Shown here piece after piece: positions 1 through 64,000 of a DNA stretch of 64,000 nucleotides (the first letter of the stretch is position 1; every line of letters begins with the position of its first letter). The notes under the pieces were generated by a model. That model made no database searches, was not told where the DNA came from, and saw only the letters and a program-made list of their open reading frames with translations. Location: assembly GCF_000763575.1 (NCBI RefSeq), contig NZ_CP009170.1:1553501-1617500 (forward strand), read 5' to 3'. This DNA is from Thermoanaerobacter kivui. GTDB lineage: Bacteria > Bacillota > Thermoanaerobacteria > Thermoanaerobacterales > Thermoanaerobacteraceae. Both the position numbers and the translations under genes were made by a program.

Positions 1-20
1 GGCCTTTTTGAAATAATGGT

Positions 21-51
21 CGGTAAAAATAAAAACCCATTAAGGGTTTTT
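21..51 (-). terminator. Rho-independent terminator after secG
   Basis: Read on the minus strand, an 8-bp stem (arms 31-38 and 44-51, 5-nt loop) is followed by a T-rich run. It lies 30 bp past the secG stop and probably ends the glycolytic operon transcript. Confidence 0.75.
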
Positions 52-80
52 AGCATTTCAAATATTGCCGTCTTTTGCCA

Positions 81-320
81 TTATTTAGCCATTAATAGCG
101 TCAATACCATAGACAAAATTATAAAAACCGCTGCTCCTATGGTAGTAAGCCTCTCTAAAGTTCCCTCCATAGTACGGGCTTTATTTTTACCAAAGAAGGT
201 TTCTGCTCCTCCTGCTATTACTCCTGAAATGCCTGCACTTTTACCTTTTTGCAAAAGTATCACAGCTATTAAGAAAAGACTAACTAAAACGTGTATAACC
301 ATGAGTACAGTTTTTAGCAT
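81..320 (-). CDS. secG: Preprotein translocase subunit SecG
   Basis: A 79-aa protein of normal SecG length. Two hydrophobic helices (about residues 3-23 and 55-77) flank a short polar loop containing the family pattern LLQKGKSAG and a GGAETFFG segment. SecG joins SecY and SecE in the membrane channel that exports unfolded proteins. It is the last gene of the minus-strand glycolytic run, separated from eno by about 360 bp that hold a small inserted element, so its transcription may now be partly uncoupled from eno. The start ATG follows a GGCGGTG-type ribosome site. Confidence 0.93.
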   Translation of the reverse strand: MLKTVLMVIHVLVSLFLIAVILLQKGKSAGISGVIAGGAETFFGKNKARTMEGTLERLTTIGAAVFIILSMVLTLLMAK

Positions 321-414
321 ATTTACACCGCCTTATCTCTAATTTTTGCTCTGCAAAAACACAATACCACATACTATATTATATCTATAATGTATCTCTT
401 AATCAAGAGGTTTT

Positions 415-650
415 ATTAAAAAGTGTGTGTCAAAAGTTAATAGGTGCCCGCCTCCGCCATCCTTGGCTTCGTCCCCGCTTCCGTCTTTCGGTCTCGCTAA
501 GTTTCCCGGCACTCAACTGAACGGGCTGGTCCTTTCTCTTATTCTCCTTTTTTAACATTTTCGGTTGAGTGCCGGGCTGTCAAGTCGCTTCTCTTGTGCA
601 AAATGTCAGCAATATTACCTAACTTATAATTTTACACAGACTATTAAAAA
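415..650. mobile_element. 220-bp MITE (423-642) with 8-bp target duplication
   Basis: The element spans 423-642 and is flanked by the direct repeat ATTAAAAA at 415-422 and 643-650. Its ends are imperfect inverted repeats: GTGTGTGTCAAAAGTT at the left, AGTCTGTGTAAAATTATAAG at the right (read inward). The interior is much more GC-rich than its surroundings and has a perfect 13-bp inverted repeat (505-517 and 564-576). No ORF is credible inside. An 8-bp duplication and GTGT-type ends suit an internally deleted derivative of an IS256-like (mutase family) element; that family assignment is inference. Confidence 0.7.
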
Positions 651-677
651 AGGGAACCCATTTGGATCCCCTTTTAA
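645..677 (-). terminator. Rho-independent terminator of eno
   Basis: Just past the eno stop, the minus strand reads AAAAGGGGATCC, a short loop, then GGGTTCCCTTTTTT. The MITE target duplication overlaps the distal T-run, so the element landed at the very end of this terminator. Confidence 0.75.
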
Positions 678-3538
<2,861 letters not shown>

Positions 3539-3550
3539 ATAATCCTCTCC

Positions 3551-4297
3551 TTAATAATTGACAATTTGTGCAAAATCTGCTGCTACAAGGCTTGCTCCCC
3601 CTACTAAAGCACCGTCAATATCGCTTTCTGCCATAAGTTCGGAAGCGTTACTTGGCTTAACACTTCCTCCATATTGTATTCTAACCAAATCTGCTTTTTC
3701 TTTTCCATACAGCTCAGCTATAGTATTTCTTATAGCTTTTATGACTTCATTGGCGTCTTTAGCTGTAGCTGTTTTGCCAGTACCGATAGCCCAAATGGGT
3801 TCGTAAGCTATTACGACATTCGCAATATCCTCTTTAGAAACGCCTTTTAATGCTTCTTTAGTTTGACTTAAAACCACATCATAAGTTTTACCCTCTTCTC
3901 TTTGAGAAAGAGATTCTCCTACACAAACGATGGGATTTAAACCATGGGACAAAGCTGATAAAACTTTTTTATTCACCATTTCATCAGTCTCACCAAAATA
4001 CTGCCTTCTTTCAGAATGGCCTATTATAACATATTTTACTCCTATTTCTTTAAGCATGAGAGGAGAAATTTCACCAGTATACGCTCCTTTTTCTTCCCAA
4101 AACATATTTTGAGCCCCAAGGAGGATATTTGTGCCTTGGATAACTTTACTCACCTCTGTTAAGTCGACAAAAGGAGGTATGACTACTACTTCTGCTTTTG
4201 CGTCTTTTACTAAAGGTATCAACTCTTGCACTAACTTCACCGCTTCAGAAGGGGTCATGTGCATTTTCCAATTACCAGCAATTATTGGTCTTCTCAA
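3551..4297 (-). CDS. tpiA: Triosephosphate isomerase
   Basis: TIM-barrel enzyme interconverting dihydroxyacetone phosphate and glyceraldehyde 3-phosphate. Seen: AGNWKMHM with the substrate lysine, IIGHSERR with the catalytic histidine, [11 protein letters not shown] with the catalytic glutamate, and the phosphate-binding QYGGSVK and GGASL loops. I place the start at a TTG (4297) preceded by AAAGGGGTGATC, giving 248 aa. The upstream ATG (4321) would overlap the end of pgk and add eight residues not usual for the family. Confidence 0.96.
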
Positions 4298-4310
4298 AAT
4301 GATCACCCCT

Positions 4311-5492
4311 TTACTTATCATTTAAAACATCAATTCCTGGCAATACTTTGCCTTCCAAAAACTCTAAAGAAGCCCCTCCTCCGGTAGAAATATGAGTGAC
4401 TTTATCTGCATATCCTAATTGTTCTATAGCGGCTGCAGAATCACCACCACCTACTATTGTGATACCTTTGCACTCACTCAAAGCTTTCGCAATAGCCTCT
4501 GTGCCTTTTGCAAATTCAGGTATTTCAAAAACTCCCATAGGTCCATTCCACACGACAGTCATCGCGTGTTTTATCACTTTTGAGTATTCCTCAATAGTCT
4601 TAGGTCCTATATCAACTCCTATTTGGTCTTGAGGCATTTTATCTATATCAACTACTTCATAAGGTACACCTGATTTTAATTCCCTGGCAATAACTGTATC
4701 AATAGGCAGCATCAAATTTACACCTTTTTGCTTAGCCTTTTCCATCAATTCTTTTGCCAACTCTATTTTGTCCTCTTCTAAAAGAGATTTTCCAATTTCA
4801 TAGCCTTTTGCTTTAATAAATGTATAAGCCATACCACCGCCAATTAAAAGGCTGTCTACTTTCTCTAACAAGTTTGTTATAACGCCTATTTTGTCAGACA
4901 CTTTAGCCCCACCTAATATTGCAACAAAAGGCCTTTTTGGGTTTTCGAGGGCTTCTCCCATTATAGTAAGTTCTTTTTCAATCAAAAATCCGGATACTGC
5001 TGGTAGATACGCTGCAACACCTGCAGTAGAAGCGTGAGCCCTGTGAGCTGTACCAAAAGCATCATTTACATATATATCCGCTAAAGAAGCTAACTCTTTT
5101 GCAAATTGAGGGTCATTTTTCTCTTCTTCTGCGTGGAATCTCACATTTTCAAGAAGTAAGACTTCCCCTTCTTTTAATGCAGAAGCTTTTGCCTTTGCGT
5201 CATTTCCAATTACGTCTTCCGCCATGATAACCGGTCTATCTAAAAGCTCTGACAACCTTTTTGCAACAGGTTTTAAAGAATATTCTGGATTTACTTTGCC
5301 CTTTGGTCTTCCCAAGTGGGATACCAGTATTACTTTAGCATTGTGATTTATTAAATACTCAATAGTAGGAAGTGCTGCTTTTATACGAGTATCATCTGTT
5401 ATATTTTTGTTTTCATCCATAGGCACATTAAAGTCTACTCTAACTAAAACTCTTTTTCCCGCCACATCTATATCCCGCACGGTTTTTTTCAT
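4311..5492 (-). CDS. pgk: Phosphoglycerate kinase
   Basis: A 393-aa two-domain kinase making ATP from 1,3-bisphosphoglycerate. Seen: [16 protein letters not shown], the hinge/nucleotide segment [22 protein letters not shown] and [10 protein letters not shown]. The ATG at 5492 is favoured over an adjacent GTG (5495) because it lies 8 nt from the GGAGG site. It is the third gene of the glycolytic operon. The intergenic space from gapA holds a strong hairpin, described separately. Confidence 0.97.
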
Positions 5493-5518
5493 CACAAAAA
5501 CCTCCTTATATTAGGATT

Positions 5519-5551
5519 TAAAGGTCCGGTCCATAAATGGACACGGACCTT
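5519..5551 (-). promoter_or_regulatory. Intergenic hairpin between gapA and pgk
   Basis: Arms 5519-5533 and about 5536-5551 pair over roughly 15 bp with one bulge, and the minus-strand side is not followed by a T-run. It looks like an RNA-stability or processing hairpin separating gapA from pgk rather than a terminator. That role is inferred by analogy with processed gapA mRNAs in Bacillus. Confidence 0.5.
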
Positions 5552-5559
5552 TTACTACA

Positions 5560-6594
<1,035 letters not shown>

Positions 6595-6622
6595 TTATTT
6601 TATAAACACCTCAAAAGGTGCA

Positions 6623-7645
6623 TTAAACAATTTTTAAAATTTCAAAGGCAGCTCCTTCATCAGTCACAAGCACTTTTACACTGCCACTTCTGCAAGTAGA
6701 AACAATAGCTTGAGCCTTATTTTTCCCGCCGGATACAGCTACTAAATTTTTAACAAACTTCAAGTCTTCCAAAGTCAAGAAAATGCTGGGAGTTGCGTAA
6801 ACTACCTTACCTTCTTTATCAAAATAATATCCTAAAGCTTCTGCGGTAGCATTACGCTCCATCAAAAACTTTTTAGTCTCTTCTGTCAAATTCCTTCTTT
6901 CCGCCATCACATCAGAACGTCCTATGCCAAATATCAATATATCAGCCTTTTTCAAAGTCTCCACCACATCTTTTATGTCAGGTTCATTAAGAAGGCTTTT
7001 TACTGCCTCCTTGCCTAAATTATCCGGGACGTGCAACATCTTATATGTACCGCCAAGTTTCTTGGCTAAAACTGAAGCAATTGTGTTTGCTTGCTTTTCC
7101 ACTTCTTTACCCAATCCACCCCTTGCAGGCACAACTACTATATTTGATTGCGAATACAGCTGAGGCATTCCATTAGCGACTTCCAGCACAGTTGAACCAC
7201 CAGTTAAAGCAATGATGCTGTCATAATTTATTATAGTTTTTAGGTAATTCGCTGCTGATTTTCCTAATTCTTTTTTTATCATAGGGTCTTGTTCTATGTC
7301 TCCTGGTACAATTATGGCTTTCTCTATGTTGAGCTTGTCCTCTAATAAACTCTCAATATTGTTAAGACCCTTCAGCTCATGTATAAAATCTTTCAAATTC
7401 TCAATTAATTCTTCTCCCTCTTTAGTTATGGTCATACCCAATGGATTTACGTCCACCAATCCTTGTGCTTTCAAAAAAGATACCTCAGTTCTGATTATTC
7501 TTTCGCCCATATTCAGCCGATGCGAAAGTGCACGTCGCCCTATAGGCTGATTAAAATATATATTACGCATTATAGTATATCTTTTTTGGAGAAGTTCTAT
7601 AAGCTCTGGTACTATTTTCTGTTGCAAAGTTATGATATCTTTCAT
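6623..7645 (-). CDS. cggR: Central glycolytic genes regulator (SorC family)
   Basis: A 340-aa SorC/DeoR-type repressor. The N-terminal winged helix (about residues 20-75, with GRRALSHRLNMGERIIRTEV) precedes a sugar-phosphate-binding domain containing GGSTVLEVA, PARGGLGKE and GIGRSD. In Bacillus subtilis CggR represses the gap operon and is released by fructose-1,6-bisphosphate. Here the gene leads the same operon, and a matching operator lies just upstream. Function is assigned from family and position. Confidence 0.93.
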   Translation of the reverse strand: MKDIITLQQKIVPELIELLQKRYTIMRNIYFNQPIGRRALSHRLNMGERIIRTEVSFLKAQGLVDVNPLGMTITKEGEELIENLKDFIHELKGLNNIESLLEDKLNIEKAIIVPGDIEQDPMIKKELGKSAANYLKTIINYDSIIALTGGSTVLEVANGMPQLYSQSNIVVVPARGGLGKEVEKQANTIASVLAKKLGGTYKMLHVPDNLGKEAVKSLLNEPDIKDVVETLKKADILIFGIGRSDVMAERRNLTEETKKFLMERNATAEALGYYFDKEGKVVYATPSIFLTLEDLKFVKNLVAVSGGKNKAQAIVSTCRSGSVKVLVTDEGAAFEILKIV

Positions 7646-7662
7646 GCCTTTTCCCTCTTCAG

Positions 7663-7697
7663 GACACTTAAAGTCCCGTTATTCTATAAATGTCCCA
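7663..7697 (-). promoter_or_regulatory. Putative CggR operator and promoter region
   Basis: On the minus strand 7678-7663 reads CGGGACTTTAAGTGTC, an exact match to the Bacillus half-operator CGGGACN6TGTC. A second, degenerate copy begins TGGGAC at 7697, 19 bp upstream (the Bacillus period is 20). A TAGAAT sequence lies between the two as a possible -10. The site is 18 bp from the cggR start, so repression by blocking elongation or initiation is plausible. Confidence 0.7.
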
Positions 7698-7759
7698 CAT
7701 CTCACAAAAAACTACTTACATTAACTATTTTATACTATTAATAAGCCTTTTTCAATAGG

Positions 7760-7787
7760 CTAAATGGGCATTTACATGCCCATTTAG
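7760..7787 (-). terminator. Hairpin at the rpoN 3' end
   Basis: A perfect 11-bp stem (7760-7770 with 7777-7787, 6-nt loop) overlaps the rpoN stop codon. The downstream minus-strand sequence is only moderately T-rich, so it is a weak terminator or a stability hairpin between rpoN and the glycolytic operon. Confidence 0.5.
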
Positions 7788-9148
7788 TATCTTCTTCTTT
7801 TTATGGTGGAAGGAATGTTGCATTCCTCTCTATATTTTGCCACTGTCCTTCTTGAAATATTAATATTTTTTTCTTTTAATATGTCAGCTATTTTTTGGTC
7901 GCTCAAAGGACTTTTAGGGTCTTCCTCTTCAATTAATTTTTTTATAAGGTTTTTGATAGTTTCAGCAGAAAATTCACTACCGTTTTTATTGGATATACCC
8001 GATTGAAAAAAGAACTTTATCTTAAAAAGCCCACGAGGTGTGTCAACGTATTTGCCATTTATAGCTCTGCTAACAGTAGATTCATGTATACCTACCATAT
8101 CAGCGATTTGTTTTTGCGTCATAGGTTTTAAATAGCTAACTCCTCTTTCAAAAAAGTCTTTTTGTATCTCTACTATAGCCTTAACCACTTTGTACAAAGT
8201 CTCTCTTCTGCTTTCCAAACCTTTTATAAGCCATATCGCAGACTGTAGCTTTGAACTTACATATTTTTTTGCTTCTTCATCGTGACTTTTTAGTATCGCC
8301 TGATAGTAATTGTTAATCTTTAGCCTTGGCAGCAATGAATCGTTTACTATTACAAAATATTCTCCATTTCTTTTTACCACCTGGACGTCTGGCACAATAT
8401 ACTTTACATCTGCAGTAGAAGAAAAACTGCTTCCCGGCTTAGGATTTAACCTTTTTATGACATCCACAGCTGCTTGAACCTCTTTTAATGAAACGTTATA
8501 CAATTTTGCTAAATAAGAATACTTACCTTCAGCAATTTCATTAAGGTGATAATCAACAAACTCTTTTATAAGTCCCTTGTAATTGTCTTCAGCCATAAGC
8601 TGTAGTTTTAAACATTCTTGCAAATTGCGGGCTCCAATTCCAGGCGGGTCAAAAGACTGGACAATTGCGAGCCCTTCTAACACCTCATCTATACTACATT
8701 CTAAACTATTGGCAATTTCTTCTACATCTTCTTTTAAATAGCCAGTTGGACTCAAGCTGAATATTATATATTCACATATTTTCTGCATCTTAGGAGAGAT
8801 GGGAGTTATGTGAAGCTGGAACATGAGATGGTCTAATAATGAAGGCTTTGAAGACACAAAATTCTCATAATTAATTTCATCCATTTCTTCATCGTCAAAA
8901 TCATCATAATAGCTTTTCTCCTCAACTTCCCTTATATACTTAGACAACTCATACAAATCGTATATGTCCTCTTCTTCCCCTGCCTCTTCTTTTTCAAGAA
9001 GGGGATTTGTTTCTAATTCTCTTTCTATAAGGGCATTAAGCTCCAGCGAATTAAGTTGCAAAATTTCAATAGCCTGTTTTAATTCAGGCGTCATTATGAG
9101 TTTTTGAGTTTGCTGGAGTCTCAAATCAAATTCCATTTTCATATTCAT
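7784..9148 (-). CDS. rpoN: RNA polymerase sigma-54 factor
   Basis: A 454-aa sigma-54 of usual length. The Gln/Leu-rich activator-interaction region lies at residues 8-45, followed by an acidic stretch, the core-binding domain, a helix-turn-helix (MTQKQIADMVGIHESTVSRAI) and the C-terminal RpoN box ISRRTVAKYREE, which reads the -24 element. It needs enhancer-binding AAA+ activators, none of which are encoded here. It lies directly upstream of cggR. The first ATG is only 2 nt from GAGGGTG, so the start could be the second ATG (9142). Confidence 0.95.
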   Translation of the reverse strand: MNMKMEFDLRLQQTQKLIMTPELKQAIEILQLNSLELNALIERELETNPLLEKEEAGEEEDIYDLYELSKYIREVEEKSYYDDFDDEEMDEINYENFVSSKPSLLDHLMFQLHITPISPKMQKICEYIIFSLSPTGYLKEDVEEIANSLECSIDEVLEGLAIVQSFDPPGIGARNLQECLKLQLMAEDNYKGLIKEFVDYHLNEIAEGKYSYLAKLYNVSLKEVQAAVDVIKRLNPKPGSSFSSTADVKYIVPDVQVVKRNGEYFVIVNDSLLPRLKINNYYQAILKSHDEEAKKYVSSKLQSAIWLIKGLESRRETLYKVVKAIVEIQKDFFERGVSYLKPMTQKQIADMVGIHESTVSRAINGKYVDTPRGLFKIKFFFQSGISNKNGSEFSAETIKNLIKKLIEEEDPKSPLSDQKIADILKEKNINISRRTVAKYREECNIPSTIKRRRY

Positions 9149-9228
9149 GCACCCTCAATTAAAATTTAATATTAATGTTTTAAAATCCATAATTCGAAAA
9201 ACATAAATTATCATTACTTTTTATAATT

Positions 9229-9240
9229 ATTATATCACAT
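9229..9240 (-). promoter_or_regulatory. Extended -10 promoter for rpoN
   Basis: Minus strand TGATATAAT (extended -10, hexamer 9229-9234) lies about 85 bp upstream of rpoN. No good -35 is visible. Confidence 0.45.
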
Positions 9241-9275
9241 TTAAACGTTTAAATAAATAAAAAAGAAGAATGGCA

Positions 9276-9548
9276 TCAATAAATTCGAAAATCATTATAC
9301 TCTCCTTTGTAATCAGACCACCTTTCTTCTACATTATCAACTCTTGCCCATCTCAAACCTGTTTTAATGAATTTTATCAATTCTTTTATATTCTCTTCTT
9401 CTCCTTCTGCCACCACTTCTACACTGCCATCATAAAGATTTTCGGCGTATCCTTTAATGTTCAAGGAAAGTGCTTTTTGATAAACAGAATATCTCAACCC
9501 TACGCCCTGCACATGACCAGTTATGCGTAGATGTACAGTTTTTTTCAT
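9276..9548 (-). CDS. acyP: Acylphosphatase
   Basis: A 90-aa acylphosphatase hydrolysing carboxyl-phosphate bonds. The signature GHVQGVGLRYSVY supplies the catalytic arginine, and the catalytic asparagine lies in the NLYDGSVEVVAEGEE strand. The start ATG follows AAGGAGT. It is 15 bp downstream of the HAD phosphatase gene and probably cotranscribed. The biological substrate is not evident from context. Confidence 0.95.
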   Translation of the reverse strand: MKKTVHLRITGHVQGVGLRYSVYQKALSLNIKGYAENLYDGSVEVVAEGEEENIKELIKFIKTGLRWARVDNVEERWSDYKGEYNDFRIY

Positions 9549-9563
9549 AAAAATACTCCTTTC

Positions 9564-10388
9564 TCATGATTGTAATACAAACCTATCAATGACATATTTC
9601 ACGCCATCTTCCATGTTGGATTTGGTGATAAAGTCTGCCACCTTCTTGACTTCATCAATGGCATTTTCCATTGCTACCCCTAATCCTGCAAATTTGATCA
9701 TTTCTATGTCGTTTTCACTATCCCCTATTGCTATCATTTCTTCTCTCTCAATTCCCAAATATCCTCCCAAAATTTCAAGTGCCCTTCCTTTGCTGACACC
9801 TTTATTTACAATTTCAATATTATCTATATAAGAACTGGTTATCTGTATTGAGTCATTTTTTGACAATTTCTCTCTTATGCTTTTTAATACTTCAACATCC
9901 TCATTAAAAACTATGATTTTTAAAATACTATCTTTTAATTTATCCAACTCTTTTAATGGTTCCTTTATCTCCTGAACATCCACTTTTAACTCTGTCTTAA
10001 ATAGCTCATTCCATTCAGCATACCTTTGAAATTTATTTGTTATTTCTGGCGAAAACACTGTTTTGTCACTTATAAGCTGAAAATATGTATTATACTTTTG
10101 ACAAACCTTTATAATTTCTACCATGCTGTCATAGTTTAACAGACTTTCGTAAATAGTATTGTTATTTGGGTCCCTTATCAAAGCACCATTGCTTGCAATA
10201 ATGTAGGTCCTAAATCCAATAATATCAGCGTATGCATAAGCAGAAGCAAAAACCCTTCCTGTCGATATTACAACATATATACCTTTTTCATGAGCTTTGT
10301 GTAGTGCCTCTATATTTTCTTTAGATATAGTCTTATCATGTCTTAAAAGAGTATCATCCATATCAATGGCAATTAATTTATATTGCAT
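9564..10388 (-). CDS. Cof-type HAD-superfamily phosphatase
   Basis: A 274-aa Cof/YidA-like HAD hydrolase. Motif I is IDMDDTLL (nucleophile and acid Asp), motif II the ISTG step, and motif IV GDSENDIEMI. A C2-type cap lies between about residues 80 and 200. Such enzymes dephosphorylate sugar phosphates or flavin precursors; the specificity cannot be read here. The ATG at 10388 is preferred over an upstream TTG because AAGGAG lies 9 nt away. Confidence 0.9.
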   Translation of the reverse strand: MQYKLIAIDMDDTLLRHDKTISKENIEALHKAHEKGIYVVISTGRVFASAYAYADIIGFRTYIIASNGALIRDPNNNTIYESLLNYDSMVEIIKVCQKYNTYFQLISDKTVFSPEITNKFQRYAEWNELFKTELKVDVQEIKEPLKELDKLKDSILKIIVFNEDVEVLKSIREKLSKNDSIQITSSYIDNIEIVNKGVSKGRALEILGGYLGIEREEMIAIGDSENDIEMIKFAGLGVAMENAIDEVKKVADFITKSNMEDGVKYVIDRFVLQS

Positions 10389-10477
10389 CCCTTTCAACTC
10401 CTTAATTTATTCTGTTCAACTATAATTATACATTATAACACTGTAAATTGCCATATCGTTGATTTATTTAAAAATAA

Positions 10478-10506
10478 TTGACACTATTAATAAAGAGATA
10501 TATAAT
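10478..10506 (+). promoter_or_regulatory. Consensus sigma-A promoter for perR-type gene
   Basis: TTGACA (10478-10483), exactly 17 bp, then TATAAT (10501-10506). It is a perfect consensus housekeeping promoter about 55 bp before the start codon. I did not find a clear PerR or Fur box over it. Confidence 0.85.
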
Positions 10507-10561
10507 TAAAACATAAAGTATTAAAAGAAAAGTATTATCTTTTATGGGATGGAGTGATATA

Positions 10562-10984
10562 ATGGAGGAAACTGCTGCCCTCTTAAAGCAAAAGGGCCTT
10601 AAAGTTACACCTCAGAGACTGGCAATACTCAACTTGCTCAAAAATACTAAAGAACATCCAACCGCAGAAACCATATACAAAAAACTTTCCTCCGATTTTC
10701 CTACAATGAGCTTAGCTACCGTTTATAAAACATTAGAAGTTTTAAAAAACATGGGATTAATACAAGAATTAAATGTAGGTGAAGGTAGCTTCAGATACGA
10801 TGCCAACACAAAATCTCATCCCCATGTAGTTTGCATAAGCTGTGGCAAAGTAGAAGACCTTGATGAATCCCTTCTAAAAGACGTCATGGAGGAAGTTAAA
10901 AAGCACACTGATTACCAGCTCGTAGAACAAAAACTTTACTTTTACGGTTATTGTCCCAATTGCCAGCATAAAATCACCAATTAA
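10562..10984 (+). CDS. perR: Fur-family regulator, PerR-like
   Basis: A 140-aa Fur-family repressor with an N-terminal winged helix (KVTPQRLAILNLL, SLATVYKTLEVL) and a C-terminal dimerisation domain with two CxxC structural zinc pairs (CISCGK, CPNC). The regulatory metal site reads FRYDANTKSHPHVVC. An Asp at this point is typical of peroxide-sensing PerR, where Fur usually has Glu. The start ATG at 10562 follows GGATGGAGTGAT; an upstream in-frame start has no such site. Gene name is inferred from this residue. Confidence 0.8.
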   Translation: MEETAALLKQKGLKVTPQRLAILNLLKNTKEHPTAETIYKKLSSDFPTMSLATVYKTLEVLKNMGLIQELNVGEGSFRYDANTKSHPHVVCISCGKVEDLDESLLKDVMEEVKKHTDYQLVEQKLYFYGYCPNCQHKITN

Positions 10985-11032
10985 AACAAAAACCCCACTT
11001 TTTGTAGTAGTTAAAAGTGGGGTTTTTGTTTT
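10983..11032. terminator. Bidirectional terminator between convergent genes
   Basis: A perfect 20-bp inverted repeat (10983-11002 and 11013-11032, 10-nt loop) rich in A/T at both ends, with a GTGGGG core, serves both the perR-like gene and the VanW gene. Confidence 0.9.
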
Positions 11033-12539
11033 AATTGCTAGGATTTATGGTTTGTGGCTCTCCAGTAAGGTCTTCAATCAAAGTATCTTGTGACGTATCG
11101 GGATTATCCTGAGGACTATTTTTATTCTCTTCTTTCTTTTTAAATGTCTCTTGGGGTTTTAAATTATTGACTTTTTTTGTACCTCTTTTTATTATACCGT
11201 CCACCGGTTTATACACATCTGTATATAAAAGCTCTTTCTTAACCAACACATTGTTTACATAAATTAGACGGTAGGTGTTTACTTTATAGCCTGTGTGCTG
11301 CTCCACATTAACAACTTGTTCACCTTCTGGCAGCGTCGGGTCATCTATGTAAGTTATTTTTGGTTCATATTTTTCAACAATCTCTGAATGAATTTCTATA
11401 CGCCTTGAAGGGTCTTTCGCATAACCATATATATTTACAACAAATTGATTGCCACTTATATATGCTTCAATATACATAGGATACGGAGAAGAATTTTCAA
11501 ATTTTAAATCCAGCACATCCCCTGATATGGTAGCGTCTTGTCCTGGTGGCACGTAACCCACAGGAAAAGTGTGGTGATATCTTTCAGTTATTTTGACATC
11601 TGCCCTCAAAGCCGCATTGTACAAAGTCGTAGCAACCTGACAAACTCCTCCTCCAATAGCCGGAACAAGTTTGTTGCCTATTATCACAGGTGCTTGTTTA
11701 TAACCATTTTCTATTATCCTTGGACCCAAAGTTTTGTTTAATGAAAATATTTCTCCTGGCATGAGTAATGTTCCGTCTACAGCTTTCGCTGCCACCGCCA
11801 AATTCTCTGAACGGTTTACATCTTGAGGATTAAATATTGTAGAAAAAGTAGAAATTTTGTCCTTTATCATCTCCAGCATTGTCTTTGTAATTTTCGCTTT
11901 CACTCTATCAACAGCAATATGTACTTCAGCATCTCCTATTTTTCCTTCTACCATATCATTTAAAACCTCTTTTAATTGTTGCAAAGTCTTATTTTTATCA
12001 ACCTTTATCCCCTCTATATCTTCCGTGATTTGCCTTATACCTCTTGTAATTTTAATTTTCGCATCAACAGGGTTTCTTTCAATTTCTTTAGAAATTTTGT
12101 CAATGAATTCGTTTATTTTATTTTCATCATAAGCAGGATAGAAGTTGAAATATTTACCGTGTTTGTCTGTCAAATAAATTTCTCTTATCCTCTCAAAAGG
12201 ATTTCCTTCTCTGCCTATTTTGTAAGCCTTATCTACGATTTCTTGATAGTCATAAGCTAAATTTATATCTTTAGCTGTGAGTCTATATACTTTATCTTGA
12301 TATTTAAGTGTCAAAGAAAAATCAGAAGGCGCTTTTAACTCCTTTTGAAGAAGGCTTACTGCTTCCTCTTTTGTCAATCCCCCCAAACTTATGCCATTAA
12401 CAAACACTCCTTTGGCAATGGTCTTAGAATTCAATATAAAATAGAAAAACAACGAAGAAAATATTAAAAATGCTATAAGCAATAAAACTATTGCTATGTA
12501 AAAATAATTATTTTTTTTGACGCCGCCTTTTGTCTGCAT
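11031..12539 (-). CDS. VanW/G5 family cell-surface protein
   Basis: A 502-aa membrane-anchored protein. A single N-terminal transmembrane helix (about residues 13-36) precedes a putative peptidoglycan-binding region (about 45-210), a VanW domain (about 230-370, with the usual GGGVCQVATTLYNA), and a G5-like domain (about 380-450, EKYEPKITYIDDPTLPEGEQ). The tail after about 455 is Asn/Gln-rich. This architecture is common in Clostridia and is thought to act in the cell wall. The specific role is unknown, and the gene stands alone with its own start signal. Confidence 0.85.
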   Translation of the reverse strand: MQTKGGVKKNNYFYIAIVLLLIAFLIFSSLFFYFILNSKTIAKGVFVNGISLGGLTKEEAVSLLQKELKAPSDFSLTLKYQDKVYRLTAKDINLAYDYQEIVDKAYKIGREGNPFERIREIYLTDKHGKYFNFYPAYDENKINEFIDKISKEIERNPVDAKIKITRGIRQITEDIEGIKVDKNKTLQQLKEVLNDMVEGKIGDAEVHIAVDRVKAKITKTMLEMIKDKISTFSTIFNPQDVNRSENLAVAAKAVDGTLLMPGEIFSLNKTLGPRIIENGYKQAPVIIGNKLVPAIGGGVCQVATTLYNAALRADVKITERYHHTFPVGYVPPGQDATISGDVLDLKFENSSPYPMYIEAYISGNQFVVNIYGYAKDPSRRIEIHSEIVEKYEPKITYIDDPTLPEGEQVVNVEQHTGYKVNTYRLIYVNNVLVKKELLYTDVYKPVDGIIKRGTKKVNNLKPQETFKKKEENKNSPQDNPDTSQDTLIEDLTGEPQTINPSN

Positions 12540-12637
12540 TCACTTCTCTCCTATTCCCTTTATTTCTCCTTCAATAAATATAATATACTTATCTTTTAAA
12601 TACAATTACAGAATTGTTACAAATGGTTACAAAAATA

Positions 12638-13279
12638 TTAATTTTTTATTCCCTTAAAATATAAACACAAATGGTTTACAGGACAACTGTCACATTTTGG
12701 CTTTCTGGCTGTACATAGATTCCTTCCATGATGTATGAGAAGATGGTGAGACAAAGACCATAAGTCATCGGGTATTATTTCCATCAGCTGTTCTTCTGTC
12801 GTAAAAACATCTGTGCTATCAGCAAGCCCTATGCGATTGGAAACCCTAAAAACATGGGTATCTACTGCTATCGCCTGCTTTGAAAAAGCATTGCTCAAAA
12901 CCACATTTGCAGTTTTTCTCCCAACACCTGGTAAACTCATCAGCTCCTCCAAAGTGTCAGGCACCCTGCCATCGTATTTTTCACACAAAATCCTACAAGT
13001 TTCCAATATGCTTTTAGACTTGTTTCTATACAATCCACACTCCCTTATTTCCTCTTGAAGTTCTTCAGGAGTGAGTTTCAAAAAATCTCCGGGAGTTTTG
13101 TACTTCTTAAAAAGCCTATCTGTAATTATGTTGACCTTTTTGTCTGTACACTGCGCTGATAAAATTGTGGCGATTAAAAGTTCAAAAGGATTTGTAAACT
13201 TAAGACCAGATTTAGCATTAGGATATGTTTCTTTTAATATTTCTATAACTTTTAAAGCTTCATCCTTTGTTATTCTCAA
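12638..13279 (-). CDS. nth: Endonuclease III
   Basis: A 213-aa base-excision DNA glycosylase/AP lyase for oxidised pyrimidines. Visible: helix-hairpin-helix LPGVGRKTANVVL with the catalytic lysine, the catalytic aspartate in VDTHVFRVSNR, and the C-terminal [4Fe-4S] loop with four cysteines around CTARKPKCDSCPVNHLC. Translation appears to start at TTG (13279) behind AAAGGGGGAT, overlapping the last 20 bases of queG, which implies translational coupling. Confidence 0.95.
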   Translation of the reverse strand: MRITKDEALKVIEILKETYPNAKSGLKFTNPFELLIATILSAQCTDKKVNIITDRLFKKYKTPGDFLKLTPEELQEEIRECGLYRNKSKSILETCRILCEKYDGRVPDTLEELMSLPGVGRKTANVVLSNAFSKQAIAVDTHVFRVSNRIGLADSTDVFTTEEQLMEIIPDDLWSLSHHLLIHHGRNLCTARKPKCDSCPVNHLCLYFKGIKN

Positions 13280-14402
13280 TTTTATCCCCCTTTAATTTAT
13301 TTAATGCTTCTATCATCATTTTCTTTGCCATTTCATCCTTTTCTTTAAGTAAGGCATCTTCTATTTCACTTAAAATCTCTTTTTCACATAAATGGGAAAG
13401 AGCCCATGCACTATATCCTCTCAAAAGAGGACTTTGTGACTTTAACAAGTTTTTTATAGGCTCTATACAACTTTTTTCCTTTGTATTGACACAAGCAATT
13501 ATAGCATTTCTTATTATAATACTTTTTCCCCTCCAAGAGGAAGAAGTTGGTCCAAAAATTTCTGCAAATTCCTTTTTTGACATATTTAAAATTTCTATTA
13601 AGTCATGTCTTGGCAGTAACTTATCCGGTACAAATTCTGGCCTTACTACCTTTTTTGCTCTTTTATTAAAAGGACACACTTGCTGGCAAGTATCACAGCC
13701 ATATATTCTTCTGCCCATTTTTTTAGCTATTTTTTCTTCTATTTTGCCTTTTTTGACTGTAATATAAGACAAACATTTATTGGTATCTATTATATAAGGT
13801 TCAGCTATAGCATTTGTAGGACAAGCTTTTATACACAAATTACAATCCCCACATTTAGTTTTTTGCGGTGCATCCGGCTCAAAATATTTGTTTATGAGTA
13901 TTTCTCCTAAAAAAATATATGAACCATATTCATCGTTTATTATAAGTCCATTTTTCCCAAACCACCCTATCCCTGCATGGTAGGCAATTTCTCTTTCTAA
14001 AAGCGGGTTATTGTCCACTAAACATACTGTTTTTACTTCTTGGCATTTTGATTTTATAAATTCAGAAAGTTTTTCCATCTTCTCTTTTAAAACCTTATGA
14101 TAGTCAATCCCCCAGCTGCTTCTTGAAATTATTCCATAACTTCTATTGCTATGTCTAATATCGTAGTCTACATTATATGAAACGGCTATTGTTATGATTG
14201 ACTTAACTTCAGGCAAAATAAATTCAGGAGAGATTCTTTTTAAAACATCTCTCTCCTCGATAGAACAGCTCAAACCCAATGCCTCTCTTTCTTTTAAACG
14301 CTCTTGGTCTTCTTTGAGGCAATCGGGTTTTGCAAAACCGACAAGGTCAATCCCAATTTCACGGGCAAAATCTCTTATCTGTTCCTTAGTTATGCACTCC
14401 AC
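13260..14402 (-). CDS. queG: Epoxyqueuosine reductase
   Basis: A 380-aa cobalamin-dependent iron-sulfur enzyme for the last step of queuosine synthesis in tRNA. An N-terminal reductase-like domain with DUF1730 features precedes two [4Fe-4S] motifs (CGDCNLCIKACP and CDTCQQVCP, about residues 185-250) and C-terminal HEAT-like repeats. The GTG start overlaps the lon stop by one base (TAGTG), so the two are coupled. It is a B12 user in a genome with a B12-riboswitch cluster. Confidence 0.92.
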   Translation of the reverse strand: MECITKEQIRDFAREIGIDLVGFAKPDCLKEDQERLKEREALGLSCSIEERDVLKRISPEFILPEVKSIITIAVSYNVDYDIRHSNRSYGIISRSSWGIDYHKVLKEKMEKLSEFIKSKCQEVKTVCLVDNNPLLEREIAYHAGIGWFGKNGLIINDEYGSYIFLGEILINKYFEPDAPQKTKCGDCNLCIKACPTNAIAEPYIIDTNKCLSYITVKKGKIEEKIAKKMGRRIYGCDTCQQVCPFNKRAKKVVRPEFVPDKLLPRHDLIEILNMSKKEFAEIFGPTSSSWRGKSIIIRNAIIACVNTKEKSCIEPIKNLLKSQSPLLRGYSAWALSHLCEKEILSEIEDALLKEKDEMAKKMMIEALNKLKGDKIENNKG

Positions 14403-16762
14403 TATTTATCCCCTTTATCTTGTTTTTTATTGGATAGTAACTCGTAATAAGACTTTAATTTTTTGTAGACTCTGTCATAGATTTCTTCAAAGCTTTTACC
14501 TGTTAAAATTTCTATTCCCTCTTCCACTGTTTTTACACTGTAAATATGGAAAAGCCCTTCTCTTACTGCATTTATTACTTCATCGTTTAAAACCAAATTA
14601 TCCACGTTTTGATGAGGGATTATCACTCCTTGATTTCCTGTCAAACCTTTTTGCTTGCATATTTTATAGAATCCTTCTATTTTATGAGTTACTCCTCCAA
14701 CTGGTTGTATTTCGCCAAATTGATTGACTGAACCTGTTACAGCAATCCCTTGCTTTATGGGAATTTCTGCAAGGCTTGAAAGGAAGGCATAAAGTTCTGT
14801 ACTGGAAGCACTATCTCCTTCTACTCCTTCATAGGACTGTTCAAAAACGATTCTAGCAGAGAGGGTCAAAGGGAAATCTTTTGCAAACTTACTCCCTAAA
14901 TAACCTGTCAATATCATAACTCCTTTGTCGTGTATTCTACCACTCATTTTTGATTCTCTTTCAATATTTACAACCCCTTCTTCCCCTGGGTATGTGGTGA
15001 CAGTTATCCTTGAAGGCTTACCAAATTCATAATCCCCTAAATTTATAACAGCTAATCCATTGACAACTCCTACTCTCTCTCCCTCAACATCAACAAGATA
15101 TATGTCCCTTTTGAAATATTCTAAAACTTTTTCTTCTAGCTTATTTACCCTCTTTATTTTTTCTTCTATAGCCTTTTTAACATGGACTCCTGTAACTACT
15201 TGACTTCCTTCCAAACCTGCCCAGGCATCTGCCTCATACAATACTTCCACAATTTCGTTAAAGCGGGTAGTTAATTTGTCCTGGTCCTCAGAAAGTCTAG
15301 TACTATACTCTATAACTTTTGCAACACCTTCCCTGTCAAAGGGCTTTAAATTGTTTTCTACACAGTGGGTCTTTATAAAAGAAGCCATATTTTTCATATT
15401 TTCTTCATTTAGCTCCATCTCTTCGTTAAAATCTACTTTTATTTTAAAAAGTTTGCTAAAGTCCTCATCATAATTGTAAAGCAAATAGTAAAGATAAGGG
15501 GTACCTATTAAAATCACCTTTACATCCAACTTTATAGGCTCTGGTTTTAAAGAAGAAATTGACAAAAATCCATATTGAGAAGATATATTTTCAATTATAA
15601 TTTTTTCCGTCTTTAAAGACCTTTTTAAAGCATCCCAAGCATAAGCATAAGATAACAGATCTTTTGCTTGCAAAATTAAATAACCGCCATTTGCTCTATG
15701 TAATGCTCCAGCTTTTATTTTAGTAAAGTCCGTTGTAGCAACTCCAAAGTCACTTTCGTATTCTATACTTCCTATTATGTTATTATAGTTAGGATTATAC
15801 TCAAACACAACTGGAGCACCGTCAGTATTGCTATTGTCTACAAGCAAATTAACCATGTACTTTTTTAAAAAGGCTTTTTCTTTCCTCATCAAAAGAGGAA
15901 ATGGCATATCTTCTCCATCAGTACTCTTAAAACTTCCAATATTTTCTAAGATGTCCTTTTTGACGCTTTCTAAATATTTTAGCACACTTTCATTTACTTT
16001 ATATCTCCCCTTTAAATCCTCAATCAAATGACCTACAGCAAAGAGACCTATATTATTGTCCAAATTTTTAATTTCATCTCTCGCTTGTTTGTCAATAGAT
16101 TGTATTTCCTTCCATATTTGAAGAGCTTTTACTTCAAATTCTGCAGCTCTTTTTTCAATTTCCTTTCTTACTTCTTCATCTAACTGTTGAAACTCTTCTT
16201 GACTTATTTGCCTTCCTTCTATAACAGGAATGCTTATAATACCTGTGCGAGTATCTTTTAAGACAAATCCAAAACTTTTTGCAAGCGTATTTAATTCTTC
16301 CATTAGCTCACTCTTTTTTTCTTGGTATTTCTTTATTATCTCACTCTTTTGCATATCATAAGAATCCGATTCAAAAGCTTTAGGTATATCCCTTTGGAGT
16401 TGTTCCACAAAATCCTCCATGTCTTTTTTGAATTGCTTGCCCATTCCAGCTGGTAATTCAATCGCTATTGGCTGAGCAGGTTTTTCAAAATTATATACAT
16501 AAACCCAATCATTTGGCCTTTCTTCCGTTCTTGCAATCTTCTTTATGTAACTGGAGGCAAAACTAGTTTTACCAGTTCCAGTTATTCCTGTTATAAATAT
16601 GTTGTAACCTTTCTGTTTTATTTTAATTCCAAATTCCATTGCCTTTTTCGCTCTGTCTTGTCCTATTATTCCTTCTAATGGAGGGATTTCTTCAGTTGTG
16701 TCAAAATCAAAAACTTCTGGATTTACATATCTTTTTAATCTGTTAAAACTCAACTTTCCCAT
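14402..16762 (-). CDS. Lon-like ATP-dependent protease (LonB/COG1067 type)
   Basis: A 786-aa protein. An N-terminal AAA+ part carries Walker A GITGTGKTS near residue 60, then a long helical coiled insertion (about 130-260) and the rest of the ATPase. The C-terminal S16 peptidase domain has the catalytic serine in GDSASSTELYAF and the lysine in GGVTHKIEG. It lacks the N-terminal LAN domain of bacterial LonA, matching the LonB-like class. I take ATG 16762 as the start. Overlapping stop and start codons link it to queG. Confidence 0.88.
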   Translation of the reverse strand: MGKLSFNRLKRYVNPEVFDFDTTEEIPPLEGIIGQDRAKKAMEFGIKIKQKGYNIFITGITGTGKTSFASSYIKKIARTEERPNDWVYVYNFEKPAQPIAIELPAGMGKQFKKDMEDFVEQLQRDIPKAFESDSYDMQKSEIIKKYQEKKSELMEELNTLAKSFGFVLKDTRTGIISIPVIEGRQISQEEFQQLDEEVRKEIEKRAAEFEVKALQIWKEIQSIDKQARDEIKNLDNNIGLFAVGHLIEDLKGRYKVNESVLKYLESVKKDILENIGSFKSTDGEDMPFPLLMRKEKAFLKKYMVNLLVDNSNTDGAPVVFEYNPNYNNIIGSIEYESDFGVATTDFTKIKAGALHRANGGYLILQAKDLLSYAYAWDALKRSLKTEKIIIENISSQYGFLSISSLKPEPIKLDVKVILIGTPYLYYLLYNYDEDFSKLFKIKVDFNEEMELNEENMKNMASFIKTHCVENNLKPFDREGVAKVIEYSTRLSEDQDKLTTRFNEIVEVLYEADAWAGLEGSQVVTGVHVKKAIEEKIKRVNKLEEKVLEYFKRDIYLVDVEGERVGVVNGLAVINLGDYEFGKPSRITVTTYPGEEGVVNIERESKMSGRIHDKGVMILTGYLGSKFAKDFPLTLSARIVFEQSYEGVEGDSASSTELYAFLSSLAEIPIKQGIAVTGSVNQFGEIQPVGGVTHKIEGFYKICKQKGLTGNQGVIIPHQNVDNLVLNDEVINAVREGLFHIYSVKTVEEGIEILTGKSFEEIYDRVYKKLKSYYELLSNKKQDKGDK

Positions 16763-16837
16763 AACAACACCCACCCAATCTTTTTAATAATAATTATTCG
16801 CCAACAAATCAATTTTTCCTCTTTTTACACAAAGAAT

Positions 16838-16872
16838 AAATTTTGGCTGAAGGATAGTCCTCCAGCCAATTA
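16838..16872 (-). terminator. Terminator after the spore-protein gene
   Basis: Minus strand TTGGCTGGAGGA, CTA, TCCTTCAGCCAA followed by AATTTATTC. One mismatch pair in the stem; it overlaps the stop of the SASP gene. Confidence 0.65.
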
Positions 16873-17097
16873 ATCTTCTTCATCAATTTTTCCGTCTCTT
16901 TCATCCATTTCTTTTTCTGCAAATTTTATCATTTTCTTTACCATGTTTCCTCCTATTTTACCCACTTCTCTTGTAGTCATGTTTTCCCATCCGCGTTTTT
17001 CAATATCATCATCTAAATTAAGCTCTTCAGCAGCTTCTTGCTTCAAAGAATCTAACTCATCCTCAGCTTTAGGGTATAACTTTTTTCTTTTCCCCAT
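16870..17097 (-). CDS. Small acid-soluble spore protein, alpha/beta-type (divergent)
   Basis: A 75-aa charged protein. LKQEAAEELNL resembles the first SASP helix, and TTREVGKIGGNMVKKMIKFA resembles the second, with its conserved GGxMVKxMI pattern. Alpha/beta SASPs coat DNA in dormant spores and are degraded by GPR during germination. A very acidic C-terminal tail and a basic N-terminus are unusual for the classical family, so it may be an SspF/Tlp-like divergent member. A GGAGGG site precedes ATG. It supports a spore-forming host. Confidence 0.75.
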   Translation of the reverse strand: MGKRKKLYPKAEDELDSLKQEAAEELNLDDDIEKRGWENMTTREVGKIGGNMVKKMIKFAEKEMDERDGKIDEED

Positions 17098-17161
17098 AAA
17101 AACCCTCCATATTTCGTTTTATCAATATTTTCCCCTAAAGCTTCTTTAAAAATGTATGAAA

Positions 17162-17184
17162 AAACCCGGAAAAATCCGGGTTAT
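17162..17184 (-). terminator. Terminator of ferredoxin gene
   Basis: Minus strand AACCCGGATTTTTCCGGGTT followed by T residues, directly after the ferredoxin stop. Confidence 0.85.
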
Positions 17185-17369
17185 TCTTCTTTTATTGCCT
17201 CTGTAGGACAAGAGCTCATTGCATCTTGCACACAATCTTCTAAATCTGCTGGAACTTCATCTACAATTGCATGGGATTTCCCTTCATCATTCCAGTCAAA
17301 AACATCTGGGCACATGTCTATACAAACCCCACAAGCTATGCATTCGTCTTGGTCGACATAAACTTTCAT
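17181..17369 (-). CDS. [4Fe-4S] ferredoxin, single-cluster type
   Basis: A 62-aa small acidic ferredoxin. The first motif CIACGVCIDMCP supplies three cluster ligands; the fourth is the cysteine before Pro in SSCPTEAI. CVQDAM provides an additional cysteine, as in Thermotoga-type ferredoxins, where it can form a disulfide. It carries low-potential electrons, for example for hydrogenases or radical SAM enzymes. GGAGG precedes ATG; the gene appears monocistronic with its own terminator. Confidence 0.93.
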   Translation of the reverse strand: MKVYVDQDECIACGVCIDMCPDVFDWNDEGKSHAIVDEVPADLEDCVQDAMSSCPTEAIKEE

Positions 17370-17476
17370 ACCATTACCTCCTAATCTTTTTATGTAAAAT
17401 TTTACACATACATTATATCATTAACCTTCCATTGCTTCAATAGTTTTCAACTTTCTCTTTGAAAATATGCAAAAAA

Positions 17477-17495
17477 ATAAGGCATATAGCCTTAT
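17477..17495 (-). terminator. Terminator of the HTH-membrane gene
   Basis: A 7-bp stem ATAAGGC/GCCTTAT with 5-nt loop followed by a run of seven T on the minus strand, overlapping the stop codon. Confidence 0.75.
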
Positions 17496-18148
17496 ACAAT
17501 TGCAAGGAGTTCTCTCAAAAAGTTATTGAGTAAATTGACATCTTGCGAATTCAGTTTATTTAAATTGATATAAAACTTTTGAATGTTTTCAGCTAATTTT
17601 TTGTCTATATCGCTCTTTATTTTAGTGTACAACAAAACACCTAAGACTGTTCCCACAAATAAAATTAAGGAAGAAGTAGGATTAACAGAGGCCAGCAAAT
17701 TTTCTATACTCTCCATGGAAAGGCCTCCCGCCATCCTAAGTTTTAGTAAAAATGCAGTAATAGCATATGCACAAAATTCTATAGGCTTAGTAGCCTGAAA
17801 CATCTCATTTAATATTTCCTCAAGAGAATTAGGCTTACTATTTTTTACTTTTTTAATCAAAGTATCTCTTAGGGAATTCCATTCATCTTTATTCGCTTTT
17901 TTAAATATTTCATAAGCTTTTTCTGTTGGTAGAAATCTTAAAGTAGATCTTCCTTGGCTTTTTTCCTCCCCAAGGTAATACTCGGTCTTAACAAAATCAC
18001 CTTTCTCTAATTCCCTTAAAATATCATAAGCTGTCCATTTGCTAATTTTCATTGCCTGCGCCACATCCGTATAGTGAACAGGCTCACCTTTTGAATCATA
18101 AAGTTCAATTAGTGTCTTTAAAAATTCCACCCTCCTATTTGTTAGCAT
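17492..18148 (-). CDS. Winged-helix protein with a C-terminal membrane segment
   Basis: A 218-aa protein. Residues about 1-75 form a winged helix (YTDVAQAMKISKWTAYDILRE) with a basic wing. Residues about 140-165 (SSLILFVGTVLGVLLYTKI) form one hydrophobic helix, followed by a helical amphipathic tail. The layout suggests a membrane-associated transcription factor. It lies 56 bp downstream of a radical SAM gene on the same strand, so the two are probably cotranscribed. I do not recognise a named family. Regulation of membrane composition by the pair is a guess from the topology. Confidence 0.75.
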   Translation of the reverse strand: MLTNRRVEFLKTLIELYDSKGEPVHYTDVAQAMKISKWTAYDILRELEKGDFVKTEYYLGEEKSQGRSTLRFLPTEKAYEIFKKANKDEWNSLRDTLIKKVKNSKPNSLEEILNEMFQATKPIEFCAYAITAFLLKLRMAGGLSMESIENLLASVNPTSSLILFVGTVLGVLLYTKIKSDIDKKLAENIQKFYINLNKLNSQDVNLLNNFLRELLAIV

Positions 18149-18204
18149 TTCAACACCCCATTAAGTAATACTATCTAAATTTATAGGGGATTTTAATATT
18201 TATG

Positions 18205-19548
18205 TCAAGCCTCTTTTTTCATTGCCATCTTTTTCTCCCAAATCTCGTCCGCTACTTTACCCCAATTATCTGCTACTACTCTTAAATCATCGTAGAGGTT
18301 TTTGATGTGAGAGGCTTCACTAGCTTCTGTGTGTTTTGCTTTTGATTCTCTAACTATTTCTAAAAGTTTTTCTGGATTGTCAATAAGTGGACATGGTCTT
18401 AGATGATTTAGATTAAATGGCTGCCTTTTTCTATAGCTTTTCATAATAGGTGACTGTAATGCTTCTAATAAACTTACTTCATTTATATTTACATTAGAAT
18501 AATGAATAAAAGCACAAGGCTCAACTTCTCCTGCTGCATTTATGTGCAAATACCTCCTTCCTCCTGCAATACATCCTCCACTGTATTCGCCATCATTCCA
18601 GAAATCAATTGCAAAAAGTTCCTTTCTAGCCCTTATATAATTTATCCTCTCGTACATGTATTTTCTTTGCTCAGGTGTTACCATAAAACTTATATCAGGG
18701 TCTCTACCTATAGGAATATAAGTAAAATACCAAGCAAAAGCTGCTCCTTTATCTATCATCATATCTACAAATTCATCACTAGAAATTTCCTCCACATTTG
18801 TTCTCGTATATGTAGCTGAATAGCCAAACAATACTCCATTTTCTCTCATCAAATCCATTGCTCTCATAATTTTATCAAAAGTACCTTCTCCTCGTATTGC
18901 ATCGTTACTTTCTTTGAAACCATTAATACTTACTGCAAAAGTAATATTGCCTACTCTTTTAACTTCTTTTATCATATCTTCGTCGATTAAAGTACCATTG
19001 GTAAACAAGTGGAATACTTGATTTTTATGTCTTTCAGCAAGCTTTATAATATCTTTCATTCTGACAGTAGGCTCTCCGCCAGACAAAACTATAAAATATA
19101 TGCCCAGCTCTTCTGCTTCTGTACATACTCTATCCATCACTTCAAAAGAAAGATTGTGAGATTTGTACTGTCCTGCCCAGCATCCTACACATCTTAAATT
19201 GCAAGCCTCAGTTGGATCCATCAAAATTGCCCACGGAATGTTAATATCTAATTTGTTTTCTAATTCTTTTTGTTTTGGAATTCCTTTCAAGCTAGCATTT
19301 ATAAAGAAATTAACACCTAAAGTTTTTATAATGTTTTTGTCAATATTTTTAAGAAGTTTCATTGCAAATCTATACCAATTGCTGTCTTTGTCATCTAAAA
19401 ATCTCTTCACACTTTCTATTTGCTGTTTATGATTGGGCATTATTGCAATTTTTGACAGAAGATTAGCTATTTTGTCTAAATTTTTCTCTGGGTCTTTTTC
19501 TACATAGTTAATAACAGCACTGATAAGCGGGTCAATCACATTCATCAT
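18205..19548 (-). CDS. Radical SAM protein with SPASM-like C-terminus
   Basis: A 447-aa enzyme. About 110 helical residues precede the radical SAM core: CNLRCVGC binds the [4Fe-4S] cluster and SGGEP binds S-adenosylmethionine. The C-terminal part has extra cysteines (GGCIAG, VEPCAF, LRPCPL) as in auxiliary-cluster enzymes. The C-terminal tail after about residue 390 is charged and helical. The substrate is unknown. Its only operon partner is the membrane-linked winged-helix protein. Thermoanaerobacter makes membrane-spanning C30 lipids by a radical SAM coupling enzyme; this is one unproven candidate. Confidence 0.85.
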   Translation of the reverse strand: MMNVIDPLISAVINYVEKDPEKNLDKIANLLSKIAIMPNHKQQIESVKRFLDDKDSNWYRFAMKLLKNIDKNIIKTLGVNFFINASLKGIPKQKELENKLDINIPWAILMDPTEACNLRCVGCWAGQYKSHNLSFEVMDRVCTEAEELGIYFIVLSGGEPTVRMKDIIKLAERHKNQVFHLFTNGTLIDEDMIKEVKRVGNITFAVSINGFKESNDAIRGEGTFDKIMRAMDLMRENGVLFGYSATYTRTNVEEISSDEFVDMMIDKGAAFAWYFTYIPIGRDPDISFMVTPEQRKYMYERINYIRARKELFAIDFWNDGEYSGGCIAGGRRYLHINAAGEVEPCAFIHYSNVNINEVSLLEALQSPIMKSYRKRQPFNLNHLRPCPLIDNPEKLLEIVRESKAKHTEASEASHIKNLYDDLRVVADNWGKVADEIWEKKMAMKKEA

Positions 19549-19831
19549 AACTCCTCCTCTACTTTATTTTTTATCCCAAAATATCAAACTGACCCAAAAA
19601 ACCAAAATTCCATTTCAAGAACATTATACCACTTTAAAAATAACATTTCAAGTAATATTTATTATATTTTATGCTTACAAGTACTATTTTATTTACCTAA
19701 TTGTACATCCCCTCCAAAAACCATACATCAAAAGGATATGGAGTTTCTATATTCTGAAAAATATATAATTATGAAGTTTTGTGAAAAATTTTTATTTGCA
19801 TAGCTGCTTTTTTCTTTTACTCAACGTATTC

Positions 19832-19942
19832 TTACACTGTTGGTCCTTCAAGCTCCTGATTTAGTTTTTTTAAAGTCAATAATGATACAGTAATACTTTG
19901 CTCCTCAGCTTTCAAAAATTTTGTAATATAATTAATATGCAC
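19832..19942 (-). CDS. Possible 36-aa small protein
   Basis: A GTG codon at 19942 lies 10 nt downstream of a strong GGAGGT and opens a 36-codon frame ending with TAA. The product is mostly helical and charged (FLKAEEQSI, LLTLKKLNQELEG). The ribosome site sits in the loop of a perfect 13-bp inverted repeat (19939-19951 and 19974-19986), and one arm covers the start codon. I do not recognise the protein, and it could be a gene remnant. Confidence 0.35.
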   Translation of the reverse strand: MHINYITKFLKAEEQSITVSLLTLKKLNQELEGPTV

Positions 19943-19994
19943 TTATTCTGATACCTCCTTCCATAGCAGGCATTCAGAATAAGTGCTCTATTTT
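19939..19994. promoter_or_regulatory. 13-bp perfect inverted repeat
   Basis: GCACTTATTCTGA and its exact complement, 22-nt loop. On the plus strand it is followed by CTCTATTTTTTAT and could terminate transcription. On the minus strand it would enclose the ribosome site of the small frame above. Confidence 0.5.
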
Positions 19995-20097
19995 TTATGA
20001 ATGTTTTTTATCCACCCAATATTTATTATAGAATCTAAATTTTCATAACGACAACTCTAGTATAACAGATTAGGCATTGCTTGTTAATACAACCATC

Positions 20098-20760
20098 TTA
20101 ACTCTCTCCTAACAAGTCCACAGTTTCTACAAGAGGCTCAATTGGTAAAACATAAAATCCGAACTCTGTCTCTATTATGGAAGCAGAAACACCATATACT
20201 TCCCTGATATTATTTTCAGTAATAACTTCCTCAGGTTTACCTATAGCGTAAATATACCCATCCTTGAGCATCACCAACTTATCTGCAAATCTTGATGCAA
20301 GATTTAAATCATGGACAACTACTATAACTATACGGCCCTCTGTTTGGGCAATCTTTTTTATTATCTCAAAAACTTCTAATTGATGTCTTATATCAAGGTT
20401 GCTTGTAGGCTCATCAAAAAGAAATATTTCAGGCTGTTGTGCCAGTGCACGTGCCACAAAAACCTTTTGCCTCTGTCCTCCGCTTAATTGATCGAGAGAC
20501 CTTTCTGCCAGTTCTTCTATATCCATAAATTTCATAACTTTTGAGACAATATTAAGATCTTCTTCTGTTACGCCCCATTTTAAATGAGGTTTTCTACCCA
20601 TAAGAACTGTTTCCATTACAGTAAAGGGAAAAATTTCTCTGCTACCCTGGGGTACATATCCCATCGCTTTGGCAAGTTCTTTCAAATCTTTTGATGCAAT
20701 ATCTTTACCGTTTAAATAAACAACACTTTCTTGCGGTTTTAGCAATCGAGCTATACATTA
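20098..20760 (-). pseudogene. Truncated FecE/BtuD-type ABC transporter ATPase
   Basis: The frame encodes the last 215 residues of an iron-siderophore/cobalamin-type ATPase. The Q-loop (GYVPQGSREIFPF), signature LSGGQRQK, Walker B EIFLFDEPTSNLD and switch His VVHDLNLA are present. The first 40 or so residues, including the Walker A P-loop, are missing; the preserved part begins at RLLKPQ. Immediately upstream is a truncated bchI. A deletion between the two removed the ATPase N-terminus and presumably the permease gene. ATP hydrolysis should be abolished. Confidence 0.85.
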
Positions 20761-20762
20761 CA

Positions 20763-20891
20763 TCACTTATGCTTATTGAAGCCTTTTTCTCCTCTTATTA
20801 AAACTCCACCTAATTTGGGATTTATAGCATTTAAAATCAGGGCTTTTTTCATCAATTTTTGCCCAACTATTGCACTGAATGGATAATACAT
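20763..20891 (-). pseudogene. 5' fragment of Mg-chelatase ATPase gene bchI/chlI
   Basis: The 42-codon frame starts at an ATG 9 nt after GAGGAGG and encodes [20 protein letters not shown] and [10 protein letters not shown], the N-terminal AAA+ segment of the BchI/ChlI family ending just before the Walker A loop. It then runs out within six codons. The start signal is intact, so a short peptide may still be made. The matching 3' portion of a bchI is found about 10.7 kb away (31436-31597). Confidence 0.8.
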
Positions 20892-20907
20892 CTTTAAATT
20901 CCTCCTC

Positions 20908-21207
20908 TTATTTTGTAATAATATAGATTTTCCCTGTTTTATTATCTTTGTAAGCTTCTCCAAGTTTTTCTAAATCGCCTTTTCCTTCTATAGCTTGTCC
21001 CTTTATATTCTCACTCTGATTGGTAATTTCTTTGATCTGTACAATCTTCCCTACAATCTTCCCTGGATTCCCGTTGAGCATCAGGGAGATTATCAATCCG
21101 CAAGCAAACACAAGCATCAGGTCGGCAAGATTAACAACATAGGTCATAGGATTAAATTCTTCGCTTTCTGCCTCAAGGCGTGACAAGTTGCTCGTTTTCC
21201 TTTTCAT
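20908..21207 (-). CDS. DUF2149 protein, ExbD/MotB-like stator subunit
   Basis: A 99-aa protein with one transmembrane helix near the N-terminus ([18 protein letters not shown]) carrying a membrane-embedded Asp (about residue 29), the position of the proton-binding Asp of ExbD and MotB. The short C-terminal domain has [13 protein letters not shown]. The gene overlaps the upstream MotA/ExbB gene by 35 bases and begins at ATG 21207 behind AGAGGTG. In methanogens and some bacteria, DUF2149 genes neighbour CobN-like and ExbB-like genes. Stator function is inferred from the pairing. Confidence 0.75.
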
Positions 21208-21814
21208 CAACTATCACCTCTATAAATAAATTGGCTATTTCATCCAATGTACTAAGGTATTCCTCATACCATCTTCTTCTTATCCTTGAAATAACATAGG
21301 ATATACCTGCTGCTCCCATACCCACTACCGTATTGTCAAAGGCAACACTAATTGATTCGGCTAATAATTTCATATCACCATTTGCCATCGCTGTAAGTCC
21401 TGGTCCCAATGGTATCAATGTACCCATCAAACCTACAAGAGGACCGAGTCTTGCTATTATATCGGTTTTTTCTAATACCTTAGTTGCCCTTATTTCCTCA
21501 TCTTCAATTAATTTTTTCTTGAGAGCATAAATGGAGTCTGCGGAAAGGTCCTTATTTTGAAAAATCTGGCTCAATATCTCTTTCCCTCTTTTTGGTAATT
21601 CGCTCTCTTCAATAAATTTTTCAAGGTCATTAAAATCAGAAATATTCCTGAAATAAGTTATAAGCCTGTCAGCAGACATTCTCTTTCTACGTACACTTTC
21701 CACCGAAAAACTTCCCAGTTCTACAAGACTCCATAAGAAAAAGATATACAAAAATACAATAACCGGTATAAGCAAACTCTGGGCTATACAATGCAATGTT
21801 TGACTCAAAATCAT
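21173..21814 (-). CDS. MotA/TolQ/ExbB proton channel family protein
   Basis: A 213-aa protein. A first membrane helix spans about residues 10-33. A cytoplasmic domain follows, then two helices around 120-180, with the family motif ARLGPLVGLMGTLIPLGPGL and FDNTVVGMGAAGISYVISRIRRRW. ExbB/TolQ/MotA proteins form a pentameric channel that uses proton flow to drive a partner. Its partner here is the overlapping DUF2149 protein. Finding it with CobN-like and binding proteins in a Gram-positive, which has no TonB outer-membrane receptors, is notable. Confidence 0.88.
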   Translation of the reverse strand: MILSQTLHCIAQSLLIPVIVFLYIFFLWSLVELGSFSVESVRRKRMSADRLITYFRNISDFNDLEKFIEESELPKRGKEILSQIFQNKDLSADSIYALKKKLIEDEEIRATKVLEKTDIIARLGPLVGLMGTLIPLGPGLTAMANGDMKLLAESISVAFDNTVVGMGAAGISYVISRIRRRWYEEYLSTLDEIANLFIEVIVDEKENEQLVTP

Positions 21815-21819
21815 TTACT

Positions 21820-22977
21820 TCACCTCAAATATCCTTTTTTATTCTGGTATATCATACCAGTTATCAGCGTTAATGGTATAAATAAATATACAAAAGTAGA
21901 ATATGTCGGATTTTTTTGGGGAATCTGCTGATTTTCTACAGTAACTTCATAAACATGTCCGGTTCCTGAACCTCCGCCACCTCCACCACTGCTGCTTTCT
22001 TTACCTGTATCTTTTTGATTCGAAATGGATTTGTCCTGAAGATTTGCTTCTTGAGATGCATTCGATGGAGCCTGTGGTTTTGTTTCTATGGCATATCCCT
22101 CTTTGTTTCCTAATTTCTTACTCTCGCTTTTTTCATCGTTTTTAGAAGAAGCAGTCAATACACCTTTTGAAGCAGCTTCATTGTCTGTCCTTGCACCACT
22201 TCCCGAACCTGTACCACTTCCAGTCTCGTTGCCGAATATTATCTCCATAGTATTTGTACTACCCTGAATAGAAGCATTTATGACCTCGGCATCTTTAGGA
22301 AGTGCTTTTTCATCAGAATCAACTTTTCTTAAGTTTATTGACATTTCCCCTGCAGAAGTCGAATCATATCCCTTTGACAAAAATGTTTTTACTTCTTCTG
22401 CCCAATGAAGAGCCATAGGGTTTTCTTCTAATGGTTCATTTCCTTTATCATAATTGCCCAGTGGTTTTAAAGTGCTATCTAAGGAATCTTTAAGTTCTGG
22501 ATATTTCTCAATCAGTGTATTGTATGAACACGCTAAAATTTTGCGATATGCCCGGTCCATCAACATAAGAGAAGAATAGAAATTTTTGGAAACATCTTTA
22601 TCTATTACTATAAAAGCATCAATACGGTGCCTTCCCAAGTCAGCCGTATCAATAACCTCTATGCCTATTATATTACCAGCAGCATCCCATACTGGCTTCA
22701 CACCTAAGGCATACATAGCAACAGAAAGACTTACACCTGCACGATTTATCGCATCTTTTTCTCCTACTTTTACTGCTATGGAATAAGGATAACTACCGTT
22801 ATGCCGAAATATTTCTGCAATCTTTACTTGAGCTAAATGACAGCCTGAACTATATTCATCGGGTGTAGGAGAATTACCTCCTGCACCCGATGCCACTTGC
22901 AACCCAAAACAGCTAAAAATGCATGTTATCAAACACAATAGTAGTAATTTTAACAAACCTTTTCGATATTTAGGCAC
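21820..22977 (-). CDS. Secreted, membrane-tethered protein with CobN-like domain
   Basis: A 385-aa protein. An N-terminal signal peptide (residues about 1-33) is followed by a region (about 60-145) that matches an internal CobN segment: ALGVKPVWDAAGNIIGIEVI and LGRHRIDAFIV parallel MGVKPIWD and LGRPRIDVTF in the nearby full CobN. A long Ser/Gly/Lys-rich linker with SSSGGGGGGSG leads to one C-terminal membrane helix. It is thus an extracellular CobN-derived domain on a flexible tether, encoded 5 bp upstream of the ExbB-like gene. The function is not established. Confidence 0.75.
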   Translation of the reverse strand: MPKYRKGLLKLLLLCLITCIFSCFGLQVASGAGGNSPTPDEYSSGCHLAQVKIAEIFRHNGSYPYSIAVKVGEKDAINRAGVSLSVAMYALGVKPVWDAAGNIIGIEVIDTADLGRHRIDAFIVIDKDVSKNFYSSLMLMDRAYRKILACSYNTLIEKYPELKDSLDSTLKPLGNYDKGNEPLEENPMALHWAEEVKTFLSKGYDSTSAGEMSINLRKVDSDEKALPKDAEVINASIQGSTNTMEIIFGNETGSGTGSGSGARTDNEAASKGVLTASSKNDEKSESKKLGNKEGYAIETKPQAPSNASQEANLQDKSISNQKDTGKESSSGGGGGGSGTGHVYEVTVENQQIPQKNPTYSTFVYLFIPLTLITGMIYQNKKGYLR

Positions 22978-23005
22978 GAAATACTTTCACCTCTGCGTTG
23001 CAGTT

Positions 23006-24403
23006 TTATGGCTCTGGATAAGCCCATACGCCTTTCATAGGTATCCCCAGCCATTTTTCAAAGTACTCTTTCAAAATTTGACTAGGATTGACATCCTTAA
23101 ATCGATCAGGATATAACCGTTTAGCAAAATAAACTGATTCGGTAAACCTGGCTAAATTTGAAATATTTATAAAATATATACGGTTATTCTTGACTGCATC
23201 TGTTTTACTCAAAACAGGGTCTTTTTTAATATTGTCTATTAACTTCATTACCCCTGAGTAATCGTTTGTTGTGTAACCCAGTTCAGAACAGTACACAAAT
23301 ACAATGACTTCTGGATTTTTTTGTAGCAGCCACTCTCCACTTACAAGTTCCGAACTTTCTGAGGGTTTTAAATCAGCTGCTATATTATTTCCACTTATAA
23401 ACTTTATTACTTGGTCATAAGAAGAACCTGGTGGAAAGGTTTTGTATTGTCCCTCTTTAAAACCACCCATTAAATCTAGACATGCTATTCTCGGTTTTTC
23501 CTTATCCTCTATATTTGTTAATCTATTATTTATATTTGATAGAATTTCATTTTTCCAATTTAAAAATTCTACAGCTTTTCCTCCTCGATTAAAAAGTAAA
23601 GCAGTCTTTTTTAAATCTTCATCATACTTTTCTAAGTAATAAAAATCAATACCAATTGCTTTTATCCCCAATGCCTCGATTTTCTCTCCGTACCTCGAGA
23701 CATATCTCCCTTGGAGGAGCACTGCCTGAGGTTTTAACTCAGCTATTTTTTCTATATTAGGGTTTGTCATTGAACCAACATTTGGTTTGTTATCAAAACC
23801 TAAATATGTTCTTTTTTGAACTTGATCACTCACCCCCACTATAAATTCGTCCGGTACTTGTATTATCCTCATCGCTTCTGCTATGTTGGAACTTATTACT
23901 ACCACCCTGTTTAAACCGGAGGCGGATAATGTTACTTCATTTCCTGTAGAATCCTTGATTTTTATATTCCAAACTACTACTGCCCTAGATGTTTCTTTAT
24001 CCCACTTTACATCAGCACCAAAAGCTTCCGCTATAAATCTTAAAGGAACTATTGTCCTGCCTGATAAAACTACAGGTGCAACATCAAGAGTTTTGTTTTT
24101 TCCGTTTACAACAGCTTCCTTTTTACCAATGGTTAATTTTACACTGACATCCTCACCCTGTATTGTCACAGCCTGTGTAGCATCATCCCATTTTACATCT
24201 GCACCGAGGTTTTCAGAAAAGAGCCTTACAGGCACCATCGTTCGTCCATTTTCTATAAAGGGTAAAACATCTCCTGTATTTATCTTTACACCATTTAAAT
24301 AAACCTGTGTTTCCTGAGCCTTAACCGGATTGGCAAGTCCAAAAGCAGGCAACAAAGACATCAGTAAAACAAAAATCATTAAAAAACAAATCTTCTTTTT
24401 CAA
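23006..24403 (-). CDS. Corrinoid/siderophore-type binding protein with copper-amine-oxidase-N-like repeats (copy 2)
   Basis: A 465-aa secreted protein with a signal peptide at residues 1-27. Two copper-amine-oxidase-N-terminal-like motifs follow (NGRTMVPVRLFSENLGADVK and SGRTIVPLRFIAEAFGADVK, about 30-140), then a BtuF/FepB-type substrate-binding domain. The frame could extend to 24454, but TTG 24403 behind GAGGTG aligns exactly with the ATG of the paralogue at 33198. DNA 23949-24402 is almost identical to 32744-33197, while the binding domains differ widely, suggesting gene conversion and distinct ligands. Confidence 0.85.
   Translation of the reverse strand: MKKKICFLMIFVLLMSLLPAFGLANPVKAQETQVYLNGVKINTGDVLPFIENGRTMVPVRLFSENLGADVKWDDATQAVTIQGEDVSVKLTIGKKEAVVNGKNKTLDVAPVVLSGRTIVPLRFIAEAFGADVKWDKETSRAVVVWNIKIKDSTGNEVTLSASGLNRVVVISSNIAEAMRIIQVPDEFIVGVSDQVQKRTYLGFDNKPNVGSMTNPNIEKIAELKPQAVLLQGRYVSRYGEKIEALGIKAIGIDFYYLEKYDEDLKKTALLFNRGGKAVEFLNWKNEILSNINNRLTNIEDKEKPRIACLDLMGGFKEGQYKTFPPGSSYDQVIKFISGNNIAADLKPSESSELVSGEWLLQKNPEVIVFVYCSELGYTTNDYSGVMKLIDNIKKDPVLSKTDAVKNNRIYFINISNLARFTESVYFAKRLYPDRFKDVNPSQILKEYFEKWLGIPMKGVWAYPEP
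23949..24402. repeat. 454-bp long direct repeat, copy A
   Basis: This matches 32744-33197 at a constant offset of 8795 bp, with about three mismatches by eye and no indels. It encodes the signal peptide and both copper-amine-oxidase-N-like motifs of the two binding proteins. Confidence 0.9.
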
Positions 24404-24466
24404 TTTCAACACCTCTTTCAATTTTTTAATCTTTCTCTTTAACCTTTTCAGCACATTCCCTACAGG

Positions 24467-24661
24467 TCATCCAATTTCTACCCATTTCTTTGGTTCTGAA
24501 TAAAAAACATTTAAGCCAAGTATTTCCGCTGCCAGCATCAAAAACATTTGGAGGAAATTTTCATTACTTCCCTGTGTCATGTAAGCATAACATTTTGCGG
24601 GTATGTTTATATCGACATTCGACATAGACCAAAACGTAGGGTCAGAAGCGGTGTGTTGCAT
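24467..24661 (-). pseudogene. Small frame, possible remnant of a cluster gene
   Basis: A 64-codon frame (AYMTQGSNENFLQMFLMLAA, then LGLNVFYSEPKKWVEIG). Just upstream a good GAAGGAGGGGAG site precedes a GTG in another frame (VKRITAVVWHSY) that stops after 17 codons close to this frame's start. Joined by a frameshift, the two would make one protein with a CobN-like N-terminus. This is weak evidence; alternatively it is an unrelated small gene or noise. Confidence 0.35.
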
Positions 24662-24877
24662 AACTATGCCATACTACAGCTGTAATTCTTTTCACAAAAT
24701 CTCCCCTCCTTCGCTTAAAACACTAACAAATGTGACGAAGTTAATGTATATAGAGTATACTTTTAAGGATGTTATTTTTATTAAGATGGACAAAACAATA
24801 ACTTCGTTAATTTATCTTTGTTCATCCCTCACCTATGATAGGATGAGAAACTCCTTATTGTTTTAAATTAAAAGGCT
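24662..24877. other. Intergenic interval with CGAAGTTA inverted motif
   Basis: No gene is visible. GACGAAGTTAATG and TAACTTCGTTAAT face each other about 60 bp apart, a possible operator or hairpin; nothing else is evident. Confidence 0.3.
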
Positions 24878-25816
24878 TTAGGTATAACCATGCGAAAAAC
24901 AGAAAATTCTATCAAGCATACGGCATTGCTGTATATAGGGACACTTTCCAATATAAGTTTTAATTTGAAAATCTTCATCCATTATATTACCTATATAAAA
25001 ATCTTCCTGTCCTGCCAAAGATGGACATGGATAAACCTCTCCATTAGGATTTATAAATATTGAATTTCCATTAAATGTTCTGCATTCTTCCCTGTATCCA
25101 TACTTCTTAAGCCTTTCAAGAAATTTAAAAGTTATAGTACGATTTGTAATTTTTTCATGCATATCAGCTCTCTTCAAAGCAGCCTTTACGTTTAAGGCAA
25201 TTTCTTCTTCTGAAGGAACAGACATATCAAAAGCATTTCCTGTAGGTCGTAATACATTGAAACTTATGCCTTTAACGTTTCCTATATAGTAAACCAAATC
25301 GATAAATTTATTTAGATTTAGAAGGCTTTTTTTTGTTAAGACTGACGTCACATTTACGCAAATACCAGACTCTTTTAAAAGTTCCATGCCTTTCAAAACA
25401 TCCACAGTAGAAGAACGAGAACACCTATTGCGATAAGGCCGCATGATGTCATTTACTTCAGGTACACCATCAATACTTACTCCTATACCTATATCTAGGT
25501 TTTTAAGTTTAGATATATTTATATCATTCAGAAGGGTACCATTAGTCTGAATCTGAAAAATACAAGAAAGACCTTCCTTACGTGATTCTTTTACAAATCT
25601 CTCAATGAGAGGAAGGTTTAAGAGAGGCTCTCCGCCTGTAAATTGAACTAAAAACATATGGGAATTCTCTTTGTTCTGCTTCTTTATAAATTTCAATATG
25701 CTTTCTGCCGTATCCCATGACATATCACCATACTTCCCTGTATTTTTTGAAGCATAACAGTAACGACAGGAAAGATTACACCTTCCTGTTACAGCAATGA
25801 CAAAAAGTTTCACCAT
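24878..25816 (-). CDS. Radical SAM/SPASM protein of the chelatase cluster
   Basis: A 312-aa protein. CNLSCRYCYA (residues about 13-21) binds the [4Fe-4S] cluster and TGGEPLL binds SAM. SPASM-like cysteines appear in CRTFNG, VYPCPS and CPYIQQC. The end (IFCFSHGYT) looks abrupt compared with usual SPASM proteins, so a short truncation is possible. It lies between an ABC-2 permease gene and the second binding-protein block. Its substrate is unknown; peptide or cofactor modification would fit the fold. Confidence 0.8.
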   Translation of the reverse strand: MVKLFVIAVTGRCNLSCRYCYASKNTGKYGDMSWDTAESILKFIKKQNKENSHMFLVQFTGGEPLLNLPLIERFVKESRKEGLSCIFQIQTNGTLLNDINISKLKNLDIGIGVSIDGVPEVNDIMRPYRNRCSRSSTVDVLKGMELLKESGICVNVTSVLTKKSLLNLNKFIDLVYYIGNVKGISFNVLRPTGNAFDMSVPSEEEIALNVKAALKRADMHEKITNRTITFKFLERLKKYGYREECRTFNGNSIFINPNGEVYPCPSLAGQEDFYIGNIMDEDFQIKTYIGKCPYIQQCRMLDRIFCFSHGYT

Positions 25817-25839
25817 ACCTTTAAAACCGACACCCTCCT

Positions 25840-26643
25840 TTAATCAGCCGATTTTTTGTAAGCTGCTGATACTGCCAGTAAATACATTATTGCCGCCCAA
25901 AAAAATACAACAGCTATAATAAATGGTGAAAATTCCCTGTTCAAAGCTATGCTTCTTAGTGAATAGCTTATGGGAGTTAAAGGCAGCATCCAGATGAAAA
26001 CTTTAACAATAAGAGGCATAGAGTCTACAGAGAAAAAGGTTCCTCCTAAAAATGTCATAGGAAGTATAAAAAAAGTCCCAAAGTTTGCCATATCTCCATG
26101 GGAATTCGCTACCATTGCCGCTACAACCCCAAGAGAGGCAAAAGTAAAACAAGATGCAATAAGTACTACAAAAAAAACTGGCGTTAAATTAATATGAGCA
26201 CCAAAAAGCAACCCAAGGACAAGCAAAATAAGACATGAGGTCATACCTTGCAGTGCACCTGCCAAAACTTCTCCCAGTACAACTGAGGAGATCTTTATAG
26301 GTGCCAGCACATATTGGTCAAAAGTTTTAAAGATTGTTCGCCTTATATTTAAATCAGCGGCAATAGAATTATAACTGTTGCTTAAAGATGATAATGCTAT
26401 AATACCGGGCAATACAAAATCCAGATAATTAGTACCGCTAACAGACATATTTTTACCCAATCCCAATCCAAATGTAGTAAGGAACAACAAGGGACTTACA
26501 ATGTTACCTGCTAAAATTTTTCTGAAGCGTTTTTTCCAGCAAATCATTTCTCTCCAAAATATAGGATAAAATTTTAATAATTCTTTCATACTCCTTTTAT
26601 AAATCTTGAGCAATAAGGCTTTGAATGCCGAATAGTTGCTCAA
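25840..26643 (-). CDS. ABC-2 type transporter permease
   Basis: A 267-aa membrane protein with about six predicted helices and the ABC-2 pattern (FLPGIIALSSLSNSYNSIA, later FILPMTFLGGTFFSVDSMP). A basic amphipathic N-terminus precedes the first helix. Translation seems to start at TTG behind GGGAGGATT. With the ATPase gene 47 bp upstream it makes a DrrAB-like exporter. The substrate cannot be inferred; position within the B12-riboswitch cluster suggests a role in metal or tetrapyrrole handling. Confidence 0.85.
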   Translation of the reverse strand: MSNYSAFKALLLKIYKRSMKELLKFYPIFWREMICWKKRFRKILAGNIVSPLLFLTTFGLGLGKNMSVSGTNYLDFVLPGIIALSSLSNSYNSIAADLNIRRTIFKTFDQYVLAPIKISSVVLGEVLAGALQGMTSCLILLVLGLLFGAHINLTPVFFVVLIASCFTFASLGVVAAMVANSHGDMANFGTFFILPMTFLGGTFFSVDSMPLIVKVFIWMLPLTPISYSLRSIALNREFSPFIIAVVFFWAAIMYLLAVSAAYKKSAD

Positions 26644-26690
26644 GATTACAAATCCTCCCTTCTTGTACTATTTTATACCCATCCAAGATT

Positions 26691-27578
26691 TTACAGTGGC
26701 TTGTTTTCGCATATTTCACCGCCTGTAATTTTAACAAAAACATCCTCAAGGTTTGATTCCCTTATGTTTATATCTGTGTCCAAAGATTGTGCATATTCCA
26801 AGGCTTCCGTCCTTGATGAAAAAAACCGTCTTACTGTAGTATCGTTTTCAAGATATTCCAGTACAACATTGCCTGTTTGTTTTTTTAATTCGTCAGGACT
26901 GCCAATTGCTATCAGCTTGCCTTTATCAATTATTGCCACCCTGTGACAGAGTTTTTCTGCCTCTTCAATATAATGAGTAGTAAGGAGGACTGTCATACCG
27001 CTTTGATTCATTGTTTTTATTAAATCCCATATTTTTCTCCTTGTCTGAGGGTCAAGTCCTACTGTTGGCTCATCAAGAAAGAGTACCCTCGGTCTATGCA
27101 TCAGTGCTCTGGCAATCATAAGCCTGCGCATCATACCGCCAGAAAATTTATCAACATTGACATTCGCTTTGTCCATAAGCCCAACATAATCAAGAAGTTC
27201 CTCTATTCGCCTCCTCCTTTCTTCTTTTTCCATACCGTAAAGCATGCCGTTAAGCTCTAAATTTTCCCATGCACTTAACTCTTTTTCAAGATTCAGTTGC
27301 TGTGGCACAACACCAATCTGTTTTTTTACTTCCAAAGACTGACTTCTTACATCATAACCATTTATATATGCTGTACCAGATGTAGGACGGCTTAATGTTG
27401 TGAGTATCCTTATAGTAGTAGTTTTACCTGCTCCATTGGGCCCTAATAGTGCAAAAATCTCTCCACGAGACACTTCAAAGCTTATTCCATCAACAGCCCT
27501 GAACTTTCCAAATACTTTAACAAGGTTTTCTACTTTAATCATCGGCTTTTCAGCGTAGACGTTCCTGTCTTCAGCCAT
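26691..27578 (-). CDS. ABC transporter ATPase (DrrA-like)
   Basis: A 295-aa ATPase. Walker A GPNGAGKTT, signature FSGGMMRR, Walker B RVLFLDEPTVGLDP and switch TTHYIEEAE are intact. A C-terminal extension of about 70 residues is typical of DrrA/NatA-type exporter ATPases. It pairs with the permease downstream. Its GGAGGTGG site is about 15 nt from the ATG, rather far, so the real start may differ slightly. Confidence 0.9.
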   Translation of the reverse strand: MAEDRNVYAEKPMIKVENLVKVFGKFRAVDGISFEVSRGEIFALLGPNGAGKTTTIRILTTLSRPTSGTAYINGYDVRSQSLEVKKQIGVVPQQLNLEKELSAWENLELNGMLYGMEKEERRRRIEELLDYVGLMDKANVNVDKFSGGMMRRLMIARALMHRPRVLFLDEPTVGLDPQTRRKIWDLIKTMNQSGMTVLLTTHYIEEAEKLCHRVAIIDKGKLIAIGSPDELKKQTGNVVLEYLENDTTVRRFFSSRTEALEYAQSLDTDINIRESNLEDVFVKITGGEICENKPL

Positions 27579-27657
27579 GGTAATAAAATGCCACCTCCTT
27601 TGCTTCTTTCATCATACTAAACCCACAGACAATTTCTTTCTCTCCTCAATTAATTTT

Positions 27658-30600
27658 TTAAGTATATTCTTCTAATTTACCTTCAATATCAAGATAAATT
27701 TCTCTCAGTTTATTTTTGAGTTCCTCAGAAGGTTGCCACATATCTCTTTGTATAGCTTCAAGAAGGTTTTCCACAATATTCTTTAAAGCCCATGGGTTTT
27801 CTTCTTTAAACCATTGCTGCATATCCTCATTCAGAGCATATTTTTTTGCCAGTTCCTCATAAAGCCAGTCATCCAACACTTCTGCCGTTGCATCCCAACC
27901 AAAGGCTGTTTCCACCATATGTGATAAATCTCCTGCTCCTTTATATCCATGCCGCTTCATGCTTTCTATCCACTTAGGGTTAAGTATGCGTGCACGGAAT
28001 ATACGACGTGTTTCTTCTTCAAGTGTTCGCACTTTAACCCTTTCAGGATCTGAAGTATCTCCGCTGTAAGAATGAGGTAAAGAGCCTTTTAGAGCTTTTA
28101 CTGCTGCTACCATCCCTCCATGATATGAGTAAAAATCATCGCTGTCAAACATATCTATTTCTCTGCTATCTTCATTTTTAACCGTAGCATCTATAGATGC
28201 CAGTCTTCTGGAAAAAACATCCGCAGCTTCAAGACCATAGGTATTCCTGCTATATACATAACCGCCCCATGTAACATATACATTACATAAATCCTTTTCG
28301 TCTTTCCAATTTTTAGATGTAACGAGGTCACTCACACCCGCTCCGTAAGTTCCCGGCTTATCGCTGAATATGCGCCACAAAGCTTCTTCTCTTGCCTTAA
28401 CTGGATTCACTCCTTTTGAAACCTTTTCTTTAATTTCTTCTCTTACATGTTTTGATATATAATTCATATCATCCGGCTCATCAAGGGATGCTACCATCTC
28501 CACTGCTTTATCTAAAAGGTGTATCACATTCAACATAGCATCTCTGAACATACCACTTACCCTGAAGGTAACATCAATTCGAGGTCTTCCAAGTTCTTCA
28601 AGGGGAATGACAGATAAACCTTTGACTCTTCCACTTTTTTCATCCCATATAGGTTTTACTCCCATGAGATAAAGAGCCTCTGCTATATCGTCTCCTCCTG
28701 TTCGCATGTTGGAAGTGCACCATACTACAATCCCAACCATCTCAGGATAAGAATTAGTTTCTTCCTTATGTTTTTGTAACAGTGAGTTTGCAAGTTCTAC
28801 TCCTATTTTCCATGATGAACGAGTAGGCACTGCCTGAGGGTCTATAGAGTAGAAATTTCGCCCAGTAGGAAGAATATCCACCATTCCCCGGGTTGGAGCA
28901 CCAGAAGGTCCTGGAGGTACAAAATTACCTTCAAGGGCTTTAATACAATTTTCAATCTCCTGCGTCGTACCTTTAAGAGCCGGTACAACCTTTTCGCTTA
29001 TAAACTCTAATATCTTCGTTAATTTTTCTGTGTTTTTTCCAAGTATATTCATGGAAATATCTTTAATCTTTTCCCTCTCAAAACCCTCCTCACAAAAAGT
29101 CTTTACCAGCATTTTACTCTTTTCCTCAATCATGTCCAGTACTTCTGCATATGTGCAGGACAACTCAACAGAATAAAACCCGGGGTTCTTTATTAATTCT
29201 TCATAATTATATCCTAAGGTTTCTGCCAAAGCCTCCCTTAAAGATGGAACTTCCCCATTAGAAAGGCGCGTTAGGGCTAAAATCATCTCTATAAGCTGTT
29301 CTCCTTCAGGTGGCTGCCCCAGTATATGTAATCCATCTCGGATTAAGCAATCCTTTATCTCATAAAGATAGGAATGAATCTTTTCCAAAAATTCCTCCCA
29401 GTCTTTTTCCGCTTCTTCCTTTGTTATCTTTAAATCACTATCAAGCTTTAAATCCTCCACTTTTTCCCATATAAGGCTGCGCAGAATCGGCAGCTTACCA
29501 CTATCCATATTTTTAGCTTCATTGTATTCTTTGATAAGTACTTCCACATCAGCCATTTCTTCATAAGTGTCCGCTCTGGTCATCACAGGTATAAGATGGT
29601 CAATGATGCAGGCATGAGAGCGGCGTTTAGCCTGTGTTCCTTCTCCTGGATTATTTATAATATAAGGATAGACGTTAGGAAGGTCCATAAGAACAAGGTC
29701 TGGATAACATTCCTCTGAAAGACCGTTTCCCTTACCAGGAAGCCATTCTAAGGAACCATGCTTTCCAATATGATAAACAATATCGGCTTTGAAAACATCC
29801 CTGATCCATCTGTAATATGCGAGATAATGATGTGGTGGAGGCAAATCAGGGCTATGATAGATACTTGCAGGATCCTCAAAAAAGCCGCGGGTAGGCTGAA
29901 CTCCTATGAAAACATTTCCTAATAATATACCTGGAATCAAGAGATGTTCGCCACAGGAAAAAATCTCCCCGGGTGGTTTACCCCAACTTTTTTCCAATTG
30001 TTGTTGTGACACTAAAGGAAAATTAGAATACCAAGTTTCATATTCCTTATTATGCACTTTCCCCACAGCTCTTTTATTCATCTCTTCCGGGCTCAGCCAT
30101 CCCCTTTCATTTGTCAGACCCGAAAGCATTCTTTCCATTAATTCTTTTCCGCTTTCAGGAAGATTTTCTATCTTATATCCTTTATTTTTCATTTCTGTAA
30201 GCAACTTGTGCACACTGACAGGTGAATCAAGTCCAAAAGCACATCCAATCCTGTCATTTCTTGGGGGATAATTATGAAAGATGATGGCAACTTTTTTATC
30301 ACAGTTAGGTTTGTACTTTAATTTAGCCCAATTGAGTGAAAGAGAAGCAACCTTTTTAATTCTATCCTTTATAGGGACATATTTTGTCACAACTGCTCCT
30401 GTCAAAGGATCCCTTTCAAGTTCTTCCCTTGTTGCAATAGGAACTGTGATAATGTCACCGTCAAATTCGGGAAGTGCCATGCTCATAACTACATCCAGAG
30501 GCCCAAGACCTTGTACGCCTTCTTTCCAATCTTTAAAAGGTGTTAGAGCAAGAATAGCTTTTATAATAGGTTTACCAAGTCTTTTGTAAAAATTTCCCTC

Positions 30601-31413
30601 TAATACCCTGCTAAATGTAGGTGTGGCAACGGTTTGAGAAAACATAAGGGTGTTTATGACAGCATCAACTACTGCTATACCATTTTGCATAAAGTAATTA
30701 TCAATTACCCATTCAATTCCCTTACTGCCAAATCCATCATTTTTTGAAGTATTTAAAAACACAGGAATAGATGTACCTCCAAGATTTTCAATTTCTCTTA
30801 TTAAATCGTTTATAAATTCTATATTACCTGCATTCCAATAACTTTGATAAAAGATAATCCCTATGACTGGCTTTTTCTCCTTTAATCTTTCCTGTATAAA
30901 AGACTTAGCTTCAATTTTATCGCTATAATCCGGATGGTATATGCCTTCCCATGGAAGAGGTTCAGGTTCTATAACAGAAAAACTGGTCTTTGAAAATCTA
31001 TTGGAAATCCAAAGAAAAAGGTTTTCAAAATTAGAAATCCCTCCATAACTTATATAACGATAAACTGTAAAGTATTCTTTTTCACTTAACGTGCTCATTT
31101 TATAAAGCTCCTGATAGTCTTCCCCGGAACAAGGCAAAACTGCTATTCCTATGCCCTTCTCTTTAGAAAGCTTGCTAATCTTATCAACGGCAGGTAAAGA
31201 ATCTGTTCCCCCCATGAGATGAATTATTATCATATCTGAACTCAATGCAAGCTCTATGAGTTCCTCTTCCTTTTTTAAACCCTCTACATCTCTTTTACTT
31301 CTCGCAGCCATATTAACAATAGGACCATATTTTGAATAAATATTCCTTACAGCATTACTGACATTTATCAGTTCTGTGTCAATAGCAGTATAAAACAGTA
31401 TTTTTGTCGCCAC
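27658..31413 (-). CDS. cobN: CobN/Mg-chelatase H-subunit family protein
   Basis: A 1251-aa full-length CobN/BchH-family chelatase subunit. The hallmark HIGKHGSLEWLPGKGNGLS lies mid-protein, and later VVWCTSNMRTGGDDIAEAL and GAGVSDLV are seen. Classical CobN inserts cobalt in the aerobic B12 route together with CobS/CobT. Here the presumed partner is BchI, which survives only as fragments. The gene starts at GTG behind GGGAGGATC and follows a binding-protein gene under a cobalamin riboswitch. In anaerobes such CobN proteins have no proven substrate; dechelation or cobalt scavenging are possibilities. Confidence 0.9.
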   Translation of the reverse strand: MATKILFYTAIDTELINVSNAVRNIYSKYGPIVNMAARSKRDVEGLKKEEELIELALSSDMIIIHLMGGTDSLPAVDKISKLSKEKGIGIAVLPCSGEDYQELYKMSTLSEKEYFTVYRYISYGGISNFENLFLWISNRFSKTSFSVIEPEPLPWEGIYHPDYSDKIEAKSFIQERLKEKKPVIGIIFYQSYWNAGNIEFINDLIREIENLGGTSIPVFLNTSKNDGFGSKGIEWVIDNYFMQNGIAVVDAVINTLMFSQTVATPTFSRVLEGNFYKRLGKPIIKAILALTPFKDWKEGVQGLGPLDVVMSMALPEFDGDIITVPIATREELERDPLTGAVVTKYVPIKDRIKKVASLSLNWAKLKYKPNCDKKVAIIFHNYPPRNDRIGCAFGLDSPVSVHKLLTEMKNKGYKIENLPESGKELMERMLSGLTNERGWLSPEEMNKRAVGKVHNKEYETWYSNFPLVSQQQLEKSWGKPPGEIFSCGEHLLIPGILLGNVFIGVQPTRGFFEDPASIYHSPDLPPPHHYLAYYRWIRDVFKADIVYHIGKHGSLEWLPGKGNGLSEECYPDLVLMDLPNVYPYIINNPGEGTQAKRRSHACIIDHLIPVMTRADTYEEMADVEVLIKEYNEAKNMDSGKLPILRSLIWEKVEDLKLDSDLKITKEEAEKDWEEFLEKIHSYLYEIKDCLIRDGLHILGQPPEGEQLIEMILALTRLSNGEVPSLREALAETLGYNYEELIKNPGFYSVELSCTYAEVLDMIEEKSKMLVKTFCEEGFEREKIKDISMNILGKNTEKLTKILEFISEKVVPALKGTTQEIENCIKALEGNFVPPGPSGAPTRGMVDILPTGRNFYSIDPQAVPTRSSWKIGVELANSLLQKHKEETNSYPEMVGIVVWCTSNMRTGGDDIAEALYLMGVKPIWDEKSGRVKGLSVIPLEELGRPRIDVTFRVSGMFRDAMLNVIHLLDKAVEMVASLDEPDDMNYISKHVREEIKEKVSKGVNPVKAREEALWRIFSDKPGTYGAGVSDLVTSKNWKDEKDLCNVYVTWGGYVYSRNTYGLEAADVFSRRLASIDATVKNEDSREIDMFDSDDFYSYHGGMVAAVKALKGSLPHSYSGDTSDPERVKVRTLEEETRRIFRARILNPKWIESMKRHGYKGAGDLSHMVETAFGWDATAEVLDDWLYEELAKKYALNEDMQQWFKEENPWALKNIVENLLEAIQRDMWQPSEELKNKLREIYLDIEGKLEEYT

Positions 31414-31435
31414 CTGAGATCCTCCCTTTCATCTT

Positions 31436-31597
31436 TTAATTTCGTCTTTTATCTGTTGCTTTTGCTATAACCTCCTCAAAAGCTCTTATCATGTTCTTTA
31501 AGAGATTTCCTTCCTTATTTTCTATCTCTACACGGGCTAATGGATCGTCTATCCCCTCTACTGATACGCAAAGCCCAAATCTGTCTAAAAGCTGCGG
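31436..31597 (-). pseudogene. 3' fragment of bchI/chlI
   Basis: A 53-codon frame beginning PQLLDRFGLCV (the conserved segment of BchI/ChlI after sensor 1), then DDPLARVEI, ending in TAA just before cobN. It has no start signal; upstream it is fused out of frame to the signal-peptide end of the CobN-like tethered gene at the shared sequence CAAGTAAA (about 31600-31610). The deleted stretch would have held the rest of that gene, the ExbB-like and DUF2149 genes and the 5' half of bchI. Confidence 0.8.
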
Positions 31598-31754
31598 CTT
31601 TTACTTGAGGCAAATGACAGCCTGAACTATATTCATCGGGTGTAGGAAAATTACCTCCTGCACCCGATGCCACTTGCAACCCAAAACAGCTAAAAATCCA
31701 TGTTATCAAACACAATAGTAGTAATTTTAATAAACCCTTTCGATATTTAGGCAC
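31515..31754 (-). pseudogene. 5' fragment of the CobN-like tethered-protein gene (copy 1)
   Basis: The first 52 codons (signal peptide plus the segment through CHLPQVK) are nearly identical to the start of the gene at 22977. The frame then runs out of frame into bchI sequence and stops. A hybrid exported peptide of about 79 residues may still be made, but the CobN-like domain and membrane anchor are absent. Confidence 0.85.
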
Positions 31755-31782
31755 GAGATACTTTCATCTCAGCGTTGCAGTT

Positions 31783-33198
31783 TTATGGCTCTGGATAAGC
31801 CCATATACCTTTCATAGGTATCCCCAGCCATTTTTCAAAATACTCCTTTAAAACCTGATTGGGGTTGACATCTTTAAAGCGCTCAGGATAAAACCATTTA
31901 GCAAGATATAACGTCCCAAGATATGTTTTATCTCCTCCAAGTAAGTGCTTCTCAATAATATAAACCTGCTTATTTTTACCAGCATTGGTTTTACTTATAA
32001 CAGGATTAGTTATGGCACTATCTCTTAATTTTACAACATTCGTATTGTCTTTTACAGTATATCCAAGCACATCTTTTTCATAAGCACTTAGAACTATTTT
32101 ATCAGGATTTTTTTCTAAAACCCATTCTGGGTTTACTTTAGGATAATCCTTCATATCGCGAGCAACATTGATTCCACCAGCTGCTTCTAATCCTTGATGA
32201 ACAGAAGTATTTTGACCATATATTGTCCATGTGGTTGCCGTCAGGGAATTATTACCCATTCCAATGTCCATTCCAAACACCTTAAACTTATCTTCTGCAT
32301 TTAAACTCTTTATTCTGTCAGCTACAATGGCTGTTGCATTTGCCTTCCATTGCATAAACTCATCAGCTGTCTTTACCCTTCCAAATATTTTAGCCAATGT
32401 TTTAAGGTCATTATTATATGTTTCTGGTTTAAAAAAGTCAAGCCTTATAACCTTTATACCTGCAGGCTCCAACTTCTCTTCCAATGTTTTATCAGGATAC
32501 TTACCGTAAGCAATTACTGCCTGTGGTTTTAGCTCCATAATCTTTTCTAAACTGGGCTTAAAAGCACCTCCAACACTTGGTTTGTTATCTAAGCCAAGAT
32601 AAGGAGAATATGATGATGTAGAATCACTTACACCTATGATAAAATCATCTGGAATCTGCAAAATACGAAGAGCCTCTGCTGCATTGGCATTAAGAATGAC
32701 TAACCTGTTCAATCCAGCAGGTACTGTTACGTCATTCCCCGTGGAATCCTTGATTTTTATATTCCAAACTACTACTGCCCTAGATGTTTCTTTATCCCAC
32801 TTTACATCAGCACCAAAAGCTTCCGCTATAAATCTTAAAGGAACTATTGTCCTGCCTGATAAAACTATAGGTGCAACATCAAGAGTTTTGTTTTTTCCGT
32901 TTACAACAGCTTCCTTTTTACCAATGGTTAATTTTACACTGACATCCTCACCCTGTATTGTCACAGCCTGTGTAGCATCATCCCATTTTACATCTGCACC
33001 GAGGTTTTCAGAAAAGAGCCTTACAGGCACCATCGTTCGTCCATTTTCTATAAAGGGTAAAACATCTCCTGTATTTATCTTTACACCATTTAAATAAACC
33101 TGTGTTTCCTGAGCCTTAACCGGATTGGCAAGTCCAAAAGCAGGCAACAAAGACATCAGTAAAACAAAAATCATCAAAAAGCAAATCTTCTTTTTCAT
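31783..33198 (-). CDS. Corrinoid/siderophore-type binding protein with copper-amine-oxidase-N-like repeats (copy 1)
   Basis: A 471-aa secreted protein with the same architecture as the copy at 23006-24403: signal peptide, two VPxRF/GADVKWD motifs, then a substrate-binding domain ending KWLGIPMKGIWAYPEP. The first 150 residues are almost identical to copy 2; the middle of the binding domain is not, which points to different ligands. It is the first gene after the cobalamin riboswitch and starts at ATG behind AAGGGAGGG. There is no lipobox, so anchoring may rely on the N-terminal repeats. Confidence 0.87.
   Translation of the reverse strand: MKKKICFLMIFVLLMSLLPAFGLANPVKAQETQVYLNGVKINTGDVLPFIENGRTMVPVRLFSENLGADVKWDDATQAVTIQGEDVSVKLTIGKKEAVVNGKNKTLDVAPIVLSGRTIVPLRFIAEAFGADVKWDKETSRAVVVWNIKIKDSTGNDVTVPAGLNRLVILNANAAEALRILQIPDDFIIGVSDSTSSYSPYLGLDNKPSVGGAFKPSLEKIMELKPQAVIAYGKYPDKTLEEKLEPAGIKVIRLDFFKPETYNNDLKTLAKIFGRVKTADEFMQWKANATAIVADRIKSLNAEDKFKVFGMDIGMGNNSLTATTWTIYGQNTSVHQGLEAAGGINVARDMKDYPKVNPEWVLEKNPDKIVLSAYEKDVLGYTVKDNTNVVKLRDSAITNPVISKTNAGKNKQVYIIEKHLLGGDKTYLGTLYLAKWFYPERFKDVNPNQVLKEYFEKWLGIPMKGIWAYPEP
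32744..33197. repeat. 454-bp long direct repeat, copy B
   Basis: Partner of 23949-24402. A second, shorter similar block (about 31600-31850 against 22825-23060) covers the 3' end of the binding-protein genes and the start of the next gene, with more differences. Confidence 0.9.
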
Positions 33199-33344
33199 TA
33201 TAAAAACCCTCCCTTAAAATTTTTAATTTTAGGTTATTGCAAAAGCCCAAAAACCTCGCAAATTAAGGAGTTCTGCTATATATTTTTAAAGGAATTCCTT
33301 CACTTTTGTCGAATTCTTATATCGATTAAACTCAAAAACAAAAT

Positions 33345-33505
33345 GGAGGAAATCCTATGAAAAGCAAAACTAAATAACTATCACTTTCAGATATAATGTC
33401 CAATCTTTTTTTGAAGAAAATAAGCCTATTCAACTGCTTGTTTATATCCTTTGTCAATTTTGCTATCTCAGGCTCCAATAACGGTGCTTTTTTACCCCAA
33501 TATTT
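33345..33505 (-). pseudogene. Open stretch of uncertain origin in the riboswitch leader
   Basis: Between the riboswitch terminator and the first gene, the minus strand is open for about 55 codons (KYWGKKAPLLEPEIAKL, LIFFKKRLDIIS) without a start codon. The plus strand has GGAGGAAATCCTATG followed by six codons and a stop. Either could be a decayed insertion; I cannot decide. Confidence 0.25.
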
Positions 33506-33542
33506 GTTTCATTTTGCAATTAGCTAATATAAAAAATTTAAG

Positions 33543-33590
33543 CAAAAATAAAACCTCTTAACTTACCAACGGTGTTAAGAGGTTAAAAAA
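33543..33590 (-). terminator. Riboswitch-associated terminator
   Basis: An 11-bp perfect stem (33552-33562 with 33574-33584) followed on the minus strand by TTATTTTTG. It lies about 60 bp past the cobalamin aptamer, so transcription attenuation is the likely mechanism. Confidence 0.8.
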
Positions 33591-33642
33591 CACATATGTA
33601 TCCCTTTCTAACACCCCCTCTATCGACCGTAGAGTAAGTGTA

Positions 33643-33882
33643 ACACAAATACAGGCAGGTCTCCTGACTTAGGTTCATCGCTCTTTACGCCTTCCCATCC
33701 GTCACTCAGCGGAGCATGTTTTTATACGAAATATAATTTGTTAAATTCGTGCTCCGCTAAGTGACGGACAGTGGCATAATGTAAAGAGCTCACCATCACA
33801 GTGGCGGGACCGTGCAGGACTTTCACCTGCTTCCCTTTTAACCCAATTTTGAAGCCAAAATTGGGCACCTGTATTCGTTTGT
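33643..33882 (-). promoter_or_regulatory. Cobalamin (B12) riboswitch
   Basis: On the minus strand the aptamer contains AAAGTCCTGCACGG, the CCGCCACTGTGATGG core and the B12 box AGTCAGGAGACCTGCCTGTA (33650-33669). P1 ends pair CGAATACAGG with CCTGTATTTG. A long peripheral hairpin (arms 33700-33718 and 33748-33766) extends the region beyond P5. It should switch off the downstream binding protein and cobN genes when cobalamin is plentiful. Confidence 0.93.
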
Positions 33883-33904
33883 TATTAAATTTTATTCTAA
33901 ATAA

Positions 33905-33933
33905 AACATACCATTTTGCAAATATGTTGTCAA
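33905..33933 (-). promoter_or_regulatory. Promoter of the B12-riboswitch transcript
   Basis: Minus strand TTGACA (33928-33933), 17 bp, then TATGTT (33905-33910), about 25 bp upstream of the aptamer. Confidence 0.7.
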
Positions 33934-34028
33934 TAATACTATTTTACAAATGTTATTATTCTGTGATATTGTCAATATTAAAAGTATTCTGCAATAAGTC
34001 AGTTGAGAAGGAAAGAATTTAATATGAC

Positions 34029-35672
34029 TCACACATCAAGACAACTGCCGCCTATAAATTCTTTTATAATAGAATTAGGAGGTATTGCTAACTCGTCTTC
34101 TAATGGGAGGAAATAGCTTAAAAATTCCAATATTTCTTTAGCGATAGAATAAGCAGGATCGTTTCGGGAAACTTTCTTAAGTAACGGCTCCGCATATTTT
34201 TTTAACACAGGCAGCTCATAAGGGAGGAAAGAATTAAACATAACATCCGCCTGCTCTTGATATGGGAAAATCCATTTCTCTTCCCCTCTTCTTACTAAAG
34301 GCCACATATTTATTGTTTCTGCCGCATCACTGGAACGGAATTTGCTATCTCTTACCATACGTCGTATTAACCTTGTCTGAGTAGTAGATATCCTGTTGTG
34401 CTCATCAAGGTTTAATTGTGTAATAGCACTCACATATATTTTGTATTTATTATCCTTAGGTATTTGCAATGTCAGTTTTTCATTAAGCCCATGTATGCCT
34501 TCCAACAAAATAATTTGGTTTTTCTCTAACTTTACTCTTCTACCCTTTGGTTCTCTTTCACCTGTTTTAAAATTAAAAATCGGGATTTCAACTTCTTCTC
34601 CTTGGATAAGTTTTATAAGGTGTTCATTAAAAAGAGCAAGGTCTAAAGCGTCAATTGATTCAAAGTCGTAATTTCCAAACTCATCTTTTGGAGTAAGTTC
34701 TCGCGGTACAAAATAATTGTCTAATGATATCGGAAAAGGCCTCAGCCCGTTTACCCTCAGCTGAACACTAAGTCTGTGAATAAAAGAAGTTTTTCCTGAA
34801 GAAGATGGACCGGCGATAAGCACGACTTTTATCATTTTGTTTGAAGTTATATAATCTGCAATTTTGGATATTTTCTTCTCATGAAATGCCTCAGAAACCA
34901 ATATTAAATCTCTACCTTTTCCTTGTTTTATCATGTCGTTCAAAGAAGAAACATAACTTATGTTTAAAATACTTGCCCAATCTTCTGTTTCTTTAAAAAT
35001 CGAAGCGAGTTTTGGAACATCAACAAATACAGGTAAAGAACGAGGATTATATACATCTGGAGCAATTAAAATAACACCCGGAAAATAAAATCGTATATCA
35101 AATATTTTTAGATAACCTGTAGAGGGCACGCAAGAACTATAGAAAAAGTCTACAGTTCCATCACAATAATAAACAGGTATTTTTTCTTTGTCAATATCTT
35201 TAAACAGTTTAACTTTTTCTGTCAATCCCTCTTTTTCAAATAGATTTATAGCCTCTTCTCTGGGTAACATTTTTCTCTCTATTTTGAGATCTTTTTCTAT
35301 TATTTCTTCCATCCGTTTTTTGATCATAGAAACAATTCTATTGTTTATGGAATAACCATGTATCTCGCAGTATAAACCTTTCCCCAGCGAATGTTCTATG
35401 GTAACAGTAGCACCAGGAAGTAACTCTTTTACAGCTTTAATAAAAACAAAAGTCAAACTCCTTCTGTATATCCTTGTACCTTCCTCTACTGTGGTATCTA
35501 CAAAATCTACTGTGCAATCTCTTGAAATTATATGATTTAAGTCAACTAACTCATTATCCACTTTTGCAGCAACTATTATTCCATTATAGATACTTTCGAA
35601 ATCTTTAGCAATATCCTCCAGTTTTGTACCTTCAGGGTATTCATAGATATTACCTGTAATGACAATTTTCAT
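34029..35672 (-). CDS. Nucleoside kinase (uridine kinase/phosphoribulokinase fold) with N-terminal TGS-like domain
   Basis: A 547-aa protein. Residues about 1-60 resemble a TGS domain and about 60-190 the second ThrRS editing-like segment. The C-terminal half is a P-loop kinase with GPSSSGKTSFIHRLS, followed by YDFESIDALDL and LLEGIHGLN as in uridine kinases. The substrate is likely a nucleoside but is not proven. I take ATG 35672, behind GGGGTGAT, as the start; an in-frame upstream codon has no ribosome site. Confidence 0.85.
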   Translation of the reverse strand: MKIVITGNIYEYPEGTKLEDIAKDFESIYNGIIVAAKVDNELVDLNHIISRDCTVDFVDTTVEEGTRIYRRSLTFVFIKAVKELLPGATVTIEHSLGKGLYCEIHGYSINNRIVSMIKKRMEEIIEKDLKIERKMLPREEAINLFEKEGLTEKVKLFKDIDKEKIPVYYCDGTVDFFYSSCVPSTGYLKIFDIRFYFPGVILIAPDVYNPRSLPVFVDVPKLASIFKETEDWASILNISYVSSLNDMIKQGKGRDLILVSEAFHEKKISKIADYITSNKMIKVVLIAGPSSSGKTSFIHRLSVQLRVNGLRPFPISLDNYFVPRELTPKDEFGNYDFESIDALDLALFNEHLIKLIQGEEVEIPIFNFKTGEREPKGRRVKLEKNQIILLEGIHGLNEKLTLQIPKDNKYKIYVSAITQLNLDEHNRISTTQTRLIRRMVRDSKFRSSDAAETINMWPLVRRGEEKWIFPYQEQADVMFNSFLPYELPVLKKYAEPLLKKVSRNDPAYSIAKEILEFLSYFLPLEDELAIPPNSIIKEFIGGSCLDV

Positions 35673-35711
35673 AAATATCACCCCAATAAGATTATACACC
35701 AATACAAGAAA

Positions 35712-35925
35712 AAATTAAAAGCTCCTGCCAATGCAGGAGCTACAAACTTATCCCATGAAGCCGTAAGGCTATGTTTTCATACCCGCTCTCGCAGGTGGGT
35801 ATCCTGTCACCTGCTTCCGAAGTCCTGTCTAAGCAGGCATTTCTTCCACAGATGAACCCGGATTCCCGTATAAGTTGCGTTGGTTGAAAACAAATTAGCC
35901 TAATACAAACTTCCCAGGATTTCAT
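35712..35925 (-). ncRNA. ssrS: Probable 6S RNA
   Basis: A GC-rich, highly structured stretch with no coding frame. Long-range pairs close it (ATCC..GAAG with CTTCATGGGAT; TAGGCTA with TAGCCTTA; TGTTTTCA with TGAAAACA), enclosing a large internal bubble and hairpins around GCAGGTG/CACCTGC and ATACCC/GGGTAT. It ends in a strong terminator (AGCTCCTGC/GCAGGAGCT, then T-run). The rod-with-bubble shape and about 200-nt length suit 6S RNA, which binds RNA polymerase holoenzyme. A leader of the downstream kinase is the alternative. Confidence 0.65.
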
Positions 35926-36065
35926 TTAGTATTTCGTTTTCAATCATAGTTTATAATAAATATACTTTAATTTCAAGGGTAAAAATATGGGAAACAGAAA
36001 AAACATTAATCCTTCTGGTAAATGCAAATATTGTGATATAATCATATCGATTGGAGGAAGTTTTT

Positions 36066-36962
36066 ATGGAACATGCAGTTAAATGCAATATATGTCCAAG
36101 AAATTGCAATGTAGACAGGTCAAAATCAAAGGGATTTTGCAACATGTCATGGCAAGTAAAAGTAGCAAAAGCATATTTACATCACTGGGAAGAGCCTTTT
36201 ATAAGTGGGACAAGAGGTTCTGGAACAGTGTTTTTCACTGGTTGCAACCTAAAATGCGTATTTTGTCAAAATTATGAAATAAGTCAATACGATTTTGGAA
36301 AACCCTTAACCATTGAAGAATTAGCACAAGTCTTTTTAAAGCTACAAAAGCAAGGTGCTCATAACATAAACCTTGTTACTCCCACTATTCACGCATTTCA
36401 AATAAAAGAAGCAATTTTATTAGCAAAAAAAGAAGGTCTTAAGATACCTATAGTGTATAACACAAACGCTTATGAAAATGTGGAGACATTGAAGGCATTA
36501 GAAGGATTGATTGACATATACTTACCAGACCTTAAGTATTATGACGACCATCTCGCTAAAAAATACTCCAAAGCTCCTCATTATTTTGAATACGCTACAA
36601 AAGCTATATTAGAGATGTATAGGCAGGTAGGGATGCCGAAATTTGATAAAAAGGGGATACTAAAAAAAGGACTTGTAATAAGGCATCTCATCCTTCCGGG
36701 ATGTGTAGAAGATACTAAAAAAAATCTTTTATGGATTAAAAATAATCTCCCAAAAAAAATTTACGTAAGCTTAATGAGCCAATATACTCCCTATTACAAA
36801 GCTGAAAATTATCCAGAGATAAACAGAAAAATTACTCCAAAAGAGTACAAAGAAGCTATAAAATTTTTTTTTGACATAGGCCTTGAAAACGGGTTAATCC
36901 AAGAAATTGAAAGCGCCAGCGAAGATTATATCCCCGATTTTGACTTGGAAGGATTACAGTAA
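36066..36962 (+). CDS. Radical SAM protein, PflX/COG1313 type
   Basis: A 298-aa protein. A Cys-rich N-terminus (CNICPRNCNVDRSKSKGFC) precedes the radical SAM cluster motif CNLKCVFCQNYEIS. It resembles pyruvate-formate-lyase activating enzymes of the PflX class, whose substrate is not known. The ATG at 36066 lies 8 nt after GGAGG; an upstream TTG overlaps that site. No glycyl radical enzyme is encoded nearby. The gene ends overlapping the 3' end of the convergent pseudouridine synthase gene by nine bases. Confidence 0.88.
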   Translation: MEHAVKCNICPRNCNVDRSKSKGFCNMSWQVKVAKAYLHHWEEPFISGTRGSGTVFFTGCNLKCVFCQNYEISQYDFGKPLTIEELAQVFLKLQKQGAHNINLVTPTIHAFQIKEAILLAKKEGLKIPIVYNTNAYENVETLKALEGLIDIYLPDLKYYDDHLAKKYSKAPHYFEYATKAILEMYRQVGMPKFDKKGILKKGLVIRHLILPGCVEDTKKNLLWIKNNLPKKIYVSLMSQYTPYYKAENYPEINRKITPKEYKEAIKFFFDIGLENGLIQEIESASEDYIPDFDLEGLQ

Positions 36963-37811
36963 ATTTAGCAAACTTTTTATGTCTTCCGGTAAAGGAGAGT
37001 ATACAGAAACACTTCTTTCAAGTACTGGGTGCACAAAAGAAACTCTGTAAGCGTGTAATGCTTGCCTTTTTATGTAGTTATCATTAGAGCCGTACAAAGT
37101 ATCCCCTACAATTGGATGTCCAATATGGCTTAAGTGCACCCTTATTTGATGTGTTCTTCCTGTCTGTATGTTTAGTCTGAGGAGAGAAAATTTTTCACTA
37201 CTTTTTATGACTTTGTAATTAGTTATTGCTTCATCCCCCAGCTCTGACACCATTCTTTCAATACCATTGTCTGGCTTTCTCGCTATAGGAAGGTCAATTG
37301 TGCCTTGCCCTTCCATTTTACCTTCTACAACTGCAAAATAAAGTTTAGTCATGGGTTTTACAATCTGCATGTAATACTGCATAAAAGGGCGTTTAGCAAA
37401 TATAACCAATCCTGACGTTCCTTTGTCCAACCTATTTATAGGTCGAATTGGCATTTTTAAACCTTTTTCTTTAAAATACCACGCAACTCCATTGGCAAGA
37501 GTGCTACTTTGGTATCTTTTGGTAGGATGTACAACTATGCCTGCAGGCTTATCAATTATTAAAATATCTTCATCTTCATAACATATGTTTAAATCCATTT
37601 TTTCAGCTTTAACGTCAGATTCTTCTTCATAAAGAATCAAGTCAATAATATCACCAGGTTGAAGAACTTCTTTAACGTTGGATTTTATATTATTTACTAA
37701 TATTTCACCTCGCCTTTTATAAATGCGTATAAGCCTGTTAGAAAAACCCTTCTTTTTCAAAAATCCTTCCAACGTGATTCCTTGCTCTTGCGCTTTGACG
37801 ACAAATCTCAT
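36954..37811 (-). CDS. RluA-family pseudouridine synthase
   Basis: A 285-aa protein. An S4-like RNA-binding domain (residues about 10-75, GFLKKKGFSNRLIRIYKRRG) precedes a catalytic domain with NRLDKGTSGLVIFAK, whose Asp is the nucleophile, and GRTHQIRVH. It isomerises uridine in 23S rRNA (RluD/RluC-like) or tRNA; the exact target cannot be read. It stands alone on the minus strand. Confidence 0.93.
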   Translation of the reverse strand: MRFVVKAQEQGITLEGFLKKKGFSNRLIRIYKRRGEILVNNIKSNVKEVLQPGDIIDLILYEEESDVKAEKMDLNICYEDEDILIIDKPAGIVVHPTKRYQSSTLANGVAWYFKEKGLKMPIRPINRLDKGTSGLVIFAKRPFMQYYMQIVKPMTKLYFAVVEGKMEGQGTIDLPIARKPDNGIERMVSELGDEAITNYKVIKSSEKFSLLRLNIQTGRTHQIRVHLSHIGHPIVGDTLYGSNDNYIKRQALHAYRVSFVHPVLERSVSVYSPLPEDIKSLLNLL

Positions 37812-37918
37812 TTTCTCACCATTTTCTATATTAAAAATTAATGCTTTAATTTTTTAACAATACAAAGCTTTATGTGGTATAATCAATTTATAAAAAACAT
37901 TCATTGGTCGGTGATTGT

Positions 37919-38383
37919 ATGAAACAAATAATTGTAGGAGTAGGCGGTATTGTAATAAAAGATAACAAAGTTTTATTAGTCAGACATACTTATGGTCAAT
38001 TTAAAGGCAAATAGATAATACCCGGCGGTCATGTAGAGCCAGGTGAAAACATAGACGACGCAGTACTGCGAGAAATAAAAGAAGAAACGTCTATAGAAGC
38101 TTCTGTAAAAAACATTATCTCCATAAGAAGCATAATATTGCCAGACGGCAACTCCGAAATATACATTGTCTTTCTTTTGGATTATATTTCAGGAACTCCC
38201 ACTTCTGACGGAGTAGAGAATGACGCTGCAGCTTTTTTTGACTTAAACATAGCAATAAATGCCGAAAACGTGGTATACCTTTCACGCTATTTAATCAAAA
38301 AAATATTGACAGCAAACTACAGTAAGCTATCCCCTGATATACTGTACCCTTTTAGTAATTCTAATTATAAGCTATTTTGTTGA
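37919..38383 (+). pseudogene. Nudix hydrolase with in-frame amber codon
   Basis: The frame from ATG 37919 to TGA 38383 encodes a Nudix protein of about 154 residues, interrupted only by TAG at codon 32 (38012-38014). The codon sits where the family has Trp just before the Nudix box (context GK, then IIPGGHVEPGE, later LREIKEE), so TGG to TAG is the obvious change. The rest is intact, including the full Nudix box, which suggests a recent single mutation. A sequencing error is possible. Confidence 0.85.
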
Positions 38384-38569
38384 AATATATTCGTATTTAT
38401 CTTTATTCTTAAAAGCTTCATCCAGTACATCAGTATCATAATAGGCTGCACCGCACTCTTGACAAACATACGCTGGTACATCTTTAATAATAATAGTCCT
38501 TTTCCCTCTTACCAACTTATATTCTACGTTTTGTATCTCTATTTTACCCCCGCAAAAGCATTTGTCCAT
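38372..38569 (-). CDS. YgiT-type (MqsA N-terminal-like) zinc finger protein
   Basis: A 65-aa protein with two Cys pairs (CFCGG and CQECG) binding zinc, and the usual VPAYVCQECGAAYYD segment. Such domains form the N-terminus of MqsA antitoxins or occur alone beside DUF4258-type toxins; no partner toxin gene is seen here. The ATG at 38569 is 8 nt from AAGGAG. Its 3' end overlaps the convergent Nudix pseudogene by 12 bases. Confidence 0.8.
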   Translation of the reverse strand: MDKCFCGGKIEIQNVEYKLVRGKRTIIIKDVPAYVCQECGAAYYDTDVLDEAFKNKDKYEYISTK

Positions 38570-38578
38570 TTGCTCCAC

Positions 38579-38885
38579 TCCTTGCGCATTGGTTTGTAAG
38601 TTGATAAGAAATTGCTTAATAGATTATATCATAAAGTTCGACACAAATCGATTAAAACTTAAACAAAAATTTTGTACCCCTTGAAATATTATTTGAATAA
38701 TGTTAGAATTTTAATGTAAATGTTAATTTTAAACTTTATAAGATATTTTTTGCAATTTTAAGCATTGTCAGTTACAAGTTAGAGACGGGAAGATTTCGAT
38801 AAACGTTTTTAACATTGATTATATTTAATTTTTCAAGGCCGTACATTTAATATGCTTCCTTTTGATTTTATAAAGACAATTTTAA
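38579..38885. other. AT-rich interval without genes
   Basis: Nothing coding is visible. It presumably contains the promoter of the zinc finger gene and, on the right, what was once upstream of the pckA remnant. Confidence 0.5.
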
Positions 38886-39034
38886 CCTACTGAAATTTTA
38901 AATCCAAAAAATACATGGACCGATAAAGAAGCATATGAAAAAGCAGCAAAAAATTTAGAACTAGATTTGCAGAAAACTTTAAAAAATACAAAGATGTAAC
39001 TGAAGAAATTAAAAAATCAGGCCCAAATATTTAA
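38886..39034 (+). pseudogene. pckA: 3' remnant of pckA (PEP carboxykinase, ATP type)
   Basis: The plus strand encodes PTEILNPKNTWTDKEAYEKA, typical of the PckA C-terminus. After a one-base deletion (near 38964) a second frame continues RFAENFKKYKDVTEEIKKSG and stops at 39034. Everything upstream, including the catalytic and nucleotide-binding parts, is gone. This genome has probably lost this copy of the gluconeogenic enzyme; another may exist elsewhere. Confidence 0.75.
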
Positions 39035-39044
39035 AAGCATAAAA

Positions 39045-39082
39045 TCTCCTTGCAGTGCGTACTGCTAGGAGACTTTTATAAT
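39045..39082 (+). terminator. Old pckA terminator
   Basis: TCTCCT-T-GCAGT, GCGT, ACTGC-T-AGGAGA, then CTTTTATAATTT: a well-formed Rho-independent terminator 10 bp after the pckA remnant. Confidence 0.8.
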
Positions 39083-39148
39083 TTGTAGCCATTATACTAT
39101 ATCTTTCATATTATAAAGTAGAAGTCAACCTAAAAAGGAGGTAAGTTT

Positions 39149-39268
39149 ATGTCTGACAAATACAAACATCATGAAAACCAATGGATTTGGATTATAATCA
39201 TCATTTTGATAATTTTGTTATGTGTACCTGGCGTCATCATATGTGAAGAACCTAAAAACGCTGTTTAA
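39149..39268 (+). CDS. 39-aa single-pass membrane peptide
   Basis: An ATG behind AAAAGGAGG opens a 39-codon frame. After a polar N-terminus (SDKYKHHENQ) there is one strongly hydrophobic helix (WIWIIIIILIILLCVPGVII) and a short charged tail. A good ribosome site, a credible helix and a terminator right after the stop argue for a real gene. It could be a small sporulation or stress membrane peptide; no family is recognised. Confidence 0.65.
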   Translation: MSDKYKHHENQWIWIIIIILIILLCVPGVIICEEPKNAV

Positions 39269-39300
39269 TAAAAAGGGGCAGTTGCCCCTTTTTATTAAAC
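39263..39300. terminator. Bidirectional terminator
   Basis: GTTTAATAAAAAGGGGC, AGTT, GCCCCTTTTTATTAAAC is a perfect 17-bp inverted repeat shared by the membrane-peptide gene and rarA. Confidence 0.9.
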
Positions 39301-39309
39301 AACTCAAAA

Positions 39310-40641
39310 TTATTTTCCTTTATTTTTTAAGTTGCTAATTTGCTCTAATCTCCTTTGTATGTCCTTCTCAAAACCAGAATCCGTCGGTACATAGTATTTC
39401 CTGTCTTTAAGATTATCCGGTAGACATTGCATATCAGTTATTTTCTCTTCGAAGTCGTGTGCATACTTATACCCTTTGCCATATCCTAATTCTTTCATAA
39501 GCTTTGTAGGAGCATTTCTTAAATGCATAGGCACACTTTCAGCAATTGTCTCTTCTGCATCTTTTTTAGCTTTATTATATGCCATGTATACCGCATTAGA
39601 TTTAGGAGCTAACGCTAAATATATTGCCACCTGTGCGAGATTTACACTACATTCAGGCATTCCAATATAATGGCAAGCATTATATGCTGCAACAGCCATT
39701 TCAAGAGCTTGAGGATCTGCAAGCCCAATATCTTCAGAAGCAAAGCGTATCATCCTTCTTGCGACATAGAGAGGGTCTTCTCCCGCTTCTAACATCCTTG
39801 CAAGCCAATACACTGCCGCATCCCAATCGCTATTTCTTAAAGATTTGTGAAAAGCTGATATTAAATTATAGTGCTCCTCTCCCTCTTTATCATACAGTAA
39901 AGTCTTTTTTTGCATTGCATCTGCTAATATATCATCTGTAACAATTCTTTTCCCTTCAATTACCTCTGCTGCCATAACTGCAATCTCCAATGTATTTAAA
40001 GCAACTCTCGCATCTCCATTTGCAAAAAGTGCAATCTTCTTAAGCTGAGCTCCGCTAATTTCTATATTATACATTCCAAGACCTCTTTCTTTATCCCTTA
40101 AAGCTCTTTTAAGTAGTACAAGTAAATCTTCTTCTGTAAGAGGTTTCATGACAAAAACTTTAGAACGAGACAAAAGCGCTGAATTTACCTCAAAAGAAGG
40201 ATTTTCTGTAGTTGCACCAATTAATATTATGTTTCCTTTTTCTACATGAGGCAAAAAAGCATCTTGCTGAGCTTTATTAAAGCGATGAATTTCATCAATA
40301 AATACAACAGTTCTAGTTCCATACATAGCATCCAATTCAGCTTTTGCCATTATCTCCTTTATCTCTTTGATTCCTGATAAAACAGCACTAAAGGTGACAA
40401 ATTTAGAATTTGTCATATTGGCTATAATCATAGCAAGGGTAGTTTTACCTACCCCTGGCGGCCCCCACAAAATCATTGAAGTAATATTGTCTTTTTCAAT
40501 CAATTCCCTAAGTAATTTCCCTTTACCTAAAAGATGTTCTTGACCTACAAACTCATCTAAAGTTTTGGGTCTCATCCTGTCGGCCAAAGGTTTATTTTTT
40601 TTCACTTCATTATCAAATATAGATGCTTGTTTGTATTCCAT
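39310..40641 (-). CDS. rarA: Replication-associated recombination protein RarA (MgsA)
   Basis: A 443-aa AAA+ ATPase of clamp-loader type acting at stalled replication forks. Walker [10 protein letters not shown], Walker [11 protein letters not shown], the sensor ATTENPSF and a C-terminal tetramerisation region ([29 protein letters not shown]) are visible. It is normal length. It lies 13 bp downstream of the HIRAN gene on the same strand, which could form a DNA-damage pair. Confidence 0.95.
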
Positions 40642-40654
40642 ATTTTCTCACCAT

Positions 40655-41020
40655 CTAAGTTTTATTTTTGTACTTTTTCTTTCTTTTTTCTTTTAGTCGG
40701 AACTTTATAGTAACTTTTATAAAGTCCTCTTCTAAAAATTCTGCAATGGCAAGGTCCTTTGTCACAAATTTTACCACAGCAAAGGCATGACTCCCAAATC
40801 TATCGTAAATTCGCCCTGCACTATAACAACCTCTTGGAACAGTTCCAACACTATTAGCTACATATCCTACTTGTCCTAATGGGGCAAGGGTAACAGATAT
40901 TGCTTCATCGTCATAGTCATTGTACAAATCCTTTTCTAATCTTACAATCGTGCCTGGTTTCAAAACTTTTGTGCCGTAATAATATTGACATCCAGTTATT
41001 GCAATATAAATAGATTCCAC
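40655..41020 (-). CDS. HIRAN-domain protein
   Basis: A 121-aa protein made almost entirely of a HIRAN domain (GCQYYYGTKVLKPGTIVRL, NDYDDEAISV, VGYVAN), with a very basic tail. HIRAN domains bind 3' DNA ends or sit on fork-remodelling proteins such as HLTF, which makes the adjacency with rarA meaningful. The GTG at 41020 is preferred: GGGAG lies 8 nt upstream. Confidence 0.75.
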   Translation of the reverse strand: MESIYIAITGCQYYYGTKVLKPGTIVRLEKDLYNDYDDEAISVTLAPLGQVGYVANSVGTVPRGCYSAGRIYDRFGSHAFAVVKFVTKDLAIAEFLEEDFIKVTIKFRLKEKRKKKYKNKT

Positions 41021-41059
41021 CTCATACACTCCCAACTTGATTTTAATTAAAATTATATT

Positions 41060-41535
41060 TTATTTTACCATTTTGGCCTTTAAAACAATATTCATATCAT
41101 TCTTTCTTTTATATAAAAGCACAGCAAAGTTGAGCATCCACAGTAAAAGTAAATAACTTTCAACACTACTCAAAAACAACAGCCCACCTAGAATGCCAAA
41201 GCCTACAAGGTCTAATACAGCATCTATTTCAGGTATAGAAGGCTTTCCTCTATTACACCGCCTCTCACCTAATTTTAAAATACCTAAAATGACAGCATAG
41301 GTCAAAGAAGCTTTAAAACGAGTAATGGCACTCCACACCCCAAAAGTAGTGGCTAATGCTTTGCCCCCTTTAAATTTTCGACTTCCATTTTAAAGCCTGC
41401 TGCATGACCTAAATTGAAAGCTCCGGGATTTCCATCCCTCACTTCTTCTAATCTTTTTCCCAGCATAAGCCCCATCCAATATGAAAACATCAATGAACCA
41501 CAGCCAAACTCCAATATGCTGAGCAGAATAATCAT
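41060..41535 (-). pseudogene. Broken PlsY-like acyltransferase gene
   Basis: Two frames carry PlsY-family features. The first (41535-41353) has one helix, then GNPGAFNLGHAAGFK, the loop of PlsY that binds glycerol phosphate. It ends near ENLKG. The second frame, reopened by a frameshift, carries FKGGKALATTFGVWSAITRF, the next conserved loop, and further helices to 41060. The roughly 30 residues usually between the loops are missing, so a deletion plus frameshift has inactivated the gene. Confidence 0.75.
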
Positions 41536-41650
41536 ACATTATTCCTTCTTTCTACACTTATTTCCCTACTTTTACTACCTCCAGTTTTATATTTTAGTAT
41601 TCACACTAATTATACTCTATTATTGGGATAAAAAAATTTGTCATATAATT

Positions 41651-42853
41651 TTAACTAAAAATAATCCTACCTAATTCTTTTATGACTTCACTTTTTGTAA
41701 ACAAAGAAAGCACATCCACTTTTTTAATTATTTTCTCGATTATATTGCCCTCTTCTTCCTCTTCCTCTATTCTAACTTTTCTCTTTATTTCTTCTATAAG
41801 TTCAGCATAGGTGTAAACTTTAAACCTATCTACATCATAGGTTTCTGCTAAATTTTCTAACAATGCTAAAAATATTTCTTCGTAATCAGCAGTATCTTTT
41901 AAGTCCAAGATTCCACAAAGTCTTGGTATTATAAATTCAAACAAAGCCCTTTTGTCAGGTATTTCTTGATTGATTCTAAAAATCTCCTTTATATCTTTTA
42001 TTTTCTCCCCTTCTAAGTTTAAAAGATAATTTATAAAAAATTCTTCTTTTTCCTCTGGGTGTATATAATATTTATATCCTTTTAGTCCTTTTAAAGCTTT
42101 TAGACCATCAAAGTACCCTAATTTAAGATTATACCTGGAAAGATTTTTATCAAAATCCAATATCCCTCCTAAATCCTCTTTTGGAGAAATGACCAAAACA
42201 TTTAAGCCTTTAAAATCAAGTTTCCTCACGATTCCAAAGCTTCCTGTCCTTATGACTATCAAGTCCTTATATCCCTTGTCCATTAGCAAATTAGCAGGAA
42301 GATTGTTGTATATCCCTCCGTCAATATACTTTTTTCCATCAATTTTTTCCCTCTTAAAAACAGGCAAGTAAGCGCTTGCCATCAAATAATCTACCAATTT
42401 CCCTTGAGGAATGTCTTCAATGTATAATTCCAGCGGCTTTAAATCACTTAAAGACACTGTCACAATGCCAAAATCCTTCCCTGACCTTCTTATCTTGTCT
42501 TCATCTATAACTTCTTGTAATAAATTCCTCAAAGGAGTTATATCTAAGCCTCCATCTCCAATGATGCCTTTTAATCTTTGAACTAATAAAAGGATATCTT
42601 CTCTTTCCAGCTTACCCTTTTTCAATTTCTCTATCTCTTCATCCTCAGCCTTTATGACTTTGGAATAAGAAATATCATACCATAGCTCATAAGCCTTTTC
42701 AAAATCTCCTTGCACTAATACAGCCCCATTTAAAGCGCCTACAGAAGTGCCTGCAATTCCTCCTACTTCTATTCCTTCCTCTATCAGTGCCTTATAAACT
42801 CCTATTTGATAGGCCCCTCTCGCTCCTCCACCTTCTAATACTACTCCATACAT
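41651..42853 (-). CDS. Patatin-like phospholipase (RssA type)
   Basis: A 400-aa protein. The oxyanion GGGARGAYQIG, the nucleophile elbow GTSVGALNGA and the catalytic DGGIYNNLP motif are all visible, giving a Ser-Asp dyad. The C-terminal 140 residues are charged and helical with no recognised domain. Likely a cytoplasmic lipid acyl hydrolase. It lies upstream of the broken PlsY-like gene on the same strand. Confidence 0.88.
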   Translation of the reverse strand: MYGVVLEGGGARGAYQIGVYKALIEEGIEVGGIAGTSVGALNGAVLVQGDFEKAYELWYDISYSKVIKAEDEEIEKLKKGKLEREDILLLVQRLKGIIGDGGLDITPLRNLLQEVIDEDKIRRSGKDFGIVTVSLSDLKPLELYIEDIPQGKLVDYLMASAYLPVFKREKIDGKKYIDGGIYNNLPANLLMDKGYKDLIVIRTGSFGIVRKLDFKGLNVLVISPKEDLGGILDFDKNLSRYNLKLGYFDGLKALKGLKGYKYYIHPEEKEEFFINYLLNLEGEKIKDIKEIFRINQEIPDKRALFEFIIPRLCGILDLKDTADYEEIFLALLENLAETYDVDRFKVYTYAELIEEIKRKVRIEEEEEEGNIIEKIIKKVDVLSLFTKSEVIKELGRIIFS

Positions 42854-42927
42854 TTTATATCCCTGCCTTTTCGCTACTTTGCACTATTAAGTATACCATA
42901 TATTACCTAGAAAATAAATAAAAGCAG

Positions 42928-42962
42928 ATAGCAATTCATTCTCCCAAAACTATCTGCTTTCT
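42928..42962 (-). terminator. Terminator for the small minus-strand gene remnant
   Basis: AAAGCAGATAG and CTATCTGCTTT (minus strand) flank a 13-nt loop and are followed by TATTTATTTT. Confidence 0.65.
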
Positions 42963-42964
42963 TA

Positions 42965-43207
42965 TTAAAATTGAAATTCAGAAAAGCTTTCTACAAATCT
43001 ATCAATAGCTTTTAACCTTTCTTTAACCTGTAAATCTATTTTTCCACGTTCACATAAATCCGTCAATAGATAAAGCAAATATTCATCTCTTACAAAAATC
43101 CTTCTGGGCTTTCCTATATTTAAAATATAATTGATTATTACTTTAATGTCCTTTTCAATAAAATCTTATTTTAAAGCTTTTTGAATTCTACGATATTTTA
43201 GCTCCAT
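42965..43207 (-). pseudogene. Small gene with in-frame ochre codon
   Basis: From ATG 43207 the frame reads MELKYRRIQKALK, stops at TAA (43166-43168), and continues open for 66 codons (PRRIFVRDEYLLYLL, LTDLCERGKIDLQVKERL) to TAA at 42965, right before a terminator. The continuing part is protein-like, so a one-base change to TAA may have inactivated a protein of about 80 residues. I know no family. A gene starting inside is possible but has no ribosome site. Confidence 0.45.
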
Positions 43208-43268
43208 AATTTCTTCTTTCCATGATGTCAAATATAATAGCATGAGTGTCAATTTTTTACTATGACAT

Positions 43269-43505
43269 CTATTTCAAAGTCGACAGTTTCTTAGCATATC
43301 GTTCTTCATTGTAGGCTTCACCATTTTTTAGCACATCGTATATTTCTTCTATTAATATTGCAGCGATTTTTTCTCTTGCCTGTTGTTCTGTATATCCCGA
43401 TTTTTTTAGTCTTTCCAGTGTCACTTTGGTAATTGGTGGATTATTATCTCTAATCTGATTATTTACAACCTCTAAAATAATCCTTTTTAAATTCTGATTG
43501 GCCAA
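43269..43505 (-). CDS. DUF1841-like conserved small protein
   Basis: A 78-aa protein of helices with the pattern ILEVVNNQIRDNNPPITK, ERLKKSGYTEQQAREKIAAI, YDVLKNGEAYNEERY, recognised as DUF1841-like. The function is unknown. The TTG at 43505 lies about 7 nt from GAGGAGG, whereas the upstream GTG touches the site. It lies 19 bp downstream of the RumA-type gene and is probably cotranscribed. Confidence 0.7.
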   Translation of the reverse strand: MANQNLKRIILEVVNNQIRDNNPPITKVTLERLKKSGYTEQQAREKIAAILIEEIYDVLKNGEAYNEERYAKKLSTLK

Positions 43506-43524
43506 ACGGCTCACCTCCTCATTC

Positions 43525-44877
43525 TTACTTTCTCTCTATTAAAACTACCGTCTCAACATGATAGGTATGAGGAAACATGTCTACACATTTTACTTTTTTC
43601 ACTTTATATACATCTTCGCTGAGGGTTTTTAAATCCCTTACAAGAGATTCGGGATTACACGAAACATACACTATTTTTTCAGCGTTAAATTTCACAATGT
43701 CTTCAAGCGCTTTTGGATTGATTCCAGACCTTGGGGGGTCTACAATTACTACATCAGGTTTTTCTTTTATCTCCTTTAACTTTTGAGATACATCGCCAGC
43801 AATAAAAGTGCAATTTTCAAGGCCGTTTAGCTCAGCATTTTTTCTTGCTGACATAACTGCTTCTTCTACTAGTTCTATCCCAATTACCTTTTTAGCCATT
43901 GGAGCCATAATTATGCCTATGGTTCCTGTACCAGAGTACAAATCAAAAACTATTTTGTCAGATACATCTCCTGCAAATTCCCTCACTGTCTCATAAAGTT
44001 TTTCTGCTCCGTATGAATTAGTTTGAAAAAAAGAAAATGCACTTATTTTAAATTTTAATCCTAAAAGCTCTTCAATAAGATAATCTTTTCCATATAACAC
44101 ATTTAACTTTTCACATACTACAGCATCTGACCAGGAATCGTTTTGAGTATGTAGTACACCTACAAGCCGACTTTCAAAATTCGCATTTTTATATCTTTCA
44201 ATAAGCTCTGTAAAGTCATGTTGCAACTGTGTTGTCGTCACAATGTTTAACAAAATCTCTCCTGATTTTGATGCCTTTCTCACAACCAAATGTCTCAAAA
44301 AACCTTCATGAGTCTTTTTGTCATAAAAAGGAAGTCCTTTTTTTATTGCATAATCAAAAGTAAGATTTAAAGCTTTGAGAAAGTCATCTTCAACAATATT
44401 ACATTTATCTGTCATGATTACCTCATAAAATCGACCTTTTCTATGAAGTCCTAACACCTCATTACCTTCTTTATCTTTTCCAAAAGTATATTCCATTTTA
44501 TTCCTATAACCATGCTCTTTAGGACTTTTCACAATCCCTAAAAATTCATAATCTCTTATTCCCTCTTTTTCAAGAAGCTTTTTCAAAATATCTTCTTTTA
44601 TCTTAAGTTGATCTTGATAGCTAACATTTTGATAAGTACAGCCGCCACAGTCCCCAAAGTGAGGGCAAAAGCTTTGCTTCTCCAAAGGAGAATTCTCTAT
44701 TACTTCCACTATTTCGCCTTCTACCATATCCTTTTTTACTTTTTTAACTTTTGCCTTTATTATTTGCCCCAAAAGTGCTCCTTTTATTTTTACTTTTTTC
44801 CCCTCAAAATAGCCTATCCCAAATCCACCAAATTCCATGTCTTTTATCTCAACTGTTATAATATCATTTCTTTTCAC
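43525..44877 (-). CDS. rumA: 23S rRNA (uracil-5-)-methyltransferase, RumA type
   Basis: A 450-aa enzyme. An N-terminal TRAM domain precedes a [4Fe-4S] site (CPHFGDCGGCTYQN) and the SAM-binding and catalytic domain with FDLYSGTGTIGI, VVDPPRSGINP and the nucleophilic cysteine in VSCNPESLVRDL. It transfers methyl from SAM to C5 of U1939-like or U747-like positions. The GTG at 44877 follows GAAGGAGG. A second RumA-type gene lies at 62070-63461. Confidence 0.93.
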   Translation of the reverse strand: MKRNDIITVEIKDMEFGGFGIGYFEGKKVKIKGALLGQIIKAKVKKVKKDMVEGEIVEVIENSPLEKQSFCPHFGDCGGCTYQNVSYQDQLKIKEDILKKLLEKEGIRDYEFLGIVKSPKEHGYRNKMEYTFGKDKEGNEVLGLHRKGRFYEVIMTDKCNIVEDDFLKALNLTFDYAIKKGLPFYDKKTHEGFLRHLVVRKASKSGEILLNIVTTTQLQHDFTELIERYKNANFESRLVGVLHTQNDSWSDAVVCEKLNVLYGKDYLIEELLGLKFKISAFSFFQTNSYGAEKLYETVREFAGDVSDKIVFDLYSGTGTIGIIMAPMAKKVIGIELVEEAVMSARKNAELNGLENCTFIAGDVSQKLKEIKEKPDVVIVDPPRSGINPKALEDIVKFNAEKIVYVSCNPESLVRDLKTLSEDVYKVKKVKCVDMFPHTYHVETVVLIERK

Positions 44878-45084
44878 TCTTATTCCTCCTTCGCTATTTA
44901 GATTATACCTCTTTTTTCTCAATAATTCTAATATAATTCACTAAAATGTTTTCATCAAAAAATAAAATAACCTTTACATAATTTTAATAAAGTTGTACAC
45001 ACTTTTGATTGTTTTTTTATTGTATCACGAACATATATACAAGAATATTATATTAGTAAATATATAGATTTGGAGGTTTAAAAA

Positions 45085-45258
45085 ATGTACGACTATAATC
45101 CTTATGTGCAGGATTATGCTTTTCCTTCTCTAAAGCTTGCACAGGCTTATGTGCCTTTACAGAAGTATGTATCTCTTTATCCTCCGGAAGAAGCCATTAA
45201 AAAAGGCACTATCTTTCCTGAACTTGATATGCCTTATGTAGGCGAAAAAATGAGGTGA
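45085..45258 (+). CDS. cotJA: Spore coat protein CotJA
   Basis: A 57-aa protein, below common ORF cut-offs, with the CotJA character: aromatic N-terminus (YDYNPYVQDYAF), LKLAQAYVPLQKYVSLYPPEEA and a closing GTIFPELDMPY. It is the first gene of the CotJ operon, with GGAGG before ATG and its stop overlapping the cotJB ribosome site (4-bp gap). Found in the coat of Bacillus-type spores. Confidence 0.9.
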   Translation: MYDYNPYVQDYAFPSLKLAQAYVPLQKYVSLYPPEEAIKKGTIFPELDMPYVGEKMR

Positions 45259-45262
45259 TAAA

Positions 45263-45520
45263 ATGGATGGCAATCAAATATCTATGCTTAAGAAAATCAT
45301 GGAAATAGAGTTTACCTGCATAGATTTGAATCTATATTTAGACACTCATCCCGAGGACCAAAAAGCTCTTCAAGACTACAACTATTATTCTAATCAATTG
45401 TCTATGTCGAAACAGCAATATGAACAATTTTACGGACCTTTGATGGTTTTTGGTCATTCACAAAGTCAATATCCTTGGAAATGGGTAGATGACCCATGGC
45501 CTTGGGAAATAGAATATTGA
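45263..45520 (+). CDS. cotJB: Spore coat protein CotJB
   Basis: An 85-aa protein with the CotJB pattern: MLKKIMEIEFTCIDLNLYLD, HPEDQKALQDYNYY and a C-terminal WPWKW-like aromatic tail (YPWKWVDDPWPW). It is the middle gene of the operon, 13 bp before cotJC. It is required with CotJC for coat assembly in Bacillus. Confidence 0.93.
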   Translation: MDGNQISMLKKIMEIEFTCIDLNLYLDTHPEDQKALQDYNYYSNQLSMSKQQYEQFYGPLMVFGHSQSQYPWKWVDDPWPWEIEY

Positions 45521-45533
45521 GGAGGACTTTGCT

Positions 45534-46106
45534 ATGTGGGTTTATGAAAAGAAACTACAATATCCTGCTAAAGTATGCAAACCAGATGTAAAAATGGCAA
45601 AATACCTCATTGCCCAATATGGAGGCCCTGATGGAGAATTGGCAGCCGCCTTAAGATATCAAACCCAGCGATTCGTTATGCCTACAGGAAAAGCAAAAGC
45701 AGTTTTGACAGACATTGCTACAGAAGAATTAGCACACCTTGAAATAATAGCAACTCTTGTTTTCAAACTTTTAAAAGGAGTACCAGTAGAAATATTAAAG
45801 AGAGAAGGATTGGGAGAATATTACACGGAGCACGACAGAGGATTGTTCTACGCAGATACAACTGGAATGCTGTGGACCGCCGCCTATATCCAGGCAAAAG
45901 GAGATGCAATCGCTGATTTACACGAAGATATGGCAGCCGAAGAAAAAGCAAGAGCAACTTATGAACATTTAATAAATCTAACGGATGACCCTTGCGTAAA
46001 AGATACTTTAAGGTTTTTGAGAGAAAGAGAGATTGTACACTTTCAAAGATTTGGAGAAACTTTAGTACAGGTAAGAGAATATATGGAAAGTAAAAAATTC
46101 TTTTAA
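45534..46106 (+). CDS. cotJC: Spore coat protein CotJC (manganese catalase family)
   Basis: A 190-aa protein of the manganese catalase/ferritin-like fold. The metal ligands are spread over two helices: a Glu in GPDGELAAAL, EELAHLEI with Glu and His, a Glu in AAEEKARATYEHL, and EREIVHFQRFG. It may protect spores from peroxide. The operon probably responds to mother-cell sigma-E, but I could not place a promoter confidently. Confidence 0.93.
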   Translation: MWVYEKKLQYPAKVCKPDVKMAKYLIAQYGGPDGELAAALRYQTQRFVMPTGKAKAVLTDIATEELAHLEIIATLVFKLLKGVPVEILKREGLGEYYTEHDRGLFYADTTGMLWTAAYIQAKGDAIADLHEDMAAEEKARATYEHLINLTDDPCVKDTLRFLREREIVHFQRFGETLVQVREYMESKKFF

Positions 46107-46110
46107 AAAA

Positions 46111-46141
46111 GTAGATGTATGTCTATTGGCATACATCTACC
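46111..46141. terminator. Bidirectional terminator cotJC/ybaK
   Basis: GTAGATGTATG, 8-nt loop, CATACATCTAC: an 11-bp perfect stem between convergent ends; it overlaps the start of the ybaK-type 3' end. Confidence 0.7.
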
Positions 46142-46578
46142 CATTTTCCTTCTACTATTTTATCAAGGTCTTCGACTTTTATGATGGCAGCAGCGTTTAC
46201 GTCGCCAGCAGCAGGATATACTACCTCATAATTTTTTAAAGACACATCATAATATACTTCAACCGGATTTTTCAGCCCATAAGGACAAACGCCACCAACA
46301 GGATGCCCTGTAACTTCTAACACTTCTTCCGGGGATGCCATTTTTGCTTTTGTCTTAAAAGTCTCTTTAAATTTTCTATTGTGTATTTTTTTATCTCCTG
46401 CTGTTATAATCATAATATATTTATCTTTTAATCTAAATAGCATAGACTTTGCTATTTCCCCAGGAGTTACACCGAGAGACTCTGCTGCTTTTTCCACAGT
46501 ACTTGTATCTTCAAAAATTTTTATTTTAATATCATATCCCTTCTCTTTAAAAAACTCTTTCACCGCTTCTACTGACAC
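46123..46578 (-). CDS. YbaK/ProX-type aminoacyl-tRNA deacylase
   Basis: A 151-aa protein of the YbaK/ProX editing fold, hydrolysing mischarged tRNA (often Cys-tRNAPro or Ala-tRNAPro). Visible: the SMLFRLKDKYIMIITAGDKKI strand and the GGVCPYGLKNPV loop near the active site. The GTG at 46578 behind AGGTGGTG is preferred; an upstream GTG (46602) would overlap the end of metH. It follows metH by 13 bp, so it is probably in the SAM-riboswitch operon. Confidence 0.85.
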   Translation of the reverse strand: MSVEAVKEFFKEKGYDIKIKIFEDTSTVEKAAESLGVTPGEIAKSMLFRLKDKYIMIITAGDKKIHNRKFKETFKTKAKMASPEEVLEVTGHPVGGVCPYGLKNPVEVYYDVSLKNYEVVYPAAGDVNAAAIIKVEDLDKIVEGKWVDVCQ

Positions 46579-46591
46579 CTCTACACCACCT

Positions 46592-49006
46592 TTAAATACC
46601 ACAAGTTTTACATAATTTTAAGAAAAACTTATCAGCAATTTTAACTGCATCTTGAGCCGTTTTTCCGTAATAATCTGCACCAATCTTATAAGCATATTCC
46701 TCAGTCAAAACAGCCCCGCCTACCATTATTTTTACCTCAGTATTTGCTTTAAGCAGTTTGATAATTTTCTCCATATTAAACAAAGTTGTCGTCATCAAAG
46801 CACTTAGACCTACTAACGGTGCCCCTGTTCGCTTTACTTCCTCTAATATTACTTCTCCTTTTACATCCTTTCCTAAGTCAATTACATCATATCCGTAATT
46901 TTCCAAAAGAACTTTTACTATATTTTTTCCTATGTCGTGGACATCACCTTCAACAGTTGCAAGGATTATTTTGCCTTTAGATACTGAACCTTTTGGAAGC
47001 TTTTCTTTTATTATCTTAAAAGCGTTTTGCACCACTTCTGCAGAGCTCAAAAGTTGTGGCAAGAAATATATGCCTTTTTCATATCTATCTCCCACTTCTT
47101 TTAAAGCAGGAATTATTATGTTATCAACTATAGAAAGAGGCTGAACTTCCTCCTCTAAAATATTTTTTACTATATCTTCTACTCCTGACTTTTTGCCTTC
47201 TAAAATCTGGATATAGAGTTTTGATTTTAAATCTTCTTCTTGAATTTTTTGTTGTTCTTTCTCTTTGATCTCCTCTTTTTGCTTTTTCCCATATATATTC
47301 AGATAATTCACACTGCCTTTATCTTTATTTAGTAAAACCATTGAAGCCCTCAAAGTGTCCATCATGGCTTCATCGCAGGGATTTATAATAGCAGTAGTAA
47401 GCCCATAAGATGCTGCCATTGCTAAAAAAGTAGAGTTTATCAACCTTCTTTCAGGTAAACCAAAGGAAACATTGCTAAGTCCCACAACAGTATTTACTCC
47501 TAACTCTTCTTTAGCCAATTTTATCGCTTCTAAAGTCTCAATTGCAGCTTCCTGCTCAGAAGAAACCGTCAGCACAATACAATCTATCAATATGTCCTCT
47601 TTAGGTATGCCATACTCTTCCGCTTTTTTTATAATTTTTTTCGCATTTTCAATTCTTTCATGCCTATCTTTGGGAAGCCCTTTATCTCCTACAGTAAGTC
47701 CTACAACACAAGCTCCGTATTTTTTGACAATAGGAAGCACTTCTTTTAAACTTTCCTCTTTTGCACTTACAGAGTTGATTATGGGTCTACCTCTTAAAAT
47801 TCTTATAGCTTTTTCTACAGCTTTAATATTAGTGCTATCTATTTGAAGAGGAAGGTTTACTACATTTTGTATTTCAGAAACTACCTTGGGAAGTAATTGC
47901 TCCTCATCTATTCCTGGTACCCCCACATTTACATCTAATATTTCCGCTCCGCATTTTTGCTGTTTTATAGCTTCCTCTACTGCTAAACTTACATCTCCAG
48001 CCAAAAAAGCTTCACTCAACTTCTTCTTCCCAGTTGGATTAATACGCTCCCCTATAACCCTTAAAGGATAATCGTCACCTATGAAAACTGTTTTTGTATT
48101 AGAAGCTACAGCTGTAAATTTGGTTACTTTGACTTTTGGCTTTAAATCTTTTACAGCCTCTTTAACAAGTTTTATATATTGTGGAGTAGTACCGCAGCAA
48201 CCCCCAACTATAGAGGCACCTTTTTCAACAAGTAAAGGAAAGAAACTAGCAAATTCTTCTGGTTTTAAGTCGTAAACTGTTTTGCCGTCGCGAATGACAG
48301 GCATACCTGCATTAGGTTGTGCAATAATAGGTATGCGAGAAACTTGAGACATTTTTTCCACTACACTTACCATTTTATCGGGGCCTGTCGAGCAGTTAAC
48401 GCCAATGGCATCTAATCCTAACCCTTGTAAACTAACTACTACAGTTATAGGGTCTGACCCCATGAGAGTCCTTGCATCTTCTTGAAAAGTCATTGTACAT
48501 ATAACTTTCATGTTTGAATTCTCTTTAGCAGCAAGAATGGCAGCTTTTGCCTCCAGCATATCTGACATTGTTTCAATTAAAACAATATCTGCTCCCGCTC
48601 TTTCTGCAGCTATAACTACTTCTTTAAAAACATCATAAGCTTCGTCAAAAGTCATGTCTCCATAAGGGGTCAAAAGTTCTCCAATAGGTCCTATAGAAAG
48701 TGCCACAGGTTTATCTTTGGAAGCTTCTTTGGCAATTTTGACAGCCTGAGTGACAATATTGAAAACCTCATTTTCCAGTCCATATTTTGCTAATTTTATC
48801 CTGTTAGCGCCAAAGGTATTTGTCTCAATCACATCCGCTCCTGCTTCTATATAGGACCTGTGGATATCAAATACTACTTCTGGATGGGTTATATTCATAT
48901 ATTCGGGACACTCTCCAGTTTTTAAACCCCTCTCTTGAAGTTGTGTCCCCATTGCTCCATCAAAAACAATCACTCTATTTGAAAGTTCTTTAAAAATGTC
49001 TAACAT
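46592..49006 (-). CDS. metH: Cobalamin-dependent methionine synthase without reactivation domain
   Basis: An 804-aa protein. The homocysteine-binding domain spans about residues 1-300 (with the Zn site GGCCGT), the pterin/methyltetrahydrofolate domain about 310-580, and the cobalamin cap and binding domains about 600-800 with DVHDIG supplying the axial His. The fourth, SAM-binding reactivation domain of E. coli MetH is absent, as in Thermotoga and many Clostridia, so a separate activator is expected. It lies downstream of a SAM riboswitch. Confidence 0.95.
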   Translation of the reverse strand: MLDIFKELSNRVIVFDGAMGTQLQERGLKTGECPEYMNITHPEVVFDIHRSYIEAGADVIETNTFGANRIKLAKYGLENEVFNIVTQAVKIAKEASKDKPVALSIGPIGELLTPYGDMTFDEAYDVFKEVVIAAERAGADIVLIETMSDMLEAKAAILAAKENSNMKVICTMTFQEDARTLMGSDPITVVVSLQGLGLDAIGVNCSTGPDKMVSVVEKMSQVSRIPIIAQPNAGMPVIRDGKTVYDLKPEEFASFFPLLVEKGASIVGGCCGTTPQYIKLVKEAVKDLKPKVKVTKFTAVASNTKTVFIGDDYPLRVIGERINPTGKKKLSEAFLAGDVSLAVEEAIKQQKCGAEILDVNVGVPGIDEEQLLPKVVSEIQNVVNLPLQIDSTNIKAVEKAIRILRGRPIINSVSAKEESLKEVLPIVKKYGACVVGLTVGDKGLPKDRHERIENAKKIIKKAEEYGIPKEDILIDCIVLTVSSEQEAAIETLEAIKLAKEELGVNTVVGLSNVSFGLPERRLINSTFLAMAASYGLTTAIINPCDEAMMDTLRASMVLLNKDKGSVNYLNIYGKKQKEEIKEKEQQKIQEEDLKSKLYIQILEGKKSGVEDIVKNILEEEVQPLSIVDNIIIPALKEVGDRYEKGIYFLPQLLSSAEVVQNAFKIIKEKLPKGSVSKGKIILATVEGDVHDIGKNIVKVLLENYGYDVIDLGKDVKGEVILEEVKRTGAPLVGLSALMTTTLFNMEKIIKLLKANTEVKIMVGGAVLTEEYAYKIGADYYGKTAQDAVKIADKFFLKLCKTCGI

Positions 49007-49065
49007 TTTTAACCTCCATTTAATTCATCTGTACTTTATTTTCTTTAAAATCACAGGCCAAATCA

Positions 49066-49185
49066 TCAACTCTTGAAATTATTTCTAACACAGCATTTGT
49101 ACACTCCTTTTGGCGTAGAAATTTCTGCTGTCACAACAAACTTCCTTTTCTTAAGTTTAGTACACAAATTTCCATTTTTCAACAT
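49066..49185 (-). pseudogene. Probable metF remnant in the metH leader
   Basis: An ATG behind GGAGG opens a 39-codon frame whose start reads KKRKFVVTAEISTPKGVY, matching the N-terminus of methylenetetrahydrofolate reductase. It then runs out. Overlapping in another frame, AVLEIISRVDD continues to a stop just before metH, possibly the other end of an internal deletion. If so, metF was once the first gene of this operon. Evidence is the short motif only. Confidence 0.5.
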
Positions 49186-49210
49186 CTACATCGCCTCCAT
49201 TTTTAAAAAT

Positions 49211-49239
49211 AAAAAAGTCTCTTCGCCAAAAGAAGAGAC
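49211..49239 (-). terminator. SAM-riboswitch terminator
   Basis: GTCTCTTC, 7-nt loop, GAAGAGAC (49217-49239), followed on the minus strand by TTTTTTATTTTT. It ends the riboswitch leader when SAM is bound. Confidence 0.88.
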
Positions 49240-49353
49240 ACCAAAACTCTCTCATCTTTCAGCGAAACGCTGCTGGAATTGGCACCAAGACGCATATAAA
49301 ATGCCGGTTGCCGGGTTTCATCGGGCCAGTCCCTCCACCACTCTCGATAAGAG
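49240..49353 (-). promoter_or_regulatory. SAM-I (S-box) riboswitch
   Basis: On the minus strand: CTTATCGAGAGTGGTGGAGG, GACTGGCCCGATGAAACCCG, GCAACCGGC, TTGGTGCCAATTCC, then GAAAGATGAGAGAG, which pairs with the 5' end. All S-box conserved blocks are present. It controls metH, and formerly perhaps metF. Confidence 0.95.
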
Positions 49354-49539
49354 ATTTTAAAGTATTAAATTGTTAAATTATTTAAGCTTTATGATACTAT
49401 GTTTTTGTTTCTCTGTCAAGAAAAATTTTTAGCAACTGTCTTACCTAATTTGGTACACTATAATTATAGAAATTTTATTTTGAAAGGATTGTGTAAAATG
49501 ATTTTTTCATTAGTTTCTTTTTTGTTTTTGTGCAACCAC

Positions 49540-49568
49540 TTGCATAATGATTTTTTTAATATTATAAT
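49540..49568 (+). promoter_or_regulatory. Promoter of glgP
   Basis: TTGCAT (49540-49545), 17 bp, TATAAT (49563-49568), 33 bp upstream of the ATG. Confidence 0.75.
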
Positions 49569-49601
49569 ATACTTAACACTTGGAAAATGAGGAGGTTCAT
49601 C

Positions 49602-51227
49602 ATGAGTAATGAAAAATTGCCAAGAGTAGCCTATTTCTGCATGGAATACGGCTTACAATCAGATTTCAAACTATACGCAGGTGGTCTTGGCATTTTAGCA
49701 GGAGACCATCTAAAAGCCGCAAAAGAATTAGGTATGCCTTTAGTAGGAATAGGCATACTGTGGAAACAAGGTTATACAGAACAACATATCGGTGAAGACG
49801 GATACCCTTATGATGCCTATCGCAATTACACACGTAAGTACGACTTTTTAAAGGACACAGGAGTAAAGGTAAAAGTAAAAATAAGAAATAGAGATGTGTA
49901 TTGCAAAGTATGGTTGGTAGACAACTTTGACAATGCTCCTCTGTATTTGCTTGACACAGATATACCAGAAAATGGGGACAGATGGATAACAGGTCAACTT
50001 TATGGATGGTTTGGTGAAGAAAGAGTTGCACAGGAAATAGTATTAGGCATTGGCGGAGTAAGAGCTTTAAGAGCTTTGGGAATTGATGTAGATGTTTATC
50101 ATTTTAACGAAGGGCATGCAGTATTAGCAGCCATTGAGCTTATAAGAGAGAAAATGGAAAATCAAAATATGAGTTTTGAAGAGGCGTGGAAAGCTACAAG
50201 AGAAGAAGTAGTATTTACAACCCATACCCCTGTTAAAGAAGGAAACGAATCTCACGATTTAGAACTTCTCATGTACATGGGTGCAAACAATGGTCTTTCA
50301 ATTGAGCAAATGGCTCAAATCGGTGGTGTTCCTTTTAATATGACAGTCGCAGGTTTGAGACTTTCTCGCATTGCAAACGGTGTCTCAAAACTTCACGGTC
50401 AAACTGCAAACAGAATGTGGCAGCATGTTGACAACAAAGCTCCTATAATTTCAATAACAAACGGAATTGATAGAAACACTTGGGTAGATAAAAGAATAAT
50501 AGAAGCCTACAACAAAGGTGAAGGACTCCTACAAACTCACAATATTTTAAAACAAGAATTAATTGATTTTATATATCAAAGGACAGGAGTCAAATTAGAC
50601 GCTGATAAACTTTTGATAGGTTTTTCAAGGAGAGCTGCTCCTTACAAAAGAAGCGACCTTATATTTACCAATGACGAAGTTATAGGTGATTATCTAAGGT
50701 CTAAAAAAATTCAAATGGTGTTCTCTGGAAAAGGTCATCCATTAGATGACGTAGGTAAAAAAATTGTCGCAAAATTAATAGAGATGACAAAGAAATATCC
50801 TGAAAGCGTAGTATTCCTAGAAGATTACGACATGACAATAGGAAAAATGCTTACTCGAGGCGCTGATGTGTGGTTAAACAATCCAAGAAGACCATTAGAG
50901 GCCAGTGGTACCTCCGGCATGAAAGCCGCCATGAACGGAGTGCTAAATTTAAGTATTTTAGATGGATGGTGGCCAGAAGCTTGTATAGACGGAGTAAATG
51001 GCTGGCAATTTGGGGATGGTTTTGAGTCTGACAACATAGAAGAATTAGACAAACACGACCTTGAAGCACTCTATGACGTCCTTTTAAATAAAGTAGTTCC
51101 AACCTACTACAACGATAAAGCGAAATGGGAAAACATGATGAGAGAAAGCATAAGAACAACTTATGATGCTTTTTCAGCAAATAGAATGTTAAAAGAATAC
51201 TACGATTTAATGTACACAAAAAAATAA
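49602..51227 (+). CDS. glgP: Alpha-glucan (glycogen) phosphorylase, short type
   Basis: A 541-aa GT35 phosphorylase of the short Thermotoga/archaeal AgpA class, releasing glucose-1-phosphate from alpha-glucans with pyridoxal phosphate. Seen: GGLGILAGDH near the start, HFNEGHAVLA, RAAPYKRSDLIF, and the PLP-region motif GTSGMKAAMNGVLNLSI. The ATG at 49602 follows GAGGAGG; an in-frame upstream codon would overlap that site. A terminator pair separates it from the convergent pgi. Confidence 0.95.
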   Translation: MSNEKLPRVAYFCMEYGLQSDFKLYAGGLGILAGDHLKAAKELGMPLVGIGILWKQGYTEQHIGEDGYPYDAYRNYTRKYDFLKDTGVKVKVKIRNRDVYCKVWLVDNFDNAPLYLLDTDIPENGDRWITGQLYGWFGEERVAQEIVLGIGGVRALRALGIDVDVYHFNEGHAVLAAIELIREKMENQNMSFEEAWKATREEVVFTTHTPVKEGNESHDLELLMYMGANNGLSIEQMAQIGGVPFNMTVAGLRLSRIANGVSKLHGQTANRMWQHVDNKAPIISITNGIDRNTWVDKRIIEAYNKGEGLLQTHNILKQELIDFIYQRTGVKLDADKLLIGFSRRAAPYKRSDLIFTNDEVIGDYLRSKKIQMVFSGKGHPLDDVGKKIVAKLIEMTKKYPESVVFLEDYDMTIGKMLTRGADVWLNNPRRPLEASGTSGMKAAMNGVLNLSILDGWWPEACIDGVNGWQFGDGFESDNIEELDKHDLEALYDVLLNKVVPTYYNDKAKWENMMRESIRTTYDAFSANRMLKEYYDLMYTKK

Positions 51228-51238
51228 GTCAACCCCTA

Positions 51239-51270
51239 TTTAAAAAGGCCGCGCAATTGCCCGGCCTTTA
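51239..51270. terminator. Bidirectional terminator glgP/pgi
   Basis: AAAGGCCGCGCAATTGCCCGGCCTTT, a GC-rich stem with flanking A and T runs between convergent genes. Confidence 0.85.
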
Positions 51271-51272
51271 AT

Positions 51273-52628
51273 TTATTTTCCCAATCTTTTTTCTAACAAT
51301 TCTTTTTCTTTTTCATATCCTGGTTTTCCTAAAAGTGCAAACATATTTTTCTTGTAAGCCTCTACCCCTGGTTGGTCAAAAGGATTGACACCATTTATAT
51401 ATCCACTTATGGCACAAGCCATCTCAAAGAAATACACCAAATTTCCAAAATAGTAAGGAGATATTTCAGGGATATTTACTACAAGGTTAGGAACATTCCC
51501 ATCTGTATGAGCCAATAATGTACCTTCAAAAGCCTTTTTATTGACAAAATCTATAGTTTTTCCTGCTAAAAAGTTAAGCCCATCTATATTGTCCTTGTCT
51601 TCATTTATAACTATATCTTTAACAGGTTTTTCAACATTTAAAACTGTTTCAAAAATATTTCTGCTTCCCTCTTGTATAAACTGCCCCATTGAATGCAAAT
51701 CTGTCGTAAAATCTACTGAAGCAGGATAAATTCCCTTATTGTCTTTACCTTCACTTTCTCCAAAAAGCTGTTTCCACCATTCAGAGAAATAGTGAAGCTT
51801 TGGCTCATAATTTACAAGTATTTCTATAGCTTTGCCTTTTCTGTACAAAATATTTCTCAAAATTGCATACTGCATGCTTATATTTTCATTAAGGTTGTCT
51901 TTGGTATAGACTGTTGAAGCATCGTAAGCACCCTGCATCATATCGTCTATGCTAATGCCTGCTACTGCTATTGGTAGAAGGCCTACAGCTGTCAAAACTG
52001 AGTATCTTCCTCCAACATCGTCAGGAATCACAAAAGTTTCATAACCTTCTTCGTCGGCCAGTTTTTTAAGAGCTCCTTTTGCTCTATCTGTTGTTACATA
52101 TATTCTTGATTTGGCTCCTTCTTTTCCGTATTTTTTCTCAAGGAAATCTCTAAAAACCCTAAAAGCTATCGCAGGCTCTGTGGTAGTGCCAGATTTAGAT
52201 ATTACATTTATAGAAACATCTTTGCTTTCTATAAGTTCAAGTAAATCACTTAAATACGTAGAACTTATGCTGTTTCCAGCAAAATAAATCTCCGGCGTAT
52301 TCCTCTTACCTTTTGGCAATAAATTATAGAATGAATGAGAAAGCATTTCAATTGCCGCTCTTGCCCCTAAATAAGACCCACCTATACCTATAACTACAAG
52401 CACATCAGAATCTGATTGAATCTTCTCTGCTGCTTTTTTAATGCGTTCAAACTCTGATTTATCATAATCTTTGGGAAGACTTACCCATCCTAAAAAGTCA
52501 TTCCCTTGAGCATTTTTATTAAGCACCATATCAAGAGATAATTTTGCATGCTTTTCCATATATTCAATTTCTTTTTCACTTACAAATTGCAGAGCTTTTG
52601 AATAATCAAAACCTATCAATTTCTTCAT
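51273..52628 (-). CDS. pgi: Glucose-6-phosphate isomerase
   Basis: A 451-aa isomerase interconverting glucose- and fructose-6-phosphate, of the shorter Firmicute type. Visible: [29 protein letters not shown], and a C-terminal [13 protein letters not shown] that carries the substrate-contacting residues. The start ATG has GGAGG upstream. It is divergent from the nitroreductase gene. Confidence 0.96.
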
Positions 52629-52805
52629 ATGTAAACCTCCATTCCTGATTTACATACTATTTTATACCATAAATCTATGTTGTTCAAGTTTTTCAAAAGT
52701 ATGTATAAGTTTACTTAGCTTTATTTTTACATACCCATAAATTTTTGTCAATCTTTTTGGAATTTTTACTTTATGGGATATAATATAAAGAGGAGGTGCG
52801 AAATT

Positions 52806-53303
52806 ATGGAGGCATTAGAGGCTTTAAAAAAGAGAAGAAGTATAAGGAAATACATAGATAAACCTATTCCAAAAGAAATATTAGAAGACATAATAGACTG
52901 CGCAAGGCTTGCTCCCAGTGGAAATAACGCACAGCCTTGGCATTTCGTCGTTATAACAAACAAAGAAAGACTTAAATTCATAGCAGAAAAAGCTACATAT
53001 GGGAAATTCATTAAAGATGCAGGAGCTTGTGTCATCGTCTACTGCGATAAAAATAACAGACATCACTTAGAAGATGGTTCAGCAGCAACAGAAAATATAT
53101 TACTCGCAGCTACTGCCTACGGCATAGGTTCCTGTTGGGTAGCTGGGTATAACAGAACCTATGAAAAAGAAATAAACGAATACCTCAACATTCCTGACAA
53201 CTTAAGAATGATTTCTATTATATCATTAGGATATCCCGCAGAAGAGCCACAACCAAAATATAAAAAAGCTTTATCTGAAGTTTTACATTGGGAAAAATTT
53301 TAA
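52806..53303 (+). CDS. Nitroreductase family protein
   Basis: A 165-aa FMN-dependent oxidoreductase. Visible: RRSIRKYIDKPIP (FMN phosphate contacts), ARLAPSGNNAQPWHF and GIGSCWVAGY, with SLGYPAEEP near the end. Substrates of such small nitroreductases vary. The ATG at 52806 is chosen for AGGAGGTG upstream. The pepT ribosome site begins right after its stop, so the two are probably cotranscribed. Confidence 0.9.
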   Translation: MEALEALKKRRSIRKYIDKPIPKEILEDIIDCARLAPSGNNAQPWHFVVITNKERLKFIAEKATYGKFIKDAGACVIVYCDKNNRHHLEDGSAATENILLAATAYGIGSCWVAGYNRTYEKEINEYLNIPDNLRMISIISLGYPAEEPQPKYKKALSEVLHWEKF

Positions 53304-53321
53304 ATGAAAGAGGGTTATAAT

Positions 53322-54548
53322 ATGTCAAAAGTAGTGGAGAGATTTTTAAAATATGTAAAATATCATACAACATCGGATGAAAACTCAACAACTTATCCCA
53401 GCACTGAGGGACAAGTAATATTTGCAAAAGAATTAGCAAATGAGCTTGAAGAAATAGGCCTTAAAGAGGTAAATGTAGATGAAAACGGTTATGTTACAGC
53501 TTTACTTCCTTCAAATACTGACAAAAAACTCCCTACAATAGGATTTATAGCTCATATGGACACAAGTCCTGACATGTGCGGCAAAGACGTAAAGCCTCAG
53601 ATAATAGAAAATTATGATGGCAAAGATATAATCTTAAACAAAGAAAAAAACATAGTATTATCTCCTACTGAATTTCCAGAGCTTAAAAATTACATAGGAA
53701 AAACTTTAATCACCACAGACGGAACAACTCTTTTGGGAGCTGATGATAAAGCAGGAATTGCAGAAATAATAACAGCTATGGAATATTTAATAAATCATCC
53801 TGAAATAAAGCATGGCAATATAAAAGTAGCTTTCACCCCTGATGAAGAAATTGGAAGAGGTGTTGACAAATTTGACGTAAAAAAATTTGCCTGTGACTTT
53901 GCTTATACTGTAGATGGCGGTGGAATTGGAGAAATAGAGTACGAAAATTTCAATGCCGCCAGTGCTAAAATCAAAATTAATGGCAGAAATGTGCATCCAG
54001 GAACCGCAAAAGGTAAAATGAAAAACTCCATTTTGATTGGAATAGAACTCCAAAATATGTTACCTGAACATGAAACTCCTGCCCATACTGAAGGATATGA
54101 AGGCTTTTATCATTTGAATAATTTTGAAGGCAATGTAGAACAAACTAAAATGTATTATATTATCAGAGATTTTGATAAACAAACTTTTTTAGATAAAAAA
54201 GGATACCTAAAAAGCATTGTAGAAACATTAAATAAAAAATACGGTGAAGGCACAATAGAGCTTGAACTTAAAGACCAGTATTACAATATGAGAGAAATAA
54301 TTGAAAAGCATATGCACATAGTCGATACAGCATTAGAAGCAATGAAATTACTAGGCATTGAACCTAAAGTAGTGCCTATAAGAGGAGGCACTGATGGAGC
54401 AAGATTAAGTTACATGGGGCTTCCAACACCTAATTTATTCACAGGAGGGCATAATTTTCACGGTAAATATGAATTTATACCGACATATGCAATGGAAAAA
54501 GCAGTCGAAGTTATAATAAAAATAATTGAGCTTTATGCACAAAAATAA
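53322..54548 (+). CDS. pepT: Peptidase T (tripeptide aminopeptidase)
   Basis: A 408-aa M20 metallopeptidase, releasing N-terminal residues from tripeptides. Zinc-binding and catalytic motifs: [25 protein letters not shown] and [11 protein letters not shown]. The length is typical of PepT. The ATG at 53322 lies after AAAGAGGG. A terminator (GGGATAGC/GCTATCCC) follows closely at 54549-54574. Confidence 0.95.
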
Positions 54549-54576
54549 GGGATAGCGATGGAGCTATCCCTTTAAT
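54549..54576 (+). terminator. Terminator of pepT
   Basis: GGGATAGC, GATGGA, GCTATCCC, then TTTAATAAT. Confidence 0.8.
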
Positions 54577-54621
54577 AATACAACCATTAAAACAAAAAAG
54601 TTTTTCACATACACATATTTT

Positions 54622-55560
54622 TCATTTATCAAAAATTGAAGTTTGGCTAATAGCGCAAGATTTAATTCCCCTTTCTTTTATTACATCATTTTCAGCCAAT
54701 TTGCTACACAACAGTGGAGAATTCACATCATATTGCTTTGCATTTTCTTTTATAGAACTTATATTGCTGTTTGCATAGCAATAAATACAACCATGCAAAC
54801 AAGTATCATAAGCACCAACATCGACGCTTTCAGCACAACCACAAAGCTTCCTCTGATTTTTATCTTTTCCCACATCAAGTTTTTTCCCTGAAAGTTCCCC
54901 TATTAAATCCGGGTCTATACATCTTCCATGCTCTACACCATAAGAAGATAAATCCAATTCTTCAGCACAAATCTCAAGTTTGATTGAGTGCTCTTTCGCT
55001 ATTTCAGAAAATCTATGTGCAATTTCTAACTTCTGTTCTTTATTTATCTCATAAGCCCCTATCTTTTCTAAATTCTTACGCACTTTAGGATAAAAGGTCA
55101 CAAAACTGATGATACATTTTGAAGTGTAGCCATAAAGTTTAGACATTATTTCCTTAAAGCTTTTTACATGGTATTCTATATCAAATTCGGGAGTTAAAAT
55201 AATAGGGTCATAACGCCAAATTACCCTCTCTTTCCCTATTTTGATAGACAGCTTTTTAAAAACTTCAATTATATGTGATTTTTCTGGCACATTCCTCTCT
55301 ATTCTTTTATCATAGGGATTTAAAGTAAATAAAAAATAATAAGCATAGTCCTCTATCAAATGCAATTTCGGTATCATTTTTTCTGGATTTTTTGTCCAAA
55401 ACACAATGCCATCTACTGCATCTTTCTTTAAAGAAACTTTACTGACTTGATGAAAATTAAAAGGATTCCTCACCAAAACATAGCCTTCCTCAATTCTTTT
55501 AAAAAACCAATCACTGTAAAAAGATGGGATATCTGTTCTCCTGCTTGCACTTATTATCAT
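54622..55560 (-). CDS. DUF1848 protein
   Basis: A 312-aa protein of the DUF1848 family. The start (IISASRRTDIPSFY) is conserved, and the C-terminal part has CLHGCIYCYAN, a CxxxCxxC pattern like a radical SAM cluster but at the end of the protein rather than the start. GIVFWTKNP is another conserved segment. Function is unknown; a DNA or RNA related role similar to SPL-type enzymes has been guessed for relatives. The ATG follows AAAGGAGAAA. Confidence 0.8.
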   Translation of the reverse strand: MIISASRRTDIPSFYSDWFFKRIEEGYVLVRNPFNFHQVSKVSLKKDAVDGIVFWTKNPEKMIPKLHLIEDYAYYFLFTLNPYDKRIERNVPEKSHIIEVFKKLSIKIGKERVIWRYDPIILTPEFDIEYHVKSFKEIMSKLYGYTSKCIISFVTFYPKVRKNLEKIGAYEINKEQKLEIAHRFSEIAKEHSIKLEICAEELDLSSYGVEHGRCIDPDLIGELSGKKLDVGKDKNQRKLCGCAESVDVGAYDTCLHGCIYCYANSNISSIKENAKQYDVNSPLLCSKLAENDVIKERGIKSCAISQTSIFDK

Positions 55561-55576
55561 TCAAATTTCTCCTTTC

Positions 55577-55641
55577 AAAAAAAGAGAAATTGACATGTTC
55601 ATTTTTACTTTAACATTAATGACAATTCATGTCAATTTCTC
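55577..55641 (-). terminator. Long-stem terminator of cimA
   Basis: GAGAAATTGACATG and its exact complement (55584-55597 and 55628-55641) face each other over a 30-nt loop. The minus strand continues with TTTTTTT (55577-55583), so it works as a terminator after cimA. Confidence 0.7.
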
Positions 55642-55651
55642 CGCATTTGAA

Positions 55652-57214
55652 TTAATTTTCTTTATTAAGTTTGTACTCTATTGAATCAACAAGGGCCCTC
55701 CAACTGGCCTCAATAATATCTGTAGAAACCCCAATTGTGCTCCATGAATCTTTTCCGTCTGTCGACTCTATTATAACTCTAACTTTAGCAGCAGTTGCAG
55801 AATTAGAATCCAAAACCCTCACTTTATAATCTGTCAACCTCATCTCTTTTATCTGTGGGTAAAATCTCTCCAACACTCTTCTTACAGCATTATCAAGAGC
55901 ATGCACTGGGCCGTCTCCATCTGCAGCAGCTATTTCTTCCACTCCATCTACTTCCACCTTTATAATTGCAAAAGAATTAACACTATTGACAGTGGGTTCA
56001 TTTACAATAACTTTAAATTCTTTTAAATTAAAAGCCGGCTTGTATCTTCCAAGGACTTTTCTTATCAAAAGTTCTAAAGAGCCTCCTGCATTTTCATATT
56101 GATACCCCAAATACTCCATTTCTTTTAATTTGTCGAGAATCAATTTTGTTTCAGGTGAATCTTTTGTGATTGTCGGGTCCATCTCGTTTATAGCATTTAA
56201 AACTGCCCCTCTTCCGGCAACTTCAGAAATCAAAAAAGTTCTGCTATTTCCCACTAAAGATGGGTCAATCAGTTCATAAGAGTAAGTATTTTTATTTACA
56301 GCATCAGCATGCATCCCCGCTTTGTGGGAAAAAGCGTTTTTCCCCACATAAGGCGCTCTTTCATCGTGAGTGACATTTGCAATTTCACTTACAAACCTCG
56401 CTAAATGAGTCAATTGTTTTAGATTTTCATCAGGCACACATTTATATCCCATAAGTAATTGCAAATTCGGTATCAAGGTACATAAATTCGCATTGCCACA
56501 TCTTTCACCATAACCATTTATTGTACCTTGTACTTGTATTGCACCTGCCTCAACTGCCATTATGGAATCTGCGACAGCCATTCCGTTATCATTATGACAG
56601 TGTATTCCTACTTCTGTATTAAATTTATCCACAACAGTTTTTGTTATTTCATAAACCTCCATAGGAAAAGCTCCGCCTTTTGTATCACACAAGCATACAC
56701 TGTCTGCGCCCGCTTCTAATGCTACTTCTAATGTCTTTAAAGCATACTCTGGATTTTGTTTGTAACCATCAAAAAAATGCTCTGCATCAAATATAACTGA
56801 CTTACCTTTGTCTTTAAAAAACTTTACTGTATCATAAATCATTTTTAAGTTTTCTTCTAAAGTAGTTTTCAAAATTTCTGTAACTTGAAAGTCCCATGAC
56901 TTGCCAAAAATAGTTACTACCTCTGTGTCAGCATTTAAAAGGGAAATCACATTAGCATCCTCTTCGGTAGTTGTATTCGCTCTTCTTGTGCTGCCAAAAG
57001 CGATTAATTTAGCATTTCTTAATTTAATATTTTTAACTCTTTCAAAAAATTCAATATCTTTAGGATTAGACCCAGGATTACCGGCCTCAATATAGGTTAC
57101 ACCAAACTCATCAAGAACCTTAACTATCTTTAATTTATCTTCCACAGTAAAAGATATACCTTGTCCTTGAACTCCATCTCTTAATGTTGTGTCATATATC
57201 CGTATACTCTTCAC
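55652..57214 (-). CDS. cimA: Citramalate synthase
   Basis: A 520-aa enzyme of the isopropylmalate-synthase superfamily, joining pyruvate and acetyl-CoA to (R)-citramalate, the threonine-independent entry to isoleucine. The TIM barrel (TLRDGVQGQG, HCHNDNGMAVA, GYGERCGNANL) precedes a LeuA-type dimerisation/regulatory domain (NSFAIIKVEVDG to the end). The long form and GNANL suit CimA over LeuA. Translation starts at a GTG behind GGGGGATG. It has no other isoleucine genes beside it here. Confidence 0.9.
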   Translation of the reverse strand: MKSIRIYDTTLRDGVQGQGISFTVEDKLKIVKVLDEFGVTYIEAGNPGSNPKDIEFFERVKNIKLRNAKLIAFGSTRRANTTTEEDANVISLLNADTEVVTIFGKSWDFQVTEILKTTLEENLKMIYDTVKFFKDKGKSVIFDAEHFFDGYKQNPEYALKTLEVALEAGADSVCLCDTKGGAFPMEVYEITKTVVDKFNTEVGIHCHNDNGMAVADSIMAVEAGAIQVQGTINGYGERCGNANLCTLIPNLQLLMGYKCVPDENLKQLTHLARFVSEIANVTHDERAPYVGKNAFSHKAGMHADAVNKNTYSYELIDPSLVGNSRTFLISEVAGRGAVLNAINEMDPTITKDSPETKLILDKLKEMEYLGYQYENAGGSLELLIRKVLGRYKPAFNLKEFKVIVNEPTVNSVNSFAIIKVEVDGVEEIAAADGDGPVHALDNAVRRVLERFYPQIKEMRLTDYKVRVLDSNSATAAKVRVIIESTDGKDSWSTIGVSTDIIEASWRALVDSIEYKLNKEN

Positions 57215-57430
57215 AATGCATCCCCCTTTATACCTTTTTTATGTATAGAACATATTTTATCAAATTGAACTGATAAAGTGAAGAGGGAAATTTATATTAT
57301 TCCAACTCCATTACTTTCTTTTTTCCTGTTGTGCTATAATACTATTAGTTGTACAATTCTTTGCATGTAAATAGACTAGATGTAAAATGACTTAGCTACC
57401 GCCAATTCTTCAACAAACAGGAGGTGTTAT

Positions 57431-58789
57431 ATGGCAACTAAAGAAGAAATAAAAGAAATACTTAATTTGGCATTACCTGCAGTTGGAGAAATGCTTTTAT
57501 ACATGGTAGTGTGGGTAATAGATACTATGATGGTAGGGCAGTTTGGTGGTAAAGACAGTGTCAGCGCTGTAGGTCTTGCCTCGGAAATTATATACACTTT
57601 CTCTAATATTTTTATTGCAATGGGAGTTTCTATAGGTGTAACTTCTTATGTTGCTAGAAGTATTGGAGCAAAAGATTTTAAATCTGCTAAAGAATACGCA
57701 TCCCATGGAATTTTCTTAGGAATTATAGTTGCTACTTCAATTTCCATATTCCTTTTTATTTTTGCAGAAAATTTATTAAAAATAGCCGGTGCTTATGGTA
57801 ATGTACTTATATTAGGAAAAATATTTATAAAAATATCATCAATAGGCATTTTGTTTAGTATGGTTATGAATGTTTTAAATGCTATATTAAGAGCCCAAGG
57901 AAATACTAAAACTCCTATGATAGCTGCAAGTATTGTTATATTTATTAACATCGTACTTGATTGGATTTTGATATTTGGTAGATTTGGACTACCTGCTTTA
58001 GGCGCAAAAGGTTCAGCAATAGCCACAATGACAGCTCAAATAATAGGATTTATTTTTATTATTTTATATTACAAAAGGTATATGGTACTTTCACTCAAAT
58101 TTAATGTTCTTTTCAAAGTAAATAAACAAAAAATTATAGAAATATTAAAACTCTCCTTCCCTGCATCACTCCAAGAAGCTGCTTTCGATATAAGCAGGCT
58201 TGTATCTATATTTATGATAATGCATCTTGGAACAGTTGCCTTTGCAGCAAATCAAATAACAACAACAATTGAATCCATATCTTTTATGCCTGGATGGGGC
58301 TTTGCAATCGCTGCAACTACAATGGCAGGCCAAATGGTAGGCGCCAAAAACTATGACAGTGCAAAAAGATATACAAGAATTTCTGCCCTCTTTGCTGTTG
58401 GAATTATGTCTACAATGTCAATATTATTCTTAACAATACCCCACCTTTTTATAAGGGCTTTTATAAATGACAGTGAAGTAATTGCAGAAGGAATTCTGTG
58501 TCTTATGGTGGCTTCAATTGAACAGCCTTTTATGGCAATTGGAATGGTATATGGAGGAGGGCTTAAAGGAAGTGGAAATACAAAAACGCCTTTTATAATT
58601 TCTACAATATCCAGCTGGTGTATAAGACTGCCTTTAATGTACATTGTCATATATATATTAAAATTAGGTGTTGTAGCTGTATGGTTTGTAACAGCTATAC
58701 AATGGTCATTTGAAGGCATTACTATGTACATCTATTTTAGAAAAGAAATAAATAAACTCAAAAAGAGAAAAGAAATTAATGGTATTTAA
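57431..58789 (+). CDS. MATE family efflux transporter
   Basis: A 452-aa protein with about 12 membrane helices in two homologous halves of the MATE/DinF type. Visible: AVGEMLLYMVVWVIDTMMVG, FGGKDSVSAVGLA in the first half and an equivalent AANQITTTIE in the second. It probably exports a cationic drug or metabolite using sodium or proton flow. AGGAGGTG precedes ATG. Confidence 0.92.
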   Translation: MATKEEIKEILNLALPAVGEMLLYMVVWVIDTMMVGQFGGKDSVSAVGLASEIIYTFSNIFIAMGVSIGVTSYVARSIGAKDFKSAKEYASHGIFLGIIVATSISIFLFIFAENLLKIAGAYGNVLILGKIFIKISSIGILFSMVMNVLNAILRAQGNTKTPMIAASIVIFINIVLDWILIFGRFGLPALGAKGSAIATMTAQIIGFIFIILYYKRYMVLSLKFNVLFKVNKQKIIEILKLSFPASLQEAAFDISRLVSIFMIMHLGTVAFAANQITTTIESISFMPGWGFAIAATTMAGQMVGAKNYDSAKRYTRISALFAVGIMSTMSILFLTIPHLFIRAFINDSEVIAEGILCLMVASIEQPFMAIGMVYGGGLKGSGNTKTPFIISTISSWCIRLPLMYIVIYILKLGVVAVWFVTAIQWSFEGITMYIYFRKEINKLKKRKEINGI

Positions 58790-58791
58790 TT

Positions 58792-59184
58792 TTACCATTT
58801 TAGCATAACAATACTCATTAAAACAACTCCAATAATTATTGACATCGTTATAAAAACAGAAGCCAGGTTGGGATTAAGTCTTCTTTCATTAGAATATACT
58901 ACAGCCACCATTGGAGTTGGGAGTATAGAACCAATTGCAATAATTTTTACAATCAATTGGCTTGTATCAAATAAAAATGCCAACAATAAAAATAAAATGA
59001 TACCAGGCAAAAATTTTACAAACATACCTATGCCCAAAGCTTTTAACTCATCTTTATTTAAGTTAAAATCTAAAAAGTAACCTATTGTAAATAAAACAAG
59101 AAAACTGTTAGGTATAGAGAGCTGATAAATAAAATCTTTAACAATTCCTCCTAACTTAATATTTAAAAAATTCATCAAAAGCAC
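58792..59184 (-). pseudogene. C-terminal part of an AEC-family transporter
   Basis: The frame of 130 codons has about four helices with LSIPNSFLVLFTIGYFLDF and GSILPTPMVAVVYSN, the second half of an auxin-efflux-carrier-type permease. The N-terminal half and a ribosome site are absent. Its 5' edge abuts the transposase remnant, suggesting the insertion or its excision deleted the rest. Confidence 0.7.
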
Positions 59185-59257
59185 TAATATATAAATATCT
59201 AGAAGGGTATTCTAATCATTCCTCCAAAATAATGAATATATACAAAAGCAAAAAATT

Positions 59258-59395
59258 ATCGACACAGAATTTATATTGGGGCTATTTGGAGGAGAAAAAC
59301 AAATAGCAAAGAAAGAATTTGAAAAATATATGAATGAAAAAAACGAAGATGTGTGTCTTGATTATAAAGAGAAGCATAGTAATTATTACTATTAA
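59258..59395 (+). pseudogene. Remnant of a Y1 (IS200/REP-associated type) transposase
   Basis: The plus strand encodes DTEFILGLFGGEKQIAKKEF and KYMNEKNEDVCLDYKEK before a stop. This resembles the C-terminal helix of Y1-type transposases, which share EFILxLF and a charged helix. No catalytic HUH or Tyr motif remains. Confidence 0.45.
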
Positions 59396-59457
59396 AGACA
59401 GGGATAGAAATTACATCATTAATACTATTTATAATATATAAAAATTAACGCAAAATT

Positions 59458-59934
59458 TTATTGATTTGATTTTCTTAATAAGGCATCTCCCTTAGTTTCT
59501 ACATTTATTTCAACCTGGCCTTTTGCATTATTACCTACAATTTTTATTCTGCTTTTACCTTTTTTAGTTTCTATAATTTTTTCTCCTTTTTCACTTTGTT
59601 CAAATACTTTTATTACTTCATTATCAGGTGTAATAAAAACCAATTTAAATTTTCCTCTATCCACCTGCGAATCAAATCTAATTATAACTGCACCATTGCC
59701 CTCTGACTTGATATCCCAAATTGTTTCCATTCCATAAAAGCCGTTATATTTTATTTTTAAATTGTTATTTATGTTATTTTCGATCCTTTTTGAAAAGCTA
59801 TAGCTATCTCCTACATTTACTATTTTTGAATCATCATCATATATATCCTTCTGATACTTGTTAATATTTTCACATCCACAAAAAGTTAATATAATCAATG
59901 ATAAAATTAAGAATATCTTAAAAAAACTCTTCAT
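59458..59934 (-). CDS. Putative lipoprotein
   Basis: A 158-aa protein with a lipoprotein-type signal (KIFLILSLIILTFCGC, lipobox near TFCGC) followed by a small beta-rich domain with charged strands (VIIRFDSQVDRGKFKLVF, ETKKGKSRIKIVG). No family is recognised. It may bind the surface or sense envelope stress. The gene has a fair GGAGG site and stands alone between remnants. Confidence 0.75.
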   Translation of the reverse strand: MKSFFKIFLILSLIILTFCGCENINKYQKDIYDDDSKIVNVGDSYSFSKRIENNINNNLKIKYNGFYGMETIWDIKSEGNGAVIIRFDSQVDRGKFKLVFITPDNEVIKVFEQSEKGEKIIETKKGKSRIKIVGNNAKGQVEINVETKGDALLRKSNQ

Positions 59935-60012
59935 TATGCAATAACACCTCCAATATAGGTATAAAATAATACTTTTAAAGTTCTGTATAACTAAGGGACG
60001 TTTCGTTTGTCA

Positions 60013-60213
60013 TTAAATCCTACCTTCTTTCATTAAATAATCAATTGCTTTTTGAAGCTCTGCTTGAACCTTTTTATATTCTATTGTTTTCCATTCTTTT
60101 AATAGTGGTATAAACCTGGCATTTTTCGTATTTTTGATCTTTTTAATTAAAAGAAGTATCATTCCACGGTTTCTATCTTTTAATTCACAAACAAAACGTA
60201 ATTTTCTATTTTA
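60013..60213 (-). pseudogene. Possible 3' gene remnant
   Basis: On the minus strand the frame is open for about 66 codons (KLRFVCELKDRNRGMILLL, ARFIPLLKEW, QAELQKAIDYLMKEGRI) to TAA at 60013, with no start codon and a stop before it. The charged, helical character suggests a truncated gene. Its origin is unknown. It sits between the lipoprotein and SWIM genes; nothing else is visible in 59935-60314. Confidence 0.35.
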
Positions 60214-60314
60214 ACGTATCCCTTCTCTCTCATTCTTGTTACTGCCTTCCAAAAAATGGCTTATCATAGCAAAAATATCGAGAAAATAGAGCGTTTTCTT
60301 GTCTTGCCTTTGTC

Positions 60315-61988
60315 TTATTTAATTTTGCTCAGTTCATCAATAAATGCCGGTCTCTTTTTATATAAGCTCATCAACTCATTTTTTATTTCTTTTTGGCTTT
60401 TCTCGCCAGCTATTTTTTTATATCTTTTAAGTATTTCACATACTTTTTGATAGTCACTTCTTTTTGATGAAGAGCTTGCAGCCAGTTTTATATATTTTTT
60501 ATACACCTCAATAACTTCATCCTTAAACTTATCTTTCAACTTATCTGCATATTCTTCTATTCTTGTTGGGTTTTCTTTTACAAACTTCATAAGCTCATCT
60601 AAATCATTTTCTTCTAATATGACCTTAAGATAAATATCTCTTCCATGCCATCCCTTATAATTTTTTAGTTCTTGTTTTAAATCGTTATAAAACTCCGTCT
60701 TATCACCAGTAATTAATCCCTTTAGTTCCCGATAGTATTCAAAATTTCCGTCAAACAAAAGCTCCTTTGCTAATTTTTTCTGTTCTTCTTTTAATGAAAG
60801 CTTTTTATAGGCTTCATATCTTATCTTTTTCCACTTTGATACTAAACCAGCATATTGTTTGTCCTGTTCTTCCCATTCTAAAGCTAATTCTATAACTTTT
60901 TTGTAGTCCTTTTCTTTAAAATACTTTTGAATAAACAATTCTTTGAAAGATGTAAATTCAAGATGCTCTTTTATAAATTGTTCCGCTTCTTCTTTAGTAC
61001 CATATTTCTCTTTTAGCACATAAAGAATTTCAAGCATTTTTTCATCAATATATTTTTTATAGCTATTGTCAGGATCCTTATCTAATAAGTATTCTATTCT
61101 CATCTTCAGTTTATTTCTCAGTTCCTCTATGTCAGCAAATTCGGTACAAAGCCAAAGTATATCAATCCTATAGCTTTCCCAACCATCAAAAATCTTGTTT
61201 TCGCTTTGTTCTAATAATTTATTAAATATCTTTTCTCTTAAATCTATATCTAAATCCCTACTGCCAGCAACTATGTCTCCTATAACTTCCATGGTTTCTG
61301 ATACTAAAAAACCTATGTTTCCATCAGAATCATCTGCATATTGAAAAGCTCCAACTGCCTCCTCAAGCACTAAAAAAGCAATATCTAAGGCTAATAGAAT
61401 ATCTTCAGTATCTCTAGCTTTCTCCAATAAATCTCCCATTTCACTCACAAAATCATAAGTTTCTCTGTATGAAATAAAGCCATCTCTGTCTGTATATTTT
61501 CTAACAATAGAATCTATAAGGGTTTTGCACCTTATAAGTTCCTGTTTACTGTCACCTCTTGAATATCTAACAATAAGTCTATTTTTCAAGGTTTCATCTT
61601 CTTCTGTTATATCTACTATAATTTTTATTAGCTCTTCTTTAGAAAGATTGTTTAAGACTTCTTTTATATCTTTCTGCTTTGAAACTCCTTTTTGTACATT
61701 TGAGCCTGAATCTTGATTATTGAAAATTTCAAGTAGTTTATAAAAAGCCGCCACTTGATGTTTGCATATAGGGCCAAAATCATAAGGGCAATCACATTCT
61801 GAATAAAGAATTTCCCCATTGTCATCTAATTTTACTATAACCTCGTAGTCATCGCTGCCTTGAACTTTAAAAATATATTCATTGTCTCCTTGATTATAAG
61901 TTTCTATTATATTTCCTCCAATATAGTAGTCGTAGCCTCTATCTAAAATCGTTTCGTTGATATAGTCCTCAAAATTATATATGTTCAT
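60315..61988 (-). CDS. SWIM zinc finger protein
   Basis: A 557-aa protein. The SWIM motif (CDCPYDFGPICKHQVA, CxC...CxH) lies near residue 80. The long C-terminal part is a chain of charged helices with possible TPR-like repeats. Such proteins often sit near SNF2 helicases and bind DNA or proteins; no partner is found here. GAGGGAG precedes the ATG. Confidence 0.85.
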   Translation of the reverse strand: MNIYNFEDYINETILDRGYDYYIGGNIIETYNQGDNEYIFKVQGSDDYEVIVKLDDNGEILYSECDCPYDFGPICKHQVAAFYKLLEIFNNQDSGSNVQKGVSKQKDIKEVLNNLSKEELIKIIVDITEEDETLKNRLIVRYSRGDSKQELIRCKTLIDSIVRKYTDRDGFISYRETYDFVSEMGDLLEKARDTEDILLALDIAFLVLEEAVGAFQYADDSDGNIGFLVSETMEVIGDIVAGSRDLDIDLREKIFNKLLEQSENKIFDGWESYRIDILWLCTEFADIEELRNKLKMRIEYLLDKDPDNSYKKYIDEKMLEILYVLKEKYGTKEEAEQFIKEHLEFTSFKELFIQKYFKEKDYKKVIELALEWEEQDKQYAGLVSKWKKIRYEAYKKLSLKEEQKKLAKELLFDGNFEYYRELKGLITGDKTEFYNDLKQELKNYKGWHGRDIYLKVILEENDLDELMKFVKENPTRIEEYADKLKDKFKDEVIEVYKKYIKLAASSSSKRSDYQKVCEILKRYKKIAGEKSQKEIKNELMSLYKKRPAFIDELSKIK

Positions 61989-62069
61989 TTATACTCCCTC
62001 ACCATTCCTTTCTAAAAAGATAATTCTTCAGTATCCTTATCCAATTTCTTAACTTCTATCAATCCATTA

Positions 62070-63461
62070 CTATTTAATACATTGGATGTAATTCGAAGTA
62101 AGACTATTTTTTAACATCAATACTACACACTCCACATGATACGTATAAGGGAACATATCAACAGGCTGAACTTCTATCGTTTTGTATCCATTGTCTTCAA
62201 GATATCTTAAATCTCGTGCTAATGTGGAAGGATTACAAGAGACGTATACAATTTTTTTCGGATTTATTTTTATAATCGCTTCTAAAACAGGTGCGTCGCA
62301 TCCTTTTCTTGGAGGATCCATTATAACTACATCTGCTTTGACTCCTTTATCAGCCAACTCAGGCATTACTTTTTCCGCATCCCCTGAAATAAATTCCACG
62401 TTTTTAATGCCATTTATGTAAGCATTTCTCTTTGCGTCTTCCACTGCCTGGTGGACAGCCTCAATACCATAGACAAAGCCTGCCTTTTGTGCTGCAAACA
62501 AAGATATAGTCCCTATACCACAATACACATCTATTACAGTCTCCTCACCTTTTAAATCAGCATATTCAAGGGCTTTTCCGTATAAGACTTCTGTTTGAAC
62601 AGGATTTACCTGAAAAAATGACAAAGGGGATATTTCAAATTTTATGTCTTTTATATAGTCAATAATGTTATCGCTTCCGTAAATAGTTATATTTTCCTCC
62701 CCCATAATCACATTAGTTTTTTTGGTATTAATATTTACTACTACACTTTTAAGCCCCTTTATCTCTTCTTTTAAAACATCAATTAGTTGTTTTTTATATG
62801 GTATGTCCTTTCCACTAATCACAATAACAGCCATAACTTCCCCAGTTTTAAAAGCAACTCTTGTGACAATATGCCTTATCAGACCTTTTCCTGTTTTTTC
62901 GTCATATACAGATATGTTGTATTTTCTAATCCAATTCCTTACAATCCTGGCAATCTCATCACTAATCTCATGCTGTATCATACAACTTTCCACAGGCACA
63001 ATGTTATGAGAACGAGGAGCGTAAAAACCTGTCACAGCTTTCCCTTCAACCATTCCAACTGGAAATTGTGCTTTATTTCTATACCGCTGAGGCTTTTCCA
63101 TCCCTATGGTATCGTGGACTTTAGTATACACTTTGCCTATTCTCTCTAAATTGTCTTTGACTTTTTGTGTTTTATATTTTAACTGCCCTTCGTAGCTTAA
63201 ATGCTGTAAAGAACAGCCACCGCACTTATCTGCATAAGGACATAAAAGCTCTACTCTATCATGAGACTTTTCTAATATTTCTACTACATGACCTATAACA
63301 TAATTTTTAGAAACTTTATCTATTTCGACAATGACTTTCTCTCCTGTTAAGGCTTTTTCTACAAATACAGCAACTCCTTCAATTCTTCCAACTCCTTGCC
63401 CTTCATGTGCCATATTGTCAATATATACCTCGTATTTTTCTCCTACTTTTATGTCGTGCAA
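62070..63461 (-). CDS. rlmD: 23S rRNA (uracil-5-)-methyltransferase, RumA type (second copy)
   Basis: A 463-aa paralogue of the gene at 43525-44877 with TRAM domain, [4Fe-4S] motif (CPYADKCGGCSLQHLS), SAM motif VIDVYCGIGTISL, and catalytic VSCNPSTLARDL. Firmicutes often carry two or more of these, acting on different uridines or tRNA. It starts at TTG behind AAGGAGGCG. Symbol is a family label; specificity is not decided. Confidence 0.9.
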   Translation of the reverse strand: MHDIKVGEKYEVYIDNMAHEGQGVGRIEGVAVFVEKALTGEKVIVEIDKVSKNYVIGHVVEILEKSHDRVELLCPYADKCGGCSLQHLSYEGQLKYKTQKVKDNLERIGKVYTKVHDTIGMEKPQRYRNKAQFPVGMVEGKAVTGFYAPRSHNIVPVESCMIQHEISDEIARIVRNWIRKYNISVYDEKTGKGLIRHIVTRVAFKTGEVMAVIVISGKDIPYKKQLIDVLKEEIKGLKSVVVNINTKKTNVIMGEENITIYGSDNIIDYIKDIKFEISPLSFFQVNPVQTEVLYGKALEYADLKGEETVIDVYCGIGTISLFAAQKAGFVYGIEAVHQAVEDAKRNAYINGIKNVEFISGDAEKVMPELADKGVKADVVIMDPPRKGCDAPVLEAIIKINPKKIVYVSCNPSTLARDLRYLEDNGYKTIEVQPVDMFPYTYHVECVVLMLKNSLTSNYIQCIK

Positions 63462-63532
63462 TTCAAACGCCTCCTTTTTCCCATAATTATTATACCGTTA
63501 TATAGCAAAAAAATATAGGGGTTTCCCCCTGT

Positions 63533-63640
63533 CATTTTTGAAACATCATTATTTGCAGTTCCAATGCCCTGCTTTTGCGCAGACGCCCAAGCATCTTCTT
63601 TACCTGGTGCCTGTGGCGCTTGTACCGTTATACTATTATT
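63533..63640 (-). pseudogene. Remnant of GH15 glucoamylase gene (N-terminal domain)
   Basis: The minus strand encodes SITVQAPQAPGKEDAWASAQ and KQGIGTANNDVSKM before losing family similarity. This pattern (APGK...W....K.GIGTA) is the start of the N-terminal beta-sandwich of bacterial GH15 glucoamylases. The whole catalytic part is missing. The DNA here is GC-richer than the flanks. Confidence 0.65.
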
Positions 63641-63659
63641 TTATCGCAAATGATAGTAT

Positions 63660-63677
63660 TGTGCAAACGTTTGTTAT
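63660..63677. promoter_or_regulatory. Possible cre-like palindrome
   Basis: TGCAAACGTTTGTT fits the CcpA operator consensus except at its last two bases, with a CAAACGTTTG palindrome core. It sits upstream of the glucoamylase remnant, as expected for a carbohydrate gene, but is an incomplete match. Confidence 0.3.
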
Positions 63678-63787
63678 AATTTTAAACAAAAAAAATACAC
63701 TTAAAAAAGTTTATAAAAAAATCGGTTACCCTATTATTTATTATGCCATCTATATAGTATTTTATACCATTTTTCTAAAATTTTATT

Positions 63788-64000
63788 TTAATTACAACAT
63801 TTCATAAGTATATCATAAACTTCTGGCATCACTTTCTTTAAGTTAATAGGCTTTTTCTCAAGATTTGTAAAAGGATGCTCTGTATAACCCTGCGCTAAAA
63901 GCTTATTATCCTCTTTTCTTATTACATCATATAAAAATTTAAGGCGAGTCCCTTTTACAAATTCCAATCTGGTTCGTATTATTATAAGATCATCGTATAA
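63788..64000 (-). CDS. Acyl-CoA thioesterase (4HBT family), partial
   Basis: The 70 C-terminal codons of a hot-dog fold thioesterase of the YbgC/FadM type run off the right edge. Seen: IIRTRLEFVKGTRLKFLYDV (the strand region) and GYTEHPFTNLEKKP. The catalytic N-terminal Asp region lies outside the window, so identity is from the C-terminal half only. Confidence 0.75.
   Translation of the reverse strand, partial: LYDDLIIIRTRLEFVKGTRLKFLYDVIRKEDNKLLAQGYTEHPFTNLEKKPINLKKVMPEVYDILMKCCN

Follow-up and report, generated by a model that had tools for sequence, protein, structure and literature searches.

An intact CobN in a cobalamin-riboswitch operon of the anaerobe Thermoanaerobacter kivui, probably a class I chelatase subunit of corrinoid salvage

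ChlI and ChlD were reportedly recognised as partners of CobN by Rodionov et al. 2003, who are also said to have described B12 elements. Operon-2 of Dehalobacter restrictus and its counterpart in Acetobacterium woodii are induced on corrinoid starvation, according to the available part of PMC4285132. In the fs-chlD genes of Antonov and colleagues, as presented in part of PMC9227772, ChlI is read from a single gene that, by a −1 shift at an A-rich site, also provides ChlD. The EMBO J paper on HmuS called the functions of the archaeal and the thermophilic or methanogenic CobN-annotated groups unclear. We analysed a 64,000-nucleotide stretch of the T. kivui chromosome (the window) that contains a cobN gene, and our literature search found chelatase activity reported for no member of the anaerobic clade to which this CobN belongs.

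Our analysis showed that the window ORF is a genuine, intact CobN, full-length as an earlier note on this DNA had claimed. Its reading frame was uninterrupted, matched PF02514 with 1397.6 bits over positions 1–1088 of the 1090 in the profile, and gave a full-length equivalog match to NCBIfam TIGR02257 (cobalto_cobN) of 1121.8 bits, against a cut-off of 822.05 bits. The intact HxGxHG motif described in that note was present (HIGKHGSLEWLPGK), with HxGxHG reading HIGKHG. At the position of His-1209 in HmuS the window CobN has Asp, as true CobN does, and the HmuS signature LSLDHxxEFMGG (His-1209, Glu-1212) was absent from it, SDDFYSYHGG being found instead. It matched 53 of the 94 CobN-diagnostic columns and HmuS matched none, HmuS being among the rows excluded when the columns were defined. 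The best solved relatives were CobN 7c6o (904 bits) and 9uk9 (774 bits), versus 394 bits for HmuS. A tree of 26 rows united the window CobN with that of the sister genome (G011), Bathyarchaeota, four aerobic-type CobNs and Halorubrum in one clade (support 100/99), and a tree of 52 rows, built without L080_11496, L098_2243, L088_6900 and L096_2996, placed it with CobN rather than BchH or HmuS (SH-aLRT 99); the partial Chloroflexota sequence L034 was left out of the trees.

The only close ortholog is 86% identical, both proteins have 1251 residues, and the pair showed zero frameshifts. A test for selection on the cobN codons, which the earlier note had proposed, gave a dN/dS of 0.109 against this ortholog, i.e. 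strong purifying selection, and the constraint was strongest at the active-site stretch (0.026 in the tenth of the gene containing HxGxHG). At 400 sites invariant in eight outgroups, two changes were found in the window CobN only, versus nine in that of the sister genome.

The sister operon is also headed by a cobalamin riboswitch, and has the order SBP...CbiZ-CobN-CbiK-BtuC-BtuD-ABC2-rSAM. CbiZ and BtuCD thus adjoin CobN there but not in the window, where cbiZ is lost save for its last codons, cbiK is missing and no btuCD lies between cobN and ABC2 (Table 1). Recombination between the similar binding-protein genes has probably scrambled the local operon, with loss of cbiZ and gain of part of another locus. 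Across the phylum, CobNs of the window clade keep BtuFCD, CbiZ, ChlI and ChlD as neighbours. The riboswitch was found upstream on the same strand at 12 of the 14 scanned phylum loci with such a CobN, the exceptions being L078 (downstream only) and L083 (none). The hairpin behind the window aptamer was missed by the consensus terminator scan, which permits loops of 3–8, and predicted promoters and terminators did not outnumber those in shuffled sequence (39 vs 46.7 and 8 vs 8.6, respectively), so that these predictions carry no weight here.

Table 1. Features of the window discussed in the text, in window positions
Feature	Position	Strand	Evidence or remark
Cobalamin riboswitch aptamer RF00174, operon head	33637..33887	-	Rfam 123 bits, gathering 31.5
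Hairpin then U-run just past aptamer, probable riboswitch terminator	33552..33584	-	fold -29 kcal/mol, z -3.67 (101-nt stretch)
SBP1, BtuF-like binding protein (Cu_amine_oxidN1 + Peripla_BP_2)	31783..33198	-	84% DNA identity to SBP of 507-510 kb locus
Relic, 5' end of second mini-CobN (385-aa type) gene	31600..31754	-	blastn to L009 12139-10525
Relic, internal chlI piece, 87 bp	31515..31601	-	91% to L009 14726-14640
Relic, last ~31 codons of cbiZ, just ahead of cobN	31436..31531	-	aligned to cbiZ 3' end, L051 14881-14973
cobN, large chelatase subunit, 1251 aa	27658..31413	-	GTG start, RBS GGGAGG ahead
ABC-2 exporter ATPase	26691..27578	-	86% to L051; dN/dS 0.09
ABC-2 exporter permease	25840..26643	-	dN/dS 0.11
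Radical SAM/SPASM protein	24878..25816	-	dN/dS 0.23
Relic, 5' end of second cobN paralog (503-kb type)	24484..24783	-	92-99% to L009 7071-6563
SBP2, second binding protein, 3' end within duplicated block	23006..24454	-	
385-aa mini-CobN with a hydrophobic N-terminus, a single CobN segment (profile 725-838) and a C-terminal TM	21820..22977	-	
ExbB/MotA/TolQ-type proton channel	21173..21814	-	
DUF2149 protein	20908..21210	-	
Truncated 5' fragment of chlD/chlI (broken BchI)	20782..20891	-	65 residues; ends ~20782
BtuD-like ABC ATPase without Walker A end, cut at duplication border	20098..20745	-	82% to L060 16379-15733
Duplicated block, copy of 509-511 kb locus, same chromosome	20782..23133	-	99.75%, 6 mismatches/2352 bp

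The earlier note had taken the AAA+ motor of this CobN to be broken. The copy in the window is indeed a fragment: only the first ~110–195 bp of chlD are kept, and the internal chlI relic is the only other ChlI/BchI sequence in the window. This fragment represents a second, duplicated copy of chlD, of which the window holds the 5′ end. At the level of the genome the claim failed, as our search for bchI/chlD found an intact chlD at C1:510998-513096, outside the window. This bears out the suggestion of a second BchI elsewhere, and its VWA ChlD part shows that the genome does have a ChlD partner, which the note had not seen. The motor looked broken because part of the other locus had been copied into the window. 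Two ORFs of the 511-kb chlD, overlapping in the −1 frame, cover positions 1–368 and 401–641 of TIGR02442; an A9 run conserved in the sister genome lies at the overlap, and ORF2, which encodes the VWA part, is open from this run in the −1 frame. The gene apparently yields both ChlI and ChlD by a predicted −1 frameshift at the A9 run. It has the same form as fs-chlD, as far as the available part of that source describes it, and the window has only its start. The AAA+ ChlI and VWA ChlD partners of the window CobN would be supplied in trans from this locus, whose chlD is common to five CobN paralogs in the genome. Compatibility with the window CobN is not assured, because the remaining chlD is associated with a different type of CobN (503 kb) and a second, uninterrupted ChlID of the sister genome (735 aa) is absent from T. 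kivui.

CbiD, CbiG, CbiJ and CbiX were found in one anaerobic cluster (320–340 kb stretch), and the CobG profile reached only 28 bits over the genome, none above the cut-off of 234.8. Judged from this gene content, early cobalt insertion (CbiX, CbiD) is the organism's route to B12, as the earlier note had expected of an anaerobe, and the oxygen-dependent pathway that the note had named as contrary evidence was not indicated by the CobG profile. With CbiX present, de novo synthesis does not require CobN. It was also too strong to presume that anaerobes lack CobN: a PF02514 protein was present in 36 of the 299 sampled phylum genomes, and CbiD was also present in 35 of the 37 examined further.

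Because a cobalamin riboswitch heads both the window and the sister operon, and because of the CobN clade, the salvage neighbours, the precedent of Dehalobacter operon-2 and the intact 511-kb chlD, we propose, with a probability of roughly two in three, that the window CobN serves as the large subunit of a class I chelatase, powered by ATP, in riboswitch-controlled corrinoid uptake and salvage, with its ring in trans and cobalt insertion as its most likely reaction. Low cellular cobalamin would let the riboswitch permit expression of the operon; a corrin would be bound in the central cleft of CobN, and metal transfer would be powered by the ChlI/ChlD AAA+ ring. This ring would have to come from the single intact chlD, the −1 site of which should give both subunits. 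Cobalt would most likely be placed into imported or recycled cobalt-poor corrinoids, metal removal being the main alternative. The false paradox of a chelatase without a motor is thereby removed, and the CobN of early-insertion anaerobes is placed in corrinoid salvage with a predicted reaction.

Metal removal, in which CobN with ChlI/ChlD would take cobalt (or some other metal) out of corrinoids or tetrapyrroles that are imported but unusable, freeing the cobalt for CbiX-dependent synthesis, has a precedent in the homolog HmuS, which takes the iron out of heme (available part of PMC12583661). Importers share the operon with CbiZ and, in the sister genome, also with CbiK, and the organism can insert cobalt itself via CbiX. 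However, the active-site signature and the tree put the protein with cobalt-inserting CobN rather than HmuS, and the HmuS-specific DHxxEF is missing. Removal of cobalt from an intact corrin ring is also chemically hard, and we consider this reading unlikely. The CobN-like profile and tree position would also suit canonical late cobalt insertion as part of oxygen-dependent B12 synthesis, but the anaerobic cluster and the CobG result make this hardly credible.

The earlier note had also raised a motor-independent job; without ChlI/ChlD, CobN might act in corrinoid binding or storage or as a chaperone. Such a role would fit the fragmentary local chlD and the synthesis of B12 without CobN, but it is improbable in view of the intact chlD, the constraint peak at the active-site stretch, and the ChlI/ChlD-family matches in all 16 sampled phylum genomes with a window-clade CobN (full-strength in 15, partial in one). 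CobN relatives without ChlI/ChlD are of another type, membrane-anchored and beside ExbB/DUF2149. That cobN is a decaying leftover of a broken operon is similarly improbable: the surroundings are heavily rearranged and hold remnants of cbiZ, chlI, a cobN paralog and a mini-CobN, but the gene retains an open frame, a low dN/dS and its RBS, and has fewer invariant-site changes than the sister gene.

The window also holds an ExbB, DUF2149 and TM-anchored mini-CobN module beside the chlD-linked chelatase system, in a bacterium without a TonB-dependent receptor. CobN relatives with membrane anchors and ExbB-DUF2149 as neighbours occur in genomes that have neither ChlI/ChlD nor TonB receptors. Some genomes with a candidate CobN, such as G196, have neither ChlI/ChlD nor DUF2149. 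The mini-CobN was closest to the extracytoplasmic CobN of G084 (36% over 183 residues); it was rejected as a HmuT homolog, as no alignment was found. The association with ExbB-DUF2149 suggests that CobN relatives may have a second class of motor, driven by protons, with the three window proteins as representatives. We tentatively consider it possible that the superfamily uses two motors by compartment, an ATP-driven ChlI/ChlD ring for cytoplasmic members and a proton-driven ExbB-DUF2149 stator for membrane-anchored extracytoplasmic ones, so that HmuU/HmuV would drive the HmuS de-chelatase and not (only) a TonB receptor. The available parts of PMC13227078 and PMC12583661 contain no statement of such a rule, and hold that HmuR is powered, or only that HmuT/U/V may affect activity. 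If true, the rule offers a testable idea about the energy source of extracytoplasmic chelatases.

As far as the available text on Dehalobacter operon-2 goes, the likeness to the window is at the operon level: one cluster combines a cobalamin riboswitch with BtuCD/Fep-type corrinoid transporters, CbiZ, CobN and Mg-chelatase subunits. By comparison with the operon-2 described there, the window has lost cbiZ save for a relic, its chlD copy is a fragment, and cobN and ABC2 have no btuCD between them; T. kivui also has a full anaerobic B12 set. The heme de-chelatase HmuS, which occurs with HmuT/U/V in Bacteroidota, belongs to the same superfamily as the window CobN, and HmuU and HmuV are relatives of the window ExbB and DUF2149 genes. 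HmuS is membrane-anchored, has DHxxEF and has no ChlI/ChlD, whereas the window CobN has no N- or C-terminal anchors (C-terminal hydropathy 0.30 vs 3.19 in HmuS) and no DHxxEF. HmuS-like heme de-chelation, which ExbB, DUF2149 and the CobN piece in the window had suggested, was rejected for the window CobN by motif, tree and hydropathy. With the aerobic cobaltochelatase (CobNST or CobN-ChlID) the window shares the CobN clade, HxGxHG, the Asp at the HmuS-1209 position and the ChlI/ChlD motor; in contrast, its host is anaerobic and has CbiX but no CobG, and salvage neighbours replace the aerobic pathway.

The cobN gene of T. kivui (single contig, 2.40 Mb; window at C1:1553501–1617500) is an uninterrupted ORF of 1251 aa which starts with GTG and has GGGAGG ahead of the start. 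Its product covers positions 1–1088 of the 1090 of PF02514, clears the CobN equivalog cut-off and keeps the HxGxHG-type motif cited in the earlier note (HIGKHGSLEWLPGK), so the full-length CobN described there is intact. No frameshift, named there as grounds for rejection, was found from end to end. The G011 (sister genome) ortholog is 86% identical and was the sole strong same-family match among 60 relatives; no strong match was found in the 9 same-genus genomes searched. Between the two orthologs, dN was 0.077, dS 0.704 and dN/dS 0.109, with a ratio of 0.026 in the tenth of the gene that holds HxGxHG. Private changes at 400 sites invariant across eight outgroup CobNs numbered 2 in the window gene and 9 in G011. 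Because of the low dN/dS and the few private changes, cobN is judged not to be decaying; the suggested check on codon selection thus indicated purifying selection. The window CobN is one of several paralogs, as full CobN-like ORFs number five in the genome and a partial, 385-aa form (mini-CobN) occurs twice. Two BchH-like paralogs, with a GC content of 56–58% versus ~38% around the window cobN, adjoin CbiM/CbiN and Dpp/Nik-type transporters and were likely acquired by recent transfer.

Coordinates of the features (window coordinates unless a fetched locus is named; L009, stretch of the same chromosome that takes in the 509–511 kb region; L051 and L061, stretches of the sister genome G011)
Feature	Location	Remark
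cobN	27658–31413	minus strand
Cobalamin riboswitch	33637–33887	123 bits; 440 nt ahead of SBP1 (BtuF-like binding protein)
chlD fragment (window BchI)	start ~20891; homology stops ~20782	
Duplicated segment	20782–23133; L009 14180–11829	99.75%, 6 mismatches/2352 bp
Nine-A run of chlD	L009 15193–15216; L061 4280–4303	same place in G011
ExbB-DUF2149 with adjoining anchored CobN relative	20908–22977	also in L053, L054, L059, L096, L097, L100, L101
mini-CobN	21820–22977; L009 11985–13142; L061 897–2219	L061, sister-genome copy
BchH-like CobN paralogs	L010 8325–11957; L012 2458–6087	
Decayed chlI and cobN pieces	L013 4147–6401	main cob locus
Transposase/resolvase-like ORFs	L051 16279–18604	presumed, by-eye reading
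6S RNA	35746–35923	ordinary
SAM riboswitch	49249–49353	ahead of metH; ordinary

In a 26-row tree, the window CobN paired with that of G011 (100/100), followed by Bathyarchaeota (97/97) and then by Halorubrum, Deinococcus, actinobacterial and Sinorhizobium CobN (100/99); a 52-row quick tree gave the same placement. Across all CobN-like rows, the cleft column numbered by HmuS His-1209 (as given in the accessible part of PMC12583661; HmuS is a heme de-chelatase relative of CobN) varies by subfamily. It is Asp in the window clade (except Cys in the phylum locus L083), aerobic CobN and the ExbB-linked type, His in BchH, HmuS and the 919- and 989-kb paralogs, and Cys or Cys-His in the 503- and 984-kb paralogs and ANME proteins, a type for which no known function was found in the literature. 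At 94 columns separating four aerobic-type CobNs from four BchH/HmuS rows, the window CobN matched 53, the 503-kb paralog 33, and HmuS 0, by construction.

The earlier note had regarded the motor as broken. This holds for the window, where BchI is only the beginning of a chlD gene and the next gene, for a BtuD-like ATPase, is without its Walker A end, but a whole chlD is present at 509–511 kb of the same chromosome, where the segment is duplicated. There, ORF1 (405 aa; TIGR02442 positions 1–368) stops just past a run of nine A, and ORF2, the VWA ChlD part (positions 401–641), lies in the -1 frame, open from the run onward; the run is a conserved frameshift-like site. This is the fs-chlD form, one gene yielding both subunits, as described in the available part of PMC9227772. 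A search of the genome with ORF1 gave two places only, the whole chlD and its fragment in the window, so the second BchI suggested earlier was found, and the motor for the window CobN would lie outside the window on the same chromosome.

At 320–340 kb lies a series of cobalamin genes, among which CbiX (PF01903), CbiJ (PF02571), CbiD (TIGR00312) and CbiC (PF02570) were identified; by-eye reading of sequence features adds others as probable, including CbiE, T, L, F, G and H. CbiK is missing from the genome, so that of the CbiK/CbiX expected of an anaerobe CbiX alone matches, and the CobG profile stayed below its cut-off. On this gene series and the CobG result, B12 is made by early cobalt insertion, and they do not support the aerobic-type pathway that would have spoken against the earlier note. 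At the main cob locus, decayed pieces of chlI and cobN (81 aa) lie beside CbiZ, just ahead of a cobalamin riboswitch and BtuFCD.

The window riboswitch is followed by a strong hairpin and U-run. In G011, the operon reads riboswitch, SBP, an inserted transposase-like set, CbiZ, CobN, CbiK, BtuC, BtuD, ABC-2 ATPase and permease, and rSAM. In the window, the final ~31 codons of cbiZ persist directly ahead of cobN, and cbiK-btuC-btuD are absent between cobN and the ABC-2 genes; other relics are an 87-bp chlI piece and the starts of a mini-CobN and of a cobN paralog. Recombination likely occurred at the repeated ends of binding-protein genes.

CobN-bearing genomes number 37, of which 36 come from a sample of 299 and the other is G011. 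Among them, ChlI/ChlD gave no match at 1e-20 in four (G084, G116, G181, G196) and a weak one only (1.3e-35) in G248. DUF2149 is present in 13 of the 37 and adjoins a CobN relative in G084, G116, G181 and G248 (two loci), and ExbB was also seen at each of these loci but that of G181; G196 has a partial CobN without partner. Pseudoalteromonas has the ExbB-DUF2149-CobN arrangement too, and its CobN, HmuS and the DUF2149-adjoining CobNs have hydrophobic N-termini. With groups set by adjacency and tree (one of nine by tandem position), a C-terminal TM-like segment (hydropathy at least 1.61) was found in 8/8 of these proteins with a complete C-terminus, while 0/48 others exceeded 1.20. The mini-CobN has a hydrophobic N-terminus, a single CobN segment and a C-terminal TM.

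We propose that ExbB-DUF2149 drives a chelatase outside the cytoplasm, possibly as a proton-driven motor. TonB-dependent receptors were found in 0/13 DUF2149 genomes, though the search did match in the controls (E. coli, Caulobacter, Bacteroides); therefore the pair cannot serve such receptors there. Phylum genomes with the pair beside an anchored CobN are without these receptors and often without ChlI/ChlD. Against the proposal, however, the pair co-occurs with chlD at the 503-kb locus of T. kivui, G302 has it with no CobN within the fetched stretch, and HmuS is active in vitro with NADH, ExbB being unmentioned in the available part of the report.

Of 20 phylum loci, hand-chosen mostly on score, 16 (L075–L090) carry a window-clade CobN. 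The usual order is SBP-BtuC-BtuD-CbiZ-CobN-ChlI-ChlD-CobA-ABC2 (L086; L085, L088 and L090 alike), and ChlI/ChlD were strong (E 1e-140 or better) in 15/16 genomes, the draft G258 giving a partial match. A cobalamin riboswitch lies upstream on the same strand in 12/14 loci scanned; L078 has one downstream only and L083 none.

In the likely working, which would serve corrinoid salvage, the riboswitch would gate the operon, and CobN would bind corrin and transfer metal at the expense of ATP, its ChlI/ChlD coming in trans. Insertion is the favoured direction, since the protein carries in its cleft the signature of CobNs that insert cobalt. CobNST is cobalt-specific, and metal entry into its corrin substrate costs energy, according to the accessible part of PMC7689651. 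The original finding, a CobN with a broken motor, is mostly explained. The window cobN is of the kind found in operon-2 of Dehalobacter restrictus, where CobN, two CbiZ and Mg-chelatase subunits go together with corrinoid transporters and a cobalamin riboswitch. When corrinoids are lacking, that operon rises 346-fold at the RNA level and 46-fold on average at the protein level, and Acetobacterium woodii has it in synteny (available part of PMC4285132).
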